64,000 nucleotides of DNA from Alteraurantiacibacter aquimixticola (GCF_004965515.1 NZ_SSHH01000001.1:1057280-1121279), one strand, 5' to 3'. Shown: positions 1 through 64,000, numbered from the stretch's first letter. The notes: generated from the sequence alone by a model not told the origin. A program made the numbers and translations.

Positions 1-162
1 GCGCACATCCATGCCTTCGCCGCTTTCGAGCCGCGCGGGGCCGAACTGGTCGATGAAGACGAAGGGGCCGACCATGCGGCAATCGCGGCTGGGCACCGCG
101 CGACGGACGGAAAAGCCGCCCAGATCATGCGTGGTGGGGGAAACAGTCTGCATGATGGCCAT
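1..162 (-). CDS. Pirin family protein (N-terminal part, runs off the window)
   Basis: The 54 visible codons read [20 protein letters not shown] and continue through [11 protein letters not shown], the conserved start of the pirin cupin domain. Pirins are metal-binding cupins; some bacterial members have quercetinase activity and others act as redox-linked regulators, so the function here cannot be fixed. The start at 162 is chosen because AGGAG lies 8-9 nt upstream (complement of 171-175). It follows the GST gene on the same strand after only 11 nt, so the two are probably co-transcribed. The C-terminal part is outside the window. Confidence 0.9.
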
Positions 163-173
163 GGCGCGCGCTC

Positions 174-881
174 CTATGCCTGGTCCAGCTCCTCATAGTG
201 CCGGAATATGCCGTTTTCATTGAATTCCAGCCGCCGCTCGGATGCGAGATAGGCGGCCACACCCTCGATATCGGGTATTGTGCCTTGCAACGCCTCAAGG
301 TTCGGAAAGCTCCCCTGAAGATGGGCCATCAAATTGGGGAAGGCGTAATCGAGGCCCTCCAACAGCTGGAACAGGCTGGTGTCGACATGGCTCCACTGCT
401 CGCCCAGCATGAAGGGGCCGCCATTGCCGGCCAGCGCATTGTCGAAATGAATGAGGTATTTGGGCAGGCGGTTCTCGCGGAAGTCATGCGCCTTTTCGAA
501 GGCGGCATCCATCTGGTCGGCATAATACAGGCCGGGCGCGATCGGGTGGTGGGTGGCGTGTACCTCCTCCACCAGATCGGAGATATCCATCTGCAGCTGC
601 ATCAGCTTCAAATCGGTGGCGAGATCGCCCGAGCCGAGCCCTTCGCGGTCCGACAGGTAGAGCAGGATCAGCGCTGTCTGGCCGATCACCACATCGCCAT
701 CGATGAGATAGGGCGGGGCAAAGGGGCGCATGCCTTGCCGCGCGTGCAGGTCCTCCACCAGCGCATCGGCACCCTGTTCACGCGCGACATCATCGTAATC
801 GAGCTCGGCCGCTTCCAGGAACAGACGCACGAATTCGCCGCGGCCCGGAATCTCGGGCCAGTACCAGAGCTGGTAGCTCAC
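174..881 (-). CDS. Glutathione S-transferase family protein
   Basis: This 235-residue protein begins [20 protein letters not shown], a thioredoxin-fold N-terminus in which Tyr/Trp near residue 7 and the GRGE turn match the Mu/Alpha/Sigma-type GST glutathione site. A helical C-terminal domain follows. Such enzymes conjugate or reduce electrophiles with glutathione in the cytoplasm. Its ATG overlaps the TGA of the upstream bolA gene (ATGA, 878-881), so the two are translationally coupled. Pirin follows 11 nt downstream. The substrate cannot be inferred. It is the first of four GST-fold genes within 4.7 kb. Confidence 0.92.
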
Positions 882-1132
882 CCGAGCTCTCCCGGCACGC
901 CGGCCTTGATGGCGAGCGCATGGACGCGGTCGCCCGGAATGTCGCCCAGCGCCTTGTTGACCATGCGCTGGCGATTGACGCGGTTCTGGCCTTCGAAAGC
1001 GGTGCTTTCGATCACGACGGTGAAATGCGATTCTCCGCTGCCATCGTCGCCCGCATGGCCGTGATGCATGGCGCTGTCATTGATCACCTCCAACCGGGTC
1101 GGCGCGAAGGCCTTGGTCAGCAGCTGTTCCAT
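878..1132 (-). CDS. bolA: BolA family protein
   Basis: This 84-residue protein contains APTRLEVINDSAMHHGHAG, SHFTVVIES, F-G-R-QRMVN and a C-terminal HALAIKA stretch, the standard class II KH-like BolA fold with the conserved invariant His. BolA proteins bind monothiol glutaredoxins through a shared 2Fe-2S cluster and take part in iron-sulfur trafficking and stress responses. The ATG at 1132 is the only in-frame canonical start near the fold; the upstream Shine-Dalgarno is weak (AGTTGAA). It overlaps the downstream GST start by 4 nt. The next gene on the left strand side is divergent. Confidence 0.93.
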   Translation of the reverse strand: MEQLLTKAFAPTRLEVINDSAMHHGHAGDDGSGESHFTVVIESTAFEGQNRVNRQRMVNKALGDIPGDRVHALAIKAGVPGELG

Positions 1133-1220
1133 TTCAACTTGTACGGGTCCGGCCAAAATTCTTCTCCGATCGGCGCTTCGGGGGTTTTCATCTGGGCCCC
1201 CATACCCCAGTTTCAAGCGA

Positions 1221-1811
1221 ATGCGCTCAAGCAAATTCCACGGACGATACGAGCATGGAGGCCGGACCTGCGAGGCGCCCCAATGCGACGGTGCGGGTGA
1301 ATTCCGCGCGCCTGGTAATCGCGGCCACGGCTTTGACGGGCCGGGCGAATGGCGCTGGTTCTGCCTCGACCATATTCGCGAATTCAACGCCGGATACGAC
1401 TTCTTCGACGGTATGAATGCGGATGAGATCCACTCCGCCCAGTCGCCGACTTCCGGCTGGCAGACAGAGACCCGGGCCTTTCGTCCCACCGCGGGCGTGG
1501 ACGGCTTGCCGCGCTGGGCCGATTTCCACGATCCGCTCGATGCCATCGGTGCGCGGGCGGAAGGGATCAGGCAGCAGGCCAAGGGCCGCCAGCACGAGCA
1601 GTTCAGCCGCTTCACCCCGATGGAGCGCGAGGCGCTGAACGTGATGGGGCTGACCCCGAAGGACGATCGCGCAAGGCTGCGCCGCCGCTATTCGGAACTG
1701 GTGCGCCGCTATCACCCGGACCGCAATGGCGGGGACCGGCGGCATGAGGGGCGCCTGCAGAAAGTCGTCGAGGCCTACCAGCTGCTGCGCAAGGCGGACG
1801 CTTTCGCCTGA
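1221..1811 (+). CDS. J-domain (DnaJ-like) protein with C-terminal J domain
   Basis: The 196-residue protein has a C-terminal J domain from about residue 130. It reads MGLTPKDDRARLRRRYSELV and then the diagnostic HPD tripeptide in YHPDRNGGD, followed by a helix ending YQLLRKA. The first half holds a Cys/His region (C-x4-C, then CLDHIREFN) that may bind metal; I do not recognise it as a named domain. J proteins stimulate Hsp70 ATPase. The start at 1221 (MRSSKFHGR) gives the length usual for this sphingomonad type; the ORF extends further upstream into the region divergent to bolA. It converges tail to tail with the next gene, with no gap. Confidence 0.85.
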   Translation: MRSSKFHGRYEHGGRTCEAPQCDGAGEFRAPGNRGHGFDGPGEWRWFCLDHIREFNAGYDFFDGMNADEIHSAQSPTSGWQTETRAFRPTAGVDGLPRWADFHDPLDAIGARAEGIRQQAKGRQHEQFSRFTPMEREALNVMGLTPKDDRARLRRRYSELVRRYHPDRNGGDRRHEGRLQKVVEAYQLLRKADAFA

Positions 1812-2672
1812 CTAGCTGCGCTGCTGGCGGAAGGCCCAGCGCAGGGTCCCGCCCAGCGCATTGGTTGCCAGCCTTGCAGGCAGGGCGGCGAGGCCCGGCG
1901 GTTCTATCCCCAGCATGGTGCGGGCGAAGGGCGGCAACAGGGAGATCGCGGCATTGGCGAGCGCGGGCTGGATCGCGCCCACTGCTCCTCCGCTATTCCC
2001 TTTCAGGATGAGCTGCGCCACCTCGCGTGCCTCGGAGCCGGTGCGAAGATTACCGCGCATCTGCCTGAAAAGGCTTTCGGCATCGGCGACGGTCTCGGGC
2101 ACGGGATCGCATCCCAGCTTGCGGGCGATGAGGGCGAACTGGCGATAATATTCATCCTGCTCGGCAGGCGGCATGTCGGGCCGGACATGGGCGAGATAGG
2201 CGGCAAGGAACATGCGCGCCTCGGTCAGATGCACCCAGGCGAGCGTGGCCGGATCCTGCGCGGAATAGGGCGTGCCGTCGGGCAGCGTGCCGCTGACCTT
2301 GGCGTGGATTGCATTGACGCGCGCGATGGCGGCCTCCGCATCCTCGCGGTCGCCATAGGTAGTGACGGCAATGAAGCGCGCGGTGCGGCGCAGGCGGCCA
2401 TGCATGTCGGTACGGAAATTCGAATGGTCGAGCACGCCGCGCAAGGCATGCGGGTGGAGCATCTGCAAGAGCAGCGCGGCCATCCCGCCCACCATCATGC
2501 TAACGACATCGGCATGGACCATGCGGATCGGCGTGTCCCGCTCGAACAAGGCGTTGTCGGAGATCGGCACCGGCTGTTCGCCATTGGCGCGATCGTTGAA
2601 GATGCCGCGCACACCCTCCACCAGCTTGAGCCGGGCGAATTCAACCGGATCGGGGAAGGGGCGCCGTGCCAT
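1812..2672 (-). CDS. Oxygenase MpaB / rubber-oxygenase-like (DUF2236) family protein
   Basis: This 286-residue protein contains the family signatures GGMAALLLQMLHPHALRGV, HGRLRRTARF, YGD and a later WVHLTEARMFLAAY. The family includes fungal MpaB' and latex-clearing Lcp-like haem b oxygenases, in which the His of the LHPHA segment is a candidate haem ligand. The substrate is unknown, and many bacterial members have not been characterised. There is no obvious signal peptide, so a cytosolic location is inferred. It lies immediately tail to tail with the J-domain gene and upstream of three GST genes on the same strand, separated from the first by 53 nt. Confidence 0.85.
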   Translation of the reverse strand: MARRPFPDPVEFARLKLVEGVRGIFNDRANGEQPVPISDNALFERDTPIRMVHADVVSMMVGGMAALLLQMLHPHALRGVLDHSNFRTDMHGRLRRTARFIAVTTYGDREDAEAAIARVNAIHAKVSGTLPDGTPYSAQDPATLAWVHLTEARMFLAAYLAHVRPDMPPAEQDEYYRQFALIARKLGCDPVPETVADAESLFRQMRGNLRTGSEAREVAQLILKGNSGGAVGAIQPALANAAISLLPPFARTMLGIEPPGLAALPARLATNALGGTLRWAFRQQRS

Positions 2673-2725
2673 TTCCGCAATGTGGCGCAGGTCGCGCGTG
2701 ATTGCGAGTTCGATTGCGCTGGGGG

Positions 2726-3331
2726 TCAGCCGCCTATCGCGCCCAGTGTCGCCTTATAGGCATCGCGGCCTTGCAGCCTCGACTGGTAGGCGCGGAAGGA
2801 GGGGCGGTCGGTCAGGGTGCCGAAATTGAGCCCCCAGTCGACCTGGCTGCCGACATAGACATCGGCCATGGTGAAGCGGTCCCCGCACACGAAATCATGG
2901 GCTGTCAGCCACTTGTCGAGCGTATCGACCACGCGGTCGTAATTGCCGAAGCCGACAGTCATCTCCTGCTTCTCATCCTTCGGTTCCCACCCCATGGCCT
3001 TGTTGGTCACGGCGGTTTCCACGGGACCGGCGGCGAAGAACAGCCAGCGGAAATAGTCGGCCTTTTCCTCTTCGCGCGGGAGCAGGTCGGGCGCTTCCAT
3101 CTCACCCAGATAGTGGCAGATCGCGGCGCATTCGGTCACCACCCGCTCACCCGATGCGGTGTGATGGATGATCGTGGGTACCTTGCCCATCGGGTTCACC
3201 TCCAGCAGCGCGGCGGGCTTGTCCTCCCATGTCACCAGGGAGAGTTCCGGCTCCACGCCGACTTCGGCAAAGGCCCATTGCGCGATCAGCGCGCGGCTCA
3301 TCGGATTGAAGAAAAGGGTATAGTCGGCCAT
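2726..3331 (-). CDS. Glutathione S-transferase family protein
   Basis: This 201-residue protein starts MADYTLFFNPMSRALIAQWA, a thioredoxin-fold beta-alpha start with Ser at the catalytic position. It continues with NPMGKVPTIIHH (cis-Pro glutathione site) and TECAAICHYLGE (the Glu/Ser-binding turn), then an alpha-helical domain. The start at 3331 is supported by AGGAG about 8 nt upstream; a longer in-frame start exists but lacks a ribosome site. Such proteins conjugate glutathione or reduce substrates. The product of the next gene upstream is another GST, so this is part of a GST cluster. Confidence 0.92.
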   Translation of the reverse strand: MADYTLFFNPMSRALIAQWAFAEVGVEPELSLVTWEDKPAALLEVNPMGKVPTIIHHTASGERVVTECAAICHYLGEMEAPDLLPREEEKADYFRWLFFAAGPVETAVTNKAMGWEPKDEKQEMTVGFGNYDRVVDTLDKWLTAHDFVCGDRFTMADVYVGSQVDWGLNFGTLTDRPSFRAYQSRLQGRDAYKATLGAIGG

Positions 3332-3382
3332 CGCGAATCTCCTGCTGGAAGGTGAGAACAATACGCGAACAAAAAACTGCGG

Positions 3383-4057
3383 TCAAACGTGGCCGTGCGG
3401 TGGCTCTCCGGTCAAATCGTCGAGCTGGGCCTGCAGGGCGCGGGCGAAGGCGGGGCGGGCCAGCGCGCGGGCGCGATAGGCGAGGAGGTTGGAGCAATCA
3501 TTGATCAGCTGCCCGCCGAAGCTGCGCAGGACAAAGGCCATCATGATATCGGCGACGCTGAACTGGCCCGCCAGCCATTCCTTGTCGCCCAGCGCTGCGG
3601 AAAGCTGTTCCAGCCGCCGCTCCGCCTGCTGCATCATCGAGGCGACTGCCGGGGCGCACCAGTCCTTGTCACCATTGAACAGCGGCATCAGCGTGATCGG
3701 GCGCAGCACCGGTTCCACCGAGCTGAGCGTAGCGAAAAGCCAGCTCATCGCCTGCATCTTCACGGCAGGGTCGGTGGGCAGGAGGCGCGCGTCCTTCTCG
3801 CCCAGATAGTGGAGGATCGCGCCGCTTTCGAACATCTCGCCCGTCGCGTCGCGCAGGGCGGGGACCTGGTCGAAGGGTTGCCAGTGCAGGTAATCCGCCG
3901 GACGCGGCGCCCCGGCATGGATCAGGTGGACGCGATAGGGAATCTCCGCCTCTTCCAGCGCCCAGCGCGCCACCAGGTCGCGCACCTGACCGCGTGCGAA
4001 ATCGGGCACCCATTCAAAGGCGCTGATGGTGATTGCTGCGTCGTCTGCCTGTGCCAT
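3383..4057 (-). CDS. Glutathione S-transferase family protein
   Basis: The 224-residue protein shows the GST pattern: an N-terminal segment ending WALEEAEIPYRVHLI, then PFDQVPALRD (cis-Pro loop), ESGAILHYLGEKD (glutathione gamma-Glu binding turn) and a helical domain with QFSVADIMMAFVL, which contains the conserved N-capping Asp. It resembles Ure2p/YghU-like or Theta-like family members. Substrate unknown. It sits 51 nt upstream of another GST gene on the same strand and 91 nt downstream of a third, so the three may be transcribed together. Confidence 0.92.
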   Translation of the reverse strand: MAQADDAAITISAFEWVPDFARGQVRDLVARWALEEAEIPYRVHLIHAGAPRPADYLHWQPFDQVPALRDATGEMFESGAILHYLGEKDARLLPTDPAVKMQAMSWLFATLSSVEPVLRPITLMPLFNGDKDWCAPAVASMMQQAERRLEQLSAALGDKEWLAGQFSVADIMMAFVLRSFGGQLINDCSNLLAYRARALARPAFARALQAQLDDLTGEPPHGHV

Positions 4058-4148
4058 GGCGCATTCCCCTTGCGGTGGCGATTCGCCCCATTTATCTCAT
4101 CATAACCACTCAAATCGCTGGTTGTGCAGGGATTTGCGCGTAGAGACG

Positions 4149-4811
4149 CTATTCCGACCGGTGGTGACGGCTGACGATGGCCTCCTTGAACATGGCCACC
4201 TCTTTCTCGGTCACCTCGATCCAGGCGGGTCGCTGAAAGACGCGTTCCAACCAGGCAAAGGTTCTGGGGCGCGAGGTGATAAAGGTAATATCAAGGCCAT
4301 AAGTCATGGTCTTGATGCAACTCGCCACCGCGATATCGGCCAGCGAATAATCGCTCACCAGCCAGCCTTGCTCCGGCACCTGCTCCTCCAGCCAGTCGAG
4401 CGCCGGTGTCACCGCCGTCTCCGCCTCCGCTGCAGCATCCTCGTTCTTCGCCAGGCCGAGCAGCGAGGGGCCGATGGTACGGTTGAAGGCGATGGCCCGC
4501 GCCGAATTGGACAGGATCGTATCGGCGAACTCGTCCATCCACATGGCCCGTCCGCGCGCCTGCGGTTCCTCCGGCAGTAGCGGCGGGTCGGGATATTTGG
4601 CGTCGAGGTAGAAGGCGATCGCGGTCGAATCGGGCAGGGTGAAATCCCCGTCCTGCATCGCCGGCATCATGCGGAAGGGGCTGGCGGCTAGGAATTCGGG
4701 CGTCGGCTTGTGCGGCGTCGCCTCCACCAGCTCTGCCTCGACCCCCTTTTCCGCCGCGATCACCAGCACCTTGCGGACATAGGGGCTGGTGGGAAATCCG
4801 AATATTTGCAT
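4149..4811 (-). CDS. Glutathione S-transferase family protein
   Basis: This 220-residue protein begins [20 protein letters not shown], a Zeta/Theta-like N-terminus with Ser/Pro after TS at the catalytic loop. It continues with [11 protein letters not shown] (cis-Pro region) and [14 protein letters not shown], then a helical domain with [13 protein letters not shown]. The ATG at 4811 is preceded by GGGAG at a suitable distance, so the longer in-frame start is not favoured. It is the first gene of the minus-strand GST run and is divergent from cobS, 68 nt away. Substrate unknown. Confidence 0.92.
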
Positions 4812-4879
4812 GGCCTTTCTCCCGATGCGCCACATGCTTGTTGCAGCCATGGCCACCCGCGTCTAGGCAACGCGGCGAG

Positions 4880-5863
4880 ATGAACGAGATGACCAGCAAC
4901 ACCGACACCTCCGACACGCTGATGGCGGAGCCCGATACCGAAGTGGATGCGCGCGAGACTTTCGGCGTCGATATCGACCTGAAGGTGCCGGCCTTTTCGA
5001 AGGCGGATGAGCGTGTGCCCGACCTCGATCCCGACTATGTCTTCGATCCGGAGACGACGCTGGCGATCCTGGCGGGCTTCACGCACAATCGGCGCGTGAT
5101 GGTGCAGGGCTATCACGGCACCGGCAAGTCCACGCATATCGAACAGGTGGCGGCGCGCCTCAAATGGCCCTGCGTGCGCATCAATCTCGACGCGCATATC
5201 AGCCGTATCGACCTGATCGGCCGCGACGCCATCGTGCTGCGCGACGGCTTGCAGGTCACCGAATTCCGCGAAGGCATCCTGCCCTGGGCACTGCAGCACC
5301 CGGTGGCGCTGGTCTTCGACGAATATGACGCTGGCCGCCCGGACGTGATGTTCGTGATCCAGCGCGTGCTGGAACAGGCGGGCAAGCTGACGCTGCTGGA
5401 CCAGAACAAGGTGATCCGCCCGAACCCGTGGTTCCGCCTTTTCGCCACCGCCAATACGGTTGGCCTCGGCGATACGAGCGGCCTCTATCACGGTGCCCAG
5501 GCGATCAACCAGGCGCAGATGGACCGCTGGAACATCGTCACCACGCTGAACTATTTGCCCGAGGAAACCGAGCGCGAGATCGTCGGTACCAAGACCAAGC
5601 TCGACAAGAAGCTGGTGGCGGACATGATCCGCGTGGCGGACCTGTCGCGCCAGGGCTTCATCAATGGCGATATCTCCACGGTGATGAGCCCGCGTACGGT
5701 GATCAGCTGGGCCGAGAATACCGAGATCTTCGACGATCCCGGCTTCGCCTTCCGCGTCACCTTCCTCAACAAGTGTGACGAGGCGGAGCGGATGCTGGTG
5801 GCGGAATACTACCAGCGCGTGTTCGGTACCGAATTGCCCGAAAGCGTGGTCGCCAAGGCGTAA
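4880..5863 (+). CDS. cobS: Cobaltochelatase CobS-type AAA+ subunit
   Basis: This protein of about 327 residues contains a Walker A motif ([16 protein letters not shown]), the Walker B-like region [21 protein letters not shown] (sensor 1) and a C-terminal arginine-rich AAA+ lid. CobS with CobT and CobN inserts cobalt into hydrogenobyrinate a,c-diamide in aerobic B12 synthesis. Two close ATGs (4880 and 4889) have similar weak ribosome sites, so the exact start is uncertain. cobT and cobN are not present in this window; the next gene is a peptidase. CobS-like AAA+ proteins can serve other MoxR-type roles, but the length and N-terminal region fit CobS. Confidence 0.88.
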
Positions 5864-5959
5864 ACCCGGCGGGAGTCTGCCGTTCGTCGAGTGACTGCTT
5901 GCGCCAGCCGCCTGTGCGGCTAGCACTGTGCTTTCATTTGCAACGGGGACTTTGCATCC

Positions 5960-7573
5960 ATGAACCGCATTTCCGTGGCCGCTTTCGGCACCGCCCTTTC
6001 GCTTCTCCTCGCCACCCCGGCTCTCGCTCACGAGGCTGAAGTCGATGGCGATGCCCTGCAGCGCGACGTCACCGTGCTGTCGCATGACAATATGGAAGGG
6101 CGCGAGGCGGGCACGCGCGGCTATGCGCGGGCGGCGGGCTATGTCGCCGGGCGCATGGCGGCGCTGGGGCTGGAGCCGGCGGGCGATGACGGCACCTATT
6201 TCCAGGCCGTGCCGATGCTGCGCGTGGACCGCGCGGAGGAAGGCAATGCGCTGGCGATCAGCGGCATGGAACCGCTCACCATGTGGGAGGACTTCTACGT
6301 CACCGGCAGCTCGCAGCAGGAAAGCGGCCAGCTGGAGGCGGAGCTGGTCTTCATCGGCTACGGCCTCGACCTGCCGGAACGCGACGATTTCGATGGCGTG
6401 GACCTGGACGGCAAGATCGCCCTGCGCGTCTATGGCGGCCCGGCCAATCTCAACACGGAAGAGGCGGCGCATTACCGCTCCACCCTTGCAGCCCGCGTGG
6501 CGGAGCAGGGTGCTGTCGGCATGCTGCTGGTGTGGACCCCGGCTCTCAGCAATATCTACACATGGGAGCGGTTGACCGGGCAGGCGCGCCATTCCGCGGG
6601 AATGACCTGGCTGAATGGCGACGGCACGCCGCATAGCGATTCACCCGGCCTGCTCGTCTCCGGCATATTGCATCCCGATGTGTCGCGCGCGCTGCTGGAC
6701 GGGCTGGACTTCGACTATGACGACCTCGTCGCCGCCGAAATGACCACCGAGAAGCGTTTTCCCAGCTTCGCCACCGGCCGCAGCGCACGGATCGGTTTTG
6801 CCAGCCACTTCACCCGGATCGATGCACCCAATGTGATCGGCATGCTGCCGGGCAGCGATCCTTCGCTGACGGACGAATATGTCGTGCTCACCGCCCATCT
6901 CGACCACGTCGGCATCCAGCCGACCGAGGAGGAGGGCGATGACGAGATCTACAATGGCGCAATGGACAATGCCGTGGGTGTATCGAGCATGATCGAGGTG
7001 GCGCGCCTGCTGGCCGAACACCCGCCGCGCCGCCCGGTGCTGTTCGTGGCGCTGACGGCGGAGGAGAAGGGGCTGGTCGGCTCCGAATACAATGCCGCCA
7101 ATCCCACCGTTCCGGCCGAGCAGGTGGTGGCCAACGTCAATCTCGACATGCCGATCGCTTCCTATGCCTTCAGCGACGTCGTCGCCTTCGGGGCGGAACG
7201 GTCCAACATGTATCCGCAGGTTGTCGCCGCGGCGGAGGAGTACGGCCTCACCCTCAGCCCCGATCCGCAGCCGGAGCAGGGCTTCTTCACCCGTTCCGAC
7301 CAGTATTCCTATGTCAAGCAGGGCGTGCCTGCCGTCTATCTCGATATCGGTTTCGGCAATGGCGGGGAGGCGGCGCAGGGCGAGTTCCTGTCCACCCACT
7401 ATCACCAGGCAAGCGATGAGGTGGAGCTGGTGGATTTTGCCGCGCTGGAACGATTTACCGGCGCCAATTTCGCCATCGCGCGCAATATCGCCAATATGGA
7501 TGAGCGGCCCGAATGGAATGCGGGCGACTTCTTCGGCGAGACCTTTGCGGCCGGCACGGGCGGAGAGCATTGA
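5960..7573 (+). CDS. Secreted M28-family zinc peptidase
   Basis: The 537-residue protein starts with a signal peptide (MNRISVAAFGTALSLLLATP, cleavage likely after ALA). It carries a PA-type insert domain (about residues 110-260) and then the M28 zinc site: TAHLDHVG (His ligand), GAMDNAVG (bridging Asp), TAEEKGLVG (catalytic Glu and Glu ligand) and NLDMP (Asp ligand), with a late His in STHYH. M28 enzymes are aminopeptidases or carboxypeptidases acting in the periplasm or outside the cell. It follows cobS by 97 nt, and the ribosome site is GGGGA. Its substrate cannot be read from the sequence. Confidence 0.9.
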   Translation: MNRISVAAFGTALSLLLATPALAHEAEVDGDALQRDVTVLSHDNMEGREAGTRGYARAAGYVAGRMAALGLEPAGDDGTYFQAVPMLRVDRAEEGNALAISGMEPLTMWEDFYVTGSSQQESGQLEAELVFIGYGLDLPERDDFDGVDLDGKIALRVYGGPANLNTEEAAHYRSTLAARVAEQGAVGMLLVWTPALSNIYTWERLTGQARHSAGMTWLNGDGTPHSDSPGLLVSGILHPDVSRALLDGLDFDYDDLVAAEMTTEKRFPSFATGRSARIGFASHFTRIDAPNVIGMLPGSDPSLTDEYVVLTAHLDHVGIQPTEEEGDDEIYNGAMDNAVGVSSMIEVARLLAEHPPRRPVLFVALTAEEKGLVGSEYNAANPTVPAEQVVANVNLDMPIASYAFSDVVAFGAERSNMYPQVVAAAEEYGLTLSPDPQPEQGFFTRSDQYSYVKQGVPAVYLDIGFGNGGEAAQGEFLSTHYHQASDEVELVDFAALERFTGANFAIARNIANMDERPEWNAGDFFGETFAAGTGGEH

Positions 7574-7692
7574 GCGCGGCGAATTAATGCGGCATTAGGT
7601 ACGCCTGTCTACCTTGCCTTGGGTGCCGGCGACGCATCGTTGGCACCGCTTCGCATTCCCGCCGTTCCGCCCCGGACCGGCCCAGGAGAACA

Positions 7693-7995
7693 ATGTCCAT
7701 GACGATCTGGCGTGTTTCGGACCTCAAGCAGAAACTGATGGTTGAAGTGCGCGTCAAGTCGGGCGGCACGAACGAGCTGGAAGTCCTCGACATTGGCGAG
7801 GGCGGCTGCATGGTCGATTGCAAGCGCTGGAGTGCCGAACCGGGCGAACGCGCGCTGGTCACGCTGCCGGGCCTGTCTGCCCAGCCGGCTGAAATCGTCT
7901 GGGTGGAGGATGAGCGCGCGGGCCTCGCATTCGAGACCGCTCTGCATGAAGCGGTGCTGGAAAACCTGTGGCAGCGCCTATCCGCGCCTGCCTGA
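7693..7995 (+). CDS. Small PilZ-domain protein
   Basis: This 100-residue protein consists of one PilZ-like beta-barrel: LMVEVRVKSGGTNELEVLDIGEGGCMVDC, then PGERALVTLPG and AEIVWVEDERAGLAFET. PilZ domains bind cyclic di-GMP through an RxxxR motif and a [DN]xSxxG motif. Here the second is DIGEGG and the first is not visible, so dinucleotide binding is doubtful. AGGAG lies just upstream of the ATG at 7693. It is followed tail to tail by the SMP-30-like gene on the other strand. A role in motility or surface regulation would be a guess. Confidence 0.8.
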   Translation: MSMTIWRVSDLKQKLMVEVRVKSGGTNELEVLDIGEGGCMVDCKRWSAEPGERALVTLPGLSAQPAEIVWVEDERAGLAFETALHEAVLENLWQRLSAPA

Positions 7996-8004
7996 TCTCA
8001 CCCT

Positions 8005-8991
8005 TTAGCGAATCCCGCTGCTGAGCATCTCCAGCCGGTAGATCGTCATCGCCACATTGCGAATGCCCTCGGGCGTCGCCCATGCCTCGCCATCGGGTGT
8101 GGAGGCTCCCATCGCGCCGACATAGAGCTGGTCGCGCTCCGGCCCGGCAAAGGCGAGGGTGATCGTGCGGCGCGGGGCGGGGATCACGCCCAGTTCGGTT
8201 CCGTCGAGCGCGAAGACGTAAACGCCCGCATCGCCGGTGACATAGAGCCGCCCCTCGGCATCGACAGCCATGCCATCGCCGCCAAAGCCCTGCGTATCCT
8301 GCGACAGCGTGGCAAAGGTGCGGGAGCTGGAGGCGCTGCCGTCCTCGCCGATATCGAAGGCGATGATTTCGCGCATGTCGGTGACATAGAGCACCGATCC
8401 ATCGGGGTTGGAGACCACGCCATTGGTGAAGGCCTGCGGCTCGTAAACCACGCTGACATGGCCCGCCGCATCGGTGTGATAGAGCGGCCCGTCGGTAAAC
8501 CACGCGCCGCCGCGGCCATCGACATGGAGGTCGTTCAGGCGACCGAGCGGCGTGCCATCGGGCATCTGGCTCGCCACCACGCTGCGTTCGGGTGTCAGCT
8601 GCATCACGCGGCCCGGACGATCGCAGGTGAGCTGCATCAGGCCGGGATCGCTGCAACCGCGCTCCACCGCATAGACATTGCCCGAAGCATCGACCGAGGC
8701 TGCGCCCGCGCCGGTGACATAGGGCAGTTCCACGAAAGCGCGCCCGTCGGGCCACAGCTTCCAGATCGCATTGCTCTGTTCCTGCGCGAAGAGCAGCATC
8801 CCGTCCGCCGTGGTGGTCATGCCGTCCGCCGTCATCGGACCGGTCCACACGGTCTCCCACTCCGCATCGCCAGAGGTGACGCCGGGAATGGCGGGCACGT
8901 CAGTCGCGACTTCGCCCGGCTCAAGCTGCTGCGCGGCAACAGGGGTGGAGGCCAGCATCGTGGCGGCGAGGATTACTGCAAGGCTCTTCAT
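8005..8991 (-). CDS. Secreted SMP-30/gluconolactonase-like beta-propeller protein
   Basis: The 328-residue protein has a signal peptide (MKSLAVILAATMLASTPVAA, cleavage likely before QQ). Repeated propeller blades follow: DGMTTTADGMLLFAQ, GAASVDASGNVYAVE, RLNDLHVDGRGGAWFTD, FTNGVVSNPDGSVLYVTD and GDGMAVDAEGRLYVTG. The RLNDL and NG..SPDG-like positions match the metal-binding Glu/Asn/Asp of SMP-30 lactonases. It is the last gene of a minus-strand run of three exported proteins (this gene, 9019-9813 and 9825-10211). A lactonase or esterase activity is likely from the family; the substrate is unknown. Confidence 0.85.
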   Translation of the reverse strand: MKSLAVILAATMLASTPVAAQQLEPGEVATDVPAIPGVTSGDAEWETVWTGPMTADGMTTTADGMLLFAQEQSNAIWKLWPDGRAFVELPYVTGAGAASVDASGNVYAVERGCSDPGLMQLTCDRPGRVMQLTPERSVVASQMPDGTPLGRLNDLHVDGRGGAWFTDGPLYHTDAAGHVSVVYEPQAFTNGVVSNPDGSVLYVTDMREIIAFDIGEDGSASSSRTFATLSQDTQGFGGDGMAVDAEGRLYVTGDAGVYVFALDGTELGVIPAPRRTITLAFAGPERDQLYVGAMGASTPDGEAWATPEGIRNVAMTIYRLEMLSSGIR

Positions 8992-9018
8992 GGCGTCTCT
9001 TCTCCCCCGAAAGACGGT

Positions 9019-9813
9019 TTAGTCGACGGCGTTGGGTTCGATCGTGTTGAACTGCCCGTCATTCCCGGTACGATCATTGTCCCAGTCGATCACGATCATC
9101 CGGTCGAAGCCCTCGTCACGCACCCAGCTGATGCTGGAGGTGAAAGGCTCGTTGAGCGTGACCGGATCGGTGACCTTGAATTCCGCCACCAGCCGGTCTC
9201 CGTCCATGCGGATGCGTTCTTCATAGCGTGCCTCCTCGGAGAAGGGCGGGGCGCCGTGGAAATAGTCGGACGGCGTCTGCACCATCGCGGTTTCGATCAC
9301 CAGCGTATCGCCTTCCCAATGGCCCACGCTGGTGCCGTAGGTGGTGGGCCACATATCCAGCTCGTCGGGCATGTCGCGCCCGTCGGTGTAGATATAGCGC
9401 GCCTCGTTATAGGCGTTGATGATGATGGTTTCCTCGGGAGTGATGAGGAAGCGCAGCGGAGTGGCCGAATTCATCATCATCGGGAAGCCCCAGCCATTGG
9501 CCTTCCGCCCGCCGGAAATCGCGCGCACATGGTCCACGCGACGCTGGCCTTCCTCGTTCCAGTTCGCCGTGTCCGCGCGCAGCGACATGACGTTGGCGAA
9601 GTTGGAGAGGTCGGGGTTCGGCTCGGTGAAAATAGGCGCAAGGCCGGTGATCGTGGTGCCGGCCTGGTGTTCGGAGACCCAGTAGCCGGGCCAGTAGGGC
9701 AGTCCGGCAAAGGCCTCTGTGCGGGCGTGCTGCTCCTCGTGATGCTCGGCCACGGCGGGACCGGCGAGCATTGCGCAGGCAAGGACGGCGACGGTGGTGG
9801 CAATCGGCCTCAT
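9019..9813 (-). CDS. Secreted hypothetical protein
   Basis: This protein of about 264 residues starts with a clear signal peptide (MRPIATTVAVLACAMLAGPA, ending AVA-EHH). The mature part holds YWPGYWVSEHQ, RFLITPEETIIINAYNEARY, YTDGRDMPDELDMWPTTYG, GHWEGDTLVIET and a lipocalin-like series of strands. I do not recognise a named family; the GR-MP...D-WPT-G...GHWEGDTLV pattern occurs in secreted proteins that often neighbour DUF6152 proteins. The start at 9813 has GAGGG 8 nt upstream. An alternative ATG at 9828 overlaps the upstream stop as ATGA, so the genes are coupled either way. Confidence 0.8.
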   Translation of the reverse strand: MRPIATTVAVLACAMLAGPAVAEHHEEQHARTEAFAGLPYWPGYWVSEHQAGTTITGLAPIFTEPNPDLSNFANVMSLRADTANWNEEGQRRVDHVRAISGGRKANGWGFPMMMNSATPLRFLITPEETIIINAYNEARYIYTDGRDMPDELDMWPTTYGTSVGHWEGDTLVIETAMVQTPSDYFHGAPPFSEEARYEERIRMDGDRLVAEFKVTDPVTLNEPFTSSISWVRDEGFDRMIVIDWDNDRTGNDGQFNTIEPNAVD

Positions 9814-9824
9814 CGCGAAAGCCC

Positions 9825-10211
9825 TCATTCGTTGGTGCCGATTTCTTTGCCGCTGGCGTCGCTGACGGTCACGACCACGCCGCCCGGCTCACCGCTGCGC
9901 AGCGGGTAGAGATCGACCGAGACTTCCATGCCGGGGCGCAGCGTGCGCGGACGCCAGCCGCGGGCATAGAGATACATGGGGGCGCCCATCTCCAGGCTCC
10001 ATTCCACGTCGCGGCCCTGCGCGTCCTTGGCCATCAGCTGGATATAGGCGTGCGGATTGCTCCACTGGAATTCGCGTACCGTGCCGCGCACCGTGGTGGT
10101 GTGGCTGCGGTCGAACATGGCGAAGGAATGGTGGGCGGTGGCCGATGGCGCCGCCAGCGCCAGCCCGACCATCGCGCAGGCCGCACCGGCCAATGCGATG
10201 AGTTTCTTCAT
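9825..10211 (-). CDS. DUF6152 family secreted protein
   Basis: This 128-residue exported protein has a signal peptide (MKKLIALAGAACAMVGLALA, cleavage near ATA-HHS). It is followed by HHSFAMFDRSHTTTVRGTVR, EFQWSNPHAYIQL and a C-terminal strand region, the hallmark of the DUF6152 family of small OB-like periplasmic proteins. No function is established. It overlaps the next gene downstream and is the first of a three-gene minus-strand run whose products are all exported. It is divergent from the penicillin-binding protein gene across 142 nt. Confidence 0.85.
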   Translation of the reverse strand: MKKLIALAGAACAMVGLALAAPSATAHHSFAMFDRSHTTTVRGTVREFQWSNPHAYIQLMAKDAQGRDVEWSLEMGAPMYLYARGWRPRTLRPGMEVSVDLYPLRSGEPGGVVVTVSDASGKEIGTNE

Positions 10212-10353
10212 TGTCCTCTCCCGAGCCTTTTGGCCCTGTTAATCTGGAACATGCCAGCAAAAATCGGCAAGGTCATCAGCGGAATTGTATTAATCGGTGG
10301 CACCGGGCGGGCGCGACTCGCTTTTGCTGTATTATTGGGTTAACACACAAGGC

Positions 10354-12492
10354 ATGGTCTTCAGTTTGCGCTCCCGGAAGAAAGATCGCGACGGCTATTG
10401 GCAGCCGGGCGAGCTGAGTTCCGTGCTGGAAGATGCGCCGTGGCACCCTTCCTTTCGCGGGGGTGACGATGGCGGCGCTGGCGGGGGCGACCTTCCGCCA
10501 TCGGGAGGCGATATTGGCGAGCCTCTCGTACCGCCGAAGCGCGACTGGCGCTTCTGGCGCGGCTGGCGCGGGCGCAGCCGCTGGTGGTGGGCGGTGCGCG
10601 GCGTGGCGGCGGCGCTGGCGCTGTTCATCGTCCTGATCGGCTGGCTGGCGATCACCGCGCCGCTTTCCAAGTCGCTGGAGCCGATCGCACCGCCGCAAGT
10701 CACCCTGCTCGCCAGCGACGGCACGCCCATCGCGCGCAATGGCGCGGTGGTGGACGAGCCTGTCGAGGTGTCCGCGCTGCCCGAGCATGTGATCCAGCCC
10801 TTCCTCGCCATCGAGGACAGGCGCTTCTACGATCACTGGGGCGTCGATCCGCGCGGCGTGGCGCGGGCCGTCTTCACCGGCACGGGCGGCGGTTCGACCA
10901 TCACGCAGCAGCTGGCGAAGTTCACTTTCCTCACCCCCGAACGCACGCTGACCCGCAAGGCGAGAGAGGCGATGATCGCCTTCTGGCTGGAGGCGTGGCT
11001 GACCAAGGACGAGATCCTCGAACGCTATCTCTCCAACGCCTATTTCGGCGACAATATGTACGGCTTGCGCGCCGCGAGCCTGCATTACTTCTACCGCCAG
11101 CCGGAGAACTTGCGGCCCGAGCAGGCGGCGATGCTGGCGGGGCTGTTGCAGGCCCCCAGCCGGCTGGCTCCCACGCGAAACCCCGACCTTGCGGCGGAGC
11201 GGATGCGGCTGGTGAAGATATCCATGGTCGCGGCGGGCTACATCACGCAGGCACAGGCCGATGCGATGCCCGTGCCCTCGCTCGACGTGCGGACCACCAA
11301 TGACCTGCCCACCGGCACCTATTTCGCCGACTGGGCTCTGCCCGAGGCGCGGCAGCGCAGCGAGGTCGGCTATGTCAGCCAGACGCTGACCACCACGCTC
11401 GATTCGCGTCTGCAGAACATCGCCCGGCAGGTCACGCAGTCCGCGCCGCTGGGCGGCGCGCAGGTGGCGCTGGTGGCGATGCGCCCCAATGGCGAAGTTG
11501 TGGCGATGATCGGCGGGCGCGACTATGCCGCATCGCCTTTCAACCGCGCCACGCAGGCGCGCCGGCAGGTGGGATCGACCTTCAAGACCTTCGTCTATCT
11601 CACTGCGCTGAAGCAGGGATGGTCACCCGATGATACGATCGACAATACGGAGATCACAGAGGGTTCCTACCGCCCGCGCAATGCCAGCGGCCGCTATTCG
11701 GAGAGCATCACGCTGGCCGACGGTTTCGCGCAAAGCTCCAACGTTGCCGCGGTGCGCCTGCAGCAACTGGTGGGGGACGATGCGGTGATCGCCACTGCGC
11801 GCGACCTGGGCATTACCGCGCCGCTCGACCGGGGCGATCCCAGCATGGCGCTGGGCACATCGACCATGAGCCTGATGGAGCTGACCGCCGCTTATGCCGG
11901 GATTGCCGCCAATGCCTATCCGGTGGAGCCGCATGCCTTTGCGCGGCCCGAACAGGGCTGGTGGGACTGGCTGCTCAACGGGCCGGAATCGCTGCGCAGT
12001 TCGGTGCATGAGGATATGCAGGAGCTGCTGCGCGGCGCGATCAATCGCGGCACCGGCCGCGCGGCCATGCTGCGCAGCGCCAATTTCGGCAAGACCGGTA
12101 CCACGCAGGACAATCGCGATGCGCTTTTCGTCGGCTATGCGGGGGACCTGGTGGTGGGTGTATGGGTCGGCAATGACGACAATTCGCCGCTGGGTGGTGT
12201 GACCGGCGGCGGCGTACCCGCGCGTATCTGGCGCAATTTCATGGCCGCCGCGCTGGGCGAAAGCAGCCGTCCCGCGCCCAATCCCACCGCCTCGCCCGAT
12301 CCGGGCGGCCCGATCGTGCCGCTCGATGTGGACGATTTGCAGGACATTCCGCTGACCGAGGACGGCTCCACGCGCCTGTCCATCGAACAGGACGGGGCAA
12401 CGCTATCGACCGAGATCGAGGGCGTGCCGGTGGATATCCGCGTTGGCCAGGACGGCGAATTCTCGATCCAGCCGGCCGAGGCACCGGATTAG
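10354..12492 (+). CDS. Class A penicillin-binding protein (PBP1A/1C-type transglycosylase-transpeptidase)
   Basis: This protein of about 712 residues has a basic, Gly-rich cytoplasmic N-terminus and one membrane segment (about 80-100). A GT51 transglycosylase domain follows with AIEDRRFYDHWGVD (catalytic Glu near 154) and GGSTITQQLAKF. The transpeptidase domain carries the active-site motif S408-T-F-K, SSN at 461-463 and KTGTT from 580. It polymerises and cross-links peptidoglycan at the inner membrane. The start at 10354 (MVFSLRSRKK) is preferred over the longer ORF; its ribosome site is only AAGG. The C-terminal tail after about 640 is Pro/Asp-rich. Confidence 0.92.
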   Translation: MVFSLRSRKKDRDGYWQPGELSSVLEDAPWHPSFRGGDDGGAGGGDLPPSGGDIGEPLVPPKRDWRFWRGWRGRSRWWWAVRGVAAALALFIVLIGWLAITAPLSKSLEPIAPPQVTLLASDGTPIARNGAVVDEPVEVSALPEHVIQPFLAIEDRRFYDHWGVDPRGVARAVFTGTGGGSTITQQLAKFTFLTPERTLTRKAREAMIAFWLEAWLTKDEILERYLSNAYFGDNMYGLRAASLHYFYRQPENLRPEQAAMLAGLLQAPSRLAPTRNPDLAAERMRLVKISMVAAGYITQAQADAMPVPSLDVRTTNDLPTGTYFADWALPEARQRSEVGYVSQTLTTTLDSRLQNIARQVTQSAPLGGAQVALVAMRPNGEVVAMIGGRDYAASPFNRATQARRQVGSTFKTFVYLTALKQGWSPDDTIDNTEITEGSYRPRNASGRYSESITLADGFAQSSNVAAVRLQQLVGDDAVIATARDLGITAPLDRGDPSMALGTSTMSLMELTAAYAGIAANAYPVEPHAFARPEQGWWDWLLNGPESLRSSVHEDMQELLRGAINRGTGRAAMLRSANFGKTGTTQDNRDALFVGYAGDLVVGVWVGNDDNSPLGGVTGGGVPARIWRNFMAAALGESSRPAPNPTASPDPGGPIVPLDVDDLQDIPLTEDGSTRLSIEQDGATLSTEIEGVPVDIRVGQDGEFSIQPAEAPD

Positions 12493-12499
12493 GGCCGCA

Positions 12500-13240
12500 T
12501 CAAGGATAGACCGCCCGCACGAAGTACAGCCCGTCGGGTGGGGCGTTGAGGCCCAGCTGCTGGCGATCCTTCGCTTCCAGCACTTCGCGCACCTGCTCAG
12601 GCGTCCACTGGCCGAGGCCGACCAGCGAGAGCGTGCCGACCATCGAGCGGACCTGGTGGTGGAGGAAGCTGCGCGCCTCCGCGCGGATGATCACATGCTC
12701 GCCCTCTCGCGTCACCTCGAGGCGGTCGAGCGTCTTTACCGGGTCCTTCGCCTGGCAATTGACCGAGCGGAAGGTGGTGAAATCGTGACAACCGACAAGG
12801 TGCTGCGCCGCCTCGTGCATGGCTTCGTGGTCGAGCGGACGGGCGACGTGCCAGGCCTTGCCCCGTTCCAGCGTCAGCGGTGCGCGGCGGTTGGTGATGC
12901 GGAATTCATAGGCGCGGCCCACGCAGGAAAAGCGCGCATGCCAGTCATCGGGCTTCACCTCGCAATCGAGCACCGCTATCGGATCGGGCCGGAGCTTGGC
13001 GTTCAGCGCTTCGGACAGGCGGAACGGATCGAAGCTCTTTTCGATATCGACATGGCTGACCATGCCGAGCGCATGCACGCCGCTATCGGTGCGCCCCGCC
13101 GAATGCATGCGCACATCCTCACCCGTAATGGCGAGCACCGCTTCTTCCACGCTTTGCTGCACGCTGGGGCCGTGGACCTGCCGCTGCAGGCCCATGAAGG
13201 GGCCGCCATCGAATTCGAGGGTCAGGGCGTAGCGGGTCAC
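12500..13240 (-). CDS. truA: tRNA pseudouridine(38-40) synthase TruA
   Basis: The 246-residue protein has the TruA architecture: an N-terminal [18 protein letters not shown], the catalytic loop [11 protein letters not shown] with the nucleophile Asp52, [15 protein letters not shown], and a C-terminal region ending [13 protein letters not shown] and [10 protein letters not shown]. It isomerises uridines 38-40 of the tRNA anticodon arm. It follows fmt on the same strand, separated by about 120 nt that hold a palindromic repeat. Length and motifs are normal. Confidence 0.96.
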
Positions 13241-13254
13241 GCCGCGATTTTCCC

Positions 13255-13351
13255 GTCATTGCGAGCGAAGCGCGGCAATCCAGGGCGAGGCGCACAACGG
13301 CCCTGGATTGCCGCCTCGCCCCGAAACAAGTTCGGGCCTCCTCGCAATGAC
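13255..13351. repeat. Palindromic intergenic repeat (REP/MITE-like), copy 1
   Basis: The outer ends are a perfect 11-bp inverted repeat, GTCATTGCGAG (13255-13265) and CTCGCAATGAC (13341-13351). Inside it is a second perfect inverted repeat, CGGCAATCCAGGG (13273-13285) and CCCTGGATTGCCG (13301-13313). It fills the space between fmt and truA. A related copy lies at 40881-40966. Such nested palindromes are typical of non-autonomous elements dispersed in sphingomonad genomes. No transposase is adjacent. Confidence 0.8.
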
Positions 13352-13361
13352 GACCGCAGGG

Positions 13362-14267
13362 TCATGGGAGCACCGCCCCGACAGGCGCAGGCTTGCCGCG
13401 CAGGAAATCCTCCGCCTTCATCGCCGGCTTGCCCGCGCGCTGCAGCTCTACCGGACGGATGGCTGCATTGCCGCAGGCTATCGTCATTTGCTCGTCGAGC
13501 ACCGTGCCGGGCGCGCCGTTCACGCCGACCATGCGCGCGCGCAGCAGCTTCACCCGCTCGCCATCGAGCGTGAACCAGGCGCCGGGGAAGGGGGAGAAGG
13601 CGCGCACCCGCCGCTCGATATGGAGTGCCGTCTCCGTCCAGTCGATCGCGGCTTCGGCCTTTTCGATCTTGGCGGCATAGGTCGCCTCTCGATCGTCCTG
13701 CTTTTCGGGGCGAATCTCGTCCAGCCGCGCGAGCGTTTCGACCATCAGCCGCGCGCCCATCTCCATCAGCTCGTCATGCAGGTCACCCGCGGTCTTGTCC
13801 TCGGTCTCGGTCTTGCCCTTCAGCAGCATGGGACCGGTATCGAGGCCGGTTTCCATTTGCATGGTGGTGATGCCCGTCAGGCTGTCGCCCGCAAGGATGC
13901 AGCGCTGGATCGGCGCCGCCCCGCGCCAGCGCGGCAGCAGCGATCCGTGAACGTTGAAACAGCCGAGGCGCGGGCCGTTGATGATCTCCAGCGGCAGGAT
14001 CTGGCCATAGGCGACGACCACCGCCGCATCGGCCTCCAGCGCGTGGAAATCGGCCTGCGTGGCGATATCGCGCATGGTTGCAGGCGTGCGGACTTCGATC
14101 CCCAGCTCCTCCGCCTTCCTGTGGACGGGGGAGAGGCGCAGCTGCTTGCCGCGACCGGCGCGGGCGGGCGGCTGCGAGTAGACGGCGCAGACATCGTGTC
14201 CGGCCTCCACCAGCGCGCAGAGGGTCGGCACGGCGAAATCCGGCGTTCCCATGAAGATCAAGCGCAT
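13362..14267 (-). CDS. fmt: Methionyl-tRNA formyltransferase
   Basis: This 301-residue protein starts [20 protein letters not shown] and contains the formyltransferase signature [20 protein letters not shown] with the catalytic His and the following Asp in TGLDTGPML. An OB-like C-terminal domain binds tRNA. It formylates initiator Met-tRNA using 10-formyl-tetrahydrofolate, the product of fhs at 19550-21214. The start at 14267 is set by homology to the family; the ORF is open far upstream. It is divergent from recR across 46 nt, and def lies just beyond recR. Confidence 0.96.
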
Positions 14268-14313
14268 GCGTTGGGCCTTTCCCTTGTCCGCCAGCGGCCC
14301 TATCTCCCGTGTC

Positions 14314-14910
14314 ATGGCATCGCAAGAGATCGAAACCCTCGCATCGGCGCTGGCCAAGCTGCCCGGCCTCGGCCCGCGTTCGGCGCGGCGGGCTGTGCTG
14401 TGGCTGGTGAAACGGCGCGAGACGTCGCTGCTGCAGGTGCTGGAAGCGCTGACCACTGTGCGTGACCGGCTGGCCGAATGCGACATTTGCGGCAATGTCG
14501 ACACGCAGAACCCCTGCGGCATCTGCGCCGATCCGCGCCGCGATGTGAAGCAGATCTGCGTGGTGGAGGATGTGGCCGATCTGTGGGCGCTCGACCGGGC
14601 GAAGCTGTTTTCGGGCACCTATCACGTGCTCGGCGGCAGGCTGTCGGCGCTCGACGGCGTGCGGCCTGAGGACCTGACCATCGATGCGCTGGTGGGCCGC
14701 GTGGCGGCTGGCGGCGTGGACGAGGTGGTCCTCGCCATGAACGCCACGCTGGAGGGGCAGACCACCGCCCACTATATCGCTGAAAAGCTGGAGAATTACC
14801 CTGTGCGTATCACGCAGCTGGCGCATGGCCTGCCCGTGGGCGGCGAGCTCGATTACCTTGATGAGGGCACCCTCGCGCAGGCGCTCAGGGCAAGGCGGCC
14901 TGTCGGGTAA
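14314..14910 (+). CDS. recR: Recombination mediator RecR
   Basis: The 198-residue protein has the RecR order: an N-terminal helix-hairpin-helix ([20 protein letters not shown]), a C4 zinc finger with C56, C59, C68 and C71 ([16 protein letters not shown]), then a Toprim domain with [10 protein letters not shown] and [12 protein letters not shown]. RecR works with RecF/RecO to load RecA on gapped DNA. The start [10 protein letters not shown] at 14314 fits the family length; the ribosome site is weak. dnaX and ybaB, frequent neighbours of recR, are not here; fmt and def are. Confidence 0.96.
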
Positions 14911-14954
14911 CTGGTTCACTTGTCGTAGGAAGTGGCCGGGCCTATATTAAACAT

Positions 14955-15521
14955 ATGGCTATTCGTGAAATCCTTGAAGCGCCGGATCCCCGGCTGAAGA
15001 CCGTATCCACTCCCGTCGAGACTTTCGACGCGGAGCTGAAAGTGCTCGTCGATGACATGTTCGAGACGATGTATGCCGCCAACGGCATCGGCCTCGCTGC
15101 GATCCAGGTGGGTGTGCCTAGCCGCGTGCTGGTGATCGACCTCCAGCCCGAGGACGAGGATGCGGAGGAAGAGGATTGCGGTGACGAGGGCTGCGGCCAC
15201 AACCACAAGCCCCTGAAGAAGGAGCCGCGCATCTTCATCAACCCGGAAATCCTCGATCCGGCGGAAGAGCTGGGCACCTACCAGGAAGGCTGCCTGTCCG
15301 TGCCCGATATCTTCGCCGATGTGGACCGGCCCAAGACCTGCCGCGTGCGCTGGCAGGACCTTGAAGGCAACAAGCATGAGGAAGCGATGGACGGCCTGCT
15401 CGCCATCTGCATCCAGCACGAGATGGACCATTTGAACGGCATCCTGTTCATCGACCATCTTTCGCGCCTGAAGCGCAACATGGCGCTCAAGAAGCTGGAA
15501 AAGGCGCGCAAGGCGGCGTGA
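14955..15521 (+). CDS. def: Peptide deformylase with an acidic Cys/His insertion
   Basis: The 188-residue enzyme has all three deformylase motifs: GIGLAAIQVG (44-53), EGCLSVP (111-117, metal ligand Cys113) and QHEMDHLNG (154-162, ligands His155 and His159, catalytic Glu156). It removes formyl groups from nascent proteins, completing the cycle begun by Fmt. Between the second and third core strands there is an insertion of about 25 residues (65-89), rich in Asp/Glu and containing C75, C80, H82 and H84, absent from the E. coli enzyme and common in sphingomonad enzymes as I recall them. It follows recR by 44 nt. Confidence 0.96.
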   Translation: MAIREILEAPDPRLKTVSTPVETFDAELKVLVDDMFETMYAANGIGLAAIQVGVPSRVLVIDLQPEDEDAEEEDCGDEGCGHNHKPLKKEPRIFINPEILDPAEELGTYQEGCLSVPDIFADVDRPKTCRVRWQDLEGNKHEEAMDGLLAICIQHEMDHLNGILFIDHLSRLKRNMALKKLEKARKAA

Positions 15522-15567
15522 CGCGCTAGTCTCCCTCTCCTGAAACATGATTCGGGGGAGGGATCAC

Positions 15568-16131
15568 ATGAAAATTCGCTTTGCCATAGCGGCTGCAGCA
15601 CTGGCGCTGTCAGCATGCAATGACACGTCGGCGCTGGAGGCGCTGGAGGCGCTGGAGGCGCGGGTGCAGGCGGTGGAGGACCAGCTGGCGATCCAGCGCG
15701 TCATCACCGACTATTCCGCCCATCTCGATGCGCGCGATTACGATGGCTATGTCGGCCTCTTCACCGAGGATGGGGTCTGGGCCAACGGCAATACAAGGCG
15801 CGAGGGGCGCGAGGAAATCCGCGCCATGCTGGAGGGCCTGTTCGGCGAGGTGGAGGAGGATTACGTCAACCTCTCCAGCTTCCACTATATCGCCAATTTC
15901 GAGGTGGACGTGGAGGGTGACGAGGCGCGGTCAAAATCGCGCTTCATCTTCTTCATGCGCGGCGAGGGCGGGGCGCCCATGCCCGAACTGTCAGGCCAGT
16001 ATCATGACCGGCTGGTGCGCACCGAAGAAGGCTGGAAGATCGCCGAGCGCGTCGATCACACGGTGATGCCGACACCGGAGGAATGGGTGGCCGAGATCGA
16101 AGCGCGCGGCCTCAATAGTCTGGAGGACTGA
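15568..16131 (+). CDS. Lipoprotein with SnoaL/NTF2-like domain
   Basis: This protein of about 187 residues starts MKIRFAIAAAALALSACN, a signal peptide with lipobox LSAC. A short helix ALEALEALEARVQAVEDQLA follows, encoded by tandem 9-nt repeats (gcgctggag), then an NTF2-like cone fold: ITDYSAHLDARDYDGYVGLF, WANGNTRREGREEI and SFHYIANFEV. The family includes isomerases and dehydratases, but many members only bind small ligands, so no reaction is assigned. The start is chosen for the GGAGGG ribosome site. It overlaps the tail of the convergent gene 16112-16405. Confidence 0.82.
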   Translation: MKIRFAIAAAALALSACNDTSALEALEALEARVQAVEDQLAIQRVITDYSAHLDARDYDGYVGLFTEDGVWANGNTRREGREEIRAMLEGLFGEVEEDYVNLSSFHYIANFEVDVEGDEARSKSRFIFFMRGEGGAPMPELSGQYHDRLVRTEEGWKIAERVDHTVMPTPEEWVAEIEARGLNSLED

Positions 16132-16405
16132 ACGAGCCGGTGAAGGGGACGGGCGCTTGCTGCTCGGCCAGTCGCCGGGCCTCTTCGGCCTGCCGCGCCT
16201 CTTCCGCCTCGCGCTCACGCCGGGCGGCCCGTTCGGCATCCGCCTTGGCACGCTCCCGCTGGAGCTTCTTCGCCTGGTTGGCGAGGCCGCGCCATGTTTT
16301 CTCCGAACGCAGCGCACGTTCGCGCACATTTTCCAGCGTGGCGGCCTTCGCCTCGGCAGCGGCTTCGCGGGCGCGTTCGTCATAGAAGTCGAAGGTCAGG
16401 CTCAT
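16112..16405 (-). CDS. Small charged hypothetical protein
   Basis: The 97-residue protein is almost entirely helical and highly charged. It starts MSLTFDFYDERAREAAAEAK and continues with a long Arg/Glu/Ala stretch (about 45-80) likely to form a coiled coil, then a short tail PFTGSFSPPDY. No family function is known to me; the N-terminal TFDFYDERA is compatible with a conserved sphingomonad hypothetical protein. It overlaps the convergent lipoprotein gene by 20 nt and lies downstream of the cold-shock gene terminator. Confidence 0.65.
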   Translation of the reverse strand: MSLTFDFYDERAREAAAEAKAATLENVRERALRSEKTWRGLANQAKKLQRERAKADAERAARREREAEEARQAEEARRLAEQQAPVPFTGSFSPPDY

Positions 16406-16436
16406 GTCGGCGGCTCCGGTCGGCTGGAAGACAAGG

Positions 16437-16469
16437 AAAACCCCTCCCGCCGATACGGCGGAAGGGGTG
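16437..16469 (-). terminator. Rho-independent terminator of the cold-shock gene
   Basis: On the minus strand a 12-bp stem (CCCCTTCCGCCG with its partner, one mismatch) with a 3-nt loop is followed by TTTTCC. It begins about 8 nt after the csp stop codon at 16477. Confidence 0.8.
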
Positions 16470-16476
16470 CACTGGA

Positions 16477-16689
16477 TCAGTCGGCAGCCGACAGGTTGAC
16501 GGCCGATTCCTTGCCGTTGTTGCCGCGCTCCACGTCGTAGTTGAGGCGCTGCTCCTTATCGAGCGTGGTCATGCCGGCGGCCTGCACCGCGCTGATGTGC
16601 ACGAAGCTGTCGGCCGAGCCGTCATCGGGCTGGATGAAGCCATAGCCCTTGTCGGTGTTGAAGAATTTTACGGTGCCAGTCTTGGCCAT
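16477..16689 (-). CDS. CspA-family cold-shock protein
   Basis: The 70-residue protein is a single cold-shock domain: GTVKFFNTDKGYGFIQPDDG (RNP1-like KGYGFI) and DSFVHISAVQAAG (RNP2-like FVHIS). It binds single-stranded RNA and DNA and melts RNA structure. The start has a good ribosome site, AGGAAA, which lies in the 3-prime arm of a small hairpin (separate entry). A long untranslated leader is possible, as is common for csp genes. Terminator at 16437-16469. Confidence 0.95.
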   Translation of the reverse strand: MAKTGTVKFFNTDKGYGFIQPDDGSADSFVHISAVQAAGMTTLDKEQRLNYDVERGNNGKESAVNLSAAD

Positions 16690-16708
16690 GATGTTTCCTT
16701 TCAGGAAA
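16690..16708 (-). promoter_or_regulatory. Hairpin over the cold-shock gene ribosome site
   Basis: Just before the csp ATG the mRNA reads UUUCCU-GAA-AGGAAA-CAUC-AUG. The 6-bp stem (16703-16708 with 16694-16699) buries the AGGA ribosome-binding sequence. This is directly visible; a role in temperature-dependent translation is inferred. Confidence 0.55.
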
Positions 16709-16709
16709 A

Positions 16710-17007
16710 CGAGTTGCCCGTAGGCAGAATTGCCCGCGGGTCGTGCGTCAAATCGTTGAATGAAAGGAAGTCGCCGTCTGGTTTTTCACCGAGGCCCATA
16801 GGGCAAGGCGAGAAGTCAAATGCCGAAGTCCGTCGCATATTCCGACGTCAGCAATATGCTCTTAGCACAGCCCGGTATGAATGTAGAGTGATCTTTCGCC
16901 TCGCTATTTCGGGCAATTGGTGTATTATGCGCATATCACAGGGTCTGCCCCCGATGCGCCCAGTGGCTGAGAGACGTGCGCGCTCCCGCATCAATGGGAG
17001 CAATATC
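16710..17007. other. Intergenic region between csp and the small genes
   Basis: This roughly 300-bp stretch separates the divergent csp gene and the mini-genes at 17008. It should hold the csp promoter and leader and the promoter for 17008. It is more AT-rich than its surroundings. I see no further gene and no unambiguous -35/-10 pair. Confidence 0.5.
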
Positions 17008-17169
17008 ATGGACTTGAACCAGCTTCTCTATCACCACCAGATCGCCTTGATGAACGCCAGCCGTCCGGCGGACGCGTCATCCGACGCCATCTATTTCGAC
17101 CTTGCGCGGCACTATGTGCGCCGGATTCAGCGTTATCGGGCGGAAAACGGCCTGTCGGGCCGCCTGTGA
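17008..17169 (+). CDS. Small hypothetical protein (53 aa)
   Basis: The 53-residue protein reads MDLNQLLYHHQIALMNASRP, then a helix FDLARHYVRRIQRYRAENGL. The ATG has GGGAG 7 nt upstream, and the composition and codon use resemble real genes. The MDLNQLLYHHQIALM start looks like a conserved sphingomonad small protein, but I know no function. Its stop overlaps the GTG start of the next mini-gene (GTGA), which suggests a coupled pair. Confidence 0.65.
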   Translation: MDLNQLLYHHQIALMNASRPADASSDAIYFDLARHYVRRIQRYRAENGLSGRL

Positions 17170-17297
17170 CCGTTAGTGACAGGCCGCAGCTGCCTGCTCG
17201 CCGACTGGTGAAGCTACGCGAGGAGAATGTGCAATTCGGGACGGCGATGGCCTGCGCCATCACGGCAGCCAATTTGCTACCCGACCCGGACGATTGA
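17166..17297 (+). CDS. Possible coupled mini-gene (43 aa, GTG start)
   Basis: A GTG at 17166 overlaps the TGA of the preceding 53-residue gene and opens a 43-codon frame. It reads VTVSDRPQLPARRLVKLREE and then NVQFGTAMACAITAANLLPD before a TGA at 17295-17297. The LREEN...AMACAITAANLLPDPDD stretch looks like two amphipathic helices and not random sequence. No independent ribosome site is needed if translation is coupled. No function is known; this is inferred from arrangement and composition only. Confidence 0.45.
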   Translation: MTVSDRPQLPARRLVKLREENVQFGTAMACAITAANLLPDPDD

Positions 17298-17331
17298 TAC
17301 AGGGACGGCTATGCCTTGCATCTCACCTGGT

Positions 17332-19374
17332 TCAAGCTGACCGCACCGCGCCCTTGGGAACCAGCAGGAAGGCTGCGAGGTAGAGCAGACCGGTGAGGAT
17401 CAGCAGATTGTTGTATCCGGTCACCAGCGCCGCATATTCGAAGCAGCCGCCCACGATCGTGCCCAGCAGGTTGATCGCAAAGGCCGCCTGCGAATCCCCG
17501 CTCTCGCGGAAGCGCTTCGAGAAGGCGACATTGGCGAGATAGATCGGCACGAATGCCAGCAGCGTCGCAATGATCAGGCGCGGCACGAAGGGCAGCGACA
17601 GCAGCCATTCCTCCGGCACCACCCATGCGAGCGCCAGCGAGGCGGCGATCGCGGCGAAGACCACCGGCAGCGGCGGCGTCTTGAACCGCCGCGTCGTCTC
17701 CACCGCCGCCAGCACGATTACCAGCACGCCGGCAAAGACCAGCGCGTTGACGAACCAGGTCGTGCCGAACAGCAGCGCGAAGGTCGCGATGTTCTTGGTT
17801 TCCAGCAGCAGGAAGGCCGCGCCCATGAAAAACAGGTCGGCATAGGGGCGCATTGGGCCCAGCGGGCCGCCCAGCGTGCGCACCGTCACCAGCGAGGCGA
17901 TCAGGATCGCGGCGAGGGTGAAGGCATAGAGCGGCGGGAAAGTGTCGCCGCGGAAATAGAGGAAGGGAGCATCGTCGGTCACGGTTTCCACCGGCCCGGC
18001 GGAGGTCTGCCGCCATTCCTGCGCGCATGACTGGTCGTTCACCGTCATGCCCGCCGTCACCACCGCCTGTGCACCGCTGAAAGTATCGATGCAGGGCGCA
18101 TGGCCGAAGACCTTGGCGGCAGTGCCCGCCAGCCGGTCGATCAGCCAGTCCTCGCGATAGTAATTATACATGGCGAAGGTGCCGTTGGGCTTCAGGCGGT
18201 CGCGCACCGACTGCACGGCTTCTTCGGTGAAGAGGAAGCTTTCGAGGCGGATCTGCGAGGCGCCGCTCACCAGTGTCAGCGAATCCGGCAGGGCGAAGAG
18301 GATCAGGTCGTATTTCTTGTCCGTCCGTTCCAGGAAGGCGCGCCCGTCATCGACATGGCGGGTGACGCGCGGATCCTGGTAGGGGCGGTCGATATTGAAT
18401 TCGGCGCCCAGCTCCATGATGCGCGGGTCGATATCGACCGCATCCACATTCTGCGCGCCATTGCGCAGCGCGATGGCGACGTCCGAGCCGGAACCCGCGC
18501 CGACGATCAGGACGTTCTCCAGCTGGCGGCCTTCGGGCAGGCGCAGGTAAGGCGTCTCGTAGATCCGCTCGCCCTCGTCGATTTTCCACTGCGCGGGCGC
18601 CATCAGCTGGTGCGGTACGCCATTGGCTTCGATCAGCATGAAGCCATCGGCGGCCTGATTCGTGGAGTGGGTCTGCACCTTGTAATAAGGCGACCAGCTG
18701 ACGCCCGGCGTAAGCGTCTCCATCAGGAGCATGGCCAGCGAGGCGGCGCCCCAGCCCACGGAGAGGATGCGCCGCTTCTTCTCGCTCAGCACGATATACA
18801 GCGCGATGGCGATCACGCCCCAGACGATCGACGGCGCACGCAGGAAGCTGAGCGTGGTGAAGAGGATGATCCCAGCAAGCGAACCGATCAGGTCGTAGCG
18901 ATAGGCCGAGAGCGGGCGCATCTTGGCAAAGCAGCGGCCGACCAGCTCCGCCGGGCCGGCAAGGATCGCCGCGACCAGCAGGAACACCAGGGGGAGGGCA
19001 AGCCACGCAGGCGGGCCCGACACTTGCAGCGAGGTGAAGTAGATGATGTCCGACCCGCTGCGCTGGATCGTGACGGGGAACAGCGTCACGCCGATCAGCA
19101 GGATCGTCAGCAGCGGCAGCGAGAAGGGCCATACCGACCAGTCCTTGCGGCTGATCAGGAAGCCCGCGCCGATGCCGAGGAAGGAGCCGAGCAGGACGAA
19201 ATTGGAGAAATAGGACAGGTGGATGACGTTGGAGCCGAGCCAGCGGATCAGGGCCAGTTCCAGGAACAGCATCAGGCAAGCCGAAATGACCAGCCGCTTC
19301 ACCGCTGCCGGATCGTCGGTCTGTTCCTTGGCCGCCTGCTCGAACTCGCTTGCGGTCGCTACTGCTTCAGTCAC
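17332..19374 (-). CDS. Membrane protein with central spermidine-synthase-like domain
   Basis: The 680-residue protein has about 6-7 hydrophobic segments in residues 25-215. A soluble Rossmann domain follows, with ENVLIVGAGSGSDVAIALRN (SAM-type motif I), VDAVDIDPRIMELG, HVDDGRAFLERTDKKYDLI and LPDSLTLVSG. More hydrophobic segments follow to the end. This is the layout of membrane-bound aminopropyltransferase-like proteins; whether it makes polyamines is unknown. It is flanked by the mini-genes and the fhs terminator. The start at 19374 lies at the beginning of a plausible soluble N-terminus. Confidence 0.82.
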   Translation of the reverse strand: MTEAVATASEFEQAAKEQTDDPAAVKRLVISACLMLFLELALIRWLGSNVIHLSYFSNFVLLGSFLGIGAGFLISRKDWSVWPFSLPLLTILLIGVTLFPVTIQRSGSDIIYFTSLQVSGPPAWLALPLVFLLVAAILAGPAELVGRCFAKMRPLSAYRYDLIGSLAGIILFTTLSFLRAPSIVWGVIAIALYIVLSEKKRRILSVGWGAASLAMLLMETLTPGVSWSPYYKVQTHSTNQAADGFMLIEANGVPHQLMAPAQWKIDEGERIYETPYLRLPEGRQLENVLIVGAGSGSDVAIALRNGAQNVDAVDIDPRIMELGAEFNIDRPYQDPRVTRHVDDGRAFLERTDKKYDLILFALPDSLTLVSGASQIRLESFLFTEEAVQSVRDRLKPNGTFAMYNYYREDWLIDRLAGTAAKVFGHAPCIDTFSGAQAVVTAGMTVNDQSCAQEWRQTSAGPVETVTDDAPFLYFRGDTFPPLYAFTLAAILIASLVTVRTLGGPLGPMRPYADLFFMGAAFLLLETKNIATFALLFGTTWFVNALVFAGVLVIVLAAVETTRRFKTPPLPVVFAAIAASLALAWVVPEEWLLSLPFVPRLIIATLLAFVPIYLANVAFSKRFRESGDSQAAFAINLLGTIVGGCFEYAALVTGYNNLLILTGLLYLAAFLLVPKGAVRSA

Positions 19375-19490
19375 TATAGATGCCCCCGGAATCCCGTTAT
19401 GAGACCCCTATAGGGGGGCAAGTCTTTCCAAAATATTCACCAAACCTGCCTTTTGAATCAACCCGTCGCGGGAGTGGTTGTCGGGCAAGC

Positions 19491-19521
19491 AAAAAGGGCC
19501 GCCCCTGAAGGAGCGGCCCTT
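19491..19521 (-). terminator. Rho-independent terminator of fhs
   Basis: On the minus strand a perfect 9-bp stem AAGGGCCGC/GCGGCCCTT (19494-19502 and 19513-19521) is followed by TTTTT. It lies 29 nt after the fhs stop. Confidence 0.85.
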
Positions 19522-19549
19522 GCTGTGTGTCCGGTAATCCGGGGAAAGC

Positions 19550-21214
19550 TTAGAACAGGCCTTCGATCTGGCCGTTCTCGTCGAGATAGATGCCCTCGGC
19601 CGAAGGAACCTTGGGCAGGCCCGGCATGGTCATGATGTCGCCGGCGATGGCGACCACGAAGCCGGCACCTGCGGACAGGCGCACTTCGCGGATGGCGATT
19701 TCATGGCCCGTGGGTGCGCCCAGCTGCGTCGGGTCGGTGGAGAAGCTGTACTGCGTCTTCGCCATGCAGACCGGGAATTCGCCGTAGCCCATCTCTTCCC
19801 ACTGCTTCAGCTGCTTGCGCACGGCGGTGGGGATGGCGACGTTTTCGGCACGGTAGATTTCGGTCGCGACCGTGGTGATCTTGTCGGCCAGCGGCATGCT
19901 GGAAGGATAGAGCTGGTCGAAGTCCGGAGCGCCCGCATCGGCCTTGGTGGCAACGATCTGCGCCAGCTCCTCCGCGCCCGCGCCGCCTTCTGCCCAGTGC
20001 TTGCAGATCACGGCATCGGCGCCGAATTCCTTGGCCATTTCCTGGATCACCGCGATTTCGGCATCGGTGTCGAGGTAGAAGTGGTTGATCGCGATGGTCG
20101 GCGTGATGCCGAACTTCTTCACGTTTTCGATGTGACGCTTCAGGTTCACCGAACCGGCGCGCACGGCGTCCACATTCTCACCCTTGGTCAGGTCGGCCTT
20201 GGCGACGCCGCCATTCATCTTCAGTGCGCGCACGGTGGCGACCAGCACGATCGCATCGGGCTTCAGGCCGGCGAGGCGGCACTTGATGTCCATGAACTTT
20301 TCCGCACCCAGGTCGGCGCCGAAGCCAGCCTCGGTCACGACATAGTCGGCCATGCGCAGCGCGGTCTTGGTGGCGATCACCGAGTTACAGCCATGCGCGA
20401 TATTGGCGAAGGGGCCGCCATGGAGGAAGGCCGGGCGGTTTTCCAGCGTCTGCACCAGGTTGGGCAGGATGGCGTCCTTCAGCAGCACGGTCATGGCGGG
20501 GTCCGCCTTCACGTCGCGGCAGAAGACCGGCGTACGATCGCGGCGATAGCCGATGATGATGTCACCCAGGCGCTTCTGCAGGTCGTCGAGATCCGAAGCG
20601 AGGCACAGGATCGCCATGATCTCGGAAGCCACGGTGATGTCGAAACCGGTTTCGCGCGGGAAGCCGTTCGACACGCCGCCCAGCGGGCCGACGATCTGGC
20701 GCAGCGCGCGGTCGTTCATGTCCAGCACGCGGCGCCAGGTGACGCGGCGCAGGTCGATGTCGAGCGAATTGCCCCAGTAGATGTGGTTGTCGATCATCGC
20801 GCTCAGCAGGTTGTGCGCGCTGGTGATGGCGTGGAAGTCACCGGTGAAGTGCAGGTTGATCTCGTCCATCGGCATGACCTGGCTCTTGCCGCCGCCGGCG
20901 CCGCCGCCCTTGACGCCGAAGCAGGGGCCCAGCGAAGGTTCGCGCAGGCACAGCATGGTCTTCTTGCCGATGCGGTGGAGGGCGTCGGAAAGGCCGACCG
21001 AAGTGGTGGTCTTGCCTTCGCCGGCAGGCGTCGGGTTGACGGCGGTGACCAGGATCAGCTTGCCGTTGCTGGTGGTGGGCAGGGTGGCCGTGTCGACCTT
21101 CGCCTTGTACTTGCCGTAAGGGATCAGCGCCTCATCGGGAACGCCGGCATTCTTGGCGACTTCGGTGATGGGGATCAGCGTGGCTTGGCGTGCAATCTCG
21201 ATATCGGTGGGCAT
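19550..21214 (-). CDS. fhs: Formate-tetrahydrofolate ligase
   Basis: The 554-residue protein has the full-length family layout: [20 protein letters not shown] (P-loop region), [39 protein letters not shown] and [20 protein letters not shown]. It makes 10-formyl-tetrahydrofolate from formate, ATP and tetrahydrofolate, feeding purine synthesis and Fmt. The start [10 protein letters not shown] at 21214 has AGAGGATC about 9 nt upstream. It is divergent from rmuC across about 220 nt that include an operator-like palindrome. Terminator at 19491-19521. Confidence 0.96.
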
Positions 21215-21252
21215 TTGGGATCCTCTCGTATTGCCGAACGGATTTTCACTGA

Positions 21253-21267
21253 CGCGAAAATTTCGCG
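21253..21267. promoter_or_regulatory. Operator-like inverted repeat upstream of fhs
   Basis: CGCGAAA and TTTCGCG, separated by 1 nt, lie 39 nt upstream of the fhs start in a locally AT-rich stretch. No regulator is recognised. Confidence 0.35.
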
Positions 21268-21432
21268 AATCTGAATTAGTTTGCATCGCATACAATCGAG
21301 TGGGGGGTGCACTCAAGCAAGATTTGCATATCGGCCCGCGTGGGTGACGGTGGATGATTGCGCGCGGGCGGTTGTGCGGCGCGGCGGACTGCGTTAGGTT
21401 CCCTTTTCGTTCTCATTTCCGTCAGGCTGTCC

Positions 21433-22845
21433 ATGGACCCGATTCTCGTTATCGCATTCGTCATTGTCGCGCTGCTGCTGGGCGGTGCGCTGGGCTGGTT
21501 CCTCGGCGGCAAGCCGGTGGCGGAGGCGAAGGCGCGCGTGGCGGAGCGGGAGGCGGAGGCCGCGGGCCTGCGCGAACAGCTCGCCCGCATGACGCCCGAA
21601 CTTGCGACGATGAGCGAGCGGGCCGCGCGGGCGGACAACCTCGCCGAAACGCTCGACAGGACGCGTGAGGAACTGACCACGCTGAAGACGCAGGCCGCCG
21701 GGTTCGAGGAACAGAAGCGCCTGCTGGTCGAAAGCCGCGAGGCGTTGCTCAAGGAATTCCAGAACACCGGCTCCAGGGTGCTGGGGGAGGCGCAGGAGGC
21801 GTTCCTCAAGCGCGCCGCCGAACGGCTCGGCCATTCGGAAAAGGCGAGCGAGGAGAAGCTGAAGGCGCTGCTCGATCCGGTCGACAAGCGGCTCAAGAGC
21901 TATGAAGAACAGGTGACGAATCTGGAAAAGCAGCGCGTCGATGCCTTCGGCCAGCTGACCGGCCTGATCGAGAATATGCAGCGCGGGCAGGAAGAGGTTC
22001 GGCGTGAGGCGCAGCGGCTCGGCAATTCGCTCACCAATGCCCCCAAGGCGCGCGGGCGCTGGGGGGAGCGGGCGCTGCAGAACGTGCTCGAGCAATGCGG
22101 GTTGTCACAGCATACCGATTTCGACCTCGAACATTCGATGGATACAGAGCAGGGGCGGCTGCGGCCCGATGCGATCGTCCATGTGCCGGGGCAAAAGAAG
22201 CTGGTGATCGACGCCAAGGTGTCGCTCAACGCCTACCAGGCCGCGTTCGAGGCGGATGACGATGCGGAGCGGCAGCGCCACCTCGATCTGCACGCCAAGT
22301 CCATGCGCACCCATGTCCAGCAGCTGGGTGCGAAAAGCTACCAGAGCCAGTTCGAGGAAGCGCCCGATTACGTGGTGATGTTCGTCCCCGGCGAGCATTT
22401 CGTCGCCGCCGCGCTGGAGGCCGATCCGGAGCTGTGGGACTTCGCCTTCAAGAACGGCGTGCTGCTGGCAACGCCCACCAACCTCGTCGCCATTGCGCGT
22501 ACCGTGGCGCAGGTCTGGCGGCAGGATCAGATGGCTGCAGAGGCCAAGGAAATCGGCCGCATGGGGGCCGAGCTCTATGACCGGCTGCGCGTCGCTGCCG
22601 AGCATCTGAAGCGCGTCGGCGGAGGGCTGGAAACGGCGGTTGCCAATTACAACAAGTTCGTCGGCAGCTTTGAACGCAACGTGCTCACATCGGGCAAGCG
22701 CATGGCCGACAAGGGCCTCGAAATATCGCGCGAGATCGAGGACGTGCCGCTGGTGGAAGGCGCACCGCGCTATACCGGCGCCGACATTCAGGAACCGGCA
22801 AGCCCGCGTCTGGTTGAGGAGGCGGAGGAGGAAACCGGTTCATGA
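21433..22845 (+). CDS. rmuC: DNA recombination protein RmuC homologue
   Basis: The 470-residue protein starts with a membrane anchor (MDPILVIAFVIVALLLGGAL). A long coiled coil follows (about 30-180, rich in Glu/Lys/Arg), then the RmuC nuclease-like core: RGRWGERALQNVLEQCGL, RPDAIVHVPG, LVIDAKVSLNAY and FVPGEHFVAAAL. The D..V...K-type PD-(D/E)XK residues are in place. RmuC limits inversions at short inverted repeats in E. coli; the mechanism is unsettled. The start at 21433 puts the anchor at the very N-terminus. It overlaps the next gene by ATGA. Confidence 0.93.
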   Translation: MDPILVIAFVIVALLLGGALGWFLGGKPVAEAKARVAEREAEAAGLREQLARMTPELATMSERAARADNLAETLDRTREELTTLKTQAAGFEEQKRLLVESREALLKEFQNTGSRVLGEAQEAFLKRAAERLGHSEKASEEKLKALLDPVDKRLKSYEEQVTNLEKQRVDAFGQLTGLIENMQRGQEEVRREAQRLGNSLTNAPKARGRWGERALQNVLEQCGLSQHTDFDLEHSMDTEQGRLRPDAIVHVPGQKKLVIDAKVSLNAYQAAFEADDDAERQRHLDLHAKSMRTHVQQLGAKSYQSQFEEAPDYVVMFVPGEHFVAAALEADPELWDFAFKNGVLLATPTNLVAIARTVAQVWRQDQMAAEAKEIGRMGAELYDRLRVAAEHLKRVGGGLETAVANYNKFVGSFERNVLTSGKRMADKGLEISREIEDVPLVEGAPRYTGADIQEPASPRLVEEAEEETGS

Positions 22846-23606
22846 AATTTGCTTCGTTCGCAGCGTTGCCCTTGCTGGCGCTGTCGCTTGCCGCTTGCAG
22901 CCAGTCCGAGGCTCCGTCCGACGAGATGGAGAAGGCGGCGGAGGAGCTGGTGCAGACGGTGATGGCGACGCCGATTGGTGAGCTCGAACTTGCACCGCTG
23001 GAACCGCGCAATGAATGCGGCGATTTGCAAGGCGCCAACGCCTTCATGGCCGCGCTCGATGCGGCGATTTCCCTGCGCGATACCGAAGTGGTGCTCGCGC
23101 TCGCCGCAGAGGATGTGAAGCTGGGCTTCGGTGGTGCGGATGGCATGGAGAATCTAGGCGCCGCGCTGGATGATCCCGAGGGCCGTTTGTGGGAGGATCT
23201 CGCCGAAGTCATGAGCCTCGGCTGCGCGGAGAACGGGCAGGGCGGCATCACGCTGCCTTACTATTTTGCGCAGGACACCAAGCTCGATCCCTATTCCTCC
23301 ATGATCGTCACCGACAAGGATGTCGCCGTGCGCGAAATGGGCGGCAATGACACGCGCCAGATCGCCACGGTCGGCTGGGAAGAGGTGGAGCTGATCTATG
23401 AGGACGGCATGCCCGTTCATTTCGGCAACGATCCCGAGAACCCGAATGCCGGTTGGATGAAAGTGCGCGTGCCTGCCACCGAGGATCGCGCGGAAGTGGA
23501 AGGCTTCGTCCCCGCGCGCAATTTGCGCAGCGTGATCGACTACCGCCTCCTCGCCTTCAGCCGCAACGGCCGCTGGCGGATTACGGCGCTGTTGGCGGGG
23601 GATTGA
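22842..23606 (+). CDS. Lipoprotein of unknown function with SH3-like tail
   Basis: The 254-residue protein starts MKFASFAALPLLALSLAACS, a signal peptide with lipobox LAAC. The middle has no family I recognise. The C-terminal part (about 195-250: WMKVRVPATEDRAEVEGFVP, then ARNLRSVIDYRLLAF and WRITALLAGD) resembles bacterial SH3-like domains of periplasmic proteins. Its ATG overlaps the rmuC stop (ATGA), so it is co-translated with rmuC; a functional link is only suggested by this. Confidence 0.78.
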   Translation: MKFASFAALPLLALSLAACSQSEAPSDEMEKAAEELVQTVMATPIGELELAPLEPRNECGDLQGANAFMAALDAAISLRDTEVVLALAAEDVKLGFGGADGMENLGAALDDPEGRLWEDLAEVMSLGCAENGQGGITLPYYFAQDTKLDPYSSMIVTDKDVAVREMGGNDTRQIATVGWEEVELIYEDGMPVHFGNDPENPNAGWMKVRVPATEDRAEVEGFVPARNLRSVIDYRLLAFSRNGRWRITALLAGD

Positions 23607-23981
23607 GGAGGCGCGTGCCGGAGTGTCGGCTAACGACCCAAAAGCAGACCTTTAAGCACATGGCCGCTATGCGCCCCAATCTCGGTCATTCGATTGGGCT
23701 CGCGAGTTCCCTGAAAGCTGACTTACTTTCCGATGAGTGGGCGATGCCTACGAACAGGTCGAGGCGGTGGTCGAAGGAATCGAGTAACGCCTGTGCGACT
23801 ACTGCCCGCTCGCTGCCGATGAGTGGATTGCCTGGCAACAGCACCCCACCGGCAGGGTACTTGCGAAAAGGAAGCCCGGGCGGAGATCGAAGCGGGAGAA
23901 ATAAGTATTGTGTCCCCGGAATTCCCCGTGTTCCCGGAATTCCCCACGACAGTTCGATACGCGCCTGCCTTTCGGCTGCGA
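23607..23981. other. Intergenic region with a possible transposase-end remnant
   Basis: This 375-bp stretch contains no intact gene. Around 23800-23910 a frame reads DEWIAWQQHPTGRVLAK and is broken at the left by a stop. At 23903-23925 is aataagtattgtgtccccgg, and 23914-23942 hold an imperfect direct repeat of cccggaattcccc. From memory, similar strings flank REP-associated tyrosine transposase genes. I therefore read it as a possible decayed element, with low confidence. Confidence 0.35.
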
Positions 23982-25175
23982 TCAGTACCGCACATAGATT
24001 TGCTGGCGGTTCCAGTCGACGCTGGCGGAAATGCGGCCTTCTGCGGCATCGCCAAACGCGTTGATGGGCTGCGAATAGCGTAATCCTTGCGCGAAGTGTC
24101 TACATGTCAGTAGGTCGAGATAGTCATGGCCGGTGCTTTCCGAAATTTCGCAGAAAGACAGTTCTCCGTTGGATGAAATTGTCAGCTCTGCCCTGCCGCG
24201 CGCGACTTCAGATATATCGATACCTGCTGTAAGCGCCGGATCGAGCGTCAGATCACCTATGATCATTGGCCCTACTGGCTTGCCCGGCATCACAACCTGC
24301 ATCTTGGTGCGATTCCAGCGGACCCTCACGGGAAAATTGCGCAGTATGCGGGTAAAGTCGCGCACCGACTGCACCAGCTCCACGCCTGCGGCTTCAAGCG
24401 CAGGGCAGCTCGCATTGTCATAATCGGCAATACCGCTGGGGGTCGATATCGTGCACTCAGTGATCGCGCCTTGCGCATCGGCCGAGATGACCAGATCAAC
24501 CTCTGCACGGCGCGGGCGTGTGCGGTCCTCTTCCAGAAACTGGCTGCCATCTGGCCGGTTCACCGATACCCAGCGATGATAATCGCGATAATCGAACATG
24601 TAACGATTGGGCACGCTTGGCACCCAGCTATCTGGCGGATTGGGTGCAGGCGGCGGTCCGGTCAGTGGGCGCCTCCAGCTGTATTCCACACGCGCGCTGG
24701 CTGTGCTGGATACGGGGCTGCCCTGCTGGTCGAGAGCGGGACGAAAACCGCTATGGTTTCGCGACAGGCCGCACGCCTCTTCCGCCAGTTCGGCAGGCAA
24801 GGCGGGCGCATCTTCAAACCGGCGTTCCTGCGGGTAATAATATTCCAGCCGGTCGCCGGTGCATGCGGTGACATTGCCTGCTGAATTCAGATCGACATCC
24901 AGCCAGACCATCACATCCCGCTCGCCCATATCCGGCACAAGCATGGGGGGAATTGGCACCTCACGCAGATAGACATACCCGAAGCGCCCGGCAGAAGCGC
25001 GTCGCAACAGACGATCGCCGTCCGAGCCGTGCGCAGGATTATCCTCCCAGCGCGAGCGAATCGTGATGTCCGGTTCGTAAGCCTGTTCCTCAGTGTCACT
25101 TTCCTGCGCAGCAGCATCACAAGGCATGGCAACCGCCATGCTCAGGCCCAGCATGGGCCAGCCAAATTTGCGCAT
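23982..25175 (-). CDS. Secreted protein with TonB-C-like repeats
   Basis: The 397-residue protein has a signal peptide (MRKFGWPMLGLSMAVAMPCD, cleavage likely after AAA/AQ). It has three segments with the pattern strand-C-short turn-SG-C: NVTACTGDRL, AITECTISTPSG then ASCPALE, and SFCEISESTGHDYLDLLTCR. This pattern, a paired Cys around a TG/SG-D turn, is typical of TonB C-terminal-like domains in sphingomonads (compare the TonB at 38171-38863). There is no membrane anchor or Pro-rich linker, so it is not a classical TonB. GGGAG precedes the ATG. Function unknown. Confidence 0.75.
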   Translation of the reverse strand: MRKFGWPMLGLSMAVAMPCDAAAQESDTEEQAYEPDITIRSRWEDNPAHGSDGDRLLRRASAGRFGYVYLREVPIPPMLVPDMGERDVMVWLDVDLNSAGNVTACTGDRLEYYYPQERRFEDAPALPAELAEEACGLSRNHSGFRPALDQQGSPVSSTASARVEYSWRRPLTGPPPAPNPPDSWVPSVPNRYMFDYRDYHRWVSVNRPDGSQFLEEDRTRPRRAEVDLVISADAQGAITECTISTPSGIADYDNASCPALEAAGVELVQSVRDFTRILRNFPVRVRWNRTKMQVVMPGKPVGPMIIGDLTLDPALTAGIDISEVARGRAELTISSNGELSFCEISESTGHDYLDLLTCRHFAQGLRYSQPINAFGDAAEGRISASVDWNRQQIYVRY

Positions 25176-25492
25176 CTATACGCTCCCTGTTCAGCAGCGC
25201 CGGGCGCTCAGCGCAAGAACCAGCTCGAACAGGGCCAGAGCACTGTCCCGCCGATGGTCAGCGCGTTCCAGCGACAGTCTTCGAGCACACTCGATTGCGG
25301 ATTTGCCATTTGCTCTGTCCTTTTAAGCGTAGGCGCGGTGAGCGGGTTCGATCAAGCCTGATCGAGGCGTTCCGCTTTGCACCGCCCAACTTCCGGAAGC
25401 CGACCTTCCGCTTCCGGTCCATCCCTGCTCTTTAACGGAATCTCTGTAACGTCCGCTTTCCATCCCAATAGCGGACAGAATGCCGCCCACGG
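25176..25492. other. Intergenic region with a short hairpin
   Basis: This 317-bp stretch between two minus-strand genes has no convincing gene. A 33-codon frame (25208-25309, minus, starting MANPQSSVLEDCR, with AAGGA upstream) is possible but unsupported. At 25450-25475 GTCCGCT and AGCGGAC form a 7-bp stem around a 12-nt loop, a candidate dispersed repeat or terminator of unknown direction. Confidence 0.4.
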
Positions 25493-26293
25493 CTATCCTC
25501 CCAAAGCCTCCAGCACTTCATAGGCCAGCACCGCGCCTGCTACCGCCGCGTTCAAACTGTCCGCGCGCCCGCGCATCGGCATGGTCACGCGCAGGTCGCA
25601 GGCCATTTCGTATTCCTCGGGCAGGCCGCGCGATTCATTGCCGACGAGGATGAAGCAGGGCGCGGCGTAGGGTGCGCCGCGATAGGGGACGGCGTCGCGC
25701 AAGCTGGCGGCGACGAGCTGGCCTTCTCCGGAGCGCAGCCACGGCAGGAATTCCTCCCACGAGGCCCTTGCGACCTTCTGCGTGAACACCGCGCCCATGC
25801 TGGCGCGGACGGCCTCGACGCTGAAGGGATCGGCGCAATCGTCGATCAGGATCAGGCCACCAGCGCCCACCGCATCGCCGGTGCGCAGCATGGTGCCGAG
25901 ATTACCGGGATCGCGCAAAGCCTGCGCTACCAGCCAGATCTTCGCCGCGCCTCGGTCCAGCGCGGCGAGCGACGTATCGAATTCCGCGAACACGCCCGCC
26001 ACGCCTTGCGGATTGTCCTTGCCGGTGATCTTGGAGAGGATGTCGGGCGTACACTCGATCACCTCGCCGCCTGCGGCCTCCACCGCCGCTTCCAGCGCAT
26101 CGATCAAAGGGTGCGGATCGCGTGCCGCGCTCATCACCAGCGTCTCCGGCACGTGGCCGCATTCGCGCGCATCGGTCAGCAGGCGCAGCCCTTCGGCGAG
26201 GAACTTGCCCGCAGCCTTGCGATGCTTCTTCTCACGCAAAGAGCGGAGATATTTGACCGTGGGATTGGAAAAGCCGGTGATCTCTCGGCGCAT
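25493..26293 (-). CDS. TrmH/SpoU-family RNA 2'-O-methyltransferase
   Basis: The 266-residue protein has an N-terminal substrate-binding domain (NPTVKYLRSLREKKHRKAAG) and a SPOUT knot domain with ALRDPGNLGTMLRTGDAVGA (motif 1), FILVGNESRGLPEEY (motif 2) and [20 protein letters not shown] (motif 3). It methylates ribose in rRNA or tRNA with SAM; the exact target site is not predictable. It lies just after the HPr gene on the same strand (9 nt), so it may be read through from the PTS block. Confidence 0.92.
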   Translation of the reverse strand: MRREITGFSNPTVKYLRSLREKKHRKAAGKFLAEGLRLLTDARECGHVPETLVMSAARDPHPLIDALEAAVEAAGGEVIECTPDILSKITGKDNPQGVAGVFAEFDTSLAALDRGAAKIWLVAQALRDPGNLGTMLRTGDAVGAGGLILIDDCADPFSVEAVRASMGAVFTQKVARASWEEFLPWLRSGEGQLVAASLRDAVPYRGAPYAAPCFILVGNESRGLPEEYEMACDLRVTMPMRGRADSLNAAVAGAVLAYEVLEALGG

Positions 26294-26302
26294 GGGATGG
26301 CC

Positions 26303-26581
26303 CTACCGATCCTCGCCGAAACCGTCTGCGACCATCTCCACCAGCTCGGCCAGGCGCTGCTCGCACCCATCGCCGGCAACGCGGATTTCCACGCTGTCGC
26401 CCTTGGCCGCGCCCAGCATCATCAGGCCGAGGATGGAGCCGCCGGCTGCCTCGTTCCCGTCCTTGGCGACGGTGACGGTAACGCCGTCCATCTGCGCCAC
26501 CGCGCCCACGAACTTCGCGCTGGCGCGGGCGTGAAGGCCCCTCTTATTGACGATTTCGACCGTTTCGCTTGCTTCCGCCAA
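26303..26581 (-). CDS. HPr-family phosphocarrier protein
   Basis: The 92-residue protein is a single HPr domain: NKRGLHARASAKF with the phosphorylatable His17 and GGSILGLMMLGAAKGD with the regulatory Ser49 that HprK would modify. It receives phosphate from enzyme I (ptsP, not in this window) and passes it to EIIA proteins. With EIIA, HprK and RapZ close by and no sugar permease, it belongs to a regulatory phosphotransfer system typical of alphaproteobacteria. 41 nt separate it from the EIIA gene upstream. Confidence 0.94.
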   Translation of the reverse strand: MAEASETVEIVNKRGLHARASAKFVGAVAQMDGVTVTVAKDGNEAAGGSILGLMMLGAAKGDSVEIRVAGDGCEQRLAELVEMVADGFGEDR

Positions 26582-26622
26582 GCTGTTCCCTCCCAGGATG
26601 TCCTGCCTTTTATGTAAGGCCC

Positions 26623-27027
26623 TTATGCATCCTGTCCGAGGAATTCGGAAGCCATGGTGATGTAATTGCGCCCCGCATCGCGCGCGGCGGTGGCGGCGCC
26701 GGCGAGGTCGAGCTCCTTGCGCGCGCCCGCCAGGCGGATCAGCATGGGCAGGTTGATGCCCGCGATCACCTCGGTCCGGCCCTGTTCGAGCAACGAGATG
26801 GCGAGGTTGGAGGGCGTGCCGCCGAACAGGTCGGTCAGGATGATGACGCCCTTGCCGTCATCCACCTCCTCGATCGCGGCGGAGATATCCTCGCGCCTCT
26901 GTTCCATGTCGTCACTGGGGCCGATGCAGATGGTGGCGACGGCTTCCTGCGCGCCGACCACATGCTCCATCGCATGGACGAATTCCTCGGCCAGGCGGCC
27001 ATGGGTAACAAGGATGATTCCGATCAT
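26623..27027 (-). CDS. Mannose-type EIIA phosphotransfer protein
   Basis: The 134-residue protein starts MIGIILVTHGRLAEEFVHAM; His9 is the phosphorylation site of the EIIA-Man fold. It continues with VIILTDLFGGTPSNLAISLL and INLPMLIRLA, all standard. No EIIB or membrane components are present, so it is probably a regulatory acceptor in the nitrogen-type PTS. The ATG at 27027 gives the family N-terminus; an in-frame TTG 12 nt upstream is an alternative. It follows rapZ by 55 nt. Confidence 0.93.
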   Translation of the reverse strand: MIGIILVTHGRLAEEFVHAMEHVVGAQEAVATICIGPSDDMEQRREDISAAIEEVDDGKGVIILTDLFGGTPSNLAISLLEQGRTEVIAGINLPMLIRLAGARKELDLAGAATAARDAGRNYITMASEFLGQDA

Positions 27028-27082
27028 CGGATGTTGCAACTCGCGAAAGGGACGTTGTGTCTCGGGTTTTTATGATTGGCGA

Positions 27083-27991
27083 TCATGGGGCTTTCGATCC
27101 TTCGACCAACTCGGCCGCGCGCGAGCCCAGATTGCGGTGGAGGACAGTGGGCGAAAAGCCGCCCTCGCGCAAGGCCTGCGCCATAAGCTCGGCGGTGAAC
27201 ACGCTGCGGTGGCGCCCGCCGGTGCAGCCGAAGGCGATATTGACGTAGCTTTTGCCCTGCGCGGCATATTGCGGAAGCAGTTCCAGCAGCAGGTCGCGCA
27301 TGCGGGCAAAGCTGCTCTCGAACACCGGGTTGGAGGCGATATACTCGGCCACCGGCGCATCCAGCCCGGTCAGCTCCTTCAGGCCCGGCTGCCAGTGCGG
27401 ATTGTCCAGGAAGCGCATGTCGAACACCAGGTCCGTTGCGGGCGGCATGCCGCGCGAAAAGCCGAAGCTGGAAACAGTGACGGTCATCTCGCGCGGAGAA
27501 GTCTGCCCGAACTGGTCGCGAATGCGCTGCTTCAAATCATTGGTGGTGAAATCGGTGGTATCGATCAGCACGTCGGCCCAGCGGCGCATGGGGGCGAGCA
27601 ATTCGCGCTCCGCCTTGATGCCGGCCGGTACTGGCAGGTCGCGGGCGAGGAAATGGCGGCGGCGCGTCTCGTCGAAACGGCGGGTCAGCTCATGCCCCGC
27701 GCAATCGAGGAACAGGGTGGTGATCTCCAGGTCGTCGCGTCCGGACAGCGCCTTTACTTCCTCGATGACCTCCGCCGGGACGAAACCGCGCGTGCGGCAA
27801 TCGAAGCCGATTGCCAACGGGTGGCCGCTGGTATCGCCGCCGAGCAGGCGGTCGAGCAGGCGGATGGGGAAATTGTCGATCGATTCCCAGCCAAGGTCCT
27901 CCAGCTCACGCAGGGCGGTGGACTTTCCGGCACCGAGCATGCCGGTGACGAGCAGGATGCGCTGACGGCTGGGAGCGGATTCGCTGACCAT
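27083..27991 (-). CDS. rapZ: RapZ-like nucleotide-binding protein (YvcJ family)
   Basis: The 302-residue protein has a P-loop at 17-25 (GMLGAGKST), a second nucleotide-binding region LDCAGHELTRRF, and the conserved C-terminal domain SFGFSRGMPPATDLVFDMRF with IAFGCTGGRHRSV. In E. coli RapZ binds GlmZ/GlmY small RNAs and guides RNase E; in alphaproteobacteria the targets are less clear. The ATG at 27991 is chosen for family length; an ATG at 28048 would overlap hprK. The operon position after hprK is conserved among relatives. Confidence 0.94.
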   Translation of the reverse strand: MVSESAPSRQRILLVTGMLGAGKSTALRELEDLGWESIDNFPIRLLDRLLGGDTSGHPLAIGFDCRTRGFVPAEVIEEVKALSGRDDLEITTLFLDCAGHELTRRFDETRRRHFLARDLPVPAGIKAERELLAPMRRWADVLIDTTDFTTNDLKQRIRDQFGQTSPREMTVTVSSFGFSRGMPPATDLVFDMRFLDNPHWQPGLKELTGLDAPVAEYIASNPVFESSFARMRDLLLELLPQYAAQGKSYVNIAFGCTGGRHRSVFTAELMAQALREGGFSPTVLHRNLGSRAAELVEGSKAP

Positions 27992-28031
27992 TCGCCGCGC
28001 TGTGCTCTGCAATTTGGCAAATGTGAAGGCC

Positions 28032-28466
28032 CTATCGGGCGGTGGCATATTTTCGGACAGCCCACTCGGCGCGCAAGGGAAGGGTGCTCGCATCGGGAAA
28101 CAGCGCAATTTGCGGCAATTGCATGCCGCCTATGGCAATTGTGCCAGCCTGATCGACAAAACGCGGCGCTTGTGGATCGAGCGTGAGGAGGAGCGCCACC
28201 GGCCCTTCGGCGGCGGGCATTTCGACCAGGCCGACATTGCGAATCTCGATCAGCCCGGCGGTGTTGGGCGGCGGGCTGGCCCAGAGCGTTTCGCCTCGCC
28301 GCGCCAGCGTGACCCCGTCATCGCCGACCAGCTGCGCGCCGCGGTCGATCAGGGCGAGGGCGAGGGAGGACTTGCCCGATCCCGGCTCCCCTTCGATCAG
28401 CACGGCCTTTCCCTCCACCAGCACGCAGCTGGACTGGCGCAGGAAGCTTTCGCCGGGAGAGGTCAC
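28032..28466 (-). CDS. hprK: HPr kinase/phosphorylase, short alphaproteobacterial form
   Basis: The 144-residue protein contains only the catalytic core: a Walker A GEPGSGKSS (26-34), GDDGVTL and a C-terminal LPLRAEWAVRKY. The N-terminal domain of the firmicute enzyme is absent, as is usual in alphaproteobacteria. It phosphorylates and dephosphorylates the regulatory serine of HPr. Its ATG overlaps the chvG stop (ATGA, 28463-28466), so kinase and sensor are co-translated, tying the PTS to the ChvGI system. Confidence 0.93.
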   Translation of the reverse strand: MTSPGESFLRQSSCVLVEGKAVLIEGEPGSGKSSLALALIDRGAQLVGDDGVTLARRGETLWASPPPNTAGLIEIRNVGLVEMPAAEGPVALLLTLDPQAPRFVDQAGTIAIGGMQLPQIALFPDASTLPLRAEWAVRKYATAR

Positions 28467-30019
28467 GCGGCGGGCAGGTCCAGCACCAGGCAGGCGCCCG
28501 ATGCGCCGTCCTGCCGGTCCTCCACGAACAGCGCGCCTTCATGCGCCTCCGCAATCGTGCGCGCGATATTGAGGCCGAGGCCCGAATGGTCGCCGAAGCT
28601 TGCTTCCGGGCGGTCCGAATGGAAGCGGCGGAACACCTTCTCGCGCTCGCCCTCGGGAATGCCCGGCCCCTCGTCGCAGACGGAGGCGATCACGCGGCCT
28701 TCACGGCGGGCGATGCGTACTTCGACCGTGCCGTTCTCAGGCGAGAAGGAGATGGCATTGTCGAGCAGGTTTTCTGCGATCCGTTGGAGGCGCAGGGCCA
28801 CGCCCAGCACGACGCATTGCGGATGCTCGCGGATGACCAGGACCGCGCGCCCGGCATTCTCCCCGCGATCCTCGCGCGCCTTGACGATGTTTTCGAACAG
28901 GAGCGCCACATCGACCGCCTCGAACTTGGTGCGGCTGATTTCGGCATCGACGCGACTCGCTTCGGAGATTTCGGTCACCAGCCGATCGATCCGCTTCACG
29001 TCATGCGCGGCGATATCGACCAGCTGCGCGTGCAGTTCCGGATCCTTGACCTTGGGCAGGCTTTCGGTCGCGCTGCGTAGGGATGCGAGCGGGTTCTTGA
29101 TCTCATGCGCGACATCGGCGGCGAAGCTTTCCACCGCGTCGATCCGGTGGCGAAGCGCCGCAGTCATGTCGGACACGCCGCGGGCGAGCAGGCCGATCTC
29201 GTCGCCGCGTTCCTGCATGCGCGGCACTTCCACCTCGCGCTCGCGCCCGGTGCGGACCAGCACGGTGGCGCGCACGAGGCGTCGCAGGGGCTGGATGATG
29301 GTGTTGGCGAGGTAAAGTGAAAGGATGATCGACATGACGAGGGCGAGGGCGATGATGGTCATCACGCCGGTGCGCGCCTCGCGCACCGATTGGGTGATGT
29401 CCACCGCATTGCGCGTGGTCAGCAGTGTCGCGCCATTGAGGCCCACCGGCGCGGCGGCGTTGATCACCGGCGTGCCATCGGGTGCGCTACGCAGCTCGAT
29501 CTGGGTGATGCCCCGGTCGCGGGCGAGGACCAGTTCGGGCCAGGCATCGGCGTCCTGCTCTGCCGGTTCGGCATAGGGCAGCGGCTTGGGCGCGCCGACC
29601 GCAAAGTTCACCGCCTCATCCGTCCAGCGGGCGAGGTCTTCCATGAAGGGCTCGGCCACCGGGTCGTCGAAAGTGAAGCTGGGCTGTGTGTCGAGCGCGA
29701 AGCTGTCGGCCCACAGATTGCCCTCGGCGTCATACATGCGCAGGCGCATGCGTTGTTCCTTGCCGATCTGGATCAGCAATGCCTCCTGCCTCTCGCGCGT
29801 GGCCCCGGCGAGGGCTTCGGCGGTGATCTGTGCCTCGATCCGGGCGAGTTTGAAGCGTTCGTCCAGCAGCTGGCGGCGGTAGGAATCGAGGAAGAACAGG
29901 CTGCCCGCGAGCACCAGCAGCGGGATTAGGTTTACCGCCAGGATGCGCGCGGTCAGCGAACTGCCGAGCGGAAAGGCCAGCCGCTCCAGCCGTCCGGCGC
30001 TGACGATGTCTTCAGCCAT
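28463..30019 (-). CDS. chvG: ChvG/ExoS-type sensor histidine kinase
   Basis: The 518-residue protein has two membrane segments (about 25-45 and 220-245) bracketing a periplasmic sensor domain. A HAMP region follows, then a dimerisation domain [20 protein letters not shown] with phospho-acceptor His305, and an ATPase domain with [21 protein letters not shown] and [14 protein letters not shown]. ChvG senses acid or envelope stress in Rhizobiales and phosphorylates ChvI. The start at 30019 overlaps chvI by 8 nt. The order chvI-chvG-hprK is conserved in the class. Confidence 0.94.
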
Positions 30020-30770
30020 CGGAGAAGGAATAGCCCGCGCCGTACAGCGTTTCGATCGCGCCGAACGTATTGTCCACCGCGCGGAACTTGCGGCGCAGGC
30101 GCTTGATGTGGCTGTCCACCGTGCGATCGTCGACGAAGACGTCGTCCGGATAGGCGGCATCCATCAGCTGGTTGCGGCTCTTGATAACGCCGGGGCGTGC
30201 GGCCAGCGCCTCCAGGATCAGGAATTCGGTGACGGTGAGCGAGACGGGCTTGCCGTCCCATGTCACCTGGTGGCGCGCCGGGTCCATCCTGAGGCGACCG
30301 CGTTCGATGATCGGGCTGTCGGAAGCGGGCGGGCTGGCAAGGTCGGGCTGCGCCTCATGCGCGGGTCCGGAACGGCGCAGGATGGTGCGGATCCGGGCGA
30401 GCAGCAGGCGCTGGCTGAAAGGCTTGGCGATGTAATCGTCCGCGCCCATCGCAAGTCCGGCCTCTTCATCCTCCTCTTCGTCCTTGCTGGTCAGGAAGAT
30501 CACCGGCAGGTCGGACGTTTCGCGCAGGCGGCTCAGCAGCTCCATCCCGTCCATGCGCGGCATCTTGATATCGAACACGGCAAGGTCGGGCGGATTCTTG
30601 CGCAAAGCCTCCAGCGCGGCCTCTCCATCGGAGTAGACGCGGGTGGCATATCCTTCTGCCTGCAGCGCGATGGAGAGGGTGGTGAGGATGTTGCGATCAT
30701 CGTCGACAAGCGCGATCGAACGCTGGCCTTCGCCTGCCGGCACTGCCTCTCCCGCCATCTCAGCGCCCAT
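30012..30770 (-). CDS. chvI: ChvI-type OmpR-family response regulator
   Basis: The 252-residue protein has a receiver domain with DDD at 23-25, phospho-acceptor Asp67 ([11 protein letters not shown]), Lys in AKPF, and an OmpR-type winged helix with [20 protein letters not shown] and [14 protein letters not shown]. The residues between the domains include an Ala/Pro/Ser-rich linker. It acts as a DNA-binding regulator under ChvG. It is divergent from pckA across 267 nt. In Rhizobiales pckA is also adjacent, and the intergenic palindrome at 30868-30879 may serve either promoter. Confidence 0.94.
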
Positions 30771-30867
30771 CGGTTGCCATGCCTTTCATGCTGCACTTTT
30801 GCTGCAGCATCAGACCTAGTGCGAAGCGGCGGATGAAACAATGGGGGCCGGGCAGCTGCGCAATTGC

Positions 30868-30879
30868 GGTAGCGCTACC
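30868..30879. promoter_or_regulatory. LacI-type operator palindrome GGTAGCGCTACC
   Basis: GGTAGCGCTACC is a perfect 12-bp palindrome with the central CG/GC step typical of LacI-family operators, and it resembles the xylose operator of Caulobacter. It lies about 100 nt before the chvI start and about 160 nt before pckA. A regulator is not encoded nearby; binding is inferred. Confidence 0.5.
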
Positions 30880-31037
30880 ATAGAAAGCCTCGATTTCTGC
30901 ATTTGAAAAAATAGGGTAAAGCCCGCCAAAGGAGCAAATTGACGTGAGCGAACTGCCCGCCTAAGGCCCTGAATAAAGCTGCGGCCAACAGGCCGTAATC
31001 ACGTACCACTCACATTTCCCACAGGGAGACCCTGTCA

Positions 31038-32648
31038 GTGTCGACGACGCTTCGTGTTTCACTTGCCGACCAGGGCATTGCCACCAATGCCAAACTTCAT
31101 ACCAACCTGGGCACCGCCGCGCTGGTAGAACATGCGCTGGCCCGGGGCGAAGGCAAGCTGGCCGCGCATGGCCCGCTGGTAGTGGAAACCGGCCGTTTCA
31201 CCGGCCGCAGCGTGAAGGACAAGTTCGTCGTCCGCGATGCGAAGACGGAAGAGACGATCAACTGGGGCGCCATCAACCAGCCGATGAGCCCGGAACACTT
31301 CGCCAACCTCAAGGCCGACTTCATGGCCGAGCTGGAAGGCAAGGAAGAGCTCTACGTGGCCGACCTGTTCGGCGGCTCGCAGCCCGAATATCGCGTGAAT
31401 GTGCGCGTCATCACGCAGATGGCCTGGCACTCCCTGTTCGTGCGCACGCTGCTGGTGCGCCCGACCGAGGATGAGCTGGCCAGCTTCGCTCCCGAATACA
31501 CGATCATCAACCTGCCCAGCTTCAAGGCCGATCCCGAACGCCACGGCTGCCGCAGCGACACGGTGATCGCGGTCAATTTGACCGAGAAGCTGATCCTGAT
31601 CGGCAACACCGAATATTCGGGCGAGATGAAGAAGGGCGTGTTCGGCCTCTTGAACTACCTGCTGCCCGAACAGGGCGTGATGCCGATGCACTGTTCCGCC
31701 AATATCGGCGCGGACGGCAAGACGGCGATCTTCTTCGGCCTGTCCGGCACCGGCAAGACCACGCTGTCCGCCGATGCCAGCCGCACGCTGATCGGCGATG
31801 ACGAGCATGGCTGGTCGGACGATGCGGTCTTCAACTTCGAAGGCGGCTGCTACGCCAAGATGATCGACCTGTCGGCAGAGGGCGAGCCGGAAATCTACGC
31901 AACCACGAAGATGTTCGGCACCATCCTCGAAAATGTCGCCATGGACGAGGATACGCGCGAGATCGATTTCACCGATACGAGCAAGACCGAGAACACGCGC
32001 GGCGCCTATCCGATCGATTTCATCCCGAACACCTCGGAAAAGAACCTCGGCCCCGTGCCGTCCAATGTCGTGATGCTGACCGCCGACGCGTTCGGCGTGA
32101 TGCCGCCGATCGCGCGCCTCACGCCCGATCAGGCGATGTATCACTTCCTGTCCGGCTACACCGCCAAGGTGGCGGGCACCGAGATTGGCGTGACCGAGCC
32201 GGAAGCGACCTTCTCCACCTGCTTCGGTGCAGCCTTCATGCCGCGCCATCCCAGCGTTTACGGCAATCTGCTCAAGAAGCGCATTGCAGAGGGCAACGCG
32301 CAGTGCTGGCTGTTCAACACCGGCTGGACCGGCGGCAAGTACGGCACCGGCCACCGCATGCCGATCAAGGCGACGCGCGGGCTGCTGAACGCAGCGCTCG
32401 ATGGCAAGATGGACAGCGTCGAATATCGCAAGGATCCGAATTTCGGCTTCGACGTGCCGGTATTCGTTCCCGCGCTGGAGGAACTGGGCATCGACCAGAC
32501 GATCCTCGATCCGCGCAGCACCTGGGCGGACAAGGATGCCTATGACGCGATGGCGCAGCACCTGGTCCAGCTCTTCGTCGACAATTTCGAGCAATTTGCC
32601 GAGTACGTCGATGAAAGCGTGAGGCAAGCGGCACCGCAAGCCGCCTGA
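31038..32648 (+). CDS. pckA: ATP-dependent phosphoenolpyruvate carboxykinase
   Basis: The 536-residue enzyme shows the full ATP-type family: [22 protein letters not shown], the P-loop [14 protein letters not shown] (about 234-247), [20 protein letters not shown] with the metal-binding Asp, and [15 protein letters not shown]. It converts oxaloacetate to phosphoenolpyruvate in gluconeogenesis. The start is GTG at 31038 with GGGAG about 9 nt upstream. It is divergent from chvI. A strong hairpin lies between its stop and the next gene. Confidence 0.96.
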
Positions 32649-32656
32649 CCCGGCTC

Positions 32657-32698
32657 GGAAACCTCCGGGCCTCTCCAAGAAGAAGCCCGGAAGTTTCC
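32657..32698 (+). other. Long hairpin ending at the start codon of the next gene
   Basis: GGAAACCTCCGGGC (32657-32670) pairs with GCCCGGAAGTTTCC (32685-32698) with one mismatch, around a 14-nt purine-rich loop. No T-run follows. The right arm ends 1 nt before the ATG at 32699, so it could be a U-less pckA terminator, a 3-prime stabiliser, or a structure controlling translation of the next gene. Confidence 0.6.
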
Positions 32699-33148
32699 AT
32701 GACCGACCACCCTATCCGTTACTTCGCCAGCGACGAGGCCGTGCGCCGCGTCGCCAGCGGCCTGCTCGACCGTTCGCTCCCCAAGGAGGAGTGGACGCAT
32801 GAGGCGCATCTGGCCGCCTGCACCTGCCTGCTGGCCGAACATCCCGATTTCGAGCCCGAGCGCGACCTGCCCGGCACCATCGCCCGCTACAATAAGAGCA
32901 AGGGCGGGGTGAATGATGCGACGCAGGGCTATCACGAGACGATTACCCAGTTCTCCATCGCCGCCGTGCGCGCCCATCTGGCGCAGGATGGGGAAGGGCG
33001 GCTGGTGGATCGCGTCAACCGCCTGCTCGCCAGCGAAAGGGGGCGTCGCGACTATCCGCTGCGCTTCTATTCGAAAGCGCTGCTGTTCTCGCCCGAAGCG
33101 CGGCTGGGCCAGGTCGAGCCCGATGTGCTGCCACTCGCGGAAGTCTGA
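32699..33148 (+). CDS. Conserved hypothetical protein
   Basis: The 149-residue protein reads MTDHPIRYFASDEAVRRVAS, then LPKEEWTHEAHLAACTCLLA, GGVNDATQGYHETITQF and SKALLFSPEARLGQVEPDVL. It is all-helical with several conserved-looking His, Glu and Trp residues (WTHEAH, YHET). I know no function for it. There is no usual ribosome site in front of the ATG; instead a hairpin abuts it. It lies 50 nt downstream of pckA on the same strand. Confidence 0.75.
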   Translation: MTDHPIRYFASDEAVRRVASGLLDRSLPKEEWTHEAHLAACTCLLAEHPDFEPERDLPGTIARYNKSKGGVNDATQGYHETITQFSIAAVRAHLAQDGEGRLVDRVNRLLASERGRRDYPLRFYSKALLFSPEARLGQVEPDVLPLAEV

Positions 33149-33210
33149 CTTGCATCAAGGACTAACGGGGCAGATGATGCGAATCGGAAGGGGCTGAAAG
33201 GAGAATTGTG

Positions 33211-33573
33211 ATGAGTGTTCTCGATCAAGTTTTGAAGGGTATCGGCGGCGCCCCTGATGATGTGGCCAATCTGGCCGAAAAGGTCGGCATTTCGCCCGAC
33301 CAGGCGGAGAAGGCGATTGCCGCTCTCGGCCGTTCGCACCAGATGCAGGGTGACACGGTGGAACTGGCTTCCGCGCAGACCGGCCTCGATGCCGGCATCC
33401 TCTCGACGATTGTCACCCAGATCGGTGGCGAGGGGTCGCTGACCCACTTCGCTTCCATGCTGGAGAACAACCCGCAGGCAAAGGGCATCCTCGACATGCT
33501 GGACCGCGACGGGGACGGCAATCCGCTGAACGACATCGCCGGCATGGCCAAGGGCCTGTTCGGCAAGAAGTAA
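33211..33573 (+). CDS. Small hypothetical protein with an EF-hand-like loop
   Basis: The 120-residue protein starts MSVLDQVLKGIGG. It has a helical centre and a C-terminal segment ILDMLDRDGDGNPLNDIAGM, in which D-x-D-G-D-G-N-x-x-x-D matches a Ca2+-binding loop of the dockerin/EF-hand kind. It ends KGLFGKK. No signal peptide is visible. The ATG at 33211 has GGAG upstream; a GTG three bases earlier is in frame. It sits in front of a DUF937 gene and shares a similar Gly/Asp style, so the two may work together. Confidence 0.72.
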   Translation: MSVLDQVLKGIGGAPDDVANLAEKVGISPDQAEKAIAALGRSHQMQGDTVELASAQTGLDAGILSTIVTQIGGEGSLTHFASMLENNPQAKGILDMLDRDGDGNPLNDIAGMAKGLFGKK

Positions 33574-33625
33574 TGCCCGGGTCCGGGTTTGGTCGCCCGG
33601 ACCGGACATTCGGAGAGGATCGACA

Positions 33626-34195
33626 ATGAACCTGTCACAAGTGCTGCAGCAAAGCGGCGTGATAATCAGCATGGCCAACGAGCTTGGCATTGACGAACAG
33701 ACCGCCAGGATCGGCGCAGGCGCGCTGCTTCCGGCGATCGTTGCGGGCATGGGGCGGCAGACGACCTCTGCCCCCGGCGCAGGCAGTCTTGGCGGACTGG
33801 GCGATATTCTCGCCGGTTCGCTTGGCGGCGGCGCGGCGCCATCGGGCGGCCTTGGCGGTGCGCTTGCCGGGGGCCTCGGCGGCGTATTGCTCGACGCCGT
33901 GCTCCAGCGCGATCCGACGCCGACCCAGCCGGGCAACGATATCCTCGGCCAAATCTTCGGCAGCAAGGATGTGAGCCGCGGCGTGGCGGAGGAAGTGTCC
34001 GGATCGACCGGCATCAGCTCCGACATCCTGAAGAAGATGCTGCCGATCCTCGCCATGGCGGTGGTCGGCTACATGATGAATGGCGGCCAGCCTTCGCAGC
34101 AATCGCCTGCCCCGGCAGGCGGTGGCGGCGGCGCATTGGGCGGCGCGCTCGGGTCTATCCTGACGCAGGTCGTGACGGGAATGGTCCGGCGGTGA
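33626..34195 (+). CDS. DUF937 family protein
   Basis: The 189-residue protein starts MNLSQVLQQSGVIISMANEL and has a Gly/Ala-rich low-complexity linker (about 45-90). The DUF937 signature follows: GNDILGQIFGSKDVSRGVAE, then TGISSDILKKMLPILAMAVV, ending with a Gly-rich tail. The family has no established function. GGAGAGGATCG precedes the ATG. A good terminator follows at 34261-34299, so this gene probably ends the transcript that begins with 33211 or earlier. Confidence 0.82.
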   Translation: MNLSQVLQQSGVIISMANELGIDEQTARIGAGALLPAIVAGMGRQTTSAPGAGSLGGLGDILAGSLGGGAAPSGGLGGALAGGLGGVLLDAVLQRDPTPTQPGNDILGQIFGSKDVSRGVAEEVSGSTGISSDILKKMLPILAMAVVGYMMNGGQPSQQSPAPAGGGGGALGGALGSILTQVVTGMVRR

Positions 34196-34260
34196 GCATG
34201 GAATAGGCTGACGGGATCGAGGCGGCGCCTTAATCGGCGCGCCTGCGAACGGAACAGACA

Positions 34261-34299
34261 CGGCGCCGGGGTGCGGAACCTCGGTGCCGTTCTTGTTTT
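34261..34299 (+). terminator. Rho-independent terminator after the DUF937 gene
   Basis: CGGCGCCGGGGT (34261-34272) pairs with ACCTCGGTGCCG (34278-34289), with two G-U pairs and a 5-nt loop. TTCTTGTTTT follows. Confidence 0.8.
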
Positions 34300-34311
34300 A
34301 GGTTTCCATCC

Positions 34312-34340
34312 TTGACAAAGATAACCAAATAGGTTATGTG
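34312..34340 (+). promoter_or_regulatory. Consensus promoter with 17-bp palindromic operator
   Basis: TTGACA (34312-34317), a 17-nt spacer and TATGTG (34335-34340) form a near-ideal sigma-70 promoter. The spacer and -10 are covered by the palindrome ATAACC-AAATA-GGTTAT (34321-34337), which resembles ArsR-family operators. No gene with a matching product follows on this strand. Confidence 0.65.
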
Positions 34341-34862
34341 GCACACCTCGTTCCAACCGGAACGTGGGTGGATCGGGAGCGGGCAAGGCCGGCTTGTTCC
34401 TCTTCCATGCGGGCGGACGTTCCTTTGGGGCGCCGCCTGCATCGCGACCGGCGCGGTGGGCCCGGGCGGGGCGTCAAACCCCCTCCAAGGCAAGCCGATG
34501 TCGGATAGCGGCAAGGGTATGACTGCCTCGCTACTGCCGTCTCAACCTGCCCGCAGCAGGCAGGCTCTCAGTCGGCGGACCGGGGCGGCGCAGGTGCGGT
34601 GGTTCAGCCGCAGCGGATGTGGAGGGCTTTGCGAGCCCGCCCGCCACATCCCGCGACTCAAGCCGCTTCAACCAAGGGCCGTGCGGGGATCATTCCAGCG
34701 CCGTGGCAGGCGCGCCGCCCCCGCCATTCGCACGAGCAAGGCAAACCGCCACCGCACTCCCGCCCGCGCCATTCCGGCGCCGTGCCGGTCGCGCGATCTG
34801 CTGGAATTCTCCCAACGGCGTCACAGGTCCGGGTTCGCCGCCGGACGTTTCCCTATGCCCGA
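34341..34862 (+). other. Structured, non-coding stretch downstream of the orphan promoter
   Basis: About 520 bp with no convincing protein frame on either strand. Strong hairpins occur: GTTCC/GGAAC (34350-34363), ATGCGGGCGG with CCGCCTGCAT (about 34407-34442, one mismatch), and GGATGTGG with CCACATCC enclosing GGGCT/AGCCC (34616-34653). An imperfect 26-bp direct repeat beginning cattcc(a/g)gcgccgtg occurs near 34692 and 34769. It could be a transcript acting as RNA, a decayed gene, or simply GC-rich spacer. I could not match it to RNase P RNA, tmRNA, 6S RNA or a known riboswitch. Confidence 0.4.
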
Positions 34863-36698
34863 TCAGCCGGCGCTTTCGATATAGGCGCTGACATTGTTCG
34901 CCAGCACGTCCAGCGGGGCATTGCCGCCGCGCACCACGGCCTGGTTGTAGGCGCGCAAATCATAGGCATCGCCCAGCGCTTCCTGCGCCCGCGCGCGCTG
35001 GCGCAGCATTTCGGTGTGGCCGATCTTGTAGCCGCAGGCCTGGCCCGGCCAGCTGCAATAGCGGTCGATCTCGTTATCCGCCTCGCCCTGGGGCTTGCCG
35101 ACCATTGTCTGGAAGAACTCGCTGGCGCGCGTCCGCGACCACCGCCTCGCATGCATGCCGGTATCGACCACCAGCCGCGCCGCGCGATAGGCTTGGTCCT
35201 GCAGATAGCCGAGCCGCCATGCCGGGTTCTCGTCATAGGCGCCCAGCTCGTCCGCCAGAGTCTCGGCATAAAGTGCCCAGCCTTCGGAGAAGGCATTAAA
35301 GGCGAGGATCGAGCGGATCAGTGGCAGCTGGTTCGAATATTCGCCTTCCCACACATGGCCGGGAATCGTCTCGTGATGGACGAGGGTGGGGATGTCATAT
35401 TTCCGGTGCAGGTCCGTGGTGCGCAAATTGATCCACATCTTGCCCGGCACGCTGCCATCCTTGCTGCCCGCGCCGCCATAGGCGGTGGGCGCGCCCGGCT
35501 CCTCGGCCAGCGGCAGGCGGCGGACTTCGAGATTGGCGGTCACCGTCTCCTCGAATGCGCGCGGCATTTGCGCGCGGATCCAGTCGATGCGTTCCTCGAT
35601 GAACTCCATGATCTGCGCCCGGCCCTCGTCGCCCTCGGCAAACTGGAAGCGCGGGTCTTTGGAAAGCTCCACCATCCGCTGGCCGGGCGTGCCGTCATTA
35701 TAGCCAAGGTCGCGCAGGATCGGGTCCATGCGGCCGTGGATTTCCTCCAGCTGGTCGAGCCCGATCTGGTGGATATCGTCCGCCGAAAGATCGGTGGTGG
35801 TCGAGGCTTTCAGCGCCCATGCGTAATATTCATCGCCGCGCGGGCGTGCCCACATGCCGGCATCGGAACCTGCTTCGGCCGCCTGCTTGCGCAATTCCTC
35901 CAGCTGGCGTTCGAGCGCTGCGGCGACGGGGCCGGTGACGATCGCTTCGGCACGCGCCTGCCAGTCTCCATCGATGCCCTCTTCGCCCGTGCGCCGCACC
36001 AGCGATTCCACCAGCCCGCCACCTTGGCGCGCATCGGCCAAAGAGGCCTCCATCTGCGGGATCGCCTTCGCCAGCAGGAAGTCTGGCGGCACCACGCCCA
36101 TGCCATGGGCTGCCTGCATCCGCTCCAGCTCGCCATCCAATTGCGCGGGCATCTGGTTGAGGCGCGCAAGGTAAGCCTCCGCATCGGCGGAGCTGGCGAT
36201 CGGGTGGTCGGAATCGAGATAGCGCGGCAGGTCGATATAGGTGCCGACATTCTGGATCACGACATAGGGCGCATTGCGCCAGCTGCCGACCGCGACATCG
36301 CCATAGGGGAGGGCAAAGCCTTCCAGCGCATTGGCATAGGCGCTTTCGACCACGGCGAAGCTGTTCCGTGTCGCATCGTCCATCGCGGAAGTATCGGTGG
36401 CGCGCACCAGCTCCAGGTCCGCGCGCAATGTCTCGGCATAGGCTTGCTGCCCGGCGGCGGAGAGGTCCTCCAGCGCGCCGCGCAGGGCGGCATGTTCGCC
36501 CACATCCACGCCCAAAGTCGTCGCCCGCTCCGGCTCATGCGCCAGCAGGCGCCAGGCGATATCGTCGAGCGTCGCATCGGCCTCGGCCGCGCTCGGTCCC
36601 GATGCGCGGCAGGCGGGAAGGGTGAGGAAAGCCGCGGCCCCGGCGAATGTGCCGAGCGCCTGGCGGCGGGTGAAGCGATTGTCGAAGGGGAATGTCAT
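34863..36698 (-). CDS. DUF885 family protein (predicted metallopeptidase-like, exported)
   Basis: The 611-residue protein starts FTRRQALGTFAGAAAFLTLP then ACRAS, so both a twin-Arg pattern and a lipobox-like Cys are present. The mature part contains HETIPGHVWEGEYS (an HExxPGH zinc-site-like motif) and FNAFSEGWALYAETLADELG, which together mark the DUF885 family of predicted M32-like peptidases. Substrate unknown. It is transcribed towards the structured region at 34341-34862, so a transcript from that promoter would be antisense to its 3-prime end. Confidence 0.87.
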   Translation of the reverse strand: MTFPFDNRFTRRQALGTFAGAAAFLTLPACRASGPSAAEADATLDDIAWRLLAHEPERATTLGVDVGEHAALRGALEDLSAAGQQAYAETLRADLELVRATDTSAMDDATRNSFAVVESAYANALEGFALPYGDVAVGSWRNAPYVVIQNVGTYIDLPRYLDSDHPIASSADAEAYLARLNQMPAQLDGELERMQAAHGMGVVPPDFLLAKAIPQMEASLADARQGGGLVESLVRRTGEEGIDGDWQARAEAIVTGPVAAALERQLEELRKQAAEAGSDAGMWARPRGDEYYAWALKASTTTDLSADDIHQIGLDQLEEIHGRMDPILRDLGYNDGTPGQRMVELSKDPRFQFAEGDEGRAQIMEFIEERIDWIRAQMPRAFEETVTANLEVRRLPLAEEPGAPTAYGGAGSKDGSVPGKMWINLRTTDLHRKYDIPTLVHHETIPGHVWEGEYSNQLPLIRSILAFNAFSEGWALYAETLADELGAYDENPAWRLGYLQDQAYRAARLVVDTGMHARRWSRTRASEFFQTMVGKPQGEADNEIDRYCSWPGQACGYKIGHTEMLRQRARAQEALGDAYDLRAYNQAVVRGGNAPLDVLANNVSAYIESAG

Positions 36699-36804
36699 GG
36701 TGCAGTGGTTACCGTTGCAACCGTTGCTGTCAATCCGGCCCTGTCAGTCCAACCCCGCCAATCCTTCACCCGCTCCCTCCGATCGCCTGCCCCGAAGCGA
36801 CGGC

Positions 36805-36966
36805 TCAGACCTGCAACAGCATGAAGACCGATCCGAACAGTCCCACACCGAAAGCGGTGGCCGCGCTCCCCCGGCGATAGAGGTTTTCCCAGCGATTCTT
36901 GGAATGCGGAAACATGATAAGACCGATCATTCCGGCAATGGCGATAATCAGGAAAAACGAGCCCAT
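36805..36966 (-). CDS. Small membrane protein
   Basis: This protein of about 53 residues starts MGSFFLIIAIAGMIGLIMFP and has a second hydrophobic stretch (AFGVGLFGSVFMLLQV) joined by HSKNRWENLYRRG, giving two membrane spans. Two ATGs, at 36966 and 36978, both have GGAGG at good spacing. The function is unknown. It lies upstream of the DUF885 gene on the same strand, 106 nt away. Confidence 0.65.
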   Translation of the reverse strand: MGSFFLIIAIAGMIGLIMFPHSKNRWENLYRRGSAATAFGVGLFGSVFMLLQV

Positions 36967-37187
36967 ATGGACCTCCATCAATGGCCTCCACAACGGGGCC
37001 ATAGTTACGATGGAGTGCGCCCGGCTGGTTAAGCTGGAGTTGCGAGGTTTGGTTAGGACCGGGTTAAGCGCGATGGGTGGCGGAGCAGTTGCAGCGACGC
37101 ACGGATGGGGCGTGAAGCTGGGCGGCTCGATTAACGGCCTTGCAAGACCGCGAGAGGTATTTTCGGCCTTCTACGCGGGAGGAGAAC

Positions 37188-37847
37188 ATGAAAACCAAGG
37201 TGCTTTTTTTGAGCGCAACGATGCTAGCCGCGTCGCCCGTAGCGGCGCAGGATGGATGGTTCTACGACTTGGACGAGAATGTGCTCGGTGAATACCAGTC
37301 TGGGCAGTGGACCGGCACAGCCGCTTATTTTGACGAGGGATATAGTTTTGGCCCGCAATACCAATGCCGAATAAGCACGCCCGGTGCAGTGCTGATACAA
37401 GCCAGACCGCACGAGTCCGCTCAAATGCCATCAACCTGGGCTTTCTTCAGGGATGAGTCCGAGCAACGGCCAGGCCTCACGATCAACATGGTGCGTTTAG
37501 GGCGCAAGCGCTATCAGGTTACACGGATGCCGTGGCGCCTTTACGGGCCCATGCAGCGCGGAGAGGATGTGATCGTACTAACGTTCGACATTCCTCTGCT
37601 TATGGTTCGCCGGGAGAGTGACCACCCGTGGCTGCCATTCGTGTTCCTAACAAACGAGTTGCTGGAATCCCGATATTTCGAGCTGGGCTACAGCTACGAG
37701 GAGTATACCGGCGGAGACGATCCAGAGATCGTCCATCGGACGAAACGGATCAGCCTCGAAGGCTTTGCCGACGTCTCGAAGTGGTGCGGGCGTCAATTGC
37801 TGCACGACCGTTTGGACCAAGAAGATGTCGATGAACTGACGCGCTGA
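37188..37847 (+). CDS. Secreted hypothetical protein
   Basis: The 219-residue protein has a signal peptide (MKTKVLFLSATMLAASPVAA, then QDG). The mature part, with WFYDLDENVLGEYQSGQWTG, RPGLTINMVRLGRKRY and IVLTFDIPLLMVRRE, has no family I recognise; a beta-rich structure is likely. GGGAGGAGAAC precedes the ATG, an unusually strong ribosome site. The gene is visibly less GC-rich than its neighbours, which may point to recent acquisition. Confidence 0.72.
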   Translation: MKTKVLFLSATMLAASPVAAQDGWFYDLDENVLGEYQSGQWTGTAAYFDEGYSFGPQYQCRISTPGAVLIQARPHESAQMPSTWAFFRDESEQRPGLTINMVRLGRKRYQVTRMPWRLYGPMQRGEDVIVLTFDIPLLMVRRESDHPWLPFVFLTNELLESRYFELGYSYEEYTGGDDPEIVHRTKRISLEGFADVSKWCGRQLLHDRLDQEDVDELTR

Positions 37848-37894
37848 GCGCCGCCCTTCTGGCAACCCGCGCCCTCCCACGCTACCGAGGCCCA

Positions 37895-38122
37895 ATGTTC
37901 GATCTCATCCTCTCGATCACCGTGCTCGCCGCTTTCGCCCTGATGGGCGGGGCGTGGTATCTCTGGAAGAAGCGCGGGCAGGACCGGCAGGCGATGCTGA
38001 TGGCGATCCTGTCGCTGGTGATGCTGGCCAATGTGCTGGTGTGGACCATTCCCGGCGGCCCGCTGGAGGAAACCGCCGGAAGCGGTGCCGATGCTGCCAA
38101 CGACACCGCCCCCGGCGGCTGA
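37895..38122 (+). CDS. Small inner-membrane protein
   Basis: The 75-residue protein has two membrane segments (LILSITVLAAFALMGGAWYL and AMLMAILSLVMLANVLVWTI), with a basic loop KKRGQDRQ between them and an acidic, Gly-rich tail. No function is known. It follows the secreted protein by 47 nt and converges with the TonB gene. Confidence 0.65.
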   Translation: MFDLILSITVLAAFALMGGAWYLWKKRGQDRQAMLMAILSLVMLANVLVWTIPGGPLEETAGSGADAANDTAPGG

Positions 38123-38170
38123 GACACTGTTCGCTGTAATCAGCGCTGCGACCCGGCAGCCGCCGGTTCG

Positions 38171-38863
38171 TCAATCCTCCGGGATCATCCAGGTCACGGT
38201 GCCGCGATAGGTGCCGCCGACTTCCGCGCCCGTGCGGTCGGTCGCGGGGTCGAAGCGCGCCTTGCTTGTGATGACGTCGCAGGCGGTGCTGTCGAGGATG
38301 TCATGCCCGGTCGAGCTGATGACGCGGCAATCGTCCACCTTGCCATCCTTGCCCACGGCCAGCGCATAGGTGAGGTCGCCCTCCCAGCCGCGCTGCAATG
38401 CCCGGCGCGGATAGTCGGCATTGCTGAGCCAGCCGCGCGGGCCGTTGCGCGGGATTGGATCGCGCGGGGTGAAGGTCGGCGGCGGATCGGGCAGGCGCAA
38501 ATTTCCCCTTTCCAACACGCTTGTGTCCACCCTAGGCACGTGGGGAATCGGCAGCAGGTCGAGATCGACATCGAAGTCGGCGTTGTGCGCGAGGTCGATG
38601 ATCGTATCCGGAACCGACGGCGTCGTATCGGCCGTGTCGGAGGCGGGTGTCGGTTCGGGAATGTCTTCCTCCACAGGCGGGGGAGGAGGTATCTCGAACT
38701 TCACATTGGTGCCCTTGAGCCGCGGCTCTGGCGGGGCCTGCGTGTATTTGATCGTCAGGCCCGCGGCGAGGCCCATGGCAAGGGCGATATGGACCAACGC
38801 CACGCCGGTCAGTCCGGCCAGGCGCTTATGCGTGTGCTGGGTGTCGGTATAGGCCATCGGCAT
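38171..38863 (-). CDS. TonB-type energy transducer
   Basis: The 230-residue protein has an N-terminal membrane anchor (LAGLTGVALVHIALAMGLAA), a Pro-rich spacer (PPPPPVEEDIPEPTPA and later DPPPTFTPRDPIPRN) and a C-terminal TonB domain with NADYPRRALQRGWEGDLTYA and VISSTGHDILDSTAC. It transmits inner-membrane energy to outer-membrane receptors. ExbB/ExbD and receptors are not in this window. AGGAGAGA precedes the first ATG; a second in-frame ATG at 38857 is also possible. Confidence 0.88.
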   Translation of the reverse strand: MPMAYTDTQHTHKRLAGLTGVALVHIALAMGLAAGLTIKYTQAPPEPRLKGTNVKFEIPPPPPVEEDIPEPTPASDTADTTPSVPDTIIDLAHNADFDVDLDLLPIPHVPRVDTSVLERGNLRLPDPPPTFTPRDPIPRNGPRGWLSNADYPRRALQRGWEGDLTYALAVGKDGKVDDCRVISSTGHDILDSTACDVITSKARFDPATDRTGAEVGGTYRGTVTWMIPED

Positions 38864-39000
38864 TCTCTCCTTTTCCCATCCGGTGCGATGTCTGTGCGGT
38901 CCGTCGGGACCACCCGGTTTCGGGCTGCATCGCTTACGGCGTCATTGCGTGTGACAATGTAACATTACATCCTGCGACAATTTGATACAAGCCCCCAATG

Positions 39001-39034
39001 AAAAACCCCTCCGCATCGGTGGATGCGAAGGGGT
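39001..39034 (-). terminator. Rho-independent terminator of the alpha/beta hydrolase gene
   Basis: On the minus strand ACCCCTTCGCATC pairs with GATGCGGAGGGGT (39022-39034 and 39005-39017, one mismatch) around a 4-nt loop, followed by TTTTT. It lies 35 nt after the stop at 39070. Confidence 0.85.
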
Positions 39035-39069
39035 GTGATATGCGGTAAACCGCGGAAATCCGGGCCGGA

Positions 39070-39726
39070 TCAGGTGATCGGGCAGGCCGGGTCCAGACGG
39101 AAATCGAGGTAATTGTCCACCGAGGCCTTCAACTCGTTCATCTCCGTTTCGAAGAAGTGGTTAGCGCGCGGAATCTCGTCATGGTGGATGGTGATGTGCT
39201 TCTGCGTGCGCAGCTTGTCGACCAGCTTCTGAACACTGGCGGGCTGCACCACCGTGTCCGCCGTGCCCTGGATGAAGATGCCGCTGGCCGGGCAGGGGGC
39301 CAGGAAGCTGAAGTCGTAGAGGTTCGCGGGCGGGGCGATGGAGATGAATCCGCGGATTTCCGGACGGCGCATCAGCAGCTGCATGCCGATCAGCGCACCG
39401 AAACTGACGCCTGCCACCCAGGTGGTCTGCGCTTCGGGATGGATCGACTGCACCCAGTCGAGCGCGGCTGCGGCATCGGAAAGCTCGCCGATGCCGTTGT
39501 CGAAGCTGCCCTGGCTCTTGCCCACGCCGCGGAAATTGAAGCGCAAGGTGGCAAAGCCGCGGTCGACGAAGTTCTTGTACAGCATCTGCACGATGCGGTC
39601 GTTCATGGTGCCGCCGCCCTGCGAATGCGGGTGCAGGATCATGGCGACGGGCGCGCGCGGACGCGGACCGGGAGAGAAACGGCCTTCGAGACGGCCTTCG
39701 GGGCCGGGAAAGATGACGTGCGGCAT
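39070..39726 (-). CDS. Alpha/beta hydrolase family protein
   Basis: The 218-residue protein starts MPHVIFPGPEGRLEGRFSPG and has the serine hydrolase nucleophile elbow GVSFGALIG, the oxyanion region HPHSQGGG, an acid strand IQGTADTVVQ and the catalytic His in PRANHFF. This set matches the small dienelactone hydrolase/peptidase-like family (COG2945). The substrate is unknown. It is divergent from the cysteine desulfurase gene by 99 nt. Terminator at 39001-39034. Confidence 0.88.
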   Translation of the reverse strand: MPHVIFPGPEGRLEGRFSPGPRPRAPVAMILHPHSQGGGTMNDRIVQMLYKNFVDRGFATLRFNFRGVGKSQGSFDNGIGELSDAAAALDWVQSIHPEAQTTWVAGVSFGALIGMQLLMRRPEIRGFISIAPPANLYDFSFLAPCPASGIFIQGTADTVVQPASVQKLVDKLRTQKHITIHHDEIPRANHFFETEMNELKASVDNYLDFRLDPACPIT

Positions 39727-39825
39727 GGTAGCGAGTGCCTTCAAAGCAATGTGGGTCCCGCGCACGGCTGGCGCGGTGGAAGTCGGGGGCTATATAGGAA
39801 TTTCTTTCCTTTTCGCAATTGTTCC

Positions 39826-40878
39826 ATGGACCCTGCCATCACAAGCCGCATCTATCTCGATCACGCCGCCACCAGCCCGCTGCGCCCGGAGGCGAAAGCG
39901 GCGATGGATGAAGGCTTCGCCATCTGGGCCAATCCGTCCTCCCCGCATGCCGAGGGAAGGAAGGCGCGGGCCGCGCTGGAGGATGCCCGCGCGAGGGTGA
40001 AAGCGGCGCTGGGCTGGGAGGGTGAAGTGATCTTTACCAGCGGGGCGAGTGAGGCGGCGGCGCTTGCCTTGACGCGTGCCAAGGCCGGGGCGCGGCTGGT
40101 GGGTGCGGTGGAGCATGACTGCGTGCTCGGCACGGTGCCCGATGCGGAGCGGCTGCCGGTGCGCAGCGACGGTGCGCTCGACATGGAGGTGCTGGCAGAG
40201 GCTGTGCAGCGCGAGACGCCGCTGGTGGCGGTGCAGCAGGTCAATTCGGAGACGGGCAATAGGCAGGACCTCACATCCGTTGCGGACATGGTGCGCGAGG
40301 CGGGCGGGTTGTTGCTCGCCGATTGCGCGCAGGGTGCGGGCAAGATGGCACTTCCGGTTTGCGACATGGCGGTGATCTCCGCGCACAAGTTCGGCGGACC
40401 GATCGGTATCGGGGCCTTGCTGGTGAAGGATTATGCGATGCTGGAACCGGTTGGCGGGCATGAGCGCGGATATCGTCGCGGGACGGAGAACCTGCCCGGC
40501 GCGCTGGGCATGGCTGCGGCGCTGGAGGCTTGCGGCGAGAGCTACAGCTCCGCCTCGCTCGATCCGCTGGCAGCGGTGGTGCGCGATGCTGGCGGCGTGT
40601 GGCTGGGCGACCTTCTGTCCGATCCGACCGCGAATATCGCCGCCATGGCCATGCCCTCCATGTCCGCCAGCGCGCAGGTGATGCGGCTCGACATGGCGGG
40701 CTTTGCGGTGTCGCAGGGCAGCGCTTGCTCTTCGGGTACGATGAAGACCAGCCATGTGCTCAAGGCGATGGGGCTGGACGATGACCTCGCCGCGCGGGTT
40801 ATCCGGGTGAGCATTGGGTGGAATACTACGCCTGAGGATGTGGCCGCCTTTGCCGAGGCTTGGCGCGGCCTTGCCTGA
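39826..40878 (+). CDS. Cysteine desulfurase family protein (first of a tandem pair)
   Basis: The 350-residue PLP enzyme starts IYLDHAATSPLRPEAKAAMD and contains TSGASEAAALALT, PLP-Lys188 (SAHKFGGP), RRGTENLPGALG and the active loop Cys301 (QGSACSSGTM). It mobilises sulfur from cysteine as persulfide for iron-sulfur clusters or thiolation. The start ATG at 39826 lies in a divergent region with the hydrolase. A palindromic repeat separates it from a second desulfurase. Whether the two form a heterodimer or have separate partners is unknown. Confidence 0.9.
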   Translation: MDPAITSRIYLDHAATSPLRPEAKAAMDEGFAIWANPSSPHAEGRKARAALEDARARVKAALGWEGEVIFTSGASEAAALALTRAKAGARLVGAVEHDCVLGTVPDAERLPVRSDGALDMEVLAEAVQRETPLVAVQQVNSETGNRQDLTSVADMVREAGGLLLADCAQGAGKMALPVCDMAVISAHKFGGPIGIGALLVKDYAMLEPVGGHERGYRRGTENLPGALGMAAALEACGESYSSASLDPLAAVVRDAGGVWLGDLLSDPTANIAAMAMPSMSASAQVMRLDMAGFAVSQGSACSSGTMKTSHVLKAMGLDDDLAARVIRVSIGWNTTPEDVAAFAEAWRGLA

Positions 40879-40880
40879 AC

Positions 40881-40966
40881 GTCATTTCGAGGAGCCGCAA
40901 GGCGGCGCGGCAATCCAGGGTGGTTGTGCGCGACGCCGTGGATTGCTTCGTTTCGCTCGCAATGAC
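40881..40966. repeat. Palindromic intergenic repeat (REP/MITE-like), copy 2
   Basis: The ends GTCATTTCGAG (40881-40891) and CTCGCAATGAC (40956-40966) match those of the element at 13255-13351 (one difference), and the inside shares GGCAATCCAGGG. It sits between the two desulfurase genes, so it may break or attenuate their common transcript. Confidence 0.78.
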
Positions 40967-40980
40967 GCTATAGGGCAAAC

Positions 40981-42060
40981 ATGATCTATCTCGATTATCA
41001 GGCCACGACCCCGCTCGCCCCCGAAGCGCGCGAGGCGATGTTGCAATGGCTCGACGGGCCGGAGGGGACCGGCTTCGGCAATCCGCACAGCCCGCATCGC
41101 ATGGGCCGCATGGCCGCCGCCGCGATCGAGCTGGCGCGCGAGCGGGTGGCTGCGCTGCTGCCGCCGGGTGGCAGGGTGATCTTCACCGGAAGCGCGACTG
41201 AGGCGATCAACCTTGCCATGCGCGGTAGCGATCGGGGGCAGGGCGGCGGCATCGCGGCCAGCGCCATCGAACATGCAGCCGTGCTCGACACCGCCCGCGC
41301 GCTCGGCCAGCTGCATGAGCTGGAAGTCGATGCCGACGGCCTGTGCAACACCGCGCAGAAGCTGCCCGAGGACGTGCGCCTTATCTGCGTGATGCAGGTG
41401 AACAATGAGATAGGCACGATCCAGTCCACGCTCGACTGGCACCGCAACGCCAAGGCGGCGAATGCGCTCTACCTCTGCGATGCGGTGCAGGCGGCGGGGA
41501 AAGTGGAGGTGACCTCCGCCGACATGATTGCCCTCTCCGCGCACAAGCTGTACGGACCCAAGGGCGTCGGCGCGCTGTGGGTGCGCGACGGGCTGGAGCT
41601 CGATCCGCAAATCACCGGCGGCGGGCAGGAGCAAGGCCTGCGCTCGGGCACGCTCAGCCCTGCGCTGATCGCCGGCTTCGGCGCGGCTGCGCAAGTGGCG
41701 AAGGAGCGGATGGCAGAGGACGCCGAACACGTCGAAGCGCTATGGAACCGCGCGCTGGACTTGTTCGAGGGGTGGGAGCTCAACGGCTCCGCCGTTGCCC
41801 GCTGGCATGGCAATCTCAACCTCCGCCGCGACGGCCTCGATGTGGCCCGGCTGATGAGCGATTGCCGCGAGGTGATGTTCTCCGCCGGATCCGCCTGCGC
41901 CAGCGGCTCGGGCCGCCCGAGCCACGTGCTGCGCGCCATCGGCCTGACCGACGCGCGTGCCAAAAGCTCCATCCGTCTCGGCTTCGGGCGCTACACCACG
42001 ATGGAAGAGCTTGAAGCGGCGGCAAAATCCATTACCAGTGCTGCAGTGCAGCAAGGATAA
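40981..42060 (+). CDS. Cysteine desulfurase (IscS/NifS type, second of the pair)
   Basis: The 359-residue PLP enzyme starts MIYLDYQATTPLAPEAREAM and has GNPHSPHRMGRMA, TGSATEAINLAMRG, CVMQVNNEIGTIQ, PLP-Lys189 (SAHKLYGPKG), RSGTLSPALIAGFG and the active Cys306 (GSACASGSG). It is closer to canonical IscS than its neighbour. It supplies sulfur for Fe-S clusters. The ferredoxin gene begins at the end of this gene (stop TAA 42058-42060), so the two are coupled. Confidence 0.93.
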   Translation: MIYLDYQATTPLAPEAREAMLQWLDGPEGTGFGNPHSPHRMGRMAAAAIELARERVAALLPPGGRVIFTGSATEAINLAMRGSDRGQGGGIAASAIEHAAVLDTARALGQLHELEVDADGLCNTAQKLPEDVRLICVMQVNNEIGTIQSTLDWHRNAKAANALYLCDAVQAAGKVEVTSADMIALSAHKLYGPKGVGALWVRDGLELDPQITGGGQEQGLRSGTLSPALIAGFGAAAQVAKERMAEDAEHVEALWNRALDLFEGWELNGSAVARWHGNLNLRRDGLDVARLMSDCREVMFSAGSACASGSGRPSHVLRAIGLTDARAKSSIRLGFGRYTTMEELEAAAKSITSAAVQQG

Positions 42061-42065
42061 GTCCG

Positions 42066-42392
42066 ATCAAGGTCCATTTCATCAATCGCGACGGCGAAAA
42101 GTCGGAAGCCGAGGCCAGCCCCGGCGACCGTCTGCTGGAAGTCGCCCAGGCCGCCGGCATGCCGCTGGAAGGGACCTGCGAAGGGCAGATGGCCTGCTCC
42201 ACCTGCCACGTGATCGTGGCGAAGGACTGGTTCGGCAAATTGCCCGAAGCATCGGAGGATGAGGAGGACATGCTGGACCTTGCCGCAGACCTCCACGCCA
42301 CCAGTCGCCTGTCCTGCCAGATCCTGCTGACCGAGGAACTCGACGGGCTCGAAGTCCGCATCCCGCGTGACAGCCACGATATGCAAGGCTAG
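42066..42392 (+). CDS. Adrenodoxin-type 2Fe-2S ferredoxin with a non-NTG start
   Basis: From 42066 the frame encodes about 108 residues: KVHFINRDGEKSEAEASPGD, then LEGTCEGQMACSTCHVIV, the cluster ligands C38, C44 and C47, and C84 in RLSCQI, matching the Isc-type ferredoxin spacing. It carries electrons for Fe-S assembly. No ATG, GTG or TTG occurs between the in-frame stop at 42012 and the fold; the first ATG (42159) would remove the first third. AAGGA at 42053-42057 is 8 nt before an ATC at 42066, so an AUC start is the best reading; ATA at 42057 is an alternative. Confidence 0.85.
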   Translation: MKVHFINRDGEKSEAEASPGDRLLEVAQAAGMPLEGTCEGQMACSTCHVIVAKDWFGKLPEASEDEEDMLDLAADLHATSRLSCQILLTEELDGLEVRIPRDSHDMQG

Positions 42393-42418
42393 CCTTTGAA
42401 ATCGGGAGGGAGAGCCCG

Positions 42419-43537
42419 ATGAAAGAGGACTTCCGGTTCTACGATAACCGCCAGAAATACCTGATGTTCGTCAATACCTGCTCGGAGAAGTGGGTGGTGG
42501 CGCAAAGGCTGGCGCAGGAACTCGACCAGATCAGCCCGCAACCGCCCGCCTTGCGCTTCTTCGATGCGGGGGTGGGGGACGGCACCGTGCTCACCCGCTT
42601 CCTGCGCGTGCTGCACCGGCGATATGAGCGGCTGCCCTTCTACATCGCGGCGAAGGAGATCAGCCTGGAGGATATCCGCCTCACGCTGGACAAGATGCCC
42701 GACCGCTTTTTCGAGCACCCGGAGACGGTGCTGGCGGTGACGAACCTGCCCTATGCCGATGCGCCCTGGCTGACATCGCGCAAAGGGGCGCCGGTGGTAT
42801 GGAAATCGGTTGCGCTGGAAGGGGCGACGGCGGCGGATTTCGAACGGCAGATCCACGAATTGCAGGATTTCCTGGGCGAACACTGGCGCACGAAAGTGAG
42901 CGAGAAGAGCGGCGTGCTGGTGCCCGAAGTGCCCACGGTGCTGGTGCTCTACCGCAAGGATTGCCGCTTCCTGCTCGATGCGGTGATCCCGCGCGAGGGG
43001 GAGGCGGTGGCCGATTTCGACCTCGTGCTGGCCAGCCAGCCCTTCCGCCTGCGGGCCGAAACGCGCTTCAAGGCAGCGCGGGTGATGGCCCCGATGGCGC
43101 GCGCTCTACGAGTAGGCGGGCGGCTGCTCGGCATCCATTCGGCGGGCGGCGATCCGGGGCTGGAGATCGTCCAGGAGGTCTGGCCGGAGGAGAACCCCTT
43201 TACGGCGCACCGCCGCGAATTGCTCGACGCCACGCGTGAGGCTTTAGGCGAGGAGGCAGCGAATTATACCTTCGATCCGCTGCCCGATCGCGAGGCCTTG
43301 TTCCGCTATCACATGCATACGTTGCCGGACGAGATCGAGGCGCAGGACACGCGCATCGGCACCTCCACCCTGCTCGCCGCATGGAACGCCGCGACCTACG
43401 TGGCGCAGATCGAGGATGAGCGGCTGGCAGAGGCGATGACCAGCTCCGCCTATCTCGACGCCACGCGCGCCGTGCTGCAGAAACACGGCGCGCTGTGGTT
43501 CAACGACGAAAGCTATGTGGTGACGCGCAACGGGTGA
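42419..43537 (+). CDS. Conserved hypothetical protein with SAM-methyltransferase-like fold
   Basis: The 372-residue protein starts MKEDFRFYDNRQKYLMFVNT. A Rossmann motif I-like stretch LRFFDAGVGDGTVLTRFLRV follows, then VLAVTNLPYADAPW (motif IV-like NLPY) and later ALRVGGRLLGIHSAGGDPGL (motif VI-like). This looks like a class I SAM-dependent methyltransferase of unknown target. It follows the ferredoxin by 26 nt with GGGAGGGAG as ribosome site, so it may belong to the same transcript. Other possible family: none recognised. Confidence 0.78.
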   Translation: MKEDFRFYDNRQKYLMFVNTCSEKWVVAQRLAQELDQISPQPPALRFFDAGVGDGTVLTRFLRVLHRRYERLPFYIAAKEISLEDIRLTLDKMPDRFFEHPETVLAVTNLPYADAPWLTSRKGAPVVWKSVALEGATAADFERQIHELQDFLGEHWRTKVSEKSGVLVPEVPTVLVLYRKDCRFLLDAVIPREGEAVADFDLVLASQPFRLRAETRFKAARVMAPMARALRVGGRLLGIHSAGGDPGLEIVQEVWPEENPFTAHRRELLDATREALGEEAANYTFDPLPDREALFRYHMHTLPDEIEAQDTRIGTSTLLAAWNAATYVAQIEDERLAEAMTSSAYLDATRAVLQKHGALWFNDESYVVTRNG

Positions 43538-43644
43538 TGCAGCTTGTCGCATTGCCGTAAGCCTCCGTCTGAAATCGCTGGCGCGCGCGCGGAGAGGGAA
43601 CTATTCGCGAGGCATATCCTCTCTGGAGTCTCCGGAAAAATCGT

Positions 43645-44931
43645 ATGACCTCCCGCCAGACGACGCCTCTGCGCGCGCTAGCACACGATTCTGGCTTCGC
43701 GCTGCCCGCCACGGGTCTCTCCGACATGCTGTATCGCCTGGCATTTGGTGCCATTGGCTGGCCTTGGCTGCTCTACAGCCTGTGGGGCGGGACGAAGGCG
43801 GACAAGCGCCGCCTGCTCTCCCGCGTGGGCCTTGAAGACGATGCGCTGCCACATCTCGGTAGCTGGAAGGCGGATACCGGTTTCCTCCATCGCATCGTCG
43901 ATGCGGTAGAGGAGTTGCAGCCTGCAACAGTAGTGGAACTTGGTGCTGGGGCCTCTTCGCTGGTGTGTGCCCGTGCGCTGCAGCTAAACGGCGGTGGACG
44001 CCTCTACAGCTACGACCAGCACGGTGCTTTTGCCCATTCTGTCGAGGAGTGGCTTCACGAGGAAGGCGCGTCCGCACATGTCAGCCATGCCCCGCTGGGT
44101 GCGCAAGTGCCGGGCTGGCCGGGCGGCTGGTACCGGCTGGACCATGTGCCCGAGCAGATCGACCTGCTGATCATCGACGGGCCGCCCTGGTCCGTCCATC
44201 CCTATGTCCGCGGCGCAGCCGAATGCCTGTTCGACAGGCTTTCGCCCGGTGCGATCGTGTTGCTCGACGACGGCGCCCGCCCAGGCGAACGCGTGGTCGC
44301 GTCGCGCTGGCGCAAGCGCTGGCCGCAGATCGATTTCCAGCTTGTCGCGGGCAGCACGAAGGGCACGCTTGTCGGACGCAAGGCGAGCAGCGCCACCATC
44401 CTGCCGTTCCCGCAACGCAAGCCGCAGCGCAGGTCGCATTGGCGGCGGGCCGCGGCGATGCTGGCGCTGATGGCCACAGGGTGGATCGGAAACGATGTGC
44501 TGGGCGGCCTGTCCGAACCGGCCCATGCGAGCACGATCGTGGACGAGGCCGATGCCTCCTTCTCCGCCAGCCTGACACGGCAGAGAATGGCCTCGCAGGT
44601 CGAGACCTCGCATCTCGACAGGACGGAAATCCGGCGCACGACGGGCATCGACCTGCCCGCGTTGCCGCCTGCATGGCGCGTCACCGATGTGCAGGTCTAC
44701 CCTTCCGATCTGGGCACCGCGCTGGCCCTGGTTGCGGTGACGGGCGATGGCCAGCTGGTCTCGCTGTTCGCGACGCGTGCGGAGACTCCCGCCGAGAAGC
44801 TGCCCCTGCTTGAAAAGAGGGACCGGCGTTCGGTAGCCTATTGGGAAGTCGGCCCCTTTGCATATGCACTGACGGGCGAGCTCTCGCCCGACACGGTCCT
44901 CTCGCTGGCGGCCGAGGTGGCGGCTCCCTGA
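43645..44931 (+). CDS. Methyltransferase domain fused to a membrane anti-sigma-like domain
   Basis: The 428-residue protein combines two modules. Residues about 75-245 read GFLHRIVDAVEEL, PATVVELGAGASSLVCARAL (SAM motif I), IDLLIIDGPPWSVHPYVRGA and GAIVLLDDGARPGE, a Methyltransf_24-like domain. After a basic linker comes a membrane span (AAAMLALMATGWIGNDVLGG) and a periplasmic-type region ending VAYWEVGPFAYALTGELSPD, as found in the C-terminal half of transmembrane anti-sigma factors. No cytosolic zinc anti-sigma domain precedes it. The frame is continuous, so this is a real fusion or a domain swap. Confidence 0.7.
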   Translation: MTSRQTTPLRALAHDSGFALPATGLSDMLYRLAFGAIGWPWLLYSLWGGTKADKRRLLSRVGLEDDALPHLGSWKADTGFLHRIVDAVEELQPATVVELGAGASSLVCARALQLNGGGRLYSYDQHGAFAHSVEEWLHEEGASAHVSHAPLGAQVPGWPGGWYRLDHVPEQIDLLIIDGPPWSVHPYVRGAAECLFDRLSPGAIVLLDDGARPGERVVASRWRKRWPQIDFQLVAGSTKGTLVGRKASSATILPFPQRKPQRRSHWRRAAAMLALMATGWIGNDVLGGLSEPAHASTIVDEADASFSASLTRQRMASQVETSHLDRTEIRRTTGIDLPALPPAWRVTDVQVYPSDLGTALALVAVTGDGQLVSLFATRAETPAEKLPLLEKRDRRSVAYWEVGPFAYALTGELSPDTVLSLAAEVAAP

Positions 44932-44940
44932 GGCGGAACT

Positions 44941-44988
44941 GCACAAAGAAGGCCCTGCCTCCCAAGGAGACAGAGCCTTCTATCGTGC
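44941..44988 (-). terminator. Rho-independent terminator of the DJ-1/PfpI gene
   Basis: On the minus strand GCACGATAGAAGGC and its partner form a long stem with an inner CTCC/GGAG pair around a 3-nt loop, ending in CTTCTTTGTGC. It lies about 33 nt after the stop at 45022. Confidence 0.7.
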
Positions 44989-45021
44989 AGCCCGTCCATT
45001 GACCGGATCACCGAGGGACAA

Positions 45022-45570
45022 TCAGGCGGGTTCCGGCAGCTCCAGCTGGTCTTCCAGCGCCCTCAGCAGCGCGTCGGAGAAGGCGGGGATATCATCCGGC
45101 ATGCGGCTGGTGATGATTTTGCCGTCAACCACGACCTTATTGTCGATCACATTCGCGCCAGCGTTGGCGAGGTCCTTGCGGATCGAGGGCCAGGCGGTGA
45201 CCGTCTTGCCCGCGATAACGCCGGCTTCGGCCAGCAGCCACGGGGCGTGGCAAATGGCGGCGACCGGCTTGCCCTGGTCCAGGAAGTCGCGGATGATCTG
45301 CGGCACCTTGCGTTCCAGGCGCAGCCTGTCCGGGTTCATCTGGCCGCCGGGCAGCAGCAACGCGTCGAAGTCCTTGGCTTCGGCATCTTCCAGCTTCATG
45401 CCCACTTTGACCTCGTCACCCCAATCGTCCTTGTTCCAGCCCTTGATCTTGCCCGATTCGGGGCTGGCGATGATGGTGGTGTGACCTGCCTGTTCGAGGC
45501 GGCTGCGCGGTCCGGTGAGTTCCGACTGTTCGAAGCCGTCGGTCGCGATAATCAGGATACGGCGGGGCAT
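45022..45570 (-). CDS. DJ-1/PfpI family protein (type 1 amidotransferase-like)
   Basis: The 182-residue protein starts MPRRILIIATDGFEQSELTG and has Glu15, DALLLPGGQMNPD and the nucleophile Cys107-His108 in AICHAPWLL. It lacks a glutaminase pair, as usual for the PfpI/YhbO branch, whose members act as general stress proteins, deglycases or peptidases. It is divergent from parC by about 104 nt. Terminator at 44941-44988. Confidence 0.92.
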   Translation of the reverse strand: MPRRILIIATDGFEQSELTGPRSRLEQAGHTTIIASPESGKIKGWNKDDWGDEVKVGMKLEDAEAKDFDALLLPGGQMNPDRLRLERKVPQIIRDFLDQGKPVAAICHAPWLLAEAGVIAGKTVTAWPSIRKDLANAGANVIDNKVVVDGKIITSRMPDDIPAFSDALLRALEDQLELPEPA

Positions 45571-45674
45571 GGGAAAGCTCCTTTCGTCGAATTGGTGATT
45601 ACCCCTTCAACTTATGGGGAAAGCTGGAGGTTCCACGCTGTCCCGTGAGCCGTGCCGGTGATAGGGCGAATGGC

Positions 45675-47984
45675 ATGTCGACCATTGAAGACGATCAGCG
45701 TCCCGAGGACGGGATCATTGCAGAACCTTTCGAAAGCGCCCTGTCGGAGCGTTATCTGGTCTATGCGCTCTCCACCATCACCGCCCGCTCGCTGCCGGAC
45801 CTGCGCGACGGGCTGAAGCCGGTCCATCGCCGCCTGCTGTGGGCGATGCGCGCGATGAAGCTGACGCATGACAGCGCCTTCAAGAAATCGGCCCGCGTCG
45901 TGGGCGACGTGATCGGCAAGTACCACCCCCATGGCGACGTGGCGGTCTATGACGCGATGGTCCGTCTCGCCCAGCCTTTCACACTGCGCTATCCGCTGGT
46001 CGAAGGGCAGGGCAACTTCGGCAATATCGACGGCGATAATGCCGCCGCATACCGCTACACCGAATGCCGCCTGACGCGCACGGCCATGACCCTGATGGAG
46101 GGGCTGGACGAAGGCACGGTCGATTTCATCCCGACCTATAATGGCGAGGAAGAGGAGCCGGAGATCGTCCCCGGCATCTTCCCCAACCTGCTCGCCAATG
46201 GCGCCAGCGGCATCGCCGTGGGCATGGCTACCAGCATTCCCAGCCACAATGTCGCCGAGATCGTCGATGCGGCGGAGCTGGTGCTGTTCAACAAGGACGT
46301 CACCCATGAAGAGCTGATGGGCGTCTTCAAGGGGCCGGACTTCGCGACCGGCGGCCTGATCGTCGACAGCGCCGATGCAATCTCGCAGGCTTATGAGACC
46401 GGGCGCGGCAGCTTCCGCGTGCGCGGCCGCTTCTATGCCGCGGAGGCGGAGAAGGAAGAGGATCGCGACGCCGGGATCGAGCGCCAGAAGGGCGGCGGCT
46501 GGCAGCTGGTCATCTCCGAAATCCCCTACCAGGTGCCCAAGGGCAAGCTGATCGAACAGATCGCGCAGGCGATTTCCGACAAGAAGCTGCCGATCCTTGA
46601 GGACGTGCGCGATGAGAGCGACGAGCAGATCCGCATCGTCCTCATCCCGCGCAGCCGCAATGTCGATCCCGAGCTGCTGAAAGAGTCGCTCTACAAGCTG
46701 ACCGACCTCGAGACGCGCTTCGGCCTCAACCTCAACGTGCTCGATGCCTCTGGCGGTGCCGGGCGCACGCCGATGGTGATGGGGCTGAAGGAGCTGCTGC
46801 AGAAGTGGATCCACAGCCAGATCGAGATCCTGCAGCGCCGCACGCAGCACCGTCTGGACAAGATCGCCGCGCGGCTGGAGCTGGTCGAAGGCTATATCAT
46901 CGCCTTCCTCAACCTCGACCGGGTGATCGAGATCATCCGCACCGAGGATGAGCCCAAGCCGGTGATGATGAAGGAATTCAACCTCACCGACCGGCAGGCA
47001 GAGGCGATCCTCAACATGCGGCTGCGCAGCTTGCGCAAGCTGGAGGAAATGCAGCTGCGGCAGGAAAAGGACGACCTGCTGAAGGAGCAGGACGAGCTGC
47101 AGAAGCTGCTCGACAGCCCGGCCCGCCAGCGCACGCGCCTGAAGCGTGACCTTGCCGCGCTGCGCAAGGAATATGCCGAGGATACCGCGATCGGCGCGCG
47201 CCGTACGCGGATCGAGGAAGCCGCCCCCACGGTGGAATTCAGCATGGACGCCATGATCGAGAAGGAGCCGGTGACGGTGATCCTCTCCAAGAAGGGCTGG
47301 GTCCGTGCCGCCAAGGGCCATGTCGACCTGGGCGAGGATGGCTGCGGCGATTTCAAGTACAAGGAAGGCGATGAGGCGGCTTACGCGGTCCATTGCCAGA
47401 CGACCGACAAGATCCTGCTCGCAGGCGATGACGGGCGCTTCTTCACGCTGGGGGCGGACAAGCTGCCCAGTGCACGCGGTTTCGGGGAGCCGGTGCGCAA
47501 CACGCTCGATATCGAGGCGAGCGCGCAGATCGTGGCCATGGTGGTGCATGAGAAGGACAAGCAGCTCCTCCTCGCCTCCACCATCGGCAAGGGCTTCGTC
47601 GCCGTGACGGACGAGCTGCTGGCAGAGACGCGCAAGGGCCGGCAGGTGGCGAATTTGAAGGGCGATGCGAAACTGTCCGTGGTCCGCGCGGTTGCCCCGG
47701 AGCATGACCACGTCGCCGTGGTCGGCGAGAACCGCAAGCTGGTGGTCTTCGCGCTGGACGAGATGCCGGTGATGACGCGCGGGCAGGGCGTGACGCTGCA
47801 ACGCTATCGCGATGGCGGCCTTTCCGATGCGACAACGCTGAAGCTGGAGGACGGCCTCAGCTGGACCATGGGCGGGAAGGGTGACCGTACGCGGACCGAG
47901 AACGAGATCGCCATGTGGAAGGTCGCGCGTGGCGCGGCCGGGCGACTCCCGCCCACGGGCTTTCCGAAGGACAACAAGTTCTAG
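45675..47984 (+). CDS. parC: DNA topoisomerase IV subunit A
   Basis: The 769-residue protein has the ParC/GyrA layout: RSLPDLRDGLKPVHRRLLWA, the quinolone region GKYHPHGDVAVYDAMVRLAQ, the active Tyr128 (AYRYTECRLT), VPGIFPNLLANGASGIAVGM, the coiled-coil tower and a short C-terminal propeller. Its partner ParE is not in the window. It decatenates chromosomes. At the position of E. coli Ser80 this protein has Val89, and at Glu84 it has Asp93. The start MSTIEDDQRP at 45675 is preferred over the longer frame. Confidence 0.95.
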   Translation: MSTIEDDQRPEDGIIAEPFESALSERYLVYALSTITARSLPDLRDGLKPVHRRLLWAMRAMKLTHDSAFKKSARVVGDVIGKYHPHGDVAVYDAMVRLAQPFTLRYPLVEGQGNFGNIDGDNAAAYRYTECRLTRTAMTLMEGLDEGTVDFIPTYNGEEEEPEIVPGIFPNLLANGASGIAVGMATSIPSHNVAEIVDAAELVLFNKDVTHEELMGVFKGPDFATGGLIVDSADAISQAYETGRGSFRVRGRFYAAEAEKEEDRDAGIERQKGGGWQLVISEIPYQVPKGKLIEQIAQAISDKKLPILEDVRDESDEQIRIVLIPRSRNVDPELLKESLYKLTDLETRFGLNLNVLDASGGAGRTPMVMGLKELLQKWIHSQIEILQRRTQHRLDKIAARLELVEGYIIAFLNLDRVIEIIRTEDEPKPVMMKEFNLTDRQAEAILNMRLRSLRKLEEMQLRQEKDDLLKEQDELQKLLDSPARQRTRLKRDLAALRKEYAEDTAIGARRTRIEEAAPTVEFSMDAMIEKEPVTVILSKKGWVRAAKGHVDLGEDGCGDFKYKEGDEAAYAVHCQTTDKILLAGDDGRFFTLGADKLPSARGFGEPVRNTLDIEASAQIVAMVVHEKDKQLLLASTIGKGFVAVTDELLAETRKGRQVANLKGDAKLSVVRAVAPEHDHVAVVGENRKLVVFALDEMPVMTRGQGVTLQRYRDGGLSDATTLKLEDGLSWTMGGKGDRTRTENEIAMWKVARGAAGRLPPTGFPKDNKF

Positions 47985-48155
47985 TTTGTCTCATGCGCCC
48001 ACCTGCGTGGGCGCGTCCTCGGTGCTATTCGCTCCGCTTCGCTGCGCGGCAGCCAGTCACGCAAGTGACCGCAAGGCCACGCGGCCGCACCGGAGCGGGC
48101 GCAGCTCCGCTGCGCGTCTAGCGAGGACGAAGCCGCGGATGCGGCTTCGAGAAGC
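47985..48155. repeat. Hairpin-rich intergenic stretch after parC
   Basis: It contains GCGCCCAC-CTGC-GTGGGCGC (47995-48014, 8-bp stem), the arms CGTCCTCG (about 48013) and CGAGGACG (about 48122) that close a larger imperfect stem, and CCGCGGATGCGG. No gene is visible. It resembles the REP/BIME-type spacers of GC-rich bacteria. Confidence 0.45.
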
Positions 48156-48186
48156 AAAAGGGCCGGCGGATCGCTCCGCCGGCCCC
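48156..48186 (-). terminator. Rho-independent terminator of the PRC-barrel-like gene
   Basis: On the minus strand GGGGCCGGCGGAGC and its partner form a perfect stem followed by TTTTGCTT, about 30 nt after the stop at 48216. Confidence 0.8.
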
Positions 48187-48215
48187 ATCGGGTAACTGGT
48201 TTCAGCTCAGCTGGC

Positions 48216-48719
48216 TTAGCCGCCGGCAGCTTCCAGTGCAGCCATGATGTCGGCGTGGTTGGCCAGCGCCATCAGGCTGCCATTGGCATCCACTGCCAGC
48301 AGTTCGCGCGGCAGGGTGAACTTGGATTCATCGGCACTCATGATGACGATGTTGTCGCCGTCGATTTCGTCGATCGCGCCCAGCGATTGCTGGTCGGCGG
48401 TGACGACTTCGGCGCCAACCACGAGAGCCGCGTCGCGTGTGGCGGTAGCGGCGGCGATCTGGTCATCCATCATCTGGTCCAGCTGCGCCTTGGCAATGTT
48501 CAGCGTCGGGCCGTTTTCGTCCGAGCCGAACATTTCGACGCCCAGCGGAACCTGGTGCTTGCCGGTGTCGACGGTGACAAGGGTGCCGTCGTTCGAAAGC
48601 ACGGTGCCAATGGCGTTGCCGTCATTGCCCATCACCGTGGCGCCCACGTCCTGTGCCTGCGCGGCGAAGGGAGCAATAACCAGTGCGGCAGCGGCGGCGA
48701 GGAATTTTGCAGATTTCAT
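48216..48719 (-). CDS. Secreted protein with PRC-barrel-like repeats
   Basis: The 167-residue protein has a signal peptide (MKSAKFLAAAAALVIAPFAA, then QAQD). Two strand-rich segments follow, GATVMGNDGNAIGTVLSNDG and GAEVVTADQQSLGAIDEIDG, each with the G-xV-DG-xIG-V pattern of PRC-barrel-like domains. A helical C-terminus ends MAALEAAGG. Function unknown. AGGGA lies 9-10 nt before the ATG. It lies 206 nt downstream of the helicase on the same strand, with its own terminator. Confidence 0.72.
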   Translation of the reverse strand: MKSAKFLAAAAALVIAPFAAQAQDVGATVMGNDGNAIGTVLSNDGTLVTVDTGKHQVPLGVEMFGSDENGPTLNIAKAQLDQMMDDQIAAATATRDAALVVGAEVVTADQQSLGAIDEIDGDNIVIMSADESKFTLPRELLAVDANGSLMALANHADIMAALEAAGG

Positions 48720-48925
48720 GTATAGCGGTCCCTTTATAACTTTTGAGGTCTCAAGGTTACGCCAGCCCGACCCCGCGAACGCGGAAAAGGACCGACCAAA
48801 ATGGAAAGCGAGGTATGAACTCGGCACATTGGGTATCGTCCCAAACAGCCGGTGACAACCCGCTGTCAGGCGTAAAATTGCCAAAAAGCCGCTGAATCAG
48901 GCCTGATCGGCCCGAAATGTGAGGT

Positions 48926-50335
48926 TCAGCTTTGCGCGCGGGCCGCGTTGGAACCGCGATTACGGCGCTGCTGGCCGCCACCGCGACGGCCATTGCCGCG
49001 CGGCTGCACCGTCGCGTTGGGATCCTTCTTCGGACGGCTGTTGCGGCCACGCTGGCGACGGTTCGAACCACCGCCATTGCCTCCGCTACGGCCTCCACGG
49101 CCGCCGCCGCCGCGACCCTCGCGGCGCTCTTCGGAGTGTTCAGCCCCGGCCGCCTTGCGGCTCGGCTTGGGCAGGCGCTCGGCCAAGGCGATGAAGTCCT
49201 TGGGCAGCGGATAGGCGGCGGGCTGCACACCGGTGAGGCGGCAGATGTCGCGCATATAGCTCTTCTCGTCCGGCGCGACGAAGCTGATGGCAAGGCCGCT
49301 GCGGCCCGCACGCGCGGTGCGGCCGATGCGGTGCACATATTGCTCCGGCACATTGGGGATCTCGAAGTTGAACACGGCGGATACGCCCGGCACGTCGATG
49401 CCGCGCGCGGCGATATCGGTCGCCACCAGCACCGCGATGCGGCCGGCGCGGAAGCCGTCGAGCGCGCGGGTGCGCTGCGCCTGCGACTTGTTGCCATGGA
49501 TCGCCGCAGCCTCGATGCCTGCGGCAACGAGGAAGCGCACCACGCGGTCCGCGCCATGCTTGGTGCGGGTGAAGACCAGGCTGCTCTCGATCTCGCCGGT
49601 CGCCAGGCCCTTCTGCAGGGTCAGGGTGAGAAGCGCCTGCTTCTCCTTCTGGTCGATATGGGTGACATACTGGTCCACCCGCTCCGCCGTGGTCGATTGC
49701 GGGGCGACTTCCACCTTCACCGGATTGCTGATGAACTTCTCGCCCAGCTTGGCGATCTCGCTCGGCATGGTGGCAGAGAAGAACAGGCTCTGGCGATTTT
49801 TCGGCAGCAGGTTGGCGATGCGCGTCAGCGGCTTGATGAAGCCGAGGTCCATCATCTGGTCGGCTTCGTCCAGCACGAAGATCTCGACATGATCCAGCGT
49901 CAGCGCGCGCTGTTCGATCAGGTCGAGCAGGCGGCCGGGCGTGGCGACGAGGATATCGGCACCCTTGCGCATGGCATTGATGTTCTTGGACACCGGAACG
50001 CCGCCGAAGATGCACTGGACCGACAGGTTCAGGAAGCGGGCATAGAGGCGCATATTGTCGGCGATCTGCGCCGCCAGCTCACGCGTGGGGGAAAGCACCA
50101 GCATGCGGCAGCCCTGCGGGTAACGGCCCGTAGGGTTCTGCGCGAGGCGGTGGAGCGAGGGCAGCGAGAAGGCAGCGGTCTTGCCGGTGCCGGTCTGCGC
50201 GATGCCCAGGATGTCGCGCCCTTCGAGGAGGGCGGGGATGGCCTGGCGCTGGATCGGCGTGGGGTCGTTATACCCCTTTTCCTCAAGCGCGCGCAGGATA
50301 GGCTCGGCGAGGCCGAGATCGGAAAAATAGGACAT
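48926..50335 (-). CDS. DEAD-box RNA helicase (RhlE type)
   Basis: The 469-residue protein has all helicase motifs: PTPIQRQAIPALLEG (Q motif), AQTGTGKTAAFSLP (I), PTRELAAQI (Ia), VLDEADQMMDLGF (II), FSATM (III) and HRIGRTARAGRSG (VI). The C-terminal tail of about 80 residues is rich in Arg and Gly, typical of RhlE-like proteins, and likely binds RNA. It unwinds RNA in ribosome assembly or turnover. A 12-bp palindrome ATCAGGCCTGAT lies about 17 nt past the stop. Confidence 0.93.
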   Translation of the reverse strand: MSYFSDLGLAEPILRALEEKGYNDPTPIQRQAIPALLEGRDILGIAQTGTGKTAAFSLPSLHRLAQNPTGRYPQGCRMLVLSPTRELAAQIADNMRLYARFLNLSVQCIFGGVPVSKNINAMRKGADILVATPGRLLDLIEQRALTLDHVEIFVLDEADQMMDLGFIKPLTRIANLLPKNRQSLFFSATMPSEIAKLGEKFISNPVKVEVAPQSTTAERVDQYVTHIDQKEKQALLTLTLQKGLATGEIESSLVFTRTKHGADRVVRFLVAAGIEAAAIHGNKSQAQRTRALDGFRAGRIAVLVATDIAARGIDVPGVSAVFNFEIPNVPEQYVHRIGRTARAGRSGLAISFVAPDEKSYMRDICRLTGVQPAAYPLPKDFIALAERLPKPSRKAAGAEHSEERREGRGGGGRGGRSGGNGGGSNRRQRGRNSRPKKDPNATVQPRGNGRRGGGQQRRNRGSNAARAQS

Positions 50336-50679
50336 GTGTAATTCTTTCGTCAGTCACGGGCGCCGCGGATGGATTCCGGGCGCAAATTGGGGCCTTTTCG
50401 GCGACCCAAGCGTGACACGGGAAGCTTTGGCAGGTTGACCGCTAATCCGGAGCCGGTCCTTGCCCCGTTGGAAATGGGCAGGCTCACGCTCGCATCCGAA
50501 ACGCGCGACGAATTCGCGCCGGTCGCGGCGGCATATAGAGACGTTTCGCTGACAAGCAAGTAAATTGCGTGAGTGCGGGGATACGGCAGATCACACGGCG
50601 TTTGATAGCCGTCAGGTCACTCAGTCATCTATTGTTTGGATCGTGCTGCTATTCTCCGAAGGTTCACTGGAGAATCGAA
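50336..50679. other. Intergenic region before the low-GC hypothetical gene
   Basis: This 344-bp stretch separates the divergent helicase and the TTG-start gene. It is more AT-rich from about 50560 onward. It must hold the helicase promoter and that of 50680. I see no clear promoter, repeat or extra gene. Confidence 0.4.
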
Positions 50680-51264
50680 TTGGCAAACCAGAGCCGCCAA
50701 GATGCCGAAAAAACGCTTTACCGCGCGTTAGTGCATGCTGTCTTGATTTGGACCGGTGGGCTCGAATTGGTCAAGGCTGCCAAGATAGGGCATGTCCGTT
50801 TGGAGGATGGTCACTACGACTTCTATTCGCCGAACAGCTGGGATCAGGTAGCGCATGAGTATCTCATCGATCGCGGCCTGATGAGTGGAGACTGCCTGTG
50901 CGCACGGCTTCAAGTTCCTCTGGATGACCTCGACGATGCAATCGATGCCGATTACGAGAAGGGTATCGACATCGACAATGTCGTGGCTTTGCTCACCGGA
51001 CAGCTGTGCGATGCTTATAACCTCATTGGTGCACTTGCCGATGCCGGTCCGCACTTCAACCAACGCAATTCCCATTTGCGCGAAGAGATCTTGGCGATTT
51101 ATGGGATTTTGGATGACCTCGGCTATGTCGCGCTATCTGATGCAGCCGATGATCCGCCAAAGTATGTTTGGACGAGGAAGGCTGCGATCATCCCGGTGAG
51201 GCAACCCATGCTGGGCTTTGACTATATGGCTGCATTGTATGATGACGCGGGCGGGAAACCCTGA
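50680..51264 (+). CDS. Hypothetical protein, lower-GC, TTG start
   Basis: This protein of about 194 residues reads LANQSRQDAEKTLYRALVHA (translated as Met from TTG), then GGLELVKAAKIGHVRLEDGH, YDFYSPNSWDQVAHEYLIDR, LDDLDDAIDADYEKGIDIDN and GILDDLGYVALSDAADD. It is Asp/Leu-rich. The TTG at 50680 has GGAG 7 nt upstream; the frame is open further up but that part has no coding character. No family recognised. Its codon use includes more A/T-ending codons than its neighbours. Its tail abuts the convergent cca gene with a 1-nt gap. Confidence 0.6.
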   Translation: MANQSRQDAEKTLYRALVHAVLIWTGGLELVKAAKIGHVRLEDGHYDFYSPNSWDQVAHEYLIDRGLMSGDCLCARLQVPLDDLDDAIDADYEKGIDIDNVVALLTGQLCDAYNLIGALADAGPHFNQRNSHLREEILAIYGILDDLGYVALSDAADDPPKYVWTRKAAIIPVRQPMLGFDYMAALYDDAGGKP

Positions 51265-51265
51265 C

Positions 51266-52453
51266 CTAAGCCAGCTCCTCGCCCAGCAGTTCCTCCACCC
51301 GCGCCCTGTCGGGGAAGCCTTCGTCGACCCAGCGTTGCTCCACCGCCTGCAGGATGCGCGCGACCTCCGGTCCGGCGCCCACGCCGCGCTGGACGATCTC
51401 GCCGCCTTTCAGCGGCAGGATCGGGATTTCCCAGTCGAGCACCGGGGTAGGGTCCTTGCGGGCAATCAGCAACCGGTCGCGCGCGCATTCGCGGCCCACA
51501 CGGTAGGCGAGGGCGTGCGGGTTGTCCGCATCGCTGTCCGACCGCTCGGCCACACAGCCGAGATATTTGCGCTGGTCCCTCGACAGCTTGAGCCGCGCGG
51601 CGACCTTTTCCGCCACCTCACGGTCGGCGGGAAGGAGCGCGGCGAGGCGGCGCATGGCGAAGGGTTCGATCTCGCAATCGACGCAATCCTCGCTTTCAAG
51701 CAGGCCTTCGAGCCGCATGATCTCCGCATCGCCGCAGCTTTCGGGCAGCACGACTTTCAGCACGCCCAAGGTGCACATGCGGGTCATCGCATGGACCGGA
51801 TCGGGCAGGCCGAGGAGGTTCAGCAATTCCATCGCCACGCGCTCGCGGCTGATGCCTTTCAGCGTTTCTGCCAGTTCCTGGCAGGCTTCCTCCGCCTCGC
51901 GGTCGACCTTGCAGCCGAAGCGCGCCTGGAAGCGGAAGTACCTGAGGATACGCAGGTGGTCCTCGCGGATACGCTCGCGCGCATCGCCGATGAACTTTAC
52001 CCGCCGTTCCTGAATGTGGAGCATGCCGGCGAAATAGTCGAAGACCTCCAGCGTCTCGGGATCGGCATAGAGCGCGTTGATGGTGAAATCGCGCCTTGCG
52101 GCGTCGTCCTTCCAGTCGTCCGCATATTCCACCGTCGCGCGGCGGCCATCGGTGGAGACGTCCTTGCGCAAAGTGGTGATCTCGACATTGCCGTGCGGCA
52201 GGATGGCGGTGACGGTGCCGTGGTCGATCCCGGTGGGGACGGTGCGGATGCCCGCCGCGTTGCACAGCTCGATCACCTTTTCCGGCAAATGCGGGGTCGC
52301 CGCATCGACATCGGCGACATCCTCCGGGTGACCCATCAGCGTATCGCGCACCGAGCCGCCGACCCAGCGGACCTTCCCGCTGCCCAGCGCCTTGACCAGC
52401 TGGACGAGGTCCTCCCGCTGGTTCCAGTCGGTTTCGGGCAGGGCAGTACTCAT
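51266..52453 (-). CDS. cca: CCA tRNA nucleotidyltransferase / poly(A)-polymerase family
   Basis: The 395-residue protein has the class II nucleotidyltransferase core: RWVGGSVRDTLMG, DVADVDAATPHLPE (catalytic Asp pair in DVD), TVTAILPHGNVEITT, RRDFTINALYADP and REDHLRILRYFRFQARFG. It adds or repairs the CCA end of tRNA. Its ATG overlaps the stop of the nudix gene upstream (52450-52453). With the two following genes upstream it forms a run of overlapping minus-strand genes. Confidence 0.94.
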   Translation of the reverse strand: MSTALPETDWNQREDLVQLVKALGSGKVRWVGGSVRDTLMGHPEDVADVDAATPHLPEKVIELCNAAGIRTVPTGIDHGTVTAILPHGNVEITTLRKDVSTDGRRATVEYADDWKDDAARRDFTINALYADPETLEVFDYFAGMLHIQERRVKFIGDARERIREDHLRILRYFRFQARFGCKVDREAEEACQELAETLKGISRERVAMELLNLLGLPDPVHAMTRMCTLGVLKVVLPESCGDAEIMRLEGLLESEDCVDCEIEPFAMRRLAALLPADREVAEKVAARLKLSRDQRKYLGCVAERSDSDADNPHALAYRVGRECARDRLLIARKDPTPVLDWEIPILPLKGGEIVQRGVGAGPEVARILQAVEQRWVDEGFPDRARVEELLGEELA

Positions 52454-53049
52454 GGAAGAAGGTCCTGGAAGGCGAGGCGGTGAGAGAGGTTGCTGAGGAT
52501 GCCTGCGGTAATGCCCCAGATGCGGTGGCCGTTCCAGTTGATCTCGATATAGGGCCGCTGATGCCCGCGGAAGAGGCCGACCTTGTGCTCGTGATTGGCG
52601 GGATCGAGCACGAAGCGGAGCGGCGCCTCGAACCAGCTGTCGACCTCGCGCGGATCGGGGACGATCGGCAGGTCGGAGGGCACCACGCCGAGCACCGGGG
52701 TCACTTCATAGCCCGAACCGGTGGCAAAGCGCGCCGCCTCGCCCACCACGCTGACATGCGATGGAGTGATGGACAGCTCCTCCTCCGCCTCGCGCAGCGC
52801 CGCCTCGATAGGGGTTTCGCCCGCCTCCAGCTTGCCGCCGGGGAAGGCGACCTGGCCGGGATGGCTGGCCATGGTCTTTGGGCGATGGGTGAGGATCACG
52901 CCCGGCTCGCTGCGGTCGGTCACCGCGATCAGCACGGCGGCGGGCCGTACGCGTTCGGGGATAAAGCGGCCATCGTCATGCAGGCCCTTGAGGCCGACAT
53001 GATGCGTCTGTTCGAACAGCACGCTCACCCGCTCGAACAGCGGGCTCAT
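52450..53049 (-). CDS. NUDIX hydrolase, CoA-pyrophosphatase type
   Basis: The 199-residue protein has a complete nudix box, GGKLEAGETPIEAALREAEE with EEL following, and the NuDiX-CoA-type upstream region HRPKTMASHPGQVAFPGG. The family cleaves CoA or acyl-CoA to phosphopantetheine and 3',5'-ADP. The start at 53049 overlaps the DUF1285 stop (ATGA). The order DUF1285-nudix-cca is common in alphaproteobacteria and suggests one transcript. Confidence 0.9.
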   Translation of the reverse strand: MSPLFERVSVLFEQTHHVGLKGLHDDGRFIPERVRPAAVLIAVTDRSEPGVILTHRPKTMASHPGQVAFPGGKLEAGETPIEAALREAEEELSITPSHVSVVGEAARFATGSGYEVTPVLGVVPSDLPIVPDPREVDSWFEAPLRFVLDPANHEHKVGLFRGHQRPYIEINWNGHRIWGITAGILSNLSHRLAFQDLLP

Positions 53050-53594
53050 TGCGGGACCAGCGGGAATGTTGCGCCCTGGCTGGAGACCCGGGGCACGCCG
53101 TCCAAGTCCTCGGCAAGGTCGACCAGTTGCAGCCATGTCGAGCGGTTCACGCGCGCCTCCGTCCCGTGGCGGACCTTGAGGTAGATCGCGGGTACTTCCG
53201 CATCTCCGCGCGCTTGCAGCGGGTTATCAGGCCCGGCCAGCACGAGGTCGTCGGTGTTGAGGCGGAAGGCGAGGGCATCGCCTTTTCTTTGCACATCCAC
53301 CGCGACGAAGGCAGCGTCCTCCACCTTGATCGTCTGGCGGCATTGCGGGGTCAGCAGCGCGTGGCTGCCATCCTCCTCACGCACCAGCAGGGTGGAAAAG
53401 GCGCGCACCATGGCCGCGCGAGAGATTGGGCTGCCCTCATGGAACCATGTGCCGTCCGCCGCGATGCGCATCTTGCTATCGAGCGTTTCGGTCGGGTTCC
53501 ACTTTTCGATGGGAGGGAGGCGGCGTTCCTCCAGCGCCCGGGCAATATCGGCGAGCGACATGTCGGCAAGCTGGGGCGGCGCTTCATAAGGCAT
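53046..53594 (-). CDS. DUF1285 family protein
   Basis: The 182-residue protein starts MPYEAPPQLADMSLADIARA and includes IEKWNPTETLDSKMRIAADG, TWFHEGSPISRAAMVRAFST and a C-terminal beta domain with RTWLQLVDLAEDL-type residues. This matches the DUF1285 family, whose structures show two small beta domains of unknown function. The start gives the family length. It is translationally coupled to the nudix gene. Confidence 0.88.
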   Translation of the reverse strand: MPYEAPPQLADMSLADIARALEERRLPPIEKWNPTETLDSKMRIAADGTWFHEGSPISRAAMVRAFSTLLVREEDGSHALLTPQCRQTIKVEDAAFVAVDVQRKGDALAFRLNTDDLVLAGPDNPLQARGDAEVPAIYLKVRHGTEARVNRSTWLQLVDLAEDLDGVPRVSSQGATFPLVPQ

Positions 53595-53616
53595 GCGCCA
53601 CAGATGACAGGTCAGA

Positions 53617-54135
53617 TCAGGACTTCCAAGGCCCCAGCATGCCTTCGCGGGGCAGAACCGCCGGATTGTCCGTGCGCACCAGCAGCCGTTCCGGTGCCCA
53701 CGGGCCGGGGCATTGCCAGCCTGTGGTGTGATCGGCGGTGAAGCCGAACTTGCCGTAATAGGGCGCGTCACCGATCAGGAATTGCGGGATCGCCGCACGC
53801 GGGTCCATCGCGCCTGCCTGCGCCAGCATCAGCGCATGGCCGAAGCCCTCATTCTGATGCTCGGGCAGTACGGCAACGGGGCCGACCATGATCAACGGAT
53901 GCGGGCGGCCCTGCGGATCGGTGAGCGCGACGGGCCAGGCCTGGATCGTCCCCACCAGCATCTCGTCCGCATCGAGCGCGGCGAAGCTGAGGGCGGGGAG
54001 CCAGTCCACGCCTTCGCGCAGCATGTATGCCGTGCGCTGGCGCCGTTCAGGCCCGAATGCACGGTCGAGCAATTGCTCGATCATGGCGGGATCGACCCCT
54101 TCGAGGGGAATCAGCGTGGCGGTATCAGGTGTCAT
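53617..54135 (-). CDS. GNAT-family N-acetyltransferase
   Basis: This protein of about 172 residues has the GNAT fold: RTAYMLREGVDWLPALSFAA, VGPVAVLPEHQNEGFGHALM (the acetyl-CoA pyrophosphate-binding loop, Q-N-E-G-F-G) and IPQFLIGDAPYYGKFGFTAD (a typical C-terminal YY-FGF motif). Target unknown; many relatives acetylate small amines. The ATG at 54135 is assumed; another at 54174 is in frame. A 9-bp GGCGCGCC-type hairpin (54138-54166) lies between the two candidate starts. Confidence 0.85.
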   Translation of the reverse strand: MTPDTATLIPLEGVDPAMIEQLLDRAFGPERRQRTAYMLREGVDWLPALSFAALDADEMLVGTIQAWPVALTDPQGRPHPLIMVGPVAVLPEHQNEGFGHALMLAQAGAMDPRAAIPQFLIGDAPYYGKFGFTADHTTGWQCPGPWAPERLLVRTDNPAVLPREGMLGPWKS

Positions 54136-54190
54136 GGAAGGCGCGCCGATAGGGACCGGCGCGCCTCCATGCAATTGTTTCAGCCGTTAC

Positions 54191-55378
54191 CTATTCCGCA
54201 GAAGCGGCGGTCAGGCGCAGCAGGCGGCCATCGGGCGTGTCTTCCACCACCCACAGCGAACCGTCGGCCGCCACGGCGATATCGCGCAGGCGCTGCGGGA
54301 AGGCGTAGCGTGCTTCCTCCGTCGCGGTGCCGGTCGCGGCATCGGTGGCAATGCGTGCGATGGTCATGGTGCCGAGATTGGCGACCAGCAGCTGGCCTTC
54401 CCAATCGGGGAACATCTCGCCCGAATAGAAGACCATGTCGCCCGGCGCGATCACCGGGTTCCAGAAGATGGCGGGCTTCACGAAGCCGTCATCCTCGGTG
54501 TGGTCGGGAATGTCGCGGCCATCGTAATTGTCGCCGTTGGAGCGGACCGGCCAGCCATAATTGTTGCCCGGCTCCACCATGTTGAGCTCATCGCCGCCAG
54601 CAGGTCCGTGCTCGATCGTCCACAGCTGCCCGCCGGCATCGAAATCGATGCCCAGCAGGTTGCGCTGGCCATAGGACCAGATCTGGCTGGTGACGCCGCC
54701 CTCTGCCTCGAACGGATTGCCCGCAGCGGGCGTGCCGTCGAGATTGAGGCGCAGCACCTTGCCGAGATTGTTCGACAGGTCCTGCGCCGGGTCCTGCTGC
54801 ATGCGGTCGCCGCTGGTGATGAACAGGTGTTGCCCGTCAGGCGAGAAGGCGATCTTGTGGCTGAAATGGCCGAAGCTTTCGATTGCCGGATCCTGCTGCC
54901 AGATCTCGGTCAGGCCGGAGATGGTGCAGGCCGCCTCGTCACAGGCGAAAGTGCCCTTGCCGGCCACGGCGCGGCGCGCTTCGCCTTCATCGGCCTTGGC
55001 CCAGCTGAGATAGACGGTGCCGCTTTCCGCATAATCGGGTGCGAAGGCCACGTCGCCCAGGCCGCCCTGGCCGCCATAGGCGACTTCGGGAAGGCCGTTC
55101 ACTTCCAGTGTGGTGCCGGTAGCGGGATTGAAATACTTGGCCGTGCCGCCCTTCTCGGTGATCAGCAGGTTGCCGGTGGTCGGCTCGATCGCGATGCCCC
55201 AGCCTTCGTCGAGGTCGATATAGGCCTCGGCGAGGAAGGGCGAACCTTCCTCAAGCTCGACGGCCGTGCCCGCCATCGGCGCGGGAATTGCGACGCTTTC
55301 CCCATTTGCGGACGTCCCGCAGCTTGCGAGCGCAAGAGTGGCAGGGAATAAAGCGGTGGTCAGGAAACGATTACGCAT
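54191..55378 (-). CDS. PQQ-dependent sugar dehydrogenase family lipoprotein
   Basis: The 395-residue protein starts MRNRFLTTALFPATLALASC, a lipobox-type signal peptide, so it is probably an outer- or inner-membrane lipoprotein facing the periplasm. The propeller contains GWGIAIEPTTGNLLITEKGG, VAYGGQGGLGDVAFAPDYAE, HFSHKIAFSPDGQHLFITSGDR split across blades, GQRNLLGIDFDAGGQLWTIE and HGPAGGDELN, which match the soluble glucose dehydrogenase (Gdh) family. Its ATG shares the palindrome GCATGC with the divergent rnhB ATG. Confidence 0.88.
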   Translation of the reverse strand: MRNRFLTTALFPATLALASCGTSANGESVAIPAPMAGTAVELEEGSPFLAEAYIDLDEGWGIAIEPTTGNLLITEKGGTAKYFNPATGTTLEVNGLPEVAYGGQGGLGDVAFAPDYAESGTVYLSWAKADEGEARRAVAGKGTFACDEAACTISGLTEIWQQDPAIESFGHFSHKIAFSPDGQHLFITSGDRMQQDPAQDLSNNLGKVLRLNLDGTPAAGNPFEAEGGVTSQIWSYGQRNLLGIDFDAGGQLWTIEHGPAGGDELNMVEPGNNYGWPVRSNGDNYDGRDIPDHTEDDGFVKPAIFWNPVIAPGDMVFYSGEMFPDWEGQLLVANLGTMTIARIATDAATGTATEEARYAFPQRLRDIAVAADGSLWVVEDTPDGRLLRLTAASAE

Positions 55379-56015
55379 GCTTTCGGGTACTCCCTCTCGC
55401 GATTTTTGCGACCGCCTTGGCCCCGCTCCCCTTGTTGCCGGGGTGGACGAGGCTGGACGCGGCCCTTTGGCGGGGCCGGTTGTGGCCGCTGCCGTCATTC
55501 TATGCAAGCCGGGACCAAGGGGTGTGGGCGATTCCAAGACGCTCACCGCCAAGACGCGCGAGAGGCTGGAGGAAACGATCCGCGCCCGCTGCGCTTTCGG
55601 CATCGGCGTGGTCGAGGTGGAGGAGATCGACCGCATCAATATCTTCGCCGCCACCATGTTGGCGATGACCCGCGCGGTGGAGCGGCTGTGCGAGGCTGCG
55701 GGCGCGCAAGTGGGCGAGGCGCTGATCGACGGCAATCTGACGCCCGAGGGACGCCTGCCCGAATGGCGCTGGCCCGCCCGCGCGATCGTGGGTGGGGACG
55801 GCAAGGAGAAGGCGATCGGCGCCGCCTCCATCCTCGCCAAGACCTGGCGCGACCGGCTGATGGTGGAGGCTGCGGAACGTTACCCCCATTACGGCTGGGA
55901 GCGGAACAAGGGATACGGCTCGAAGGAGCATATGGAGGCCTTGCGCGTGCACGGCCCCACGCCGCTGCATCGTCGCAGCTTCGCTCCGGTTGCGCAGCTG
56001 GAAATGCAGCTTTAG
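55377..56015 (+). CDS. rnhB: Ribonuclease HII
   Basis: This 212-residue protein has the RNase HII core: VAGVDEAGRGPLAGPVVAAA with catalytic Asp24-Glu25, VGDSKTLTAKTRERL, EALIDGN (third acidic residue) and IIAKTWRDRLM-like ASILAKTWRDRLM, then YGWERNKGYGSKEH. It removes RNA primers and misincorporated ribonucleotides. The start MLSGTPSRDF at 55377 shares bases with the start of the divergent gene, so both promoters lie inside coding DNA. Gene length is normal. Confidence 0.94.
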   Translation: MLSGTPSRDFCDRLGPAPLVAGVDEAGRGPLAGPVVAAAVILCKPGPRGVGDSKTLTAKTRERLEETIRARCAFGIGVVEVEEIDRINIFAATMLAMTRAVERLCEAAGAQVGEALIDGNLTPEGRLPEWRWPARAIVGGDGKEKAIGAASILAKTWRDRLMVEAAERYPHYGWERNKGYGSKEHMEALRVHGPTPLHRRSFAPVAQLEMQL

Positions 56016-56042
56016 AAAAAAAATTGCGGTCTCTTTCCGGGC

Positions 56043-56195
56043 GAGTCTTCCGGGCCACACCCCATCATGTCGAGTCCCGGGGAATCCATCAGACTCAACA
56101 TCTTGTAGGGGACTCTTTTCGTTCTCTTTAAACGCTTCGCCGCTTGTCGGAGTCCGCCCGGCATTTGCGGGTTGACCTCGGACTCCCAAGGATTC
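56043..56195. promoter_or_regulatory. Cluster of eight GANTC sites upstream of ccrM
   Basis: GANTC occurs at 56043, 56072, 56082, 56092, 56111, 56150, 56181 and 56191 (first base of each). The gaps are 29, 10, 10, 19, 39, 31 and 10 bp. The gene 35-187 bp downstream encodes the enzyme that methylates GANTC. In Caulobacter the ccrM promoter region carries GANTC sites that link its transcription to replication; here the number is much higher. Confidence 0.85.
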
Positions 56196-56208
56196 ACCCT
56201 GTGGATAA

Positions 56209-57375
<1,167 letters not shown>

Positions 57376-57383
57376 TCCGATCC

Positions 57384-57455
57384 GTCACCCCAGCGAAAGC
57401 TGGGGTCTCCATCCTGTCGCGTGACGTGGGAGATTCCAGCTTTCGCTGGAATGAC
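57384..57455. repeat. Palindromic intergenic repeat, second type
   Basis: GTCACCCCAGCGAAAGCTGG (57384-57403) and CCAGCTTTCGCTGG followed by AATGAC (57436-57455) form an inverted repeat between ccrM and folP. The arms also contain the self-complementary CCAGCGAAAGCTGG-type palindromes. Copies of this design are widespread in GC-rich alphaproteobacteria; only one is seen here. Confidence 0.75.
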
Positions 57456-57476
57456 GAAGGAAGCTAAAGGCAGGTC

Positions 57477-58601
57477 ATGACCCAATCGATCTATATCCAG
57501 CCCATCTCCACCGTCACCGGACCGCAGGCGGTGGAGGGCGATGCGGTGCGCCTCGGCGGCTCCATGGCCTATGCGCGCGAATTCGCGGTGATCACGCGCG
57601 AGGGCGGCAAGGTGGTGGACCGGCAGCTGGCCACCTCGCGCAGTATCGCCGATCTGCTGGGCGGCCTGCCTGACGATCTCGCGGCGGAAGGCGAGGCGCA
57701 GTGGTCGAACCTCTCCACGGTGCACGAACCGCTGCAATGCGGGGAGCGGGTGATCCGCCTCGACGCGCCGCAGATCATGGGCATCCTCAATGTCACGCCC
57801 GACAGCTTCTCCGATGGCGGGAAGTTCATGGACGATCCGCTCGCCATGCAGGATCAGGCGGCCGACATGCACGAAGCGGGCGCGGCGATCATCGATATCG
57901 GCGGCGAAAGCACGCGGCCCGGCGCTGCGGCGGTGTGGGAAGGCGACGAGATCAAGCGCGTCATCCCCGCGATCGAATATTGCAAGGGCATGGGCGCGGC
58001 GGTCAGCGTAGATACGCGCAGGCCCGCGGTGATGCAGGCGGCGCTCGATGCAGGCGCGGCGATCATCAATGACGTATCAGCCCTGCGCCACGATCCGCGC
58101 AGCCTGGAATTCGCAGCCTCCAGCGGCAAGCCGGTGATCCTGATGCACGCGCCGGGGCCGAGCAATGAGGCGGCCGAGGACCTCCATTCCAACGCCGACT
58201 ATACCGCCGTGGCCTTCGACGTGTTCGACTGGCTGAAGGAGCGGCGCGATGCAGCCTTGGCGGCCGGGATCGCGCGGCACAATATCGTGCTCGATCCCGG
58301 TGTCGGTTTCGGCAAGTCGGTGGCCGACAATCTCAACCTCTTGAACGCGCTGCCGCTGTTCCACGCACTCGGACAGCCCCTGCTGCTGGGCGCAAGCCGC
58401 AAGCGCATGATCGGCGCGCTCTCGAACGAGGCGGGATCGAACAAGCGGCTCGGCGGCTCCATCGTCCTGGCGCAGCTGGGCATGGATGCGGGCTATCACC
58501 TGCTGCGCGTGCACGATGTTTTCGAGACGGTGCAGGCGCGCAATGTCTGGCGCGGCCTGCGCGATGCCGGGGTGACCGATTTCACGGGGCTACCCGGGTG
58601 A
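57477..58601 (+). CDS. folP: Dihydropteroate synthase
   Basis: The 374-residue protein carries an N-terminal extension (about 1-90) not present in E. coli and then the TIM-barrel signatures MGILNVTPDSFSDGGKF, DIGGESTRPGA, ISVDTRRP-type VSVDTRRPAVMQ, INDVSALRHD and LLLGASRKRMIG. It condenses p-aminobenzoate with dihydropterin pyrophosphate for folate. The stop overlaps the GTG of the next gene (58598-58601). Its last 22 codons have a diverged copy about 1 kb downstream (59480-59595). Confidence 0.95.
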   Translation: MTQSIYIQPISTVTGPQAVEGDAVRLGGSMAYAREFAVITREGGKVVDRQLATSRSIADLLGGLPDDLAAEGEAQWSNLSTVHEPLQCGERVIRLDAPQIMGILNVTPDSFSDGGKFMDDPLAMQDQAADMHEAGAAIIDIGGESTRPGAAAVWEGDEIKRVIPAIEYCKGMGAAVSVDTRRPAVMQAALDAGAAIINDVSALRHDPRSLEFAASSGKPVILMHAPGPSNEAAEDLHSNADYTAVAFDVFDWLKERRDAALAAGIARHNIVLDPGVGFGKSVADNLNLLNALPLFHALGQPLLLGASRKRMIGALSNEAGSNKRLGGSIVLAQLGMDAGYHLLRVHDVFETVQARNVWRGLRDAGVTDFTGLPG

Positions 58602-59431
58602 TCGCCAAGCTGGTCATCTCAGCGTTCTTGATCGTCCCCATACTGGCCCTTGTAACACCGCGCATCCTCTATCCATGGCTGGTCGCCAGTTTTGCGCCAC
58701 TGCTTGCCGGACTCCTCTGGCTTTCGAACCGGCCCGTTTCCTTCCAGCAGGATTGGGCGGCTTTCGGTAACATGATACTCTTTGCCGGGGTCATCGCCTG
58801 CCTGCTGGCCTTCCTGTTTCGCTATATTGCTTCTGCACTTGCCGCGAAGTTCCTCATCAAGGCGGCCCCTTCGCCAATCGACTGGCGTCCATTCAAGGTT
58901 AGTCTGTTGCTCACGCTGGGGTTGGCCTTTCTGTGGTGGTGTATGCCGCTGGTTGCAGGAGTTGTCGGACCCCATGTGGTCCTCCTTGCCGGGGCAATCG
59001 TCGCCATCGCGCTCGTCGTTCTCGCGCGGCGCATGGCGGCTGTCCACCACCGCATTGCCGCATTTTCAGCCAGCGCGATCGTTTCTGGATTGCTGCTCTT
59101 CAGCCTGACCCAGCCTGGCATTGTTGTCCGCGAGGCCAACCGCGCCGCTCAGGGGCAGCCATATTGCCTGCTGGTTGCAGATGGTGACCGCGGACATCGG
59201 CCGGCGCGCTCGCTGGCCGACCTGACGCCTGTCATCATGAGGGCACCAGCGAGGGGACAGATCGCCCTTTCCAATCACGCGCAGATCCGGGTGGACGAGG
59301 CACCGGCCATGCATTGGTCCTATTTCGGGAGGGGCTTCGTGAATGGAGCGGATCTCTATCGCGGTGTGGATTGCGAGCGGCAGCGCGAATGGGCCTCGCG
59401 CCTTGGCTGGTTCGGCCGCGACCAAGGCTAG
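58598..59431 (+). CDS. Membrane protein of unknown function (cargo segment 1)
   Basis: The 277-residue protein starts MIAKLVISAFLIVPILALVT (GTG start overlapping the folP stop) and has about 6 hydrophobic segments in residues 1-180. A soluble C-terminal part follows, with PYCLLVADGDRGHRPARSLA and MHWSYFGRGFVNGADLYRGV. No family recognised. It is clearly richer in A/T and rare codons than folP or ccrM. It lies between the intact folP end and decayed gene ends (59428-59595), so it looks like acquired cargo. Confidence 0.7.
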   Translation: MIAKLVISAFLIVPILALVTPRILYPWLVASFAPLLAGLLWLSNRPVSFQQDWAAFGNMILFAGVIACLLAFLFRYIASALAAKFLIKAAPSPIDWRPFKVSLLLTLGLAFLWWCMPLVAGVVGPHVVLLAGAIVAIALVVLARRMAAVHHRIAAFSASAIVSGLLLFSLTQPGIVVREANRAAQGQPYCLLVADGDRGHRPARSLADLTPVIMRAPARGQIALSNHAQIRVDEAPAMHWSYFGRGFVNGADLYRGVDCERQREWASRLGWFGRDQG

Positions 59432-59479
59432 GCGGCGTGGTCGATCCCGAGCGCTCTGCTTTCGGTAGAGCGTCGAGCG
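59428..59479 (-). pseudogene. Decayed 3-prime end of an NtrC-like gene
   Basis: On the minus strand this reads R-S-T-L-Y-R-K, then a 2-nt shift, then G-I-D-H-A-A and a TAG. It aligns to the C-terminus RSTLYRKLSDLGIDNAA of the intact regulator at 61347-62771. gtcgatcccgag and agcgtcgagcg are exact matches, and other differences are mostly third-position. The 5-prime part is missing. Confidence 0.75.
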
Positions 59480-59595
59480 CCTGTTGTTGTGCCTACACGA
59501 CACCTATGAGGCGGCACAGAATACCGGCGCGCAATGTCTGGCGCGGCCTGCGCGATGCTGGGGTGACGGACTTTAACGGGCTTCTTGCGCTGTAG
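59480..59595 (+). pseudogene. Decayed 3-prime end of a second folP
   Basis: This stretch encodes L-L-x-x-H-D-x-x-E-x-x-Q, a 7-nt insertion that shifts frame, then ARNVWRGLRDAGVTDFNGLLAL and a TAG. It aligns to the end of the intact folP, with 33 identical nucleotides at 58535-58567 versus 59526-59558 and mostly synonymous changes after that. The upstream part is missing and abuts the NtrC-like remnant. Confidence 0.8.
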
Positions 59596-60003
59596 CGGTC
59601 CGATCCGGCGGAGTGCGATAAAATCGCACTCTGCAAATCACGCGTTGCAAATCGCAACAAATCGCTTTGCATTTTGCATGTTCTGGCTCCGGTGATGGTC
59701 GGCTTCAACGGAATTCTGCGGTTGCCGGAAAACGGCACGATCCTTGAATTGCTTGTGGCAGACCCTGTTGGAGGACTGCCATGCGTTTCATCGACCTCAT
59801 CCCAAAAGCCGGCGACCGCGCAGCTGCCGCTTCGTTTGCCGACCGCGCCAGGCCGTCGGCATGCGGCAAGGTGCGAGCGGATCGCCGCAAGGGTTGCAGG
59901 TCTGCCAGCAAAGTCCCGGCCTGATCGCTGGGACCGCGCGCCGCGTGCCAATTCGAATGTCATTGGAAGCCATTGTTTGGGGCATGGGGACCAAGGAGCG
60001 GGA
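59596..60003. other. Intergenic region with hairpin and AAATCGC repeats
   Basis: This roughly 410-bp stretch precedes the winged-helix gene. GAGTGCGAT-AAA-ATCGCACTC (59611-59631) is a perfect 9-bp hairpin. AAATCGC or AAATCAC occurs at 59621, 59635, 59649 and 59659 (gaps 14, 14, 10), with TTGC-AAATC-GCAA at 59645-59657. From 59680 to 60003 I see no gene, although several frames are open. Confidence 0.55.
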
Positions 60004-60531
60004 ATGAAAATGAACGACAAGTTTGCCGGTACTCCAAACATCCAGGCAAAAGCCTTCGGCGCCCTCGGATCGCAAAACCTCTCGGGCGAGCTCAACAGCA
60101 TCAAACGCCAGCTTGCCGCCATGGCGGACAAGGTCGACCAGGTTCTCGAGAAAGCGGAGGAAAACAGGATCGAACCGACCGTCTCCAATGACGTGGCCGA
60201 GTTCCTGGATGTCGCGCTGCGGGCGGAATTGGTCCGGCGCTCGTTGATGGACGGTGTCGGCCGCTCCACCGATCCATCATGGAGCGTCCTGCTGGTGTTG
60301 ATCCAGGCCTATCTCAAGGGAGAGCCATTGACCCTGAGAGACTTGCCGATGAGCGCCGACGATGGCCACTTCTGGCTCAAGACTCTGAAGCTTCGCGGGC
60401 TGGCCAGGGAGATACATCACTCGCGCGGAATTCCCGCGACCACCTATACCGTCACCGAAGAGGCATACAGGCTCTTCCTCGCTTCCTTCGTCCGCGACAA
60501 TTTCGACGGACGCCTGTCAGCCAGGGTCTGA
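60004..60531 (+). CDS. Winged-helix DNA-binding-like protein (cargo segment 2)
   Basis: The 175-residue protein starts MKMNDKFAGTPNIQAKAFGA and has a coiled-coil-like stretch (GELNSIKRQLAAMADKVDQV). A C-terminal MarR-like winged helix follows: VLLVLIQAYLKGEPLTLRDL, SADDGHFWLKTLKLRGLARE and a wing TTYTVTEEAYRLFLASF. AAGGAGCGGGA lies before the ATG. It may be a transcriptional regulator; the AAATCGC repeats upstream are candidate targets. No operon partner on the same strand. Confidence 0.72.
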   Translation: MKMNDKFAGTPNIQAKAFGALGSQNLSGELNSIKRQLAAMADKVDQVLEKAEENRIEPTVSNDVAEFLDVALRAELVRRSLMDGVGRSTDPSWSVLLVLIQAYLKGEPLTLRDLPMSADDGHFWLKTLKLRGLAREIHHSRGIPATTYTVTEEAYRLFLASFVRDNFDGRLSARV

Positions 60532-60551
60532 TAACTCCCGGCAATTCCTGC

Positions 60552-61307
60552 CTAGAGCGAGAAGCCGCCGTCGCTGGCGAGCACGGCGCCGGTGATATTG
60601 CCTGCCGCATCGGACAGCAGGAAGCCGATGGACTGCGCGATTTCCTCCGCGCTGGCGAAGCGGCCACTGGGTGTGGCGCTGGCCATGGCGGCAAGGGCCT
60701 GTTCGCGCCCCATATCCTCCACCATCTTCGTGAAGTCGGGATTGTCGTCCCAGATCGCCGTATCGACGCCGCCCGGCGCGATGACGTTGACGCGGATGCC
60801 GTCAGGAGCACCTTCCAGCGCCGCGATCTTGGCAAGGTGGATCAGCCCCGCTTTCGAAGCGGAATAGGCCGATGCGCCCGCCATCGGCTTCACCCCGGAG
60901 ACCGAGCCGAGCATTACCACGCTGCCACCCGATCCCATCGTTCGCATGGCCACTTGCAGCGAGAGGAAGGCGCCGTCGAGATTGACCGCCATGATCCGGC
61001 GCCAGTGATCGAAGCTCGCATCGCGGATCGTCGCGCCATCGGCGATACCGGCGTTGATCACCGCATGGTCGATCTTGCCCAGATCGCCCTCCAGCTTTTG
61101 CCAGAAGGCGGGGTCCGACACATCGCCGGCATGGCGTTCGATTTCGCAGGACAGGGGGAGTGCGGAAAGGCCTTCCGCGTCGCGATCGACCAGCACGAGC
61201 CTGCCGATACCTTGCTTGTCAAGCCAGCGCGCGCAGGCGGCGCCAATGCCCGAGGCAGCGCCAGTGACGAGGGCGGTCTTGCCCGTGAAGGAAGTCTCGA
61301 TAGCCAT
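60552..61307 (-). CDS. Short-chain dehydrogenase/reductase
   Basis: The 251-residue protein has the classical SDR pattern: TALVTGAASGIGAACARWLD (cofactor loop), VINAGIADGA, the active Ser in MLGSVSG, the catalytic pair YSASK and PGGVDTAIWDD. It is an NAD(P)-dependent oxidoreductase; DRDAEGL after strand 2 (Asp) points to NAD. Substrate unknown. It lies between the winged-helix gene and the NtrC-like gene, 39 nt after the latter on the same strand. Confidence 0.9.
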   Translation of the reverse strand: MAIETSFTGKTALVTGAASGIGAACARWLDKQGIGRLVLVDRDAEGLSALPLSCEIERHAGDVSDPAFWQKLEGDLGKIDHAVINAGIADGATIRDASFDHWRRIMAVNLDGAFLSLQVAMRTMGSGGSVVMLGSVSGVKPMAGASAYSASKAGLIHLAKIAALEGAPDGIRVNVIAPGGVDTAIWDDNPDFTKMVEDMGREQALAAMASATPSGRFASAEEIAQSIGFLLSDAAGNITGAVLASDGGFSL

Positions 61308-61346
61308 GCCGCGGTCGCTATAAGCTGCGGCCAGCGCTGTCGAGCC

Positions 61347-62771
61347 TTACGCCGCGTTGTCGATCCCGAGGTCCGACAGCTTGCGATACAGCGTCGAGCG
61401 GCCAATGCCGAGGCGGCGGGCGACTTCGGTCATGCGGCCACGATAATGGCCGATGGCGAGGCGGATCACGTCGGCCTCGATCTCTTCCAGCGGGCGCAGA
61501 TTGCCATCGGGCGTGTAGAGCATCACGCCTGCGCTTTCGCGGATCGGGCCGTTGGTGGTCGTCGGCTCGCTCTCGCCCACGATTTCGCGCAGCTGCGGGA
61601 AGTCCTCGGCTGTCAGCGCGTCGCCTTCGCAGAACACGGCGGCACGGAACAGCACTGCCTGCAGCTGGCGGACATTGCCGGGCCAATCGAAAGCACCCAG
61701 CAGTTTCAGCGCATCGGAAGTGATTCCCAGCGGGCGCAGGCCCGGCTGCTGGCCGATCTGGTGGAGGAAATAGCGGGTCAGCGCGCCGACATCGCGGTTG
61801 CGCTCACGCAAGGGGGGCAGGGTGATGCTGGTGCGCGAAAGCAGCTCCAGCAGTTCCCCGTTGAAGTGGCCGGTGGCGACGAGATCGGCCAGCGGAAGGT
61901 TGCTGGCGGAGATTATCCGCACGTCCACCTTGAAGCTGTGCTTGGCGCCGATCGGGCGGACCGAGCCATTCTTCAGCGCTTCGGCCAGGCGGTCCTGCAG
62001 GTCGGTTGAAAGCCGGTCGATCTCGTCCAGCACCAGCGTGCCGCCGTCGCAATTCTGCAGTGCGCCCACCTGCCGGTCGAACGCGCCGGCAAAAGCGCCC
62101 TTCTCATGCCCGAACAGCACCGATTCGAGGCTGGAGGTGGGGACGCCGCCGATATGGATCATGCGGAAGGGCGCCTTGGCGCGCGGCGATGCGCCATGCA
62201 TCGCGCGCACCAGCATTTCCTTGCCCGTGCCGCTCTCGCCCTCGATGAGCACATTACCATGACCGCGCGCGGCCTTGGCCGCCTTGGCCAGCGCATCGCG
62301 GAAGGGTGGGGCGGTGCCGACCATCGCATCGAAGTCCAGCTTCGCATGCATCTTCTCGGTCAGCGGCATCAGCTCGTCGGTCGGCGCTTCGCGGGTGGTC
62401 GCATTGCGCAGCGCCTGCATCAGCCGTTCGGGAGCGACGGGTTTCACGAGGTAGTCGGTCGCGCCCGCGCGCATTGCCTCCACCGCCAAGAGCGGCGAGG
62501 TGCTCGCGGTCAGCATCAGGATAGGCAGGGCGGGGCGGCGTTCCTTCAGCTCCGCGATCAGTTCGCAGGCCTGGTCACCCGGTACCCATTGGTCGAGGAT
62601 GATCGCGGACAATTGCATGCCCTGCCGCGTGCCAAGCGTGGCGATGGCCTTCTCTGCCTCGTCGATCACGAGCGTGCGCCAGCCCTCGCGTGCTGCGAGT
62701 GCGCTGATCAGCCGGCTTTGCGCCGGCTCGTCGTCGATCAGCATCAACAGGCGCTGTTCGGCTTCGGCCAT
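61347..62771 (-). CDS. NtrC-like AAA+ response regulator with GAFAGA loop
   Basis: The 474-residue protein has a receiver domain (Asp13-14, phospho-acceptor Asp60 in IILDQWVPG, Lys110), an AAA+ domain with Walker A GESGTGKE (178-185) and Walker B TLVLDE, and a Fis-type helix-turn-helix at the C-terminus (YRGRMTEVARRLGIGRSTLY). The sigma-54-contact loop is GAFAGA (225-230) where GAFTGA is expected. The Thr is usually needed to engage sigma-54. It may act differently. AAGGGAACGA precedes the ATG at 62771. A decayed copy of its end lies at 59428-59479. Confidence 0.9.
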   Translation of the reverse strand: MAEAEQRLLMLIDDEPAQSRLISALAAREGWRTLVIDEAEKAIATLGTRQGMQLSAIILDQWVPGDQACELIAELKERRPALPILMLTASTSPLLAVEAMRAGATDYLVKPVAPERLMQALRNATTREAPTDELMPLTEKMHAKLDFDAMVGTAPPFRDALAKAAKAARGHGNVLIEGESGTGKEMLVRAMHGASPRAKAPFRMIHIGGVPTSSLESVLFGHEKGAFAGAFDRQVGALQNCDGGTLVLDEIDRLSTDLQDRLAEALKNGSVRPIGAKHSFKVDVRIISASNLPLADLVATGHFNGELLELLSRTSITLPPLRERNRDVGALTRYFLHQIGQQPGLRPLGITSDALKLLGAFDWPGNVRQLQAVLFRAAVFCEGDALTAEDFPQLREIVGESEPTTTNGPIRESAGVMLYTPDGNLRPLEEIEADVIRLAIGHYRGRMTEVARRLGIGRSTLYRKLSDLGIDNAA

Positions 62772-62940
62772 TCGTTCCCTTCCGACCCAAGGGTGCTGTA
62801 AGATCCGGTTTTCCGGTGTGAACGGACGGCATATCAAGCGTGGGTAAAGAGGCTGTTAAGCGAACACTTGAGTGGTTTGCCCACTGCCGATAGAGCATGC
62901 GAAACACTCAATGGTTTCAGGCAAAGGACCTTAGGCGAAA

Positions 62941-63063
62941 ATGGCCAATTCCCAAGATATTAAGTCGAACGAGAAGACCTATGGCGGGTTCATTTCCATG
63001 CTGAAATGGGCGATTCCGCTGATCGCGGTGCTGGTTCTGATCGTTCTCGTGCTCATTTCCTGA
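62941..63063 (+). CDS. aa3-type cytochrome c oxidase subunit IV-like small protein
   Basis: The 40-residue protein reads MANSQDIKSNEKTYGGFISM and then one membrane helix AIPLIAVLVLIVLVLIS. The T-Y-x-G-F-I-x-x-L-K-W signature matches the bacterial COX4_pro_2 family, a small subunit of aa3 cytochrome oxidase. It is too short for most gene finders. It sits 10 nt in front of pntA, as in other sphingomonads. GGCGAAA is the only ribosome-like sequence. Confidence 0.8.
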   Translation: MANSQDIKSNEKTYGGFISMLKWAIPLIAVLVLIVLVLIS

Positions 63064-63073
63064 GCCGCGCGGT

Positions 63074-64000
63074 ATGGGGGATCTGCGCATTGCCGTTCTG
63101 AAGGAACGGGCCGCGGGGGAGACGCGCGTGGCTGCAACGCCCGAAACGGTGAAGAAATTCATCGGCTTGGGCGCCAGCTTCGCGGTCGAGGAAGGCGCGG
63201 GCGAGACCTCCGCCATTACAGACGAGGATTACCGCGCCGCCGGTGCGGATGTGCTGCCCATGGCGCAGGCCGTGGCGGGCGCCGATATCGTGCTGGGCGT
63301 GCAGGCGCCCGACGTCATGACGCTGACGGGTGCAAAGCCCGGTGCGATGGTGGCCGCGACTTTCGATCCCTTCCGCGACAAGGACCGCGTGGACCTCTAC
63401 GCCAAGGCCGGGTTCGAGGCGCTGGCGATGGAATTCATGCCGCGCATTACCCGCGCGCAAAGCATGGACGTGCTCTCCAGCCAGTCCAACCTCTCCGGCT
63501 ACAAGGCGGTGCTGGCCGCCGCCAACCAGTATGGCCGTGCCTTCCCGATGATGATGACTGCGGCGGGCACCGTGTCTGCCGCCAAGTGTTTCGTCATGGG
63601 CGTGGGCGTGGCGGGCCTGCAGGCGATCGCCACCGCCAAGCGCCTGGGCGCGCAGGTTTCGGCAACCGATGTGCGCTCCGCCACCAGGGAACAGATCATG
63701 TCGCTGGGCGCCAAGCCCGTCTTCGTCGAAAGCGTCGAGGGGATCGAGGGCGAGGGCAGCGGCGGCTATGCCACGGAAATGTCGGAGGAATACCAGAAGG
63801 CGCAGGCCGAGCTGGTGTCTAGCCACATCGCCAAGCAGGACATCGTCATCACCACCGCGCTGATCCCCGGCCGCGCCGCGCCGCGCCTGATCAGCGACGC
63901 GCAGATCGCCACCATGCGCAAGGGCAGCGTCATCTTCGACCTCGCCGTGGCGCAAGGCGGCAATGTCGAAGGCAGCGTGGCTGACGAAGTGGTGGAGCGC
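63074..64000 (+). CDS. pntA: NAD(P) transhydrogenase alpha subunit (5-prime part, runs off the window)
   Basis: The 309 visible residues start MGDLRIAVLKERAAGETRVA and show the alanine dehydrogenase/PntA domains: FIGLGASFAVEEGAGETSAI, ALAMEFMPRITRAQSMDVLS, AAGTVSAAKCFVMGVGVAGL (NAD loop) and ITTALIPGRAAPRLISDAQI. Re/Si-specific transhydrogenase couples proton entry to NADPH formation at the inner membrane. The 3-prime part, and pntB, lie beyond the window. Confidence 0.95.
   Translation, partial: MGDLRIAVLKERAAGETRVAATPETVKKFIGLGASFAVEEGAGETSAITDEDYRAAGADVLPMAQAVAGADIVLGVQAPDVMTLTGAKPGAMVAATFDPFRDKDRVDLYAKAGFEALAMEFMPRITRAQSMDVLSSQSNLSGYKAVLAAANQYGRAFPMMMTAAGTVSAAKCFVMGVGVAGLQAIATAKRLGAQVSATDVRSATREQIMSLGAKPVFVESVEGIEGEGSGGYATEMSEEYQKAQAELVSSHIAKQDIVITTALIPGRAAPRLISDAQIATMRKGSVIFDLAVAQGGNVEGSVADEVVER

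Follow-up and report, generated by a model that had tools for sequence, protein, structure and literature searches.

The interval between folP and an NtrC-like regulator gene (hereafter ntrC) of Alteraurantiacibacter aquimixticola appears to consist of two alleles of one variable locus, stacked by homology-facilitated illegitimate recombination (HFIR) in such a way that the resident cargo was kept. We estimate the probability of this reading at roughly 0.7. The two alleles would stand head to tail, as folP-membrane gene-ntrC' and folP'-helix protein-SDR-ntrC, where ntrC' and folP' are broken 3' ends of the two flanking core genes. The reading starts from the anatomy of the interval, its turnover of genes across the order Sphingomonadales, recurring scars with variable breakpoints in other genomes, and relatives that have the locus before and after an addition; from these we infer by which recombination route the addition took place, where the DNA came from and which of the halves arrived later. 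The window in the following is the whole stretch of 64,000 nt that was analysed, and positions refer to it unless a locus is named.

Anatomy of the interval and its two scars

The left border of the interval is an intact folP, encoding dihydropteroate synthase (57477..58601, plus strand; PF00809, E 1e-67). It is the only intact copy in the genome, since a search of the whole genome with the FolP protein gave one full match and, beyond that, the remnant described below (residues 352-372, E 4e-5). To its left is a DNA adenine methylase gene with the Pfam domains N6_N4_Mtase and RAMA (56230..57375, plus strand), which is the usual left neighbour in the loci of relatives. Between these two genes, at 57383-57456, an inverted repeat of 28 nt (CCAGCGAAAGCTGGGG type) with 86% pairing resembles a REP-type palindrome; its core has no other perfect match in the window. 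The right border is an intact gene for an NtrC-like sigma-54 response regulator (61347..62837, minus strand), which matches PF00158, PF00072 and PF02954 and scores under the cut-off of the TIGR01818 model. The right neighbour (63074..64000, plus strand) runs off the window; from its sequence we take it to be pntA-like, encoding the NAD(P) transhydrogenase alpha subunit, and it is next to ntrC in relatives as well.

The first cargo gene (58598..59431, plus strand) encodes an orphan membrane protein with about six transmembrane segments. The gene begins with a GTG that overlaps the folP stop (GTGA), and at its other end the stop codon runs into that of ntrC', so that the left half forms a complete and tightly packed folP-cargo-ntrC' unit. 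The scar ntrC' (59428..59479, minus strand) comprises the final ~54 nt, now decayed, of an ntrC-like gene with its stop codon, and the scar folP' (59480..59595, plus strand) the final ~116 nt of a folP, likewise decayed and with its stop. A spacer of 408 nt separates folP' from the second cargo segment. It contains a hairpin (59608..59634, plus strand; fold z -2.5) with a 12-bp stem, GCGGAGTGCGAT/ATCGCACTCTGC, which lies 12 nt 3' of the folP' stop and has no T-run; an Rfam search of 57000-63500 returned no match. The second segment consists of a gene for a small, helix-rich, DNA-binding-like protein (60004..60531, plus strand) and one for an SDR oxidoreductase (60552..61307, minus strand; PF13561, E 2e-49), which across the order often occupies this interval.

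Pfam and NCBIfam gave no match for the membrane protein, and a clear homologue turned up only once among 401 genomes of the order, in G468, at 31% identity. That homologue (L295:5389-6261) is a single gene that also occupies a gap between convergent core genes, whose ends we take, from their sequence, to be rsmA-like and malate-synthase-G-like. The helix-rich protein likewise has no Pfam match, and its homologues, 34-37% identical, are found in the same interval of loci L009 and L034. The sequence-only reading had called it a winged-helix protein. This label is plausible but was not confirmed, as the fold search gave no significant match and the top matches, which include MarR-type regulators, have E values of at least 0.4 with a low-confidence model. 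Single-sequence structure predictions of both cargo proteins are of low confidence (pLDDT 58 and 52).

The core of folP' (59526-59582) matches 58535-58591 of intact folP at 89% identity over 57 nt, ungapped, and with gaps allowed 55 nt match at 93% (E 8e-15), the best self-match in the entire 64-kb window. The scar ntrC' aligns with positions -54 to -1 of intact ntrC. Elsewhere in the window, the second strongest self-match is a 67-nt inverted repeat pair, 85% identical (13254-13320 / 40901-40967), and there is a direct repeat of 53 nt, 81% identical (3082-3134 / 3778-3830). Nucleotide profiles of the last 150 nt of folP and ntrC, built from 191 loci, detected folP' at E 3e-12 and ntrC' at E 8e-8. 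The same profiles gave no E under 0.48 on reversed intervals, and profiles from other parts of the two genes reached only 9e-4 at best. These controls rule out chance similarity, on which the sequence-only reading had said its proposal could fail. An assembly artefact is ruled out as well, since the divergence of the remnants amounts to 11-21% and the window is located deep inside a 1.39-Mb contig.

Both remnants are truncated at their 5' side and meet back to back at 59479/59480, and both are frameshifted (ntrC' by a net -2 nt, folP' by insertions in its 5' part). Self-alignment and profiles thus agree with the description in the sequence-only reading, which had ntrC' joined directly to folP' and each cut exactly where they meet. 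The junction reads ...GAGCG|CCTG. Intact ntrC goes on with GCC and intact folP is preceded by TCA at the corresponding points, so the parents share at most about 1 nt at the joint. A junction with this little homology is what HFIR leaves.

Back-to-back 5'-truncated ends would also be expected at the junction of a simple tandem duplication, in which one ancestral block, from the folP 3' end to the ntrC 3' end, was doubled and then lost genes reciprocally, with no foreign DNA involved. We consider this very unlikely for the window, whose two halves have no cargo in common: self-comparison revealed no remnant of the winged-helix (wHTH) or SDR gene left of the seam and none of the membrane gene right of it. 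The sequence of ntrC' also speaks against it, with 46/51 positions identical to the ntrC of several other species and 41/52 to the intact ntrC of its own genome. On the other side, the nearest relative of folP' is the intact folP of the same genome, and both have a Gly-Val (GGGGTG) that occurs in 1 of 179 readable orthologues. Being private to the folP of this genome, the Gly-Val suggests that folP' came from the same lineage or a very close one, and it is a point in favour of simple duplication.

These results bear on the origin of the remnants, which had been described as orthologues from a relative because many of their differences from the intact copies were third-codon changes. The latter part was borne out, as third codon positions account for 11 of 14 ungapped differences (p = 0.0007 against 1/3, p = 0.03 against 1/2). 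This excess is greater than neutral decay alone would give, and somewhat greater than decay plus evolution of the intact copy would give. The former part agrees with ntrC', which is nearer to other species, but not with folP'. The hints within the window as to donor and resident therefore conflict, with ntrC' appearing non-resident and folP' native, and the synonymous sites in the window are too few and contradictory to name the two. A nine-member subclade has the SDR (L033, L037) and the helix protein (L009, L034) and in no member the membrane gene, which weakly points to the membrane-gene half as the likelier newcomer. No close relative among the available genomes has either half alone (the nearest folP is 80% identical), so the event in the window comes without a before state.

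Turnover and scars at the same address in relatives

The gene order methylase-folP-interval-ntrC-pntA is kept in most loci examined across the order. In 191 distinct Sphingomonadales loci the interval ranged from -4 bp, where the stop codons overlap, to 5159 bp; it was at most 60 bp in 25 loci and at least 1 kb in 93. Its ORFs make up about 73 families, of which 30 recur, a rough number that comes from selected, mechanically called ORFs of at least 120 aa. The SDR is the commonest family (89 ORFs in 88 of the loci), and a PhoD-like protein is next, followed by others. Conserved flanks with high turnover between them make the interval a cargo hotspot, as the sequence-only reading had supposed. 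Pfam detected no integrase, recombinase or transposase in the interval of the window. The cargo ORFs of relatives were clustered and the representatives read, part of them also being run against Pfam, and there was no integrase or recombinase among the representatives read. The interval thus seems to be a hotspot without a mobile element between two convergent core genes.

Relatives had been expected to carry one or the other half alone. Named loci place the window in the genus Aurantiacibacter, in which we found empty, SDR-only and helix-protein-only alleles; a sister clade has an allele with a single lipoprotein-like gene. An allele with the membrane gene only was found in 0 of the 191 loci.

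Including the window, there are seven independent cases of scars, with L240 and L238 counted as one event. Locus L144 (Sphingomonas-like B12) has a second ntrC'|folP' seam, arranged as in the window and beside different cargo. An outer-membrane-type gene is followed by ntrC' (E 4e-13), an adjoining folP', a gene for a secreted-type protein, and ntrC. The folP' of this locus is weak in sequence (26/32 nt), and RGMRDEALTPG* is still legible in it. In L183, new cargo is followed by an SDR 3' end back to back with folP', and then by the whole allele of its relative L255. In L231, L221, L240 with L238, and L266, an ntrC 3' end separates the older cargo from the newer. Comparing 154 intervals with themselves, in an unbiased way, gave 20 direct-repeat matches, of which about half are gene-end scars.

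Several further matches were set aside. Weak folP-like matches in L190, L201, L269 and L088, which lie inside a PhoD-like gene, and another in L255 are due to chance, and repeats in L143 and L041 were left out of the count as partly palindromic. L188 and L088 each have an extra ntrC tail of 21-28 nt beside the real one, just before the ntrC stop; these are possibly the shortest scars and were not counted, being too short. Within L266, the ntrC leftover at 796-830 of the interval seems to have lost an internal piece between two GATGCCGAG repeats that ntrC contains.

The breakpoints in ntrC lie at about -46, -52, -54, -77 and beyond -110, and some breaks are inside the SDR instead, which means that there is no fixed site. 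With their different breakpoints, the remnants of relatives look independent of those in the window; the same remnants beside unrelated cargo, which were to count against the earlier proposal, were not found. The breakpoints also bear on the possibility that a site-specific enzyme inserted small islands at gene 3' ends, with the displaced end as a copy of the att site. Displaced gene 3' ends are a typical hallmark of integrase sites. However, the broken genes differ (folP, ntrC and even SDR), the breakpoint varies by case, and there was no integrase or recombinase in the interval of the window or among the cargo families read. Site-specific integration is almost certainly not how these scars arose.

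Relatives without an insertion make some of the events readable. L221 is co-linear with L278 through folP, the SDR, the spacer and the first 46 nt into ntrC; past this block it has a gene that is absent from L278, and then ntrC again from the stop codon. Additions of the same type separate L240 from L241, L238 from L251 and L266 from L271. In L221, L240 and L266, the alignment of ntrC with the relative starts exactly at the stop codon, as HFIR would have it; for the window, which has no uninserted relative, a homologous side is presumed. Judging from these comparisons, cargo appears to have been added in one step, leaving variable 5'-truncated ends (ntrC', SDR', folP'). The left blocks match the uninserted relative and have no trace of the new gene (L221/L278, L240/L241, L266/L271), which argues against tandem duplication with reciprocal loss in those pairs.

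The new gene in L240 and in L221 has a 4-nt overlap with the ntrC stop and therefore looks coupled to ntrC. The arrangement of the membrane gene on the folP stop in the window is alike. In L049 the sole resident of the interval is a gene homologous to the newcomer of L266 (34% identity), so newcomers can be single alleles at the same address in another genus.

Proposed route of the addition

The incoming fragment would have carried cargo and one flanking core gene, and this gene would have paired with its resident copy to give the homologous end. On its other side the fragment would have ended within the 3' portion of the opposite core gene, and this end would have been joined to the resident chromosome without homology. 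Such an exchange would gain cargo, keep the resident cargo and leave 3' ends of both core genes, each cut at its 5' side, abutting back to back, and the leftovers would then drift as pseudogenes. One seamless homologous side, a joint without homology and varied breakpoints fit HFIR and argue against a site-specific enzyme.

The same final structure could be reached by first duplicating and then pruning, i.e. through a tandem merodiploid of folP-cargo-ntrC with two alleles and one deletion running from within the first ntrC into the second folP, and merodiploid tandem duplications made by transformation have been described (PMC3784515). This was in essence the model of the sequence-only reading, in which two alleles were joined in tandem and the redundant gene bodies deleted. 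Its first part stands, as the halves look like head-to-tail alleles; a full copy and a deletion are unneeded given the one-step additions in relatives. Duplication and pruning would require two events and an unstable intermediate every time. In addition, the scars of relatives end in SDR, ntrC or cargo at varied points, and the one-sided additions of ntrC' and then a new gene (L221, L240, L266) require no duplicated folP. We therefore regard this route as unlikely, and HFIR as the preferred reading.

As to the vehicle, ComEC and DprA are present in the genome; both are widespread, hence no proof. A gene transfer agent was rejected, as GTA_TIM is absent from 40 genomes of the genus with a positive Caulobacter control. 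The genome encodes Ku at G000:C1:900711-901250 (E 2e-47), in a match that runs across one TAA. The distribution of Ku among relatives is patchy (22 of 47 genomes), and the protein is not associated with scars, occurring in 5 of 8 scarred genomes and 17 of 39 others (p 0.45), so that end joining by Ku is not a requirement.

Precedents and significance

Oliveira et al. 2017 (PMC5635113) described hotspots of horizontal transfer that lack mobile elements and owe their turnover to recombination in the core genes on either side. As here, cargo turns over between two conserved core genes, and exogenous DNA with core-gene homology is enough; there, however, double homologous recombination swaps cargo without a scar, whereas in the present case cargo is gained and the core genes leave 3' ends behind. 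The stacked T6SS effector-immunity modules of Vibrio cholerae, with their displaced 3' ends, have been ascribed to HFIR (PMC5361080, 2017). Successive one-sided additions are anchored in a conserved stretch there too, and older genes and displaced 3' ends stay downstream. The anchor in V. cholerae is the conserved upstream part of the module, whereas here either of two convergent housekeeping genes can be the one that broke and the cargo genes are unrelated. HFIR has been obtained in the laboratory in E. coli conjugation, having earlier been described in three competent species (PMC3240628); it likewise has one homologous and one illegitimate end, which here are read from fossils only. Small variable genome segments, attributed largely to illegitimate recombination with a homology-assisted form proposed as one route (PMC2884548), are similarly short allelic segments, but they vary within species and are mostly under about 100 bp (median), whereas the variation here is order-wide with gene-sized cargo.

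The process therefore has precedents. What is unusual here is that both flanks leave ends, that the scars recur across the order at one address, and that uninserted relatives are available. The entry of gene-sized cargo into hotspots without mobile elements has so far mostly been deduced from statistics; at this locus, individual additions are legible to the base and can be set against relatives that lack them. With seven independent cases at a single address, one-sided joining that adds cargo seems to occur in nature as well as in laboratory transformation, and 5'-truncated 3' ends of flanking genes within an interval provide a search rule for such events elsewhere. Tentatively, and with the odds somewhat against so general a statement, illegitimate additive capture at convergent core-gene ends may be a routine way of single-gene gain in Sphingomonadales, in which broken 3' ends would record the order of insertion and newcomers would often arrive already coupled to a housekeeping stop codon.
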